Shown: piece by piece, positions 1 through 28,906 of the stretch | Layout: each line of letters starts with the position of its first letter | Position numbering within the stretch: the first letter of the stretch is position 1 | Origin: a virus | Length of the DNA: 28,906 nt | Virus record (IMG/VR): IMGVR_UViG_3300036770_000508 | Coordinates: 1-28,906 of that record | Reading direction: 5' to 3' (one strand) | The notes under the pieces: generated by a model | Seen by the model: only the letters and a program-made list of their open reading frames with translations | Told to the model about the DNA's origin: nothing | Database searches by the model: none | Program-made: the position numbers and the translations under genes

Positions 1-176
1 GGTTGCGTATGCCAGAGGCATCGCGTAACCAATTAGCAAGAATGTTGTTGCAGCGCGGTGAACCCGCAATGGATGAATTGCGCGACATGCGTAAATATAT
101 GGAGCGACGACGATTAGCGCAGGCGCTTGGCAGGCAATCAACTGGCCGCGTTGGCGCAATCACAGCACAGGAGTAA
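1..176 (+). CDS. C-terminal fragment of a phage protein (5' end outside window)
   Basis: An open frame enters from the left edge (first complete codon at base 3) and stops with TAA at 174-176, giving 57 residues. The fragment is hydrophilic and rich in Arg, Met and Gln, with helical character (for example MRKYMERRRLAQALG). It lies just upstream of the tail fibre, whose ribosome-binding site AGGAG (169-173) sits in its last codons. The protein that runs off the right edge of the window (from 27891) is a virion protein that would normally precede the fibre. If the genome is circular or permuted, this piece could be its C-terminus or that of a following gene. An internal ATG at base 9 exists, but no ribosome-binding site is visible before it. 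I cannot assign a function. Confidence 0.6.
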   Translation, partial: LRMPEASRNQLARMLLQRGEPAMDELRDMRKYMERRRLAQALGRQSTGRVGAITAQE

Positions 177-182
177 GCACAG

Positions 183-3100
183 ATGTCTTTTAACGGTTCC
201 GGCACGTTCGTCATCAACTCGGCGGGTCAACCCGTCGTCGCTAACACCGTCATTTCGGCCACGACGTTCAATGCGCTAACGTCTGACCTTGCTAACGGCT
301 TGTCTACCTGTATCACCAAAGATGGGCAGACGACGCCGACCGCCAACATCCCAATGGGCGGGTTCAAGATCACCAACCTTGCTACCGGCACGGCTGCCTC
401 GGACGCGGCTACGGTCGCGCAGATTCAAAGCAACGGCGCTGCTCTTGTTACGGTAACGGGTACGGATACGCTGACGGGTACGCTGACGCCTGCATTGGTC
501 GCCTACGTCACGGGCGCTGTGTACTACTTTGTCGCCCCGGCTACGAACACGGGGGCAGTCACGCTCAACATTGACACCCTCGGCGCTAAAAACGTCACCC
601 GCGATGGCACGACCGCCCTTGTGGCCGGTGACATTGTTTCGGGCGAAATGGTTGCTGTTGTGTATGACGGCACGCGCTTCCAACTAATTAGCCCGGTCAA
701 CAGTTTCACTAACCTCAACGTCTCTGGCACGCTGACAGTAGCCGGTGCAACGACCCTTAACGGCAACCTGCAAGTCGGCAACGCGGCTGCAGATACGGTT
801 AACTTTCAAGCAAGCGGTTGGACGCTGACCAACAACGTCTCGGTCACGGGAACGTGGGCTGACATCGGCACGATTACGACTGCCGACATCAACGGTGGAA
901 CCATTGACGGCACGACCATTGGCGGCGGCACGGCTGCTGCGGGTACGTTTACGACCGTTGGCGCAACGACCGGCAACATCACAACCGTCAACGCAACGAC
1001 CGTAGACGCAACCAACCTTGAAGTAACCAACCTCAAAGCCAAGGACGGTACTGCCGCAGGCTCTATTGCCGACTCTACAGGCGTGGTCACGCTGAACAGC
1101 GTTGTAGCAACCACCGCCGACATCAACGGCGGCACGATTGACGCCACCACTATCGGTGGATCGTCACCCGCTGTGGGTAACTTTACGACCGTCTCGGCTG
1201 CCTCGGCGGTCTTTACGACGGCGACCATTACCACGGTCAATACGACGACTCTTGACCTGACCAACCTTGAAGTCACGAACATCAAGGCTAAAGACGGCAC
1301 GGCGTCCATGACGATTGACGACGCCACGGGCAAGGTCAACGTTACAACGGTTTCTGCCGCCTCCATGAACGCGGCAGTTGCAGCCATCACGACCGGATCG
1401 GTTGCCAACCTCACGGCTACGGCTGCCTCGGTTGCCAGCATGAACGCAGGCGTTGCGTTGCTAACGACTGCCACGGTTACGACGCTAAACGCCTCGGGCG
1501 CATCTATTGCCTCGGCCAACATCGGCAACCTTCAGTTTACGGCTGCCTCTATCGCCTCCATCAACGCGGGCGTGGCGGTTATCAACAACCTGACGGCCAC
1601 AAGTGCCTCGGTAGCCTCTGCCAACGTCGGTGTGGCGCTAATCACCACAGGCACGGTAACAAACCTGACTGCAACAGGTGCCAGCGTAGCGTCGGCTAAC
1701 GTCGGCACGGCGGTCATTACGGGGCTGACGGTTACGGGCGCGTCCATCGCCTCGGTCAACGCAGGTACGGCCACGCTCTCGGGCAACCTCACACTTAACG
1801 GCGGCACCGCCAACGGCGTGCTGTATCTGAACGGCAGCAAGGTGGCGACGAGTGGGAGTGCGTTGGTATTTGACAGTGTTAATTTGGACATTGGCGTTGG
1901 CGGATATTACGGAACGCTTAATGTAAAGCGCTATTCAACTTCTCCGTATTCAACCATCACGATGACCGATCCGGCAGACGCTGCGAATGAAGTCGGCATC
2001 TATCTTCGTTCAACCGGAACAAATCCGGTTGGGCTTTCTTCTGCTGGCGCTCCCATCGCGTTTTATTTAGGCGGCCCCGGAACAACCGAAGGCATGCGCC
2101 TCACCTCCACGGGGTTGGGCATCGGGACGAGTTCGCCGTCGTATCCACTGCAAGTACGTCGCGCAGGTGGTGCAGGATCGCTTGGCGTCAGCATTGATTC
2201 TGTAGGCTCTACCGATAGAACTGTTCAGTACTTCTCCATCCAAGACGATGCTGCGGGAGTTGGCGCGGGTCACGCTTTCTATTACCGCGCAGCAAGCAGT
2301 ACCACCGATACGCTTGGCTTTATGCTTGATGAGGGCGGCAACGTCGGCATCGGGACGAGTTCGCCTAGTGCAAAACTTTCGGTTTCTAGCGGAAACATTT
2401 TTGTTGATAACGCAAACGGCTCTGTCATTGTCAGAAACGCTGATACGACTAATCAGCAGCAGATTCGTTTGCGGATGTCTGGAACGGATGGAATTCTTGA
2501 CACTACCCGTGCGGCAGGCACAGCCACAAATTTGATTTTTGGCACAGAAGGCGTAGAGCGTGCGCGTATTGATTCAAACGGCAACCTCGGCATCGGGACT
2601 AGTTCGCCAGACGGCCCGCTCCAAGTGTCTTTTGCCGATGCTGAAACTTCGCAGTTTAACGCTGGTGCCGCTGTTGCGTACTTAACAAATACAAACACAA
2701 CCAACAACAACTGGGCGCAGATTTTTTGGACAGATTCAGATGGCGGTGCTGCTGCCGCTGCATTTGGCGCGCAATACACAGATCACACAAACGATTATGC
2801 AGCATTGTCGTTCTCTACACGCGGGACTAGCGGACTTGGCGAACGCGCCCGCATCACGAGCGGGGGCTATGGTAAGTTTAGTAATGATGGAACGTACACA
2901 AACAGCGCCGGTTCATATCACGAATTTAGACAAAGTTCGCAAACTGAAGAAGGTATGATTTTGCGAACCACTAACGCAAGTTATAGTGGAAACTCGTTAC
3001 TTGTTGCGGCAGATAGAAACACTACAAACAATTCATTTTACGCTTTTGGGTATTACAACTTCGCGGCTAGTGCATACAAATTACGCATCGCGGATTCTGG

Positions 3101-3461
3101 CGATGTTACCAACACCAACGGCACTTACGGAACCATCTCTGACGCCAAGATGAAAACCGACATTGTGGACGCTGGTTCGCAATGGGCTGACATCAAGGGC
3201 TTGCGCTTCCGTAAGTTCAAGATGAAGGACGATCCGGCTGGCTTGACGCAGTTGGGTGTTGTCGCACAGGAAGTGGAACAGGTTTCGCCGGGATTGGTTG
3301 ACGAACACACCGATCGCGATGCAGAGGGCAACGATCTTGGCACTACCACGAAGTCGGTCAAGACTTCCGTGCTACTGATGAAAGCCGCCGTCGCCCTGCA
3401 AGAAGCAATGGCGCGTATTGAGAAACTTGAAGCCGAAGTTGCGGCACTTAAAGGAGTTTAA
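183..3461 (+). CDS. Tail fibre / receptor-binding protein with C-terminal peptidase S74 intramolecular chaperone
   Basis: A 1092-residue fibre. The N-terminal third (about residues 1-220) probably attaches the fibre to the tail. Residues about 230-540 are a Thr/Ala/Ser/Asn-rich repeat region of likely beta-solenoid type. Residues about 640-820 carry three GIGTSSP motifs, which are common in S74 fibres. The C-terminus is a peptidase S74 chaperone with the signature SDAKMKTDI starting at Ser986. In this family that Ser, with the nearby Lys, cleaves the chain just before itself after trimerisation, so a 107-residue chaperone would be released. The last 30 residues form a heptad coiled coil (ARIEKLEAEVAALKG). 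The start is set by AGGAG nine bases upstream of ATG 183. Bases about 1860-3120 look more AT-rich than both flanks, suggesting exchange of the receptor-binding module. The S74 assignment is strong; the receptor is unknown. Confidence 0.92.
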   Translation: MSFNGSGTFVINSAGQPVVANTVISATTFNALTSDLANGLSTCITKDGQTTPTANIPMGGFKITNLATGTAASDAATVAQIQSNGAALVTVTGTDTLTGTLTPALVAYVTGAVYYFVAPATNTGAVTLNIDTLGAKNVTRDGTTALVAGDIVSGEMVAVVYDGTRFQLISPVNSFTNLNVSGTLTVAGATTLNGNLQVGNAAADTVNFQASGWTLTNNVSVTGTWADIGTITTADINGGTIDGTTIGGGTAAAGTFTTVGATTGNITTVNATTVDATNLEVTNLKAKDGTAAGSIADSTGVVTLNSVVATTADINGGTIDATTIGGSSPAVGNFTTVSAASAVFTTATITTVNTTTLDLTNLEVTNIKAKDGTASMTIDDATGKVNVTTVSAASMNAAVAAITTGSVANLTATAASVASMNAGVALLTTATVTTLNASGASIASANIGNLQFTAASIASINAGVAVINNLTATSASVASANVGVALITTGTVTNLTATGASVASANVGTAVITGLTVTGASIASVNAGTATLSGNLTLNGGTANGVLYLNGSKVATSGSALVFDSVNLDIGVGGYYGTLNVKRYSTSPYSTITMTDPADAANEVGIYLRSTGTNPVGLSSAGAPIAFYLGGPGTTEGMRLTSTGLGIGTSSPSYPLQVRRAGGAGSLGVSIDSVGSTDRTVQYFSIQDDAAGVGAGHAFYYRAASSTTDTLGFMLDEGGNVGIGTSSPSAKLSVSSGNIFVDNANGSVIVRNADTTNQQQIRLRMSGTDGILDTTRAAGTATNLIFGTEGVERARIDSNGNLGIGTSSPDGPLQVSFADAETSQFNAGAAVAYLTNTNTTNNNWAQIFWTDSDGGAAAAAFGAQYTDHTNDYAALSFSTRGTSGLGERARITSGGYGKFSNDGTYTNSAGSYHEFRQSSQTEEGMILRTTNASYSGNSLLVAADRNTTNNSFYAFGYYNFAASAYKLRIADSGDVTNTNGTYGTISDAKMKTDIVDAGSQWADIKGLRFRKFKMKDDPAGLTQLGVVAQEVEQVSPGLVDEHTDRDAEGNDLGTTTKSVKTSVLLMKAAVALQEAMARIEKLEAEVAALKGV
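879..1350 (+). repeat. About 80-codon tandem duplication inside the tail fibre
   Basis: Two adjacent blocks of about 80 codons encode related sequence. Both begin TTADINGGTID (GCCGACATCAACGG at 882-895 and again at 1116-1129). Both contain TNLEVTN followed by KAKDGTA (ACCAACCTTGAAGT at 1011-1024 and 1260-1273). The first pair of markers is 234 bases apart and the second 249, so the second copy carries a 5-codon insertion. This is an in-frame internal duplication that has since diverged. Confidence 0.8.
1425..1754 (+). repeat. AS(V/I)AS repeat array in the tail fibre
   Basis: The motif AS(V/I)AS recurs at residues 415, 440, 455, 475, 500 and 520, each time followed by an (A/V/I/M)N(A/V/I)G-type turn and a Thr-rich strand. 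The spacings are 25, 15, 20, 25 and 20 residues, all multiples of five. This fits a beta-solenoid or triple beta-helix shaft in which strands are gained or lost as five-residue units. The structural reading is inference; the repeats and spacings are read directly. Confidence 0.75.
2118..2608 (+). repeat. Three dispersed copies of a 20-bp GIGTSSP-encoding repeat
   Basis: The 20-bp sequence GGCATCGGGACGAGTTCGCC occurs at 2118-2137 and 2346-2365, and with one mismatch at 2589-2608. Each encodes GIGTSSP and marks the start of a similar domain. Near-identity at DNA level in a region where the rest has diverged could allow homologous shuffling of the intervening segments. Confidence 0.85.
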
Positions 3462-3463
3462 TA

Positions 3464-3790
3464 ATGGCTACCGTAATTAATTGGTCGGTGTCCCAGATGG
3501 ATTGTCTCCCGCAAACAGCCGAAGGCGCGGATTACGTCATCTGTTGCCATTGGCAGTGCAACGGCGTAGACGGCGACTACAGCGGCAGCGTCTATAGCAC
3601 CTGCTCGTTTGCCGTGGTGCAGGGCGAGACTTTCACGCCGTATGACCAACTGACGCAGGATCAAGTCCTCGGTTGGGTCTGGGCGAATGGCGTGGATAAG
3701 GCGGCAACCGAGGCTGCGGTAGAGCAGCAGATTGCTAACCAAATCAACCCGCCCATCGTTTCACCGCCGCTCCCGTGGGTGACGCCGTGA
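3464..3790 (+). CDS. Conserved phage protein downstream of the tail fibre (DUF7936-like)
   Basis: A 108-residue protein beginning two bases after the fibre stop, preceded by AAGGAG at 3451-3456. It resembles a family common directly behind phage tail fibres: an N-terminal NWSVSQMDC strand, a central HWQCNGVDGDYSGSVY hairpin, a helix with the pattern FTPYDQLTQDQVLGWV, and a Pro-rich end (PPIVSPPLPW). The DUF7936 name is from memory and unverified. The position suggests a part in fibre assembly or tail decoration, but no enzymatic motif is seen. Four Cys residues (C14, C27, C28, C32) lie in the N-terminal third. Confidence 0.8.
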   Translation: MATVINWSVSQMDCLPQTAEGADYVICCHWQCNGVDGDYSGSVYSTCSFAVVQGETFTPYDQLTQDQVLGWVWANGVDKAATEAAVEQQIANQINPPIVSPPLPWVTP

Positions 3791-3945
3791 ACGAGATTGA
3801 CCTAAAGGTAACGCTGGAGGAGGCGGTAGGTATCGTCAACCTCCTTGGCAGCCTGCCTACCGCGCAGGGCGCACACCCGTTGTGGCTCAAACTAAAGGCG
3901 CAAGTAGAACCGTTAATCCCCAAGCCGGATGAAGTACAGCAATGA
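3787..3945 (+). CDS. Small conserved phage protein, 52 residues
   Basis: The GTG start at 3787 overlaps the preceding stop as GTGA, typical of translational coupling. The protein (N-terminus MNEIDLKVTLEEAVGIVNLL) has one amphipathic helix, a short loop and a second helix (WLKLKAQVEPL). Proteins of this size and pattern are often found between fibre and lysis genes in podoviruses, but their function is unknown. The stop overlaps the next ATG (ATGA), so the gene sits in an unbroken coupled series. No membrane segment or catalytic motif is seen. Confidence 0.7.
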   Translation: MNEIDLKVTLEEAVGIVNLLGSLPTAQGAHPLWLKLKAQVEPLIPKPDEVQQ

Positions 3946-4136
3946 CCACGATCCAAGAACTAGAGGTCACCGTGACAAGCCACATTGACGTTTGTGCAGT
4001 ACGTTATGAGGCTATCCACGCCCGACTTAAACGCCTTGAGCAACTTATGTTGAAGGTAGGCGGCGCAATCATTTTGATTCTGCTGGGTGCGCTTGGCAGC
4101 ATGGCGTTGCTACTCCTTGAGGCTGTGCAAAAGTGA
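3942..4136 (+). CDS. Small membrane protein of the lysis cassette (XhlA-like holin accessory candidate)
   Basis: A 64-residue protein. Residues about 1-36 form a polar, heptad-like helix (ARLKRLEQLML). Residues about 38-60 are a single strongly hydrophobic transmembrane segment rich in Gly, Ile and Leu, followed by a short polar end. This layout resembles XhlA-type haemolysin or holin-associated proteins. It overlaps the gene before it by ATGA and the holin after it by four bases, which ties it to lysis. It could be a pinholin, an antiholin or a spanin-like piece; sequence alone does not decide. Confidence 0.6.
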   Translation: MTTIQELEVTVTSHIDVCAVRYEAIHARLKRLEQLMLKVGGAIILILLGALGSMALLLLEAVQK

Positions 4137-4600
4137 TAGAAACCCTACTCGGCGGTGTGTTTGGCGGGTTGCTGCGATTGGCTCCCGAGGCGCTCAAGTT
4201 CCTTGACCAAAAGAACGAGCGTAAACACGAACTAGCCATGCTAGACGCCGAGATGCGGTTTGCCCAAGTCAAGGGCGAAATCGCTATGCGCCAAACTGAA
4301 GCCCAAATGACAATGGCTGAAGTGGAGGCAATGGGCGAGGCGTTCAAAGAGCAGAGCGTTACCGCAAAAGCCGCTGGCAAAGTGGTGGCGGCTATATCGG
4401 CTCTTGTTAGACCATTTGTCACTTACTTGTTTGTCATCGCTTACGCTGCCGTCAAAATTGCTGCGTTTCTTATTGCGCTTGAACAAAACGGCGACTGGAA
4501 AGCCGTTCTAACAACGATGTGGGGCGCTGATGACATGGCCGTGCTTAACATGATCCTGTCGTTCTGGTTTGTCGGCAGAGTCTATGAGCGCACTAGATGA
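4133..4600 (+). CDS. Holin, GTA-type three-transmembrane family
   Basis: A 155-residue protein. The start is Gly-rich and hydrophobic (LLGGVFGGLLRLAPEALKFL). A charged helical region with repeated Glu, Met and Gln follows (residues about 26-85). Then come two hydrophobic segments, at about 95-118 and 135-150. The pattern LxGGxxGGxxRLxPExLKxxDxKxERxHELAM is typical of the 'holin of 3TMs, gene transfer agent' family found in proteobacterial phages and GTAs. Its role would be to permeabilise the inner membrane at lysis so the cytoplasmic lysozyme can escape. It lies between a small membrane protein and the endolysin and overlaps both. Confidence 0.78.
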   Translation: MIETLLGGVFGGLLRLAPEALKFLDQKNERKHELAMLDAEMRFAQVKGEIAMRQTEAQMTMAEVEAMGEAFKEQSVTAKAAGKVVAAISALVRPFVTYLFVIAYAAVKIAAFLIALEQNGDWKAVLTTMWGADDMAVLNMILSFWFVGRVYERTR

Positions 4601-5042
4601 GGCTATCGGCATTGCCGCCGAACTATGCAGGCATTTTGAGGGGTTCCGCAGTAAGCCGTATATTTGCCCTGCCGGATACCCCACGATAGGTTACGGCACG
4701 GTTTGGAAGCCTGACGGTACGCGGGTCACGATGGACGACGCGCCGATCAGCAAAGCACAGGCTGAAGAATGGCTGTTATCGGAACTGCGAACCAACTACG
4801 CCGCTGGCGTACTACGCGCATCACCGCGGCTTATAAGCAATCCTAGGACATTAGCGGCGATAATTGACTTTGCCTACAACCTAGGCGTGGCGCGATACCG
4901 TGCCTCTACGCTGCGCCGTAAAGTAAACCAACAAGATTGGGAGGCGGTCAAAGTGCAGTTGATGCGGTGGACGCGAGGCGGGGGGAAAGTTCTGCCGGGG
5001 TTAGTACGTCGTCGCAAAGCCGAAGTCGCGTTGATTGGCTGA
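4584..5042 (+). CDS. Endolysin: lysozyme, glycoside hydrolase family 24
   Basis: A 152-residue phage-type lysozyme that hydrolyses the beta-1,4 bond between N-acetylmuramic acid and N-acetylglucosamine. The catalytic pattern E-x8-C/D-x5-T is present as Glu19, Cys28 and Thr34 within HFEGFR and CPAGYPTIGYGT. The Cys variant of the middle position is known in the family. A conserved helix (IIDFAYNLG) and a C-terminal GLVRRRKAE match R21/P22-type lysozymes. There is no signal peptide or SAR segment, so export must depend on the holin. I chose ATG 4584 because a TTG at 4569 adds only five residues with no supporting site. It overlaps the holin by 17 bases. Its stop codon and last codons overlap the 3' end of a tRNA on the other strand. 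No spanin gene was recognised. Confidence 0.9.
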   Translation: MSALDEAIGIAAELCRHFEGFRSKPYICPAGYPTIGYGTVWKPDGTRVTMDDAPISKAQAEEWLLSELRTNYAAGVLRASPRLISNPRTLAAIIDFAYNLGVARYRASTLRRKVNQQDWEAVKVQLMRWTRGGGKVLPGLVRRRKAEVALIG

Positions 5043-5109
5043 AGGGGCTGGGATTGAACCAACATTCACGGAGTCAAAGTCCGTTGTCCTACCGTTAGAC
5101 GACCCTTCA
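5036..5109 (-). tRNA. tRNA-Gln (anticodon UUG) with encoded CCA
   Basis: On the minus strand a complete 74-nt cloverleaf can be drawn. The acceptor TGAAGGG pairs with CCCTTCA (7 bp, with the U1-A72 pair typical of tRNA-Gln). The D arm is GTC/GAC. The anticodon stem ACGGA/TCCGT holds the loop CTTTGAC, so the anticodon is TTG and reads CAA and CAG. The T arm is GTTGG/CCAGC with loop TTCAATC. The discriminator base is G73, as expected for Gln, and CCA is encoded (5038-5036). It ends the leftward operon and is probably cut from that transcript. Its first three bases are the stop codon of the gene before it, and its last seven overlap the end of the convergent endolysin gene. Confidence 0.95.
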
Positions 5110-5307
5110 GCGGCGTAAGTATTCTAACTCGGCGCGTAGCGTCTTTATCTCCATCTCTAGCACCATCGCATCATCGGCTAACCCGGCTCGGCGCATCGCC
5201 ACAAACGCATTGGCTACCCGATCCCCTTGGCGCTGCCCAAACGCCCACGGTGCGCGTTCCATTTCTTCCTTCCACGCACCCGGCGGGCTAACGTCGTCTT
5301 TCACCAT
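5107..5307 (-). CDS. Small helical protein, last gene of the leftward operon
   Basis: A 66-residue hydrophilic protein. The N-terminal half carries WKEEMERAPWAFGQRQGDR; the C-terminal half is a helix with a coiled-coil-like pattern (MEIKTLRAELEYLRR). A strong ribosome-binding site GGAGGG lies eight bases before the ATG. The start overlaps the stop of the 37-residue gene upstream (ATGGTGA). The stop TGA is also the first three bases of the tRNA. I do not recognise the family. A small multimerising or protein-binding role is possible but not shown. Confidence 0.7.
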   Translation of the reverse strand: MVKDDVSPPGAWKEEMERAPWAFGQRQGDRVANAFVAMRRAGLADDAMVLEMEIKTLRAELEYLRR

Positions 5308-5414
5308 ATATCTCGCCCTCCACGCGCACAGCGCCAGTTAGGGGCTGGCACAGAACGCCATTCGCGGTCACGGTTAGTCTGCAATCGTCGCCATAGGTCA
5401 ATGATCCATCTCAC
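5301..5414 (-). CDS. Very small basic protein, 37 residues
   Basis: A GTG start at 5414 overlaps the upstream stop as GTGA and has GGAGG seven bases before it. The frame stops at 5301, overlapping the next start. The peptide is rich in Arg and Trp (MRWIIDLWRRLQTNRDREW at its N-terminus) and ends in GGRDIW. The coupled start, the strong ribosome-binding site and exact tiling between two genes argue that it is translated. Function unknown; the Arg/Trp content could suit nucleic acid or membrane contact. The frame is open further upstream, but that part lies inside the previous gene and is probably not used. Confidence 0.65.
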   Translation of the reverse strand: MRWIIDLWRRLQTNRDREWRSVPAPNWRCARGGRDIW

Positions 5415-5962
5415 GGTAGTGCCTCCACGCTGTAGGAGACTGACGGAGATTTCCAATCCCTCGGAACATCCCCGCCAATCCATGACGGGTCTACCCACAA
5501 CAGCCTGTTGTTGGGGTACGCAATCCATTGCCCGCCGTCTAACGCGATAATGTGATGGTCTTTGCTCTGATCGCTCACCTCTGCCCAGCCACCATTAGCC
5601 CAGAATACGGTAAAAAGATACACGCCCGGTCGTTTCACGCCGTCGCGTCCAATTCCCTGCACGCGGTGATTACGCAAAAACTGCACCTCGCGCACCTCGC
5701 AGAACCGGCTAAAGGAATCCCACCAGCACGCAATCTGAAGGCTTATAGGGTCACATGGCTTGCTGCATAGGGCATGGATAGGGATACGCGCCCATTGCGC
5801 CCCTTGCGCCGTCATAATCTGAAACATAGGTACGCGCATAGGTTCGGCGCGAAAGCCAAAAACGGTACATTCGGTGAATTCGCCGTGACCTTTCTGCTGG
5901 TCGTGTAAAAACTCATTACGAACGTAAGCGGTTGTGTACGGCGTATCTACCCAAAAACTCAT
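5411..5962 (-). CDS. Conserved phage hypothetical protein, 183 residues
   Basis: The ATG start at 5962 overlaps the preceding stop as ATGA, with GAGGGG five bases before it. The protein is rich in Trp and aromatic residues and looks mainly beta (FRAEPMRVPMFQIMTAQG; VYLFTVFWANGG; WIAYPNNRLLWVDPSW). It includes a Cys/His stretch (HALCSKPCDPISLQIACWW). No signal peptide, Walker box or nuclease motif is visible. Proteins with this general look occur in early operons of environmental podoviruses, but I know no function. Its place among recombination genes suggests early expression. Confidence 0.75.
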   Translation of the reverse strand: MSFWVDTPYTTAYVRNEFLHDQQKGHGEFTECTVFGFRAEPMRVPMFQIMTAQGAQWARIPIHALCSKPCDPISLQIACWWDSFSRFCEVREVQFLRNHRVQGIGRDGVKRPGVYLFTVFWANGGWAEVSDQSKDHHIIALDGGQWIAYPNNRLLWVDPSWIGGDVPRDWKSPSVSYSVEALP

Positions 5963-6246
5963 ACCAGCCCCTCTTTTTCTAATTGCACAATAGTTCTCGC
6001 CATGCCGTCGTAATGGGCTAGGCGTAGTTCGTCGCGTGACAGCCCGCTTTTATGTGTTCTGCCGTCTATTTCGTCGTGGCAAGCGTTACACGCCCACGCT
6101 CCAAGCAGATCGGGTGATTTCATGCCCATGCCGCTAATGCCCGCTAAACGGATATGCGCTAACACGACGGTTTCGCTGTTGAAATTGCATACGCCGGGTA
6201 TGCGTACGGTACAGCCGCGTCCCTTTGCCTCTTTGCGCAGGCTCAC
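5959..6246 (-). CDS. Putative nuclease, DUF1364 / YbcO family
   Basis: A 95-residue protein with a GTG start at 6246 (GTGA overlap with the upstream stop). It matches the DUF1364 pattern: LRKEAKGRGCTVRIPGVCN at the start, HIRLAGISGMG, then LLGAWACNACHDEIDGR. The Cys and His residues (C12, C20, H31, C53, C56, H57, H65) fit a zinc-bound HNH/beta-beta-alpha metal nuclease, as proposed for E. coli prophage YbcO. It may cut branched or specific DNA during phage recombination, as lambda ninR genes do. It lies two genes after the NinB-like gene, which supports that setting. Direct nuclease activity is inferred from the family. Confidence 0.82.
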   Translation of the reverse strand: MSLRKEAKGRGCTVRIPGVCNFNSETVVLAHIRLAGISGMGMKSPDLLGAWACNACHDEIDGRTHKSGLSRDELRLAHYDGMARTIVQLEKEGLV

Positions 6247-6317
6247 CGCAGCACCAACAGCATAAATGCCATGCCCATGATTAGCCCTAACAAGTAGGCT
6301 GTGTCTGGTTCAACCAT
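6243..6317 (-). CDS. 24-residue membrane micropeptide
   Basis: A tiny frame that exactly fills the gap between the NinB-like gene and the DUF1364 gene. Its ATG at 6317 overlaps the upstream stop (ATGGTTGA) and its stop overlaps the next GTG (GTGA). GGAG lies seven bases before the ATG. After MVEPDTAY the peptide is almost entirely hydrophobic (Leu, Ile, Met, Gly, Phe) and ends in Arg, so it is a single short transmembrane segment. Translation is well supported by coupling and the ribosome-binding site. Function is unknown; phage membrane micropeptides can act on host envelope or defence proteins. Confidence 0.6.
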   Translation of the reverse strand: MVEPDTAYLLGLIMGMAFMLLVLR

Positions 6318-6714
6318 ATACAGGCTCCGGTATCACAATGCCCATGTATTCACAGCGAATCTCTAAAAACATCAAATACTCGCTGAATTCTTGTTTGGTT
6401 AATTTGCTAGATCGTTTGAGCGGGCGCATACGTTTGCGTCCAAACCCTTCTAGCGTTTCCCAACCAAAGCACTCCCCAAGAAAGTATTCGTGCAGGTCGT
6501 CGCGTGTCCATCCTGCCAACGCCTCACCGCCGCCCTCTAGAATCGCTGGGTATGCCACGCCCCACAAAAAGCGGTTCTGTTGATCGGTGCGCGGCTTGCG
6601 CCATTCCAACACCTCTATGCACCACGCACGGTCGGGAGATAACCCCTGCACCATACGCGCAGCCGCCGCGGCTAACTGCTCGGGCGTCGTGCCTTTAGGG
6701 AATATGCGCTTCAC
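6310..6714 (-). CDS. NinB-like recombination protein
   Basis: A 134-residue protein using GTG at 6714, preceded by AAGGAG with a seven-base gap. The frame extends further upstream, but that part lies inside the glycosyltransferase gene and lacks a site. The core matches lambda NinB-type proteins: a helical N-terminus (PEQLAAAAARMVQGLSPDR), a strand ending in WRKPRTDQQNRFLWG, then a long helix and KLTKQEFSEYLMFLE. NinB (Orf family) binds single-stranded DNA and helps load recombinases, partly replacing RecFOR. Here it shares an operon with ERF and an SSB-like gene, which fits that role. It overlaps the gene before it by 20 bases. Confidence 0.8.
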   Translation of the reverse strand: MKRIFPKGTTPEQLAAAAARMVQGLSPDRAWCIEVLEWRKPRTDQQNRFLWGVAYPAILEGGGEALAGWTRDDLHEYFLGECFGWETLEGFGRKRMRPLKRSSKLTKQEFSEYLMFLEIRCEYMGIVIPEPVYG

Positions 6715-7363
6715 GCATCCACTCCTTGCCGTATTCCACATCCGTCCAATCGGCAAACCACGGGCCACCGCGGGTGAAATGTACGGCTATGGGGTTCGGG
6801 CATTGGTCGCGTGTATACCAGCCTTCAAGGTAATTCCACGCTATCGGCAACTCCCCGATTACGTCATCGGTGAGCCAATTAAAACGGTGTAGGTACATAC
6901 CCGTCTGTGTGTTGACCATCTCGGGCGTCAGAGCCTTGACTTGTTCGTGGCCGCAGTTGATAAACATAAACGATGACCAGTTTTTCCGTGGATATTGATG
7001 CTGCGTTTTGTTGTCCATCTTGACGGTTTCCGTCGGCCTGTAGTTGTGCTTTACAAGAAAGCACGCTTTTGCCCCGTCGGCGTAGTCCAGCAGTCCCGCA
7101 ATATCCCCCCTGAAAAGAAAATCGCAATCCACAAATACCGCCCAGCCGGTGTATCCGTTGAGATACGGCGTCAGGAAGCGGGTAAACGAAAACTCCGTAG
7201 ACGACAGCGGATCAGTCTCTCGCCAATAAAGGCCACGATCCCGAAGTTCTGACTGCTTAATAGGCTGAACGTCTACCGGGATGCTGGCGTGTTTTAGGAT
7301 GCTCTTACGGCACACCTGATACGCGATGTCCTCGCGGCTATCCCAACCGATAAATACCTTCAT
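6695..7363 (-). CDS. Glycosyltransferase, GT-A fold (GT8-like)
   Basis: A 222-residue protein beginning MKVFIGWDSREDIAY, a nucleotide-sugar-binding start often seen in small phage glycosyltransferases. The metal-binding DxD is Asp79-Cys-Asp81 in AVFVDCDFLF. The C-terminal half has aromatic acceptor-site-like segments (NYLEGWYTRD) and HFTRGGPWF. Such enzymes transfer a sugar from a nucleotide donor to DNA, protein or host glycan. In an early operon they often modify phage DNA or the host surface. ATG 7363 is coupled to the previous stop (ATGA) and preceded by GAGG. Donor and acceptor cannot be read from sequence. Confidence 0.78.
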   Translation of the reverse strand: MKVFIGWDSREDIAYQVCRKSILKHASIPVDVQPIKQSELRDRGLYWRETDPLSSTEFSFTRFLTPYLNGYTGWAVFVDCDFLFRGDIAGLLDYADGAKACFLVKHNYRPTETVKMDNKTQHQYPRKNWSSFMFINCGHEQVKALTPEMVNTQTGMYLHRFNWLTDDVIGELPIAWNYLEGWYTRDQCPNPIAVHFTRGGPWFADWTDVEYGKEWMREAHIP

Positions 7364-7830
7364 AGTCGTTCCTCAAAATCTATGTACCGCCAGCCCAGAT
7401 ACTCCGGTGTCACGGCGTAAACGTCATAGTCATAGCCACGCTCCCGATCCACTATTTTTTGCACACGCCAATCGGCAAACGTCGTCTTAACGTCCACCAG
7501 CGCCGCTACGGTCATGCTGGCGTTGACGATGTAATAGTAGTCAGGGCGGGGGTCAGCAGCATCAAACGACTTCTTGGCGCAGATAGCGGCTTTCTCAAAC
7601 GGCCACGCTTCATACCCAAAGTCATGCTTGATGTGCTTTACCTCTATCCGTTTGCCTGATGCGTATATATCGCCCTTGTCGGCGTATTCCGCACGGTCGG
7701 CAAAGTCACGCGTTAAACGACGCTTCGGCAACGTGACCGTATGCCCTAGGTTTAGCAGGTAAGTCGCCACCACAATCTCTGCGGGGCGACTAGCCCGAAA
7801 CCTAGCCTCAAAGTCAGAATGGGGTGTCAA
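7360..7830 (-). CDS. Candidate PD-(D/E)XK-fold nuclease
   Basis: A 156-residue protein. The pattern Glu18 (N-terminal helix), Asp54 (DKGDIYA), then Glu63-Val-Lys65 (RIEVKH) matches the E...D...ExK active site of restriction-like nucleases, with the expected strand-turn-strand geometry. Lys/His residues after the motif and a basic stretch (LPKRRLTRDF) could contact DNA. The start is TTG at 7830, inside the end of the SSB-like gene (17-base overlap), so translation is probably coupled; a later GTG is possible. Lying beside SSB-like and ERF genes, it could process DNA ends for annealing. The fold assignment is inference from the motif. Confidence 0.6.
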   Translation of the reverse strand: MTPHSDFEARFRASRPAEIVVATYLLNLGHTVTLPKRRLTRDFADRAEYADKGDIYASGKRIEVKHIKHDFGYEAWPFEKAAICAKKSFDAADPRPDYYYIVNASMTVAALVDVKTTFADWRVQKIVDRERGYDYDVYAVTPEYLGWRYIDFEERL

Positions 7831-8098
7831 GATCGTCCCAATTTGTTTCAGTTATCTGCGGCTTTTTGGTTGGTTGGTGCTGCGGCTCGCCCGTACGCGC
7901 TAACTTTCCCTCGCCCTTGGGTTCAATTTTAATGCTCATGTATTTGTCGCCTGTCTTTTGGCTAGATTTAATCCAAGCCGACAGGTTGTAATCCACGTTA
8001 TTGATGACTGCCGAGCCACGGTAGTCGGGGCGTTTCTCGTTGCCGTCCTTGTTGTTCTTAAACAAGACGCCTTTCATGTTCGGGTCGTAATCAGGCAC
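7814..8098 (-). CDS. Single-stranded DNA-binding-like protein with SSB-type acidic tip
   Basis: A 94-residue protein with a small beta-rich core (RPDYRGSAVINNVDYNLSAW and KYMSIKIEPK), reminiscent of phage OB-fold and DUF736-like proteins. A Pro/Gln/Thr-rich linker follows, and the chain ends NWDDLDTPF. That end resembles the DDDIPF tip through which bacterial SSB recruits partner proteins. GTG 8098 is preceded by AAGGAG at seven bases and overlaps the ERF stop. Placed right after ERF, it probably binds single-stranded DNA during recombination. Family membership is inference; the acidic tip is seen directly. Confidence 0.65.
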   Translation of the reverse strand: MPDYDPNMKGVLFKNNKDGNEKRPDYRGSAVINNVDYNLSAWIKSSQKTGDKYMSIKIEPKGEGKLARTGEPQHQPTKKPQITETNWDDLDTPF

Positions 8099-8738
8099 GG
8101 TGTTTCTCCTTGGTAATTTGGATGTACTTCTTGATGGCAGACCGTTCCTTTGCCGTCATGGCATTGGCTACGGCGATATACAGGTCGTGGTCAGGGTTGA
8201 CGAGTTCGTGGACGGCCAACACCGCTAGTGCGATGTCGTACTCATCTGCGTCCATGTCAAACGCGGCGCGAAACTGGTTTACGAAAATGTCCCGTTTGGC
8301 GGGGTCTACGTCTTGCCCTAGATCGCCCCTAGGATCAACGGTGAGCGGCTTGCGGCCTTGGGCTGCCTCTGCGTCGTCGTCAATCTGTGCAAGCCCCACA
8401 ATGGCTGCTAATGCGTAACGGCGGGCATACGTCAAACCAGAGCCTTGAGCCTGCGGACTAGCGTCCTTGGTTAGCACCGGCATTTGCCCTGCAATCCATT
8501 CGCCCGAGGCATGGGCCAGCGTCGTAACCAGCATCAAACCTTGCTCGGTCATCTGCGTGGTTTGGATCACCGACAAACCGTTAGCGGCTAACTGCTTGCG
8601 GCAGGCGTCCCAACACGACGCTAGGTCAGCGTACTTGGACTTAAAGAACGGGTTGCTGCTGTCTTTCAGCGCACCCGTAATGTCGGCTTGTGCCTTGGAC
8701 AGCGCGGCGGCCAATGCGCCTAAAGTTTCACTCTGCAT
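8091..8738 (-). CDS. erf: ERF-family single-strand annealing recombinase
   Basis: A 215-residue protein with the ERF signature: NPFFKSKYADLAS near residue 30, a long N-terminal helix with Ala/Gln, and GSGLTYARRYALAAIVGL in the middle. ERF proteins (P22 Erf type) form rings that bind single-stranded DNA and anneal complementary strands, supporting genome circularisation and recombination independent of RecA. The C-terminal part (residues about 145-215) is helical and less conserved, as in the family. ATG 8738 has GGAG seven bases upstream, within the last codons of the previous gene. Confidence 0.9.
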   Translation of the reverse strand: MQSETLGALAAALSKAQADITGALKDSSNPFFKSKYADLASCWDACRKQLAANGLSVIQTTQMTEQGLMLVTTLAHASGEWIAGQMPVLTKDASPQAQGSGLTYARRYALAAIVGLAQIDDDAEAAQGRKPLTVDPRGDLGQDVDPAKRDIFVNQFRAAFDMDADEYDIALAVLAVHELVNPDHDLYIAVANAMTAKERSAIKKYIQITKEKHRA

Positions 8739-8868
8739 CTTCTTGCTCCTTCAGTTCGGCTAACGCCTTATTGCAAGCCTCTATGCGTTCCTGTTCCTCA
8801 CGTTGCTGCATCTCCAAATCCTGTTGATGCCACCATGAGTCGTCGTCGTTCCAAATGTCATCGTGCAT
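8728..8868 (-). CDS. Small acidic coiled-coil protein, 46 residues
   Basis: Begins at ATG 8868 (MHDDIWNDDDSWWHQQ) with AGGAG ten bases upstream. The frame is open further back, but the added part lies inside the 40-residue gene and lacks a site. The protein is very acidic and Glu/Gln-rich, with a single long helix (EMQQREEQERIEACNKALAELKEQ). It overlaps the gene before it by 11 bases and ERF by 11 bases. No family is recognised. An acidic helical peptide could be a DNA mimic or an adaptor, but that is conjecture. Confidence 0.6.
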   Translation of the reverse strand: MHDDIWNDDDSWWHQQDLEMQQREEQERIEACNKALAELKEQEDAE

Positions 8869-8980
8869 GGCTGGCTCGCTCCTCTGCTGGGGTGCAGCCA
8901 CCATCGCCGCACGGGTCAAGGATGGCTGCTGTGGCGTATAGCACTACAAGCAGGATGGCTTGGGGTAACCAGCGGCTCAT
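8858..8980 (-). CDS. Small membrane or exported peptide, 40 residues
   Basis: The ATG at 8980 overlaps the preceding stop as TAATG and is preceded by GGGAGG with an eight-base gap, one of the best ribosome-binding sites in the operon. Residues about 4-20 are hydrophobic (LPQAILLVVLYATAAIL). A Cys-containing polar part follows (DPCGDGGC). It could be a membrane-anchored or exported micropeptide; no clear lipobox is present. It overlaps the 46-residue gene by 11 bases. Function unknown. Confidence 0.6.
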   Translation of the reverse strand: MSRWLPQAILLVVLYATAAILDPCGDGGCTPAEERASHAR

Positions 8981-9258
8981 TAGTAATCCTCCCCATACGG
9001 GCCGTTCATCAAGGCATCTTGCGTGGCGATTTCCTCAAGTTCAAAGATGGCATCTGCGCCAAGATCGCAAATGTCTAACTTGATGTCGTGGTTAAGCGAT
9101 GAAGCGGCTTTATCGCTATCAAGGAAAATACCGATTAGGTCGGCAGCCTCCAAGATGATGCCGCCATCGGTGTCCTGCGTGTACTCCACGCGCACCTCAA
9201 ACTTGTTGCCGAGGGCGTAGAACGTACCGAAACCGTGGAATGTGTCTTTGCGAGGCAT
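8980..9258 (-). CDS. First gene of the leftward operon, unknown function, 92 residues
   Basis: Start set at ATG 9258, where AGGAG lies eight bases upstream. The frame stays open to 9291, but that would place the start at the predicted transcript start without a site. The protein starts MPRKDTFHGFGTFYALGNKF and has a beta-rich N-terminal half, an acidic middle (YTQDTDGGIILEAADLIG) and an acidic helical end. It is the first gene after the leftward promoter, with a leader of about 35 bases, so it should be expressed very early. No known family is recognised. Confidence 0.72.
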   Translation of the reverse strand: MPRKDTFHGFGTFYALGNKFEVRVEYTQDTDGGIILEAADLIGIFLDSDKAASSLNHDIKLDICDLGADAIFELEEIATQDALMNGPYGEDY

Positions 9259-9299
9259 ATCTGTTGCTCCTGTCTGTGGTTTGTTAATCAACGAGGCAT

Positions 9300-9328
9300 A
9301 GGATAGTTACCTTGACAGGCCATGTCAA
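9300..9328 (-). promoter_or_regulatory. Leftward promoter of the recombination operon
   Basis: Reading the minus strand, TTGACA (9328-9323) is followed after exactly 17 bases by TATCCT (9305-9300). This gives a consensus -35 and a four-of-six -10 box. The transcript would start near 9293 and reach the AGGAG/ATG of the first leftward gene after about 35 bases. Its -35 lies inside the spacer of the rightward promoter, so the two overlap and should compete. Confidence 0.75.
9312..9328. promoter_or_regulatory. Operator candidate: perfect inverted repeat over both -35 boxes
   Basis: TTGACA-GGCCA-TGTCAA is a perfect 6-bp inverted repeat with a 5-bp centre. Each arm is the -35 box of one of the two divergent promoters. 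A dimer bound here would block both. The small HTH protein encoded immediately to the right is the obvious candidate ligand; this is inference. No second full copy of the palindrome was found in the window. Confidence 0.6.
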
Positions 9329-9340
9329 CCCCCCTATCCT
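9312..9340 (+). promoter_or_regulatory. Rightward promoter of the repressor-methyltransferase operon
   Basis: TTGACA (9312-9317), a 17-base spacer and TATCCT (9335-9340), the same boxes and spacing as the leftward promoter. Transcription should start near 9347, within about two bases of ATG 9349, so the HTH gene would be read from a leaderless or almost leaderless mRNA. Confidence 0.75.
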
Positions 9341-9348
9341 CCCGTCCC

Positions 9349-9510
9349 ATGAAACCGCAACAACTGATTAAGCAATACGGCTCCCAATATGCTGTTGCCA
9401 AGGCTTTCGGGGTTACCCGAGCAGCGGTGCAGCAATGGGTTAAGACAGGCAAAGTTCCTGATGCAAGACGCTGGCAGTACGAGGCGGGCAAAGTTGCCCG
9501 ACCCCGTTAA
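9349..9510 (+). CDS. Small Cro/YdaS-like helix-turn-helix regulator
   Basis: A 53-residue protein that is almost only a DNA-binding domain. Residues about 12-32 (SQYAVAKAFGVTRAAVQQWV) form a helix-turn-helix of the Cro/YdaS type, followed by a basic end (RRWQYEAGKVARPR). I chose ATG 9349 because the alternative ATG 9322 lies between the -35 and -10 boxes and cannot be in the predicted transcript. No Shine-Dalgarno site precedes 9349, which fits leaderless translation as for lambda cI from PRM. It probably binds the adjacent palindrome and controls both promoters, including its own. The stop overlaps the methyltransferase start (TAATG). Confidence 0.8.
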   Translation: MKPQQLIKQYGSQYAVAKAFGVTRAAVQQWVKTGKVPDARRWQYEAGKVARPR

Positions 9511-10832
9511 TGCGCTACGGAAGCGTTTGCAGCGGCGTGGAGGCGGCTACCGTGGCGTGGCATCCGTTGGGATGGCAAGCCGCTTGGTATAGCGAAATAG
9601 AGCCTTTCCCGTCTGCCGTACTTAAACACCATTACCCCACCGTCCCTAACTATGGGGACATGACCCAATACGAGGCATGGCCTGATGAACCAATCAACCT
9701 TCTTGTGGGAGGAACCCCTTGCCAATCCTTCAGCGTCGCAGGACTGCGAAAAGGACTGGCAGACCCGCGTGGCAACCTCATGCTTACCTACGGCGCAATT
9801 GCTAAACGCTATCGCCCCGAGTGGCTGGTATGGGAGAACGTCCCCGGTGTCTTGTCGTCTAACGGAGGACGGGATTTTGGAACCTTCCTTGGAATGTTGG
9901 CAGAACTCGGGTATGGGTTCGCCTACCGGGTTCTTGACGCTCAATACTTCGGAGTGGCCCAGCGCCGCCGCCGTGTGTTCGTTGTCGGACACCTTGGAAA
10001 CTGGCAACGTGCCGCAGCGGTTTTATTTGAGCGCCACAGCTTGCAAGGGCATCTTGCGCCGAGCAGAGAAACGCGGCAAGACGCTGCCAAGTGCCTTACA
10101 GCAAGCCTTGGAATGCGTCTTGACCCAACATCAGAAACCTTTCCCATAGCTCCTACGTTGCAAGCCCACGACGGAGCAAAGTGGGGAAGCAACCAATGGG
10201 TTGATGAAGGTAAAGCCATTGTGGAGCGCGTTGCAGAAACTTTAATGGCATCAGATCACAAAGGTCCGGGTCATAACCGTGATCACAACTTTGTGGCGCA
10301 GCCTGTCCCATATGACTTCTTCCAAATCACCGCCCCTGTAAACCGTCAATCACGGGAACCGGGCGATCCGTGCCACACCCTTGCGCGAGATAACGCCGCA
10401 CACGCCACCATTGTTCAACCTACTTACGGCATCCCCGGTAATTGGATCGGCAGACAGCCAGAAAATGGCGGCAATGCCGTTGAGCCAATGCACGATGTAT
10501 CGCCGTGCTTAACCAAAACGGATCGGCATGGGGTGGCGCAACCAACAGCATCAGCAGAAACGGCAGGCACATTACGAGCAAACGCTGGCAGCGGATTCCG
10601 TAGCAACGGGACGCCGGTAGAAGGCGTAGCAATCCAAGCAATGCAAGTCCGCCGCCTCACGCCCGTTGAGTGCGAGCGCCTGCAAGGCTTCCCAGACAAT
10701 TACACCAACATCCCTTGGCGTAACAAAGCAGAGGCACCTGACGGCCCACGTTACAAGGCAATGGGTAACAGCATGGCTGTACCTGTCATGCGTTGGATCG
10801 GTGAGCGTATTGCTGCGGTAGAGGCGTTATGA
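9510..10832 (+). CDS. dcm: DNA cytosine-C5 methyltransferase
   Basis: A 440-residue enzyme that transfers a methyl group from SAM to carbon 5 of cytosine. Motifs in order: I, GSVCSGVEAAT (residues 4-14); IV, GGTPCQSFS with catalytic Cys71; VI, WENVPG with Glu109; VIII, QRRRRVFVVG (about 151-160); and the C-terminal RRLTPVECERLQGFPDNYT and KAMGNSMAVPV (motifs IX/X). The region about 200-370 is the target-recognition part. No partner restriction nuclease is adjacent, so it is probably an orphan phage methylase guarding phage DNA against host restriction or affecting expression. It is coupled to the HTH gene by TAATG and probably co-transcribed. Target sequence cannot be read. The symbol is generic. 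Confidence 0.93.
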   Translation: MRYGSVCSGVEAATVAWHPLGWQAAWYSEIEPFPSAVLKHHYPTVPNYGDMTQYEAWPDEPINLLVGGTPCQSFSVAGLRKGLADPRGNLMLTYGAIAKRYRPEWLVWENVPGVLSSNGGRDFGTFLGMLAELGYGFAYRVLDAQYFGVAQRRRRVFVVGHLGNWQRAAAVLFERHSLQGHLAPSRETRQDAAKCLTASLGMRLDPTSETFPIAPTLQAHDGAKWGSNQWVDEGKAIVERVAETLMASDHKGPGHNRDHNFVAQPVPYDFFQITAPVNRQSREPGDPCHTLARDNAAHATIVQPTYGIPGNWIGRQPENGGNAVEPMHDVSPCLTKTDRHGVAQPTASAETAGTLRANAGSGFRSNGTPVEGVAIQAMQVRRLTPVECERLQGFPDNYTNIPWRNKAEAPDGPRYKAMGNSMAVPVMRWIGERIAAVEAL

Positions 10833-11230
10833 ACCGCACCGCTTACCACCGTGCCTACTATTGGTTGCGTATAAGCGAGCGCCGTGCGTCTGCAAGGGCT
10901 TCACGGCGTAGGGCAAGGGAAAGGGCAGCGGTTATCAAGATCGTCTGTCAGGCCGTAGATGAGGCCAGAAACGAAAAACCCCCGGTTGGCGGGGGCTTGA
11001 CGCGGCAGGGGGGCTGCCTTACGCTTGAATTGCGGTTAAAGCGTGATGGAAGTCTGAACGACTGTTCTAGTCGTGTCAACCACCCCACCACGCCCAACTA
11101 CTCGGGTACTCTGGTCGGGGAAACAACGCACAGAGCCACCTTAAACCTAGATCGGGGCAGCCAGCCTCTAGGTGCGCGGCGTATCGTCGGGAAGCGCAAA
11201 TGGCAACCGGAGCAATCTGGTGAAAAGTAG
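10829..11230 (+). CDS. Small basic protein; C-terminal two thirds doubtful
   Basis: Starts with ATGA overlap on the methyltransferase stop. The first 45 or so residues look like a real small phage protein: aromatic start (MNRTAYHRAYYWLRISERR), then Arg/Ala-rich helix, suited to nucleic acid contact. From about residue 50 (KPPVGGGL) the frame runs through a terminator-like hairpin and then through several other inverted repeats. The predicted residues there have little coherent pattern. The full frame gives 133 residues, but the true product may be shorter through a frameshift or an error, or the rest may be accidental. Function unknown. Confidence 0.42.
   Translation: MNRTAYHRAYYWLRISERRASARASRRRARERAAVIKIVCQAVDEARNEKPPVGGGLTRQGGCLTLELRLKRDGSLNDCSSRVNHPTTPNYSGTLVGETTHRATLNLDRGSQPLGARRIVGKRKWQPEQSGEK
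10974..10995 (-). terminator. Rho-independent terminator for leftward transcription
   Basis: On the minus strand: CCCCCG, loop CCAAC, CGGGGG, then TTTTT (10978-10974). This is a 6-bp all-GC stem with a T5 tract. On the plus strand the hairpin lacks a T tract, so it is one-way. The nearest leftward gene upstream is the glycosyltransferase ending at 12021, about 1 kb away, so either that transcript is stopped here or a short local leftward RNA is made. Confidence 0.65.
10974..11044 (-). ncRNA. Candidate short leftward RNA (about 70 nt)
   Basis: TTGACA on the minus strand (11079-11074), 17 bases and CAGACT (11056-11051) form a possible promoter with a perfect -35 and a poor -10. The spacer contains the palindrome ACGACT-N5-AGTCGT (11058-11074). 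A start near 11044 would give an RNA with a hairpin GGCAG/CTGCC (11004-11018) and the terminator ending at 10974. It would be antisense to the doubtful end of the preceding frame. The weak -10 keeps confidence low. Confidence 0.3.
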
Positions 11231-11248
11231 CCGACAGCAGGGTGGCTC
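11133..11248 (+). ncRNA. Candidate structured RNA: nested helices, no convincing coding
   Basis: Drawn by hand, a 10-bp closing helix pairs GAGCCACCTT (11133-11142) with AGGGTGGCTC (11239-11248), including one G-U. Inside it: a hairpin ACCTA-(GATC bulge)-GGGGC / GCCTC-TAGGT (11145-11173); a 5-bp helix GTCGG/CCGAC (11186-11190 with 11231-11235); and within that ACCGG/CTGGT (11206-11210 with 11217-11221). The helices are nested without conflict. It could be a leader element of the gene at 11352 or an independent RNA. No known RNA family was recognised, and chance folding cannot be excluded without a calculation. Confidence 0.4.
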
Positions 11249-11351
11249 CGTCAGTCATCTAATCTCTGCACGATCCACGTTAGGCGTACTCCGTCTCAAC
11301 CGTGCAGAGTTCACCATCAGTCATCAGGTCTAAACCATAGAGAGGTTATAT
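11231..11351 (+). promoter_or_regulatory. Intergenic leader with 9-bp inverted repeat flanked by 9-bp direct repeats
   Basis: Non-coding stretch before the gene at 11352. It holds a perfect inverted repeat CTCTGCACG (11264-11272) / CGTGCAGAG (11301-11309) with a 28-base loop. Outside it are direct repeats TCAGTCATC at 11251-11259 and 11317-11325. It ends with the ribosome-binding site GAGG six bases before ATG 11352. The symmetric layout could be an operator, a leader hairpin or the scar of a tiny mobile element. No clear promoter is seen. Confidence 0.5.
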
Positions 11352-11675
11352 ATGGGTGATGAATTCACTTACTTTCCGAGTAAATCAGTACAAACGGAAA
11401 AGCCTAAACCCAGTCATAACCTAGAACATCAGTTCCACTCCAATCAGGCCATGTGGAATTCCGCAATACGGGAATCCCCGCTAAACCGCTTAAAGTTCTA
11501 CGACGCACAGTTAGCCAGAGGCGTTGACGTTAACCGTGATAGGGTCGCGGAACTAATCCGAGAGGCTGGCGCTGCTGCCGTGCTATCGGATCGGGACACA
11601 ATCGGGCTGGTACGCCAGTTGTGGGGTGAAAAGGCTGTGGAGAAACTGCGTGCAAGAGTTAAAGCGGGGGAATAG
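11352..11675 (+). CDS. Phage protein of unknown function, 107 residues
   Basis: ATG 11352 with GAGG six bases upstream. The N-terminal 35 residues are polar and probably disordered (FPSKSVQTEKPKPSHNLEHQ). The rest is helical (WNSAIRESPLNRLKFYDAQL, then DRVAELIREAGAAAVLSDRD) and ends in a basic helix (KAVEKLRARVKAGE). Its mRNA would carry the structured region described upstream as leader. It precedes a VRR-NUC nuclease, so it may share a replication or recombination role. No family is recognised. Confidence 0.72.
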   Translation: MGDEFTYFPSKSVQTEKPKPSHNLEHQFHSNQAMWNSAIRESPLNRLKFYDAQLARGVDVNRDRVAELIREAGAAAVLSDRDTIGLVRQLWGEKAVEKLRARVKAGE

Positions 11676-11678
11676 AAC

Positions 11679-11726
11679 GTGGTGGATTATTTGGCTAGGG
11701 CGCTGCGTCAACGAGGCACGCAATGA
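11679..11726 (+). CDS. Possible 15-codon coupling peptide
   Basis: A GTG at 11679 four bases after the previous stop opens a 15-codon frame (MVDYLARALRQRGTQ) that ends in TGA overlapping the ATG of the nuclease gene (ATGA). A G-rich run precedes it. It would link translation of the two flanking genes. The nuclease also has its own GAGG site, so this may be chance. Confidence 0.2.
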   Translation: MVDYLARALRQRGTQ

Positions 11727-12043
11727 GATACAAGGCGAGACGGGATGCGAACGATGGCCTTATTGGCCGGGCGCTGTCCCTAGCCGGGTTCACCGTCCAC
11801 GATTACGCCTCAAACGGCGGCGTTCCAGATCGTCTCGTCGTGCGGAATCTGCCCGACGGAACACCGTGGGTGTGCTGGGTAGAAATCAAGGTAGAAAAAG
11901 GAAAACTACGCCCGAGCCAAGAAAGGTTCCAAGCGATATTTGAGCCACGCGGGGAGTTTTACGTTGCGCGTGACCCCGAAGCCACGGTGCGCGAATTGAT
12001 GGAACGGTATCTCGCTGCCATCAAGCCGGAGCAGTTACGGTAG
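11723..12043 (+). CDS. VRR-NUC domain nuclease
   Basis: A 106-residue protein that is essentially one VRR-NUC domain of the PD-(D/E)XK superfamily. The active-site pattern is Asp36 in NGGVPDRLVV and Glu54-Ile-Lys56 in WVEIKVEKGKLRPSQERF, the latter being a family hallmark. Stand-alone phage VRR-NUC proteins are thought to resolve branched DNA such as Holliday junctions, which fits concatemer processing before packaging. GAGG lies six bases before ATG 11723. The last 23 bases overlap the end of a convergent glycosyltransferase gene on the other strand. Confidence 0.88.
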   Translation: MRYKARRDANDGLIGRALSLAGFTVHDYASNGGVPDRLVVRNLPDGTPWVCWVEIKVEKGKLRPSQERFQAIFEPRGEFYVARDPEATVRELMERYLAAIKPEQLR

Positions 12044-12689
12044 GCATGAGTGCCTTTCGGACGCCCTTGTAATGCACGATAGCCGGATCAGGATATTGCT
12101 TCAGATACTCGGGCAAACAGGCATAGTGCGATTCGGGCAAGTCCTGCACCTTGACGCGCTTACTGTATTCCCGCAAAACCTCTTGATCGCCGTACCACAC
12201 GCAAAACTTATCCGGCAGGACGTTGTACATCTCGGCAAGGTCAGCCCACACGCCCCAATCGGACGTAATGGTGCAGCAGCCGACGTAGGGGTAAACCTGA
12301 TCCAGCGTCTTACCCTCGTACTCGCTGTAATCCTGACCGCGCTGACGCGGGTTAAAGATGGCGTCACGGTTAAATTCACGGCGCGTCATCGCTACCGGCC
12401 CCCAGCCTTTAAGCAACGCGCTAGGGCTAATCGGATGCCGCACGATCATGTCGGTATCCATGTACATAGCAGGCTCGGTCAACCCAAGTTCCGCAAAGGC
12501 ATTAGTGCGCCATTGCATCAAGAACTGCCGATTGCCCTGCGTCACAAATACCCGCGAGACACCGGGTACGGCTGGCGTCTTGTCGTCTGTGACCTGAATA
12601 ATGGTCGCATCCGGGTTGTGGGCGCGAATGGAGAACACCATTGCGGTTGGCATGGCGATGTCGTCGCCAACATGAAAGAAAACAAACAT
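12021..12689 (-). CDS. Second glycosyltransferase, GT-A fold (GT8-like)
   Basis: A 222-residue protein with a DxD metal motif Asp78-Thr-Asp80 in AMYMDTDMIV, a donor-binding start (MFVFFHVGDDIAMPTAMVF) and a C-terminal HYKG typical of GT8-like enzymes (PAIVHYKGVRK). It has the same length as the glycosyltransferase at 6695-7363 but little obvious similarity beyond the DxD region, so a recent duplication is unlikely. It probably modifies a phage or host glycan, protein or DNA. It is the only leftward gene right of 9.3 kb and is divergent from a SAM methyltransferase with 11 bases between starts. TATAGT just before its ATG could be a -10 box, but no good -35 is seen. Confidence 0.75.
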   Translation of the reverse strand: MFVFFHVGDDIAMPTAMVFSIRAHNPDATIIQVTDDKTPAVPGVSRVFVTQGNRQFLMQWRTNAFAELGLTEPAMYMDTDMIVRHPISPSALLKGWGPVAMTRREFNRDAIFNPRQRGQDYSEYEGKTLDQVYPYVGCCTITSDWGVWADLAEMYNVLPDKFCVWYGDQEVLREYSKRVKVQDLPESHYACLPEYLKQYPDPAIVHYKGVRKALMPTVTAPA

Positions 12690-12700
12690 AGGGAAACTAT

Positions 12701-13312
12701 ATGCTGAACTTAAACCGAAAACGACTATCCCGCGCTATTTGGGACACTCTTTTTGACGGCTTACCTGACCTGCCGTGGCACGTTCTGCAGGACTTGGAAA
12801 AACTAGACCCTGCCCGACGTACTGGTACGACTAATGACGCCTCCCTAATCGCATTGTGGGCGGTTGTGCGCTATTTCCGACCGCAGACCGTGGCCGAGAT
12901 CGGGACATATATCGGCAAATCCACGTTCGTGTTGTCGCGTTTAGGTGCGAAAACGCATACCTGCGACATGACCCACGATTTCAAACTCCCGTTGGCTACC
13001 TCTATTACCCAATATCACGGGAGTTCTACGGAAATGTTCACAAAACTTGACGCACCGATTGACCTGCTTCACCTAGACGGACGTTTACAACCCGACGACA
13101 AGGCGCACCTTGCACGACTCTGCACGCCAAACACGATCATCACGCTAGATGACTTTGAGGGTGTGGAAAAGGGCGTGTGGAACGCCATGCAGTTTGACTT
13201 GTCCAAACGCATCCTCGTTTACCCGCCAGAAAGGCAGTTGACAGAGCGGTATGCGCTAGGGGATGCTACGACTGCAATAATCCTGCCCACCTTGAGGCTA
13301 ACGCCGCAATGA
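12701..13312 (+). CDS. SAM-dependent class I methyltransferase
   Basis: A 203-residue protein with a Rossmann-type motif I, AEIGTYIGKSTFVLS (residues 65-79), then acidic residues at strand ends (CDM near 90; LLHLDG with Asp126), followed by TLDDFEG. The pattern resembles Methyltransf_24-like enzymes, which often methylate small molecules or sugars. A neighbouring glycosyltransferase 11 bases away in the opposite direction suggests joint glycan modification; this is inference. AGGGA six bases before ATG 12701 is the ribosome-binding site. The stop overlaps the next start (ATGA). Confidence 0.75.
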   Translation: MLNLNRKRLSRAIWDTLFDGLPDLPWHVLQDLEKLDPARRTGTTNDASLIALWAVVRYFRPQTVAEIGTYIGKSTFVLSRLGAKTHTCDMTHDFKLPLATSITQYHGSSTEMFTKLDAPIDLLHLDGRLQPDDKAHLARLCTPNTIITLDDFEGVEKGVWNAMQFDLSKRILVYPPERQLTERYALGDATTAIILPTLRLTPQ

Positions 13313-13677
13313 GCCACAAAGACGCCGCCGAGTTTGTTGGCGTATTGCTACACAGCAGCACCGCTACGCATTTTCTGCATTTGCAGACGGCCAGTTACGC
13401 CGCGCACAAGGCACTCGGTCACTACTACGAGAACATCGTAAACTTGGCCGACAAGTACGCCGAAGCGTATCAAGGGCATTACGGCATCATCCCTCTTGCT
13501 GACTACCCCGAGGGTTTTAAGGTACAGAAAGACGCTGCTGCATACGCCAACAGCCTGTTGACGTTTGTGAAGGGCATCCGAGGCGACCTGCCGAAAGACA
13601 CCGACTTGCAGAACGTCATTGACGAAATCGTGGGCGAGATCAGCGCATTGGTCTACAAACTGGAGCGTTTCAAATGA
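13309..13677 (+). CDS. DUF5856-like helical protein, possibly ferritin/Dps-like
   Basis: A 122-residue, all-helical protein with conserved His and acidic residues: SSTATHFLHLQTASYAAHKAL, then YYENIVNLADKYAEAYQGHYG, and a C-terminal helix (LQNVIDEIVGEISALVYKL). This matches a phage family I know as DUF5856. The spacing of His and Glu/Asp over helices recalls Dps/ferritin four-helix proteins, so metal binding or DNA protection is possible. That link is inference. It is coupled to genes on both sides by ATGA overlaps. Confidence 0.68.
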   Translation: MSHKDAAEFVGVLLHSSTATHFLHLQTASYAAHKALGHYYENIVNLADKYAEAYQGHYGIIPLADYPEGFKVQKDAAAYANSLLTFVKGIRGDLPKDTDLQNVIDEIVGEISALVYKLERFK

Positions 13678-13829
13678 GAAAGGCAGGGCTGTACGCCAAC
13701 ATTTTGGCAAAGCAGGAACGCATCAAGGCCGGTTCGGGCGAGCGTATGCGTAAACCGGGCGAACCCGGCGCACCGACTGCTAAAGCGTTCCGCGAAAGCG
13801 CCAAGACGGCCAAGAAAGAAAACAAATGA
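13674..13829 (+). CDS. Small basic protein, 51 residues
   Basis: Begins ATGA on the previous stop and ends overlapping the next start. The sequence MRKAGLYANILAKQERIKAG, followed by Gly/Pro and Lys/Arg-rich stretches (RMRKPGEPGAPTAK), is typical of a widespread class of tiny basic phage proteins found before DUF6321-like genes. It is probably nucleic acid-binding or packaged with DNA. No defined function is known to me. Confidence 0.72.
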   Translation: MRKAGLYANILAKQERIKAGSGERMRKPGEPGAPTAKAFRESAKTAKKENK

Positions 13830-14113
13830 CAGCCGCGTGGACACGCAGCGAGGGCAAGAACCCCAAGGGCGGGCTTAACGCCAAGGGTCGTGCCTCGTAT
13901 AAGGCCGAGACAGGCGGGACGCTGAAGCCCCCGGTCAAGAAGGGCGACAATCCACGCCGAGCCTCTTTCCTCGCAAGGATGGGCAATATGCCGGGGCCAA
14001 TGGCAAAGGACGGCAAGCCCACACGCCTCGCCCTCGCACTTAAGGCATGGGGAGCCTCAAGCAAGGAGGACGCCCGAGCCAAGGCTAAAGCCATCAGCAG
14101 CAGGAACAAGTAA
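13826..14113 (+). CDS. Basic phage protein, DUF6321-like
   Basis: A 95-residue Lys/Arg/Gly-rich protein. The N-terminus has WTRSEGKNPKGGLNAKGRAS, then TGGTLKPPV and RRASFLARMGNM, matching a conserved basic phage family I remember as DUF6321. The C-terminus is helical (TRLALALKAWGASSKEDARA). Its high positive charge suggests DNA binding or presence in the virion. It overlaps the genes on both sides by ATGA and TAATG, in the block leading to terminase. Confidence 0.75.
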   Translation: MTAAWTRSEGKNPKGGLNAKGRASYKAETGGTLKPPVKKGDNPRRASFLARMGNMPGPMAKDGKPTRLALALKAWGASSKEDARAKAKAISSRNK

Positions 14114-16038
14114 TGGCCGCTGACCGTCAACGTTTAGCCGCGGCGCTCAAATATCAAATGACTGACCGCGAGCGCATGGAAAAAGCGCTGGCTGAATACC
14201 GCCGTCAGCAAATAGCAATGAGCGATAGTGCGCCGTCACTAGAAAGCGAAGTAGAGCGATTAACTGGATTGCAATCAAACGTTCAGCGCAGTAGCGTTTT
14301 GCCTTTTTATAGTAAAGAAACGGGACTAGTGGCGCCGCAATTTTTATACGACGCGGCGAAAGCCGTTGTTGCTCCCGGTTACGCTGCTCGCGGCGGCCAA
14401 GTTGACCCAACAGAAGCAATGAATGTTGCCGCAAACATCATGGGTGGTTCCATCGGTGGGTCGGCAATTGCTCCTGTAGAGGGCGTTGTTGCGGGTATGG
14501 GCGCGTCCCGAAAAACTCCAAAGGTAATTTATGAAAGACGAGAAGAAGGGCCATTTCTCCGAATCCGAAAGGCAGAAGCGGGTGCAGGCAACAATCAACG
14601 AGTACCGCCAACTGTCAGCCAAGTTGGAAAAACTCCGCAACGGTCGCCCGCGGGTGGAACTGTCGGAGGAAGAACAGGCGTGGCGTTGGCGAAACCTGAT
14701 GCGCCATCGCCGGTTTCAGGACGACGTTTAACGCCCGCACAAGTTGCCAGTCAGTACACACAAGAACAATTCGGCACGCCGTATAAACTGCCGAAAAATC
14801 CGCCAAGCAGTTTGCAAAAGCAAGCGCCAATTGGGCGTGTTTTTTTAGAGGCTACACGCGAAAGCCCGCAATACAAAGCCGCAACGCTTAAATCTTACGA
14901 GCGGGTAATGCCTGAAGTTTTGCAAAAAGCAAAAGTTAAAAGTTATGACGATTTGCTAGAAAAATCATATGTTCAACTCGCAAAAGAAGTTAAATCGCAA
15001 TTTGATGCGCTGCCAATTTCCATGTCTTATTACCGCGGCGGCGAAGGATCGTACAAAAGCAGCAAGGAACTGTTTGAAGATATAGACAAACGCGGGCATA
15101 TGTTTGTGTACCGCGGCGGCGATCCACACGATTTCCTTGGATCAACTGATCCTGACACCGGGCTTTCGTACAACGAAATGTTCCGTGCGGTTCACGATTA
15201 TTTCGGCCACGCCGTACATCGCAACCAATTTGGCCCTGTTGGTGAAGAAACCGCATGGGCGGCGCATAGCCAAATGTTTGGCCCTTTGGCTCGCATAGCC
15301 ATGTCTAGCGAAACAAGAGGGCAAAATAGCCTGGTAAATTACTCGCCACTCAACGCCGAGTTAAAATCCGAAATATTGAACGCAGAACGCGACATTGCGG
15401 AAGCCATGCAGTACGGCTATGACGCCGACACAATCAAGCAATTGCGCCAAGTGCGCCAAAAACTGTTTAACGATTTCCAATACGCCCCGCAGAAATCCGT
15501 CTTGTTGCCTGCCGAGATGATCCAGATTGATTACATGGGATCGCCGATTACAGGTTTTGAAGGCTTGATTGTTCCTGACCCGGGAACGGCTACTAGTTTG
15601 CCTTTAACGCACTACAGTCAAAGTGCGTCTTTAACCCAAACCGACCCAACCCGCTATGGAACAGGTATAAAAGGTCAAGAAGCGGCTCGGTTACGCGATG
15701 CGCCAGATGTGCGAGACCGAACATATTTCTATACCGGCGCACCCGGCTCTGTTCGCCCAGAAGCGGGGTTAGGGTCAAACGTTTACACCGCTCGCGGCGA
15801 GAACTTGTACAACATGAGGCGCGACCCGGCAAAGTTAGGTGTACTGGCTGATGTGGTAAATACGACATCACCGCTTGCTCAAATGAACCCCGGGGCTATT
15901 GATGATTTTAGCCGTGCAAGCGACTTTGAAAGATTGATGAAGGCATACGGGTATGGCGGTTATTACAGCCCAGAGGCAAAGGTTGCGACTGTGTTTGAAC
16001 CCATGCGAGTCAAACTAGCCAAGGCATTACGACGATGA
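14113..16038 (+). CDS. Large polyvalent phage protein with HDYFGH motif
   Basis: A 641-residue multidomain protein. Residues 1-130 contain LPFYSKETGLVAPQFLYDAA and a Gly-rich segment, as in phage polyvalent proteins injected with DNA. Residues about 138-205 are low-complexity and overlap another reading frame. Residues about 300-410 hold SYYRGGEG, YRGGDPHDFLGS and NEMFRAVHDYFGHA, with His361, His366, Glu378/379 and His385 as possible metal ligands, then SSETRGQNSLVNY. Residues about 500-640 (LTHYSQSASLTQTDP, YFYTGAPGSVRP, YGYGGYYSPEAKVATVF) match a common polyvalent-protein C-terminal domain. Codon use is AT-richer than in neighbours, suggesting recent acquisition. It overlaps the genes before and after. 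The enzymatic activity is unknown. Confidence 0.7.
   Translation: MAADRQRLAAALKYQMTDRERMEKALAEYRRQQIAMSDSAPSLESEVERLTGLQSNVQRSSVLPFYSKETGLVAPQFLYDAAKAVVAPGYAARGGQVDPTEAMNVAANIMGGSIGGSAIAPVEGVVAGMGASRKTPKVIYERREEGPFLRIRKAEAGAGNNQRVPPTVSQVGKTPQRSPAGGTVGGRTGVALAKPDAPSPVSGRRLTPAQVASQYTQEQFGTPYKLPKNPPSSLQKQAPIGRVFLEATRESPQYKAATLKSYERVMPEVLQKAKVKSYDDLLEKSYVQLAKEVKSQFDALPISMSYYRGGEGSYKSSKELFEDIDKRGHMFVYRGGDPHDFLGSTDPDTGLSYNEMFRAVHDYFGHAVHRNQFGPVGEETAWAAHSQMFGPLARIAMSSETRGQNSLVNYSPLNAELKSEILNAERDIAEAMQYGYDADTIKQLRQVRQKLFNDFQYAPQKSVLLPAEMIQIDYMGSPITGFEGLIVPDPGTATSLPLTHYSQSASLTQTDPTRYGTGIKGQEAARLRDAPDVRDRTYFYTGAPGSVRPEAGLGSNVYTARGENLYNMRRDPAKLGVLADVVNTTSPLAQMNPGAIDDFSRASDFERLMKAYGYGGYYSPEAKVATVFEPMRVKLAKALRR
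14531..14731 (+). CDS. Gene nested in another frame of the polyvalent gene, 66 residues
   Basis: In the +1-shifted frame an ATG at 14531, with AAAGG six bases upstream, opens 66 codons. The product is polar and helical, with a good coiled-coil look (KRVQATINEYRQLSAKLEKL) and a basic, Trp-containing end (WRWRNLMRHRRF). Codons in this frame are rich in G/C at third positions (GAC GAG AAG AAG GGC; GTG CAG; ATC AAC GAG TAC CGC). The large frame across the same bases is poor in this and encodes a Gly/Pro/Arg-rich linker. This suggests the nested frame is the selected one here. Function unknown; RNA or DNA contact is conceivable. Confidence 0.55.
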   Translation: MKDEKKGHFSESERQKRVQATINEYRQLSAKLEKLRNGRPRVELSEEEQAWRWRNLMRHRRFQDDV

Positions 16039-16328
16039 ACGCAGGTGCTTTTAAAAAGGGCCAAAAAGGCGGGCCGGGTAGGCCTAAAGGTTTGCCCAAT
16101 AAGTCCACGCAGGCGGCCAGAGAGGCCATTGCAGCGTTTGTGGACGGCAACGCAGACAGACTCCAAGGGTGGCTAGACGAGATCGCAGCAGAGAAGGGGC
16201 CACAGGCTGCCTTTGAGTGCTTTAGCACGTTGCTGGAATACCACGTTCCCAAACTCGCCCGCCAAGAGATCACAGGTAAAGACAACGGCCCGGTCAAGGT
16301 ACAGATCGGATGGATGGCTCCCGAATAA
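16035..16328 (+). CDS. terS: Terminase small subunit-like DNA-binding protein
   Basis: A 97-residue protein directly before the large terminase gene. It starts with a basic, flexible GQKGGPGRPKGLPNKSTQ segment, seen in many small terminase-like phage proteins. A helical core follows (AREAIAAFVDGNADRLQGWL; FECFSTLLEYHVPKLAR). Its expected role is to recognise the packaging site and regulate the large subunit. The start overlaps the previous stop (ATGA) and its end overlaps the large subunit by 19 bases. The call rests on pattern and position. Confidence 0.78.
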   Translation: MNAGAFKKGQKGGPGRPKGLPNKSTQAAREAIAAFVDGNADRLQGWLDEIAAEKGPQAAFECFSTLLEYHVPKLARQEITGKDNGPVKVQIGWMAPE

Positions 16329-17650
16329 TCCTACCTTACCGCCCACGCAAGGCGTTCATGCCGTTCCATGAGCGCACTAAACGTTGGGCTTGCCTTGTCG
16401 CACACCGCCGCGCAGGTAAAACCGTCGCCGCCGTCAACGACATGATCCGCGCTGCCGCGATGTATCAGCAGCCGTACGGACTATTCGGCTACGTCGCCCC
16501 CTATCGCAGTCAGGCAAAGGCTGTGGCATGGCAGTACTTTAAGGACGGCGCACACCCAATCATCCAAAACATCAACGAACAAGAACTGACCATCACGCTA
16601 ATCAACGGTAGTCAGATTCGCTTGTTCGGTGCTGACAACGCTGACGCCATGCGCGGCCTTGGATTCTCGGGGCTGTACCTTGATGAATACGGTGACTTTA
16701 AACCGAGCGTATTCGGTAACGTATTGAGAGCGTCCCTCTCGGACAAGCAGGGTTGGTGCGTCTTTGGCGGTACACCGAAGGGCAAAAACCAGTTCTGGGA
16801 AATCTACGACACCGCACAACGACTGCCGCAAGAATGGTTCCTGTTGCGCTTGCCTGCCTCCAGCAGCGGGTTATTACCGGCGACTGAACTAGCAGCCGCC
16901 AAAGCGCAGTTGGCCGAGGATCAGTATCTACAGGAGTACGAGTGCAGTTTTGAGGCTGCGATTCTCGGCGCTTTTTACGGCAAGGAGATGCGCGAGGCTG
17001 CCGATCAGGGCCGCATCACCAACGTACCGTACGACCCCAACCTGCCGACGTACACCGCATGGGACTTGGGCTACCGCGACGACACCGCCATTTGGTTCTA
17101 TCAGGTCGCCCGTGGGGAACTGCGCGTCATAGACTTCTACGCCGTGTCGGGCGAGAACATCCACAGCATTGCCGAGGTAGTGACAAACAAGCCCTACCGC
17201 TACGCCAAGCACTACTTGCCGCATGACGCGAGAGCCAAGAGCCTACAGACGGGCAAAAGCATCATTGAGCAACTGGCGGCGCAACTAGATATCGCCAAAC
17301 TTGCCGTTGTCCCTGACATCGGTGTGCAGTCAGGTATTCAAGCGGTACGCATGATGTTGCCGCGTGTTTGGTTTGACGCCAGCAAATGCAGCGATGGCAT
17401 AGAGGCGCTGCGCCAGTACCAACGTGAGTACGACGAGGACAAGAAAGCCTATCGTCAGTCACCGCGGCACGATTGGACATCACACCCTAGTGACGCTTTC
17501 CGTATGGTTGCGGTATCATGGTCTGAAGTCGCTGACAAGCCCCCAGCGCCAGAGGTCAAGCCGCTGATGGTGGGGCCAGAGAACACAGTCACGCTAAACG
17601 ATATGTGGGCGGTTCACGACCGCACGACGACAAGGAGAGCAAGGATATGA
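16310..17650 (+). CDS. terL: Terminase large subunit (ATPase and nuclease)
   Basis: A 446-residue packaging motor. The N-terminal ATPase has a deviant Walker A, AHRRAGKT (residues 31-38), and Walker B LYLDE with Asp125-Glu126, followed by FGGTPKGKN, the coupling motif. The C-terminal RNase H-like nuclease has Asp252 (TAWDLGYRDDTAIW), an acidic pair at 257-258, and Asp395 in HPSDAFR as candidate metal ligands. It cuts concatemers and pumps DNA into the prohead through the portal encoded two genes on. ATG 16310 lies inside the small subunit gene and needs no re-initiation gap. The type of packaging (cos, pac or repeats) cannot be read with certainty. Confidence 0.93.
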   Translation: MDGSRIILPYRPRKAFMPFHERTKRWACLVAHRRAGKTVAAVNDMIRAAAMYQQPYGLFGYVAPYRSQAKAVAWQYFKDGAHPIIQNINEQELTITLINGSQIRLFGADNADAMRGLGFSGLYLDEYGDFKPSVFGNVLRASLSDKQGWCVFGGTPKGKNQFWEIYDTAQRLPQEWFLLRLPASSSGLLPATELAAAKAQLAEDQYLQEYECSFEAAILGAFYGKEMREAADQGRITNVPYDPNLPTYTAWDLGYRDDTAIWFYQVARGELRVIDFYAVSGENIHSIAEVVTNKPYRYAKHYLPHDARAKSLQTGKSIIEQLAAQLDIAKLAVVPDIGVQSGIQAVRMMLPRVWFDASKCSDGIEALRQYQREYDEDKKAYRQSPRHDWTSHPSDAFRMVAVSWSEVADKPPAPEVKPLMVGPENTVTLNDMWAVHDRTTTRRARI

Positions 17651-17949
17651 GCATTGTCAGCCCGAATCGTTACCCTTATGAAACAGTTGCCGCCTCGCAG
17701 ACCGCACAGGTACTCGGTGGCACAGGTGCCGTAGGTGACTATCTGCACCGCATTGTGGTGACGGTCACGACGACCGGAACCAGCACCTTGAGTGTCATTG
17801 ACGGCAGCACAACTGTCCTGACGATGGCTGCAAATACCCCGGTTGGTGTCTACAGCATTGAGATCAACGCCGCTGCGGCCACCGGCCCGTGGAAGATCAC
17901 GACCGGCGCAGGGCTTACCGTTATGGCTGTCGGATTCTTCACGGCCTAA
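17647..17949 (+). CDS. Small beta-rich structural protein between terminase and portal
   Basis: A 100-residue protein starting at ATG 17647, overlapping the terminase stop by ATGA. The frame is open upstream within terminase but is not needed. The sequence is Thr/Val/Gly-rich (VVTVTTTGTSTLSVIDGSTT) and starts MSIVSPNRYPYETVAASQT, as in similar proteins found at this place in environmental podoviruses. It is probably a head decoration or head-tail component. No Cys or charged clusters suggest enzymatic activity. The portal gene follows after two bases. Confidence 0.7.
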   Translation: MSIVSPNRYPYETVAASQTAQVLGGTGAVGDYLHRIVVTVTTTGTSTLSVIDGSTTVLTMAANTPVGVYSIEINAAAATGPWKITTGAGLTVMAVGFFTA

Positions 17950-17951
17950 TC

Positions 17952-19970
17952 ATGGACGGCATACTGCAACCGGAACTGGAAAAGTACCTCCGAATTATCG
18001 GTCAGTATGACAACGAGTTTGCCAAGTGGCAGGCGCGTACCAAGAAGATCGTTAAGCGGTATCGGGATGACAGTCGTGGGCAGGGCGGTAACGAAGCCGC
18101 CCGTTTTAACATTCTGTGGTCAAACGTACAGACGCTGACCCCTACCGTTTACGCCAAACTGCCAAAGGCTGACATCAGCCGCCGCTTTGGCGATAACGAC
18201 CCCGTGGGCCGCGTAGCCTCGCAGTTGCTAGAACGCGCCATTGACTTTGAAATTGAGCATTACCCGGACTTCCGCTCAACCATGAAATACGACGTTGAGG
18301 ATCGGTTCCTCGGCGGTCGCGGTACGGCATGGGTACGGTACGAGCCGCACGTTGCCCCCATTGGCATTGAGGACGATGGCGTATCCACCACCTCTGCCAT
18401 TGAGCAGGGCGAAGGTGCGCCGCCAAGCCTTGAACAAATTGAATACGAGTGCGCCCCGGTGGATTACATCCATTGGCGCGACTTTGGACACTCGCAAGCC
18501 CGCACATGGGAAGAAGTCACTTGCGTGTGGCGCTGGGTATACATGAACCGCGAGGCGCTGGCAGAGCGCTTTGGCGAGGAAATGGCACGCCAGATACCCC
18601 TTGACCAAGGGCCAGAGCCGCTTAACGCCTACAACGAAGCCAAGCGCACCTACAACCGTGCGAAGATTTGTGAACTGTGGGACAAGGAAACCCAAAAGGT
18701 GTACTGGTTCTGCAAGGGTATGCCGCAGATGATTGATGTGCGGGATGATCCGCTCGGCCTTGAGGGGTTCTTCCCCTGCCCGAAACCGCTGTACGCGACG
18801 ACGACAAGCGACACGCTGGTTCCGGTGCCGGATTTCCTGCTGTACCAAGATCAGGCGATGGAGTTGGACATCCTGTCCGACCGCATTGACGGGTTGGTGA
18901 AGGCGCTGCGCGTGCGTGGCGTGTACGACAGCAGCCAACCGGCGCTGCAACGCCTACTGACGGAGGGCGACAACAATGCGCTTATTCCAGTTGATAAGTG
19001 GATGGCTTTCAGCGAAAAGGGCGGCCTTAAGGGCAGCATTGATTTGCTACCTCTGGACACCCTCGCAAGCGCCCTCATCCAATGCTACCGAGCGCGAGAG
19101 GACATCAAGTCCCAAATCTACGAAATCACGGGTATTTCGGACATCATCCGGGGTACGTCGTTCGCCAGCGAAACCGCGACCGCGCAGCAAATCAAAGGAC
19201 AGTACGCCGGATTAAGACTGCGTTCTATGCAGGAGGACGTTGCCCTCTTTGCATCAGAACTGATCCGTTTGAAGGCGCAGGTAATGTGCAGGCATTACCA
19301 GCCGCAAACCATTCTTGCCTACGCTGCCGCCAACCAGATGACGCCAGCGGATCAACAGTTGATCCCGCAAGCGTTGGAGTTGCTTAAGGACAAGCCGCTA
19401 CGCAACTTCCGCGTGGACATTGCCGCCGACAGCCTTGTGATGCTGGACGAGAACCAGAACAAGCAAGATCGTATGCAGTTCTTGCAAGCGTTCGGTGGAT
19501 TCCTCGCCCAAGCGCTGCCGGTTGGTCAGGCAAGCCCGCAGATGGTTCCGATGATGATGGAACTGCTGCGCTTTGGTATGCAGGCGTTTAAGGCTGCGCG
19601 TCCGATTGAAGGGCAGATTGACGCTACGTTGCAGCAGTTGCAGCAAGCGGCGATGCAACAACAGAACCCCGAGCAGCAAGGCAAGCAAGCCGAGATGCAG
19701 CAAAAGGGTCAGTTGGAACAGAGCAAGATGCAGATGGAATCTGCGCTTACGCAAGCCAAAATGCAGCACGAAATGCAGATGGAGCAGATGCGTAACCAAG
19801 CCAAAATGGCGATGGAACAGCAGAAAATGGACTTTGAGGCACGCTTGAAGGCGGCAGAACTGCAACAGAAGCAGGCTGCTGACCGTTACCGCGCTGACCT
19901 TGACGCCCAAACCAAACTGGTCATCGCCCAGATGGGCAAAACCATGCCGACACCCTCATTTGAGCAATGA
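17952..19970 (+). CDS. Portal protein
   Basis: A 672-residue portal, twelve copies of which would form the DNA channel at one head vertex. Start ATG 17952, two bases after the previous gene. The N-terminus (YDNEFAKWQARTKKIVKRYR, FNILWSNVQTLTPTVYAKLP) and the middle (DITGISDIIRG-like YEITGISDIIRGTSFASETA) match P22/podovirus-like portal proteins. The last 130 residues or so are a Gln/Met/Glu-rich helix (MQQKGQLEQSKMQMESAL), likely a long coiled coil or barrel extending into the head, as in P22. It lies in the standard order terminase-portal-scaffold-capsid. Confidence 0.88.
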   Translation: MDGILQPELEKYLRIIGQYDNEFAKWQARTKKIVKRYRDDSRGQGGNEAARFNILWSNVQTLTPTVYAKLPKADISRRFGDNDPVGRVASQLLERAIDFEIEHYPDFRSTMKYDVEDRFLGGRGTAWVRYEPHVAPIGIEDDGVSTTSAIEQGEGAPPSLEQIEYECAPVDYIHWRDFGHSQARTWEEVTCVWRWVYMNREALAERFGEEMARQIPLDQGPEPLNAYNEAKRTYNRAKICELWDKETQKVYWFCKGMPQMIDVRDDPLGLEGFFPCPKPLYATTTSDTLVPVPDFLLYQDQAMELDILSDRIDGLVKALRVRGVYDSSQPALQRLLTEGDNNALIPVDKWMAFSEKGGLKGSIDLLPLDTLASALIQCYRAREDIKSQIYEITGISDIIRGTSFASETATAQQIKGQYAGLRLRSMQEDVALFASELIRLKAQVMCRHYQPQTILAYAAANQMTPADQQLIPQALELLKDKPLRNFRVDIAADSLVMLDENQNKQDRMQFLQAFGGFLAQALPVGQASPQMVPMMMELLRFGMQAFKAARPIEGQIDATLQQLQQAAMQQQNPEQQGKQAEMQQKGQLEQSKMQMESALTQAKMQHEMQMEQMRNQAKMAMEQQKMDFEARLKAAELQQKQAADRYRADLDAQTKLVIAQMGKTMPTPSFEQ

Positions 19971-20314
19971 AACGCACTTATATTTATATTGACGGCGAGT
20001 TTGTAGAGCGTAAGAAAGACGCTAAAGGGCGTTATCACTACGTCATGCCCGACATCGTGCCGTACAAAAGCATGATTGACGGCAAAATGGTCACTTCCCG
20101 CTCGGAACACCGACGCCATCTCAAGGCAAACAACTGCATTGAGGTCGGCAACGAAGATCCGAGCAAGCACGTTAGGCACGAAAAGCCCGTAGACACGCGG
20201 CTTGAGCGCTTAAAACACATGGTCAATACCCGACTGACCAACGAGCAAGCAGATCGCATTATCCGCGAACTGCGCCAGCACGCTAATTTCACCAATCCCC
20301 ACAGGAGAGGCTAG
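19967..20314 (+). CDS. Conserved phage protein after portal, 115 residues
   Basis: Overlaps the portal stop by ATGA. The sequence begins MKRTYIYIDGEFVERKKDAK and contains YVMPDIVPYKSMIDGKMVTS and SRSEHRRHLKANNCIEVGNE, a pattern often present just after portal genes. The C-terminal half is helical and basic. It has several His residues and one Cys but no clear zinc site. It may be a head-assembly factor. Function not known to me. Confidence 0.72.
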   Translation: MKRTYIYIDGEFVERKKDAKGRYHYVMPDIVPYKSMIDGKMVTSRSEHRRHLKANNCIEVGNEDPSKHVRHEKPVDTRLERLKHMVNTRLTNEQADRIIRELRQHANFTNPHRRG

Positions 20315-20316
20315 TT

Positions 20317-21312
20317 ATGGACGAGAACAATCAGGCATTTGAGTCAGCACGGGACGAACAGCCCGAAAATGACCGTCGTGCAATGCTGGAAGCAGGTTTA
20401 GAGGCAGCCGAAAAGGGCGAGCCGATTGACGGGCGTGACGCACAGGGTCGGTTTGCGTCAAAGGCAGCGCAGCCCGAGCAGGAAGAAGCGCAACCCGAGG
20501 CAGAGCCGCCGGTATGGCGTCGTCCTCCCGCGTCGTGGAAGAAGGATTATCACGAGGTTTGGCAGAAAGCCGACCCGAAGATGCAAGAGTATGCATGGCA
20601 ACGCGAGGAACAGATGCGTGCCGGTGTGGAACCGCTGCTTTCCAAAGCGCAGTTTGCCGACACCATGCAGGAAGCCATCGCACCGTACCTGCCGACCATT
20701 CAAGGCATGGGATTGACGCCCGAAAAGGCGGTGTCAGCCTTAATGCAAGCCGACTACACGCTGCGTACTGCCCCGCCGCAGCAAAAGATGCAACTTTTCA
20801 TGCAACTGGCACAGTCGTATGGCATCCAACTGCCGACGAACGGCCAGATGCCGCAACAGCCGCAAGCCCAAGTTGACCCGCTGGTATGGCAACTCCAAAA
20901 CGAGTTGAACAACGTGCGCGGTGAGGTGATGGGTTGGAAGCAACAGCAAGAGATGCAGCAGAATCAACAACTGCTGGGTGAAATCAACCAATTTAGTATG
21001 AAGGCTGATCATTTTGAGGAAGCCCGCCCGACCATGATCCAACTCCTACAGAGTGGCATGGCCGAGACGTTGGAAGAAGCATATGAAAAAGCCATCAGAC
21101 TCAACCCTGACTTGTTTGAGCAGATCAACAAAGCCCAACAGGCTGAAGTGGCTGCTAGACAAGCCAAGGAGCAGAACAGGGCAGCGAAAGCCGCCCGAGC
21201 AGCAGCGGTGAGTGTCAGAAGCGCCACACCCGGCGTTAACACGGCTCCAAAAGCGGCAAACCGTCGTGCGATTCTAGAGGAAGCATTTTCCGAAACAGAG
21301 TCGCGCTTATAA
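20317..21312 (+). CDS. Scaffolding protein
   Basis: A 331-residue, acidic and Gln-rich, mostly helical protein just before the capsid gene, as expected for a scaffold that guides prohead assembly and is then lost. It has a disordered acidic start with GRDAQGRFAS, a WRRPPASWKKDYHEVWQ segment, a long Gln/Met-rich helix (WKQQQEMQQNQQLLGEINQF), and a basic Ala-rich end (RAAKAARAAAVSVRSA) that would bind the capsid protein. The ribosome-binding site is AGGAG in the leader before ATG 20317. Confidence 0.85.
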   Translation: MDENNQAFESARDEQPENDRRAMLEAGLEAAEKGEPIDGRDAQGRFASKAAQPEQEEAQPEAEPPVWRRPPASWKKDYHEVWQKADPKMQEYAWQREEQMRAGVEPLLSKAQFADTMQEAIAPYLPTIQGMGLTPEKAVSALMQADYTLRTAPPQQKMQLFMQLAQSYGIQLPTNGQMPQQPQAQVDPLVWQLQNELNNVRGEVMGWKQQQEMQQNQQLLGEINQFSMKADHFEEARPTMIQLLQSGMAETLEEAYEKAIRLNPDLFEQINKAQQAEVAARQAKEQNRAAKAARAAAVSVRSATPGVNTAPKAANRRAILEEAFSETESRL

Positions 21313-21335
21313 CTAACTGATGAAGGAGTAATCAA

Positions 21336-22355
21336 ATGGCATTTGCCAACTCAAGCATCAGCGACATCATTGCCACGACTATTCAGAGCCGTAGCGGTGA
21401 ACTCGCTGACAACGTGACGAACAACAACGCTTTGTTGCGTCGTCTTAAGGAGCGCGGGAACGTCAAAACGTTTTCGGGCGGTAACGTGATTTTGCAAGAA
21501 ATCATGTACAACGATCCGACCACCAACAACACCAACTCGTACAGCGGTTACGAAGTGTTGAACGTTGGCCAGAACAGCCCGATTTCGTCGGCGCAGTTCA
21601 GCATCACGCAGTACGCCTCTGCTGTGACCATCTCGGGTTTGGAAATGATCCAAAACTCGGGCAAGGAAGCCATCATTGACTTGCTTGACGGTCGCATGGA
21701 AGTCGCGGAAGCCCAACTTGCTAACCGCATCTCGGGCGACCTGTACGGCGACGGCACCGGCAACGCGGGTAAGAACCTCACGGGTCTTGCCGCGGCTGTG
21801 CCGGATGACCCGACTACCGGCACCTACGGCGGCATCAACCGCGCCGTGTGGTCTTTCTGGCAGTCCAAGGTGTTTGATGCCTCGGTCAGCGGCTCGGGCG
21901 TTGTGTCGTCCACCACGATTCAGGGTTACATGGACGCTTTGGCTGTCCAACTCGTTCGTGGCACCGACAAGCCTGACCTGATCGTTGCTGACAACAACTA
22001 CTACCGTTACTACTTGCAATCGTTGCAAGCCATCCAGCGCATCACCGAGTCCGGTTCGGGCATGGCTGGCGCGGGCTTTGCCTCGCTCAAGTACTACGGC
22101 GCTGGCATGGCGTCTGACGTTGTGCTGGACGGTGGTATCGGTTCCTCGTCGTATAACAGCGGCGCTGGCAACGCGAACCACATGTGGTTCCTCAACACCA
22201 AGTACCTGCACTTCCGTCCTCACAAAGATCGCAACTTTGTGCCGATTGGCGGCGAGCGGCAGGCTGTTAACCAAGACGCCATTGTGAAGTTGATCGGCTG
22301 GGCGGGTAACTTGACCTGCTCGGGCGCTCAATTCCAAGGCGTGTTGATTGATTAA
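21336..22355 (+). CDS. Major capsid protein
   Basis: A 339-residue protein that forms the head shell. AGGAG lies eight bases before ATG 21336, as for a highly expressed gene, and codons are strongly biased. It begins MAFANSSISDIIATTIQSRS and contains ALLRRLKERGNVKTFSGGNV, the extended-arm region, and YASAVTISGLEMIQNSGKEA, the spine-helix region. The C-terminus includes HFRPHKDRNFVPIGG. An HK97-like fold is expected from the gene order and general pattern but is not proven. Placed immediately after scaffold and before a decoration-like protein. Confidence 0.87.
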   Translation: MAFANSSISDIIATTIQSRSGELADNVTNNNALLRRLKERGNVKTFSGGNVILQEIMYNDPTTNNTNSYSGYEVLNVGQNSPISSAQFSITQYASAVTISGLEMIQNSGKEAIIDLLDGRMEVAEAQLANRISGDLYGDGTGNAGKNLTGLAAAVPDDPTTGTYGGINRAVWSFWQSKVFDASVSGSGVVSSTTIQGYMDALAVQLVRGTDKPDLIVADNNYYRYYLQSLQAIQRITESGSGMAGAGFASLKYYGAGMASDVVLDGGIGSSSYNSGAGNANHMWFLNTKYLHFRPHKDRNFVPIGGERQAVNQDAIVKLIGWAGNLTCSGAQFQGVLID

Positions 22356-22367
22356 GAGGGCAAACAA

Positions 22368-22844
22368 ATGTCTATTTCTGTAAGCAATATGATCGGTGTT
22401 TCGCTTGAATACACCGACGCCTCGCCCTCGTTTGCCGTTGGCACCGTTGTCAACTTAAGCGATGGCGGTCAAGCCCTGTATGTGCAGGCGGCCTCAACCG
22501 TTGCGACTTACGCTGCCGTTTCGGTTAGCGTAAACAACACGGTTGTGCCGCTGACCACGACCAACTCGGCTGGAAGCAAGGCTATTGGCTTTGCTCAAGT
22601 GTCCATTGCCTCGGCTTATTACGGCTGGGTGCAGTTGGGCGGTAAGCCGCGTGTCAACGTTGCTACGGCTTGCGAGCCGTCGGTGCCGTTGTTCACGACT
22701 GCCACGGGTGGCGTCCTTGACGACGCGACCGTGACGGGCGGTTTGGTGGCGGGCCTTGTTGCCACTACCTCGGCGGCCTCTGCGTCTGCCGTCACCTGCA
22801 TCGCGGGCTACCCGCACATCGCCACGGGCGTTGTCGGGTTCTAA
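22368..22844 (+). CDS. Capsid decoration-like protein
   Basis: A 158-residue, Ala/Val/Thr/Ser-rich, nearly charge-free beta protein twelve bases after the capsid stop, with GAGGG upstream. It has FAVGTVVNLSDGGQALYVQA and repeated strand-turn elements ending GYPHIATGVVGF. Composition and place suggest a head decoration or stabilising protein. Codon use is strongly biased, as in the capsid gene, indicating high expression. No enzymatic motif is seen. Confidence 0.7.
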   Translation: MSISVSNMIGVSLEYTDASPSFAVGTVVNLSDGGQALYVQAASTVATYAAVSVSVNNTVVPLTTTNSAGSKAIGFAQVSIASAYYGWVQLGGKPRVNVATACEPSVPLFTTATGGVLDDATVTGGLVAGLVATTSAASASAVTCIAGYPHIATGVVGF

Positions 22845-22846
22845 CG

Positions 22847-23620
22847 ATGCAACCTCTGGAAATCACGGTGCAGGCGGCGGGTACGGAGGAGGAACTTTGT
22901 TCCAATATCCGCTCGGCGCTTGCCCGTGGTTTGCCAGAACTGGCCCTCGCTCCCACCAAACACGATGGCAACATGGTGTTGGTGGCGAGCGGGTGGTCTA
23001 TGCCTGATTTCATAGGCGAAATCAAAGCGCACCGTAAAGCCGGTCGCCCGATTGTGGCGATTAAAGCGGCGCATGATTTCTTGTGTGAAAACGGCGTTGA
23101 ACCTGATTTATGGGTCAACCTTGACCCGCGTGACCGCACGAGCGGTATTCAGCGGCTAAACGACCATACCATCTATATGCCAGCCTCGCGCTGCCCGCCT
23201 TCCACGTTTGACTACCTCAAAGGTAGGAAAATGTTGTTGTGGCACTCATGGGCGCCGGGGCCGGAAATGGAAGCCATTGGCCCGGGCAAGGTTGCCGTGG
23301 GCGGTGGCACCACATCGGGGCTACGCGCCGTCAACATCGGCTACTTGCTCGGATTCCGTCATTTCATCATGTACGGCTACGACAGTTGCAACCGAGCCGA
23401 CGGCTTAAAGCGCTTTACGGGCGAATATACCGGCCCGTCTGTGGACATCTGGGTTGGCGGCCCCGAGGGCAAGAAGTTCAACTGCAACATGGCAATGGCG
23501 CAGCAAGCCAACGAGTTTCAAAAACTGTTCTCGGTCATGGCCGATATAACGGTAGACGTTAAAGGGCCGGGACTGATTGCTGAAATCATGCGTGTGCGCG
23601 ACGAGCGGAAAGCAGCCTGA
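22847..23620 (+). CDS. DUF115-like glycosyltransferase-fold protein
   Basis: A 257-residue protein starting two bases after the decoration gene. It carries NMVLVASGWSMPDFIGEI (Rossmann-like), IVAIKAAHDFLCENGVEPDL, an NLDPRDRTS motif, and VAVGGGTTSGLRAVNIGYLL followed by FIMYGYDSC. These match DUF115 / MptE-like proteins, whose relatives act in glycan and flagellin modification and in pterin synthesis. Phages often carry such a gene among head genes. It could modify a virion protein or a host sugar; which one is unknown. The stop overlaps the next start (TGATG). Confidence 0.72.
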   Translation: MQPLEITVQAAGTEEELCSNIRSALARGLPELALAPTKHDGNMVLVASGWSMPDFIGEIKAHRKAGRPIVAIKAAHDFLCENGVEPDLWVNLDPRDRTSGIQRLNDHTIYMPASRCPPSTFDYLKGRKMLLWHSWAPGPEMEAIGPGKVAVGGGTTSGLRAVNIGYLLGFRHFIMYGYDSCNRADGLKRFTGEYTGPSVDIWVGGPEGKKFNCNMAMAQQANEFQKLFSVMADITVDVKGPGLIAEIMRVRDERKAA

Positions 23621-24447
23621 TGGCTATCCCTTCTCGCGTACTAAACAGCGGAGTAACTCAACTTTCTACCGTCTCCATCTGTGGCGACGGCATAGCAAGT
23701 GTTACCGCAGCAGGAACGTCAGCCGGTGACGCGACAACGCTGACGTATGTGTATAACAACGTCACAACGGCAGCCGCAGGGTCAGGCGTTAAGTTGCCGC
23801 CGACCGAGATGGGCGAAACCATCATCGTAAAGAACACGACTGCTAACCCGATTACCGTTTACCCATATAACGCCAGCAGCAGCATCAACAACGCAGGGTT
23901 CGGCACAATTAACCCTGATTGCTCGGCCATGTTTTTTGCCGTCAGCAATACGCTTTGGGAAGAACTGCAAGGCTTTGGTCGCTCGGTGCCGATCCTGCAT
24001 TACGGTGCGTTTTCGGACACAACTACGCAAACCATCGTATCCATCAATGAAGCGTATGCGATGACGTTTAACACGACGGACGCGGCTAATGGTGTGTCTA
24101 TTGGCTCGCCTACCTCGCGGCTGGTTGTGGCAAATCAAGGCGTCTATAACGTGCAATTTTCCGCGCAGTTAGATAAAGCATCGGGTGGCGCGGCAGACGT
24201 TTACATTTGGCTGCGTAAAAACGGCAACAACGTCCCCAACACGACCACAACCGTGACTTTGCAAGGAACGGCGGCACGACAAGTCGCCGCGTGGAATTTT
24301 GTCATACAATTAGAGGCGGCCAACTACGTTGAGTTGATGTGGGCCGCAGACGATAGTGACGCAATAATTCTCGCTGCCAGCGCCACAAGCGTTTGGCCCG
24401 CGATCCCCTCGGTCATTTGTACCATCACACAGGTCAACAACCTGTAA
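23620..24447 (+). CDS. Virion protein with C-terminal C1q/TNF-like jelly-roll candidate
   Basis: A 275-residue protein rich in Thr/Ala/Val. Residues 1-120 form a beta region with YPYNASSSINNAGFGTINP and an FAVSNTLWEELQGFGR turn. Residues about 125-275 (MTFNTTDAANGVSIGSPTSR; YNVQFSAQLDKASGGAADVY; WLRKNGNNVPNTTTTVTLQG) have the strand order and the WLRKNG...VP pattern seen in C1q/TNF-like trimeric jelly-roll domains of phage head fibres. It is probably a head fibre or decoration adhesin. Fold by pattern only. Confidence 0.62.
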   Translation: MAIPSRVLNSGVTQLSTVSICGDGIASVTAAGTSAGDATTLTYVYNNVTTAAAGSGVKLPPTEMGETIIVKNTTANPITVYPYNASSSINNAGFGTINPDCSAMFFAVSNTLWEELQGFGRSVPILHYGAFSDTTTQTIVSINEAYAMTFNTTDAANGVSIGSPTSRLVVANQGVYNVQFSAQLDKASGGAADVYIWLRKNGNNVPNTTTTVTLQGTAARQVAAWNFVIQLEAANYVELMWAADDSDAIILAASATSVWPAIPSVICTITQVNNL

Positions 24448-24467
24448 TCCCCACAGGAGTAAGGACA

Positions 24468-25022
24468 ATGCCATTAGACAGCGATGTTTCTAACGCCGAC
24501 GCACAGTTGCACGTTGAGTTTTACGTCAAGGACGATGGGCCGGGTAAGGGCAAGACTTACTGCCGCATCATGGCTCCCGGCGACAAAACCAACATCATTG
24601 ACCAGCCTTTCCGCGACGAACACAAGTCACGGTTCCCGCGTCAATGGCTGTACTTTCAGACGCAACAGAGCGATGGCGTGGCCGCAGAAATCGGCACCCC
24701 GCTGTCAGAGTGGCAAAAGGACGCTCCCGAGGAAATCACCCGCGATCAGATACAAGAGTTGGTGATTCTCAAATTTGTGACGGTAGAGCAGTTGGCTTTA
24801 GCGTCAGACGCGCAACTACAGCGCATTGGCATGGGCGGCGTTGGGCTGCGTGAGCGGGCAAGGCTGTACTTGAACCGCAAAAACCGCGTTGAAGCAAGCG
24901 CCGAATTGGAAGATACCAAGCGTCAGTTGGCCGAATTGCAGGCACAGATGGCGCAGTTATTGGGTGGCGAACCGGCCAAGCGCCGTGGACGACCGCCCAA
25001 GGAAACCGTAGCGGAGGCATAG
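24468..25022 (+). CDS. Head-tail region protein with HhH-like segment and AT-hook-like tail
   Basis: A 184-residue protein. The start ATG 24468 has AGGAG ten bases before it and a second purine-rich AAGGA closer; the frame is open back into the previous gene but without a site. Residues about 100-145 (VEQLALASDAQLQRIGMGGV) look like a helix-hairpin-helix motif. A coiled coil follows (LEDTKRQLAELQAQMAQLL), then a basic AKRRGRPPKE end with the GRP core of an AT hook. Both point to DNA contact, perhaps in the head or at the portal. One base separates it from the next gene. Confidence 0.65.
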   Translation: MPLDSDVSNADAQLHVEFYVKDDGPGKGKTYCRIMAPGDKTNIIDQPFRDEHKSRFPRQWLYFQTQQSDGVAAEIGTPLSEWQKDAPEEITRDQIQELVILKFVTVEQLALASDAQLQRIGMGGVGLRERARLYLNRKNRVEASAELEDTKRQLAELQAQMAQLLGGEPAKRRGRPPKETVAEA

Positions 25023-25023
25023 C

Positions 25024-25938
25024 ATGGGCAGCACGATGGTTCAACTCGTCCAGCAAGTGACAAACGAACTGGGCATCCCTACGCCGCAAACGGTGGCGGG
25101 AAACGCTAGTCAGGACGTTATTCAGATTCTCGCTCTGATGAACGCTTGCGGTTACGAGTTGCTCCGTCGTGCTGATTGGCGCGAACTAACCCGCCAACAT
25201 ACGTTCTACACGGAAGCCATCACAACGACCGGAACGTGGGCCGAGGGAGTCGCCACGATTACGGGCATCCCGACGACCGCAGGGCTGTCTACGCAATACC
25301 AAGTGCAGGGCGTGGGCATCCCCAACGCTACCTACATCACGGCTGTGACAGGCTCTACGTCGGTTACGTTGAACTACGCCCCGACTGCCTCGGTTGTGAG
25401 CGGTCAGGTCATTTTCCAGAAAGTGAAGTACGACCTGCCTGCCGATTACGTCAGCACGGTCAACCGCACGCATTGGGATAAGAGCAAACGTTGGGAAATG
25501 CTCGGCCCCGAGTCGCCGCAACAATGGGAATGGCTGCTATCGGGCTACATCAGCACCGGCCCGCGTATCCGTTGGCGTTTGCTCGGCAAGTATTTCCAGA
25601 TTTGGCCGGGTATGAACGGTGGCGAGTTGCTTGGCTTTGAGTACCGCAGCGCCGCATGGGCAGAAAGCGCCCTTGCTGTGCCGAAAAACAGTTTTACCGC
25701 CGACACGGACACTTGCGTATACCCAGATCGCGTCATGGTTTTGGGTACAAAACTGAAATATTTTGAAGCCAAGGGCTTTGACACGACGGCGCTGTACCGC
25801 GATTACCTTGCGGAACTAGAGACAGCCATCGCGCAGGACACGGCGGCGGCCAACCTGTCGTTTGCCCCGCGACCGGGTACGGTGTTGATCGGTTACGACA
25901 ACATCCCTGACAGCGGCTACGGCACGAGCAGCACCTAA
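25024..25938 (+). CDS. Tail adaptor / head-to-tail connector (P22 gp4-like)
   Basis: A 304-residue protein. Helical N-terminus (VQLVQQVTNELGIPTPQTVA; ALMNACGYELLRRADW), a middle beta insertion of about 70 residues with a Thr/Gly-rich tandem pattern, then PADYVSTVNRTHWDKSKRWE and KYFQIWPGMNGGELLGFEYR, which are typical of phage adaptor proteins that sit beneath the portal. The ribosome-binding site GGAGG is six bases before ATG 25024. The stop overlaps the next start (TAATG). Its position right before the nozzle-like protein supports the call. Confidence 0.72.
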   Translation: MGSTMVQLVQQVTNELGIPTPQTVAGNASQDVIQILALMNACGYELLRRADWRELTRQHTFYTEAITTTGTWAEGVATITGIPTTAGLSTQYQVQGVGIPNATYITAVTGSTSVTLNYAPTASVVSGQVIFQKVKYDLPADYVSTVNRTHWDKSKRWEMLGPESPQQWEWLLSGYISTGPRIRWRLLGKYFQIWPGMNGGELLGFEYRSAAWAESALAVPKNSFTADTDTCVYPDRVMVLGTKLKYFEAKGFDTTALYRDYLAELETAIAQDTAAANLSFAPRPGTVLIGYDNIPDSGYGTSST

Positions 25939-27503
25939 TGGCGTCTCCTGTTCGTAGACGGTTAGTCCAGCGCACCACGGCTAACGTGGCGTCGTTGCCT
26001 GCCCCTGTCGGCGGCTGGAACGCCCGTGACGCGCTGGCAAACATGGCTCCGACGGACGCCGTGTATTTGGAAAATATGTTCCCGAGCGTGTCTAACGTGA
26101 ATTTGCGCGGTGGATACGTTAAACACGCTGTTGGGCTGCCTGCCGAGGTGCAAACGCTGATGACCTACAACGCGGGGTCAGATGTGCAATTGTTTGCCAT
26201 CAGCGACGGTGGGATTTATGACGTTACATCAGCAGGCACGGCAGGATCGGCGCTAGTTGCCAGCCTTGCTAATTCGCAATGGGAGTACACCAACGTCACC
26301 ACAGGCGGCGGTCAGTTCCTATATGCCGCTAACGGCGTGGATGCGCCGCTGCTGTACGACGGCACAAACTGGACCCCAATTGACGGTGTGTCTACGCCTG
26401 CCATTACAGGCGTCACCACAACCAACCTGATCCAACCCACCCTTTTTAAAAACCGAATGTGGTTCATTGAAAAGGACACCTTAAAAGCATGGTACTTGCC
26501 GGTGTCGTCGGTGGGCGGTGCGGCCAACGTGCTAGACCTATCTAGCGTCATGCACTTGGGTGGCAAGTTGCAGGCAATGGCGACTTGGACGATTGACGCA
26601 GGTTACGGCGTTGACGACAACCTTGTGTTTATCTCTGACCAAGGCGAAGTGGCCGTATATCGCGGAACCGACCCTACCAGCGCCTCTACATGGTCGCTCA
26701 TCGGTGTTTGGATCATCGGTGCGCCAATTTCCCGTCGTTGCATGGCGAAATATGGCGGTGACTTGCTCATTTTGACGTTAGACGGGCTAATTCCGTTCGC
26801 CTCGGCGCTGCAATCGTCGCGTTTAGACCCCAACATCGCCCTATCGGACAAGATACAAGGCGCATTTGCGGCGGCTGCACGCACTTACAAGGATACGTTT
26901 GGCTGGGGACTGCTCTACAACCCGTTGAACAACGCTTTGATTGTCAACGTGCCGGTATCTACTGGCCAGCAGCAGTTTGTGATGAACAACATCACTAAAG
27001 CGTGGTGCAATTTCACGGGTTGGAACGCTGCGTGCTGGGCATTGGTGGAAAACGAGCCGTATTTTGGCGGCAATACCTACGTTGCAAAGGCTTGGACGGC
27101 AGGTGATGGCGGTTATGCCGACGACGGCGAGCCGATCCGCACGAAAGCGCTGCAAGCGTTTAACTACTTTGAGACTCGCGGCGTCATTAAGTATTTCACC
27201 CGCGCACGACCGAGCATTTTTAGCAACGGTCAGCCGAGCGTGGTCATCGGTATCAATACCGACTTCCAAACCGCCGACCAAACGGGTGCGGTGTCGTTCT
27301 CGCCCACCGTGGCGGGACTATGGAACGTCGGTTTATGGGACGTTGCGCTATGGGGCAGCGATGTGGTCATCACGAACAACCAATCCGGTGTGACCGGCAT
27401 CGGCTACTCGGGAGCCATTTCGTTTAACAGCAGCAGCAAGAATTTGCAGGTTCAATGGGCATCAACTGACGTTGTGTATCAGATCGGATGGGCTGGAATA
27501 TAG
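25938..27503 (+). CDS. Tail nozzle / stabilisation protein (P22 gp10-like)
   Basis: A 521-residue, beta-rich protein. It begins with a basic part and LPAPVGGWNARDALANMAPT, the start typical of this family. Next come LENMFPSVSNVNLRGGYVKH and repeated blade-like stretches (LQAMATWTIDAGYGVDDNLV; YGGDLLILTLDGLIPFASAL), which fit the beta-propeller of P22 gp10 or T7 gp12-like nozzles. It would form the lower tail tube to which fibres attach. It is coupled to the adaptor before it and overlaps the next gene by 16 bases. Confidence 0.75.
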   Translation: MASPVRRRLVQRTTANVASLPAPVGGWNARDALANMAPTDAVYLENMFPSVSNVNLRGGYVKHAVGLPAEVQTLMTYNAGSDVQLFAISDGGIYDVTSAGTAGSALVASLANSQWEYTNVTTGGGQFLYAANGVDAPLLYDGTNWTPIDGVSTPAITGVTTTNLIQPTLFKNRMWFIEKDTLKAWYLPVSSVGGAANVLDLSSVMHLGGKLQAMATWTIDAGYGVDDNLVFISDQGEVAVYRGTDPTSASTWSLIGVWIIGAPISRRCMAKYGGDLLILTLDGLIPFASALQSSRLDPNIALSDKIQGAFAAAARTYKDTFGWGLLYNPLNNALIVNVPVSTGQQQFVMNNITKAWCNFTGWNAACWALVENEPYFGGNTYVAKAWTAGDGGYADDGEPIRTKALQAFNYFETRGVIKYFTRARPSIFSNGQPSVVIGINTDFQTADQTGAVSFSPTVAGLWNVGLWDVALWGSDVVITNNQSGVTGIGYSGAISFNSSSKNLQVQWASTDVVYQIGWAGI

Positions 27504-27928
27504 TCAGCGGCCCCCATGTGGGGCATTGGGTCACGGCCCAAACCAACGGGGGCTATCACGCCGAACGGTCGGAAGCCATTGGACTTGAGAAAGACGGCGA
27601 GTTGATCGCCGGGACGGTGTACGAGATGTGGAACGGGCGCTCGGTCGTCTGCCACATCGCGTGGAAGCGCATCAACAAGGCGTATTTGACCGCCGTGTAC
27701 GATTATGCCTACAACGTCTGCAATGTTGATAAGATAATAGGGCCGATTTCCAGCAACCATACCCGGGCGCTGAAACTGGTCACGAAAATGGGGTTTTCCG
27801 AGGAAGCGCGTATTAAGAATGGCGCACCCGACGGAGACATTGTTTTTATGACGCAAACACCAGAACGGTGTCGTTTCTTGGAGTCTAGGTATGGGCAAGA
27901 GTTCGCCGAAGCCGCCGCCAACACCTGA
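27488..27928 (+). CDS. GNAT-like acetyltransferase
   Basis: A 146-residue protein with the GNAT layout: N-terminal strands (ERSEAIGLEKDGELIAGTVY), a central VVCHIAWKRINKAYLTAVYD strand-helix, and NHTRALKLVTKMGFSEEARI, the C-terminal helix and strand that close the acetyl-CoA site in this superfamily. GNAT-like genes are frequent between tail and internal virion genes in podoviruses. It may acetylate a host or virion protein; the substrate is unknown. It starts inside the nozzle gene and overlaps the next gene by 38 bases. Confidence 0.75.
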   Translation: MGWNIVSGPHVGHWVTAQTNGGYHAERSEAIGLEKDGELIAGTVYEMWNGRSVVCHIAWKRINKAYLTAVYDYAYNVCNVDKIIGPISSNHTRALKLVTKMGFSEEARIKNGAPDGDIVFMTQTPERCRFLESRYGQEFAEAAANT

Positions 27929-28906
27929 TTACAATCAGATCGCCATGCTGCAAGGGCAAGCCAACAAAGAGGCTGCCCAGCAATCGGCGTATATGTCCAA
28001 TCCGAACATATACACGCCGACAGCATCGCAAACCGTAACTTGGAACAAAACCCCGCAGTTCAACCAAGCGGGCTTTGACAAGGCGATGGCCGACTACCAA
28101 GCGCAAGTCGCTGGTGGTAACGAATTTGCCGCTGTTCCAACGCAAGAGCAGTTCACCTCTTACGTTGAACAGCCGACGATTCGCCAAGAACTGACCGGCA
28201 AAGCCAAGGACATTTTTGCCTCCCAACAGCAAGCCGAGCAGGCAATGTCGCTGCTGGGGTTGCGCGAGATTGGCGACCTTAACAAGTTCCTTGACCAAGA
28301 TTTCCAAGCCCAACTGCCGCAACTTCAGACGGCGTTGGCTAATTACGGGCAAGTTGCCCAAACCCCTGACCTGACTAAATTTGGTCAAGCGGGTGGCGTA
28401 GCCGCAGGCGCAGGCGGTGTCGTTGCAGGCGCACCGACGCCCACTAACCTGCAAACTGGATTTACCGCTGACCAAGTGCCGGGACAATTTACCCCGCAGG
28501 GTCAAGCAGGATCCAACGTCAGCGCGTTTGGGATGGCTGACACCTCGGGGTTAAACCAAGGTCAGGCGCAAGGCGGCATCGGCGCTACGGGCGCAATTAG
28601 CGGCGCACCAAACCTTGCTGGCATGGGTCAAGCAGGTACAGGCGGGGTGCAAGCCGGTGCGGGTATGCCGGGGCAAGTCAACCTTGGCGCTTACGGCCAA
28701 GCGGGCGCAAATGTTAGCCCGACCGGCGTGGCGTATGGCCCTTTTGCTGGTCAATACGGCATGGCAACGGGCGGCCCAAGCGCGTACAACCTCGGGCAAC
28801 TCAACTTGGCTGGCGTTGGCGGTGTGCAAGGCGCTCCCACGGGCGGGCAGTTTGGCACCGCAACGGGTGGCCCGGGTGGTGTGCAGTTTGGCGGCCTTGA
28901 CCTGTC
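27891..28906 (+). CDS. Internal virion protein, Gly/Gln/Ala-rich, incomplete at right edge
   Basis: Opens at ATG 27891, preceded by GGAG, and stays open to the window edge: 338 complete codons. The start is MGKSSPKPPPTPDYNQIAML, a common Pro-rich beginning for phage internal or ejected proteins. Residues about 20-160 are helical and Gln-rich (DIFASQQQAEQAMSLLGLRE). From about residue 165 the chain is low-complexity with recurring G(Q)AG, GGVQ and ATGGP units. By hand count it has about 43 Gln, roughly 31 coded by CAA and 12 by CAG. It is probably packaged in the virion and released with DNA. The 3' end lies outside the window. Confidence 0.75.
   Translation, partial: MGKSSPKPPPTPDYNQIAMLQGQANKEAAQQSAYMSNPNIYTPTASQTVTWNKTPQFNQAGFDKAMADYQAQVAGGNEFAAVPTQEQFTSYVEQPTIRQELTGKAKDIFASQQQAEQAMSLLGLREIGDLNKFLDQDFQAQLPQLQTALANYGQVAQTPDLTKFGQAGGVAAGAGGVVAGAPTPTNLQTGFTADQVPGQFTPQGQAGSNVSAFGMADTSGLNQGQAQGGIGATGAISGAPNLAGMGQAGTGGVQAGAGMPGQVNLGAYGQAGANVSPTGVAYGPFAGQYGMATGGPSAYNLGQLNLAGVGGVQGAPTGGQFGTATGGPGGVQFGGLDL

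Follow-up and report, generated by a model that had tools for sequence, protein, structure and literature searches.

A 41-bp element at positions 9300-9340 of the window (the entire 28,906-base stretch analysed, a whole IMG/VR virus record classed as linear) probably unites one Cro operator and two sigma-70 promoters that overlap each other, such that the operator arms are the two -35 boxes and Cro shuts both early operons, and with them its own gene. The element reads AGGATA, GTTACC, TTGACA, GGCCA, TGTCAA, CCCCCC and TATCCT, identical to its description as a mirror of two promoters in the initial annotation. On the forward strand, the -35 box TTGACA (9312-9317) and the -10 box TATCCT (9335-9340) are separated by a 17-bp spacer. 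On the reverse strand, TTGACA (9323-9328) and TATCCT (9300-9305) have the same spacing, and both the sequence and a promoter scan bear out the claim of TTGACA-17-TATCCT on both strands. The putative operator is the 17-bp palindrome TTGACA-GGCCA-TGTCAA (9312-9328), exact in sequence and present once in the window. Its left arm is the rightward -35 box and its right arm the leftward one, each inside the spacer of the opposite promoter, as had also been claimed, and at the sequence level the two divergent cores share base pairs. The half-sites are 11 bp apart with a 5-bp loop, about one helical turn. Promoter activity, Cro binding, joint repression and mutual exclusion are the parts of this arrangement that we infer.

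The mirror is not due to chance. It is the sole match in the window even at 3 mismatches, with 0 expected from 100 shuffles, and at 3 mismatches there are no further operator copies above chance in the window. Between 7 and 12 kb, the promoter scan finds these two sigma-70-like sites only, which lie on opposite strands and both have 10/12 matches and a spacer of 17 bp. The scan total of 2 is not above that of the shuffles (2.9), so the consensus scan alone proves nothing and it is conservation that makes the case. The degenerate mirror ANNATA-N6-TTGACA-N5-TGTCAA-N6-TATNNT is present in 66 of the 2.9 M IMG/VR contigs, the same pattern reversed in none, and a version with a loop of 6 in 12, all of them from this phage group. 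Reading the hits assigns about 40 of the 66 to this phage group; the others are a few phage lineages without an adjoining regulator gene. In 84,980 bacterial and archaeal genomes the mirror is found at only 21 places, mostly in Firmicutes/Clostridia and Patescibacteria. Mirror loci without an adjacent regulator gene include three sets: L133, L154, L156 and L175; L135, L139, L160, L164, L165, L169, L179, L181, L182, L184, L188 and L190-L192; and L141-L143 and L150. Judged by eye, in some of those loci the mirror precedes T4-like ssDNA-binding and DNA polymerase-like genes, and in others it lies between holin-like and phi29-type packaging ATPase-like genes.

Relatives in IMG/VR were first found through their proteins, not through the DNA motif. 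From all collected loci, including those fetched with the motif, we obtained 83 distinct combinations of upstream region and Cro, and 37 of these share the recognition helix found in the window, TRAAVQQW. Conservation in related phages had been proposed as a check, and the whole layout (-10, -35, -35, -10, with 6-bp gaps on both sides) is kept in all 37 of these upstream regions. The arms TTGACA and TGTCAA are intact in 36 regions, and the remaining region deviates by a single base; the left arm is invariant (37/37), and the right arm, the leftward -35 box, accounts for the exception (36/37). The inner loop has 5 bp in 28 regions and 6 bp in 9, with 12 different sequences. The -10 boxes are TATCCT on both sides in 34 regions, TATCAT on both sides in 2 and mixed in 1, such that the rightward box is TATCCT or TATCAT in every case. 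Invariant columns amount to 21/24 in the boxes, compared to 5/41 for the third codon positions of cro. The run of C residues between TGTCAA and the rightward -10 box (9329-9334) is CCCCCC or GCCCCC in most regions. It is conserved as well as a promoter box, and it is mostly kept in L120-L125, where the -10 box has moved.

The distance from the rightward -10 box to the cro ATG is 6-8 nt in 37/37 regions. It places the predicted rightward transcript start at 9346-9348, 1-3 nt 5' of the ATG, so the cro mRNA should be leaderless or almost leaderless. The predicted leftward start is at 9292-9293, in a conserved CGTTGA whose spacing is kept across Cro classes. This CGTTGA(C/T) motif (TCAACG on the forward strand, 9288-9293) lies about 6-7 nt past the leftward -10 box and is conserved in all Cro classes from I to V, independently of the Cro allele, and may represent the initial transcribed sequence or the site of another factor. 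We rejected an RNA hairpin or terminator from the geometry: the palindrome lies between the predicted starts, so it would be absent from both transcripts.

The gene next to the rightward promoter (9349-9510, forward strand) encodes a 53-aa protein that matches P22-type Cro in sequence (Pfam P22_Cro, PF14549, 7.7e-11; 42.0 bits for a cut-off of 30.2). Its AlphaFold model has a pLDDT of 91 and four helices in an all-alpha Cro fold. The closest PDB folds are those of N15 Cro, 2hin and 6on0, with and without operator DNA (TMq of 0.82 to 6on0_A). P22 Cro (1rzs) ranks 7 in the fold search, which gives weak Foldseek E-values (1.5e-3), no surprise for a chain of 53 residues.

That this HTH protein is the ligand of the palindrome is very likely, given that the palindrome and the recognition helix of the adjoining Cro covary. 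Relatives share phylogeny, such that the following counts are of non-independent events: the palindrome is TTGACA-N4..6-TGTCAA within 1 mismatch in 42/42 loci of class I, that of the window, GTTTAG-N4-CTAAAC in 27/27 loci of class II (helix TKGAVSQW), and TTAACC..GGTTAA within 2 mismatches in 11/12 loci of class III (helix KPPAVSRW). At the cut-offs used, no palindrome of classes I, II and III matches loci of another of these classes. The test of covariation is partly descriptive, as the class II and class III patterns were read off some of the tested sequences beforehand; the class I pattern was taken from the window, and the protein searches alone already showed the same picture. At least three Cro/operator pairs (I, II and III) occupy the same genomic slot, next to a left gene that is 83-96% identical in DNA across classes. 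For the class III locus L003, the left gene is 95.7% identical to that of the window, above every listed class I relative. With the left gene nearly identical while cro and the operator differ, the two have been exchanged as a unit, and in the sequences compared cro and operator travel as a cassette. Class II loci such as L022, L031 and L263 have a perfect GTTTAG-N4-CTAAAC and a looser second copy nearer cro. The two copies apparently lie one over each -10 box, an alternative solution to the same control problem. Class III loci such as L003, L004 and L013 have an extra 300-400 bp between the left gene and cro, probably a leftward gene.

The initial annotation had taken relatives with both genes and no symmetry as evidence against its reading, and such relatives exist. 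They comprise classes II-V and the loci L120-L125 and L257. Where the Cro type has changed, in classes II and III, the palindrome has changed with it. In L120-L125 and L257, the palindrome stays and the rightward promoter has moved: it is apparently TTGTCA-17-TATCCT, TATTCT or TATTAT, such that both -35 boxes are on the right arm, and the left arm is still TTTACA or TTGACA though no longer a -35 box. Because the palindrome persists or follows the Cro type, it looks essential, and the mirror of promoters looks like one solution among several.

These loci also bear on whether there is an operator at all. TTGACA is the sigma-70 -35 consensus, and two such boxes could be symmetric by happenstance and conserved only as promoters. 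The variation of the loop between 5 and 6 bp fits a spacer tolerance of 17/18 and not a fixed dimer, and T4-like and phi29-like phages have mirrors without an adjoining regulator gene. We regard this explanation as very unlikely, for the palindrome follows the class of the Cro helix, the left arm is kept where it is not a -35 box (L120-L125, L257), and the palindromes of other Cro classes, at the same place, are not -35-like. The palindrome could instead be the operator of a host regulator or of another phage regulator, as the phage or the host might encode small regulators at other loci; since the operator type switches with the Cro allele and not with the rest of the locus, we give this extremely low probability. 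The observation that does count against a single operator read by Cro is that nearly identical Cro proteins (L094 and L096, two substitutions) adjoin loops of 5 bp and 6 bp, although a rigid dimer should require a constant distance. Both loops are easily accommodated by promoter spacers of 17 and 18 bp, and a weak or flexible Cro dimer would reconcile them with the operator.

The genes on either side suggest what this operator would control. The leftward operon (reverse strand) starts with a 92-aa gene of unassigned function (8980-9258), preceded by AGGAG at 9267-9271. It has 63 relatives in IMG/VR, no match in Pfam or PHROG and no match in 50,697 phage records. A 63-aa open reading frame comes next, followed by genes for an Erf-like ssDNA annealing protein (8091-8738; Pfam ERF 7.3e-23, phrog_2324 5.9e-37), a single-strand DNA-binding-like protein (7814-8098; phrog_7364 5.8e-10), a NinB/Orf-like recombination mediator (6310-6768; phrog_72 7.2e-10) and a YbcO-like HNH nuclease (5959-6246; Pfam YbcO 4.2e-37). 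Inside this recombination operon, a 222-aa open reading frame (6695-7363, reverse strand) has a weak match to glycosyltransferase family 8. To the right of cro is a C5-cytosine DNA methyltransferase gene (9510-10832, forward strand; Pfam DNA_methylase 2.7e-52), whose start overlaps the last base of the cro stop codon, and after it come the terminase and other late-type genes, mostly rightward. Another 222-aa open reading frame (12021-12689, reverse strand), without a Pfam match, is opposed to a run of rightward genes, and a protein with an MptE-like domain (22847-23620, forward strand; Pfam 1.6e-13) is encoded among the structural genes.

We rejected a temperate, lambda-like switch. In 11 contigs of the group, of 24-36.5 kb, we find no tyrosine integrase and no Peptidase_S24 (CI-type) repressor. 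HTH_3 has no match above its cut-off. The gene opposite cro is that of the 92-aa protein, with no CI-type repressor there. From these absences, the phage is probably lytic; we take it to be P22/P26218-like. The terminase is nearest to that of Rhodoferax phage P26218 (46% identity), which has no annotated Cro- or Erf-like gene. In Pseudoalteromonas PHS21 and AL, an HTH gene is part of a divergent layout, with no TTGACA palindrome in the stretches read. By analogy to the nearest named phages, we infer a freshwater habitat and a podovirus type.

In the circuit that we propose, the element would be a hub of early transcription, formed by two interpenetrating host sigma-70 promoters of equal design pointing apart. 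Upon infection, the polymerase would fire left, into the Erf/SSB/NinB/YbcO recombination genes, or right, into cro, the methyltransferase and then the long rightward gene array, and never both at one moment. Cro would accumulate from its almost leaderless mRNA. With half-sites 11 bp apart, one in each -35 box, a bound Cro dimer would block both boxes and shut both directions, that of cro included. The outcome would be an autorepressing timer and not a toggle: as neither a second regulator nor an integrase nor a CI-type repressor was found, negative feedback and co-repression fit better.

The initial annotation had read the DNA itself as a two-way switch. The part of that reading that stands is that the divergent promoters share the palindrome and that exclusion is plausible from the geometry: with each -35 box within the spacer of the other promoter, simultaneous occupation is sterically unlikely, and polymerases should exclude each other. 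The choice of a direction fares worse, because one symmetric operator would repress both directions and no second regulator was found in the 11 contigs. Mutual exclusion of polymerases could still be the main regulation, with the DNA picking the direction and Cro biasing the choice, and the overlap of the pLS20 promoters Pc and Pr has been described as such a switch (PMC4207663). We consider this unlikely here. The symmetric operator over both -35 boxes gives no direction-specific handle, the loci L120-L125 and L257 carry the palindrome without the mirror, and bidirectional promoters of E. coli show negligible competition as long as activity is basal, with competition seen only upon strong activation of one direction (PMC12825309).

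Divergent phage promoters that overlap and have an operator in common are of a known kind, as in TP901-1, N15 and pLS20. P22 Cro acts with C2 at a multi-operator OR; the protein described here has in common with it the sequence family (PF14549) and the match to 1rzs, but it has one predicted operator and no CI/C2-like S24 repressor was found. The PR/PL switch of TP901-1, one of the lactococcal P335 phages, with its central operator OR, has in common a small HTH protein and divergent operons. A promoter scan of TP901-1 (NC_002747) puts its -35 boxes back to back at a distance of 31 bp; accordingly, its promoter cores are not interleaved and the -35 boxes are not operator arms. TP901-1 also differs in having CI, MOR and an integrase, and its switch is one of lysogeny. 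The immB regions of the telomere phages N15, phiKO2 and PY54 provide the solved Cro structures closest to the 53-aa protein (2hin, 6on0). The N15 record annotates two -35 boxes, at 236-241 (forward) and 248-253 (reverse), that are spanned by the right OL operator (labelled OR2, 237-252), but the overlapping pair of promoters is putative and deviates far from consensus, the operators of the three phages have a T-A-N10-T-A pattern, and a prophage repressor, CB or CI, is present. The site bound by their Cro is OR3, located 5' of cB/cI, and cro reportedly escapes repression. For PY54 and phiKO2, Cro represses the opposing gene only (PMC4488713, PMC4997575), which counts against autorepression. PY54 has leaderless cro and cI mRNAs, and its Cro has one palindrome of 16 bp as binding site (PMC4488713).

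The pLS20 promoters Pc and Pr are likewise interpenetrating divergent sigma-A promoters under one regulator (PMC4207663), but there the -10 and -35 boxes of one promoter coincide with the -35 and -10 boxes of the other, one promoter is weak, and regulation involves looping between two multi-site operators. In the bidirectional promoters of E. coli described by Warman, Grainger and colleagues, symmetry also leads to divergent transcription and polymerases compete in principle, but the symmetric element is a shared -10 box (PMC12825309), while in the phage mirror the -10 boxes are outer and the -35 boxes central. A bidirectional promoter of that type is rejected here by the positions of the two -10 boxes, 9300-9305 and 9335-9340. 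We found no published account of the switch of this phage group in the open literature. What is new is that the -35 boxes coincide exactly with the predicted operator half-sites, that this arrangement is conserved, and that apparently lytic phages exchange Cro and operator as cassettes.

The element is a very compact regulatory solution: each half-site of one operator would at the same time be the -35 box of a promoter, and this in seemingly lytic environmental phages without a lysogeny repressor. A single sample, metagenome 3300042905, has contigs of classes I, II and III. It is speculative, and we think rather unlikely, that strictly lytic phages fall into heteroimmunity-like groups defined by the cro-operator cassette. 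If true, Cro made by a phage already infecting the cell would silence the two early promoters of a superinfecting phage of the same class and not those of another class, and competing phages would gain from diversifying the Cro/operator pair. The natural allelic series, with at least three Cro helices and their own palindromes, is a dataset for the recognition code of P22-type Cro proteins, and it allows testing for immunity groups among lytic phages.
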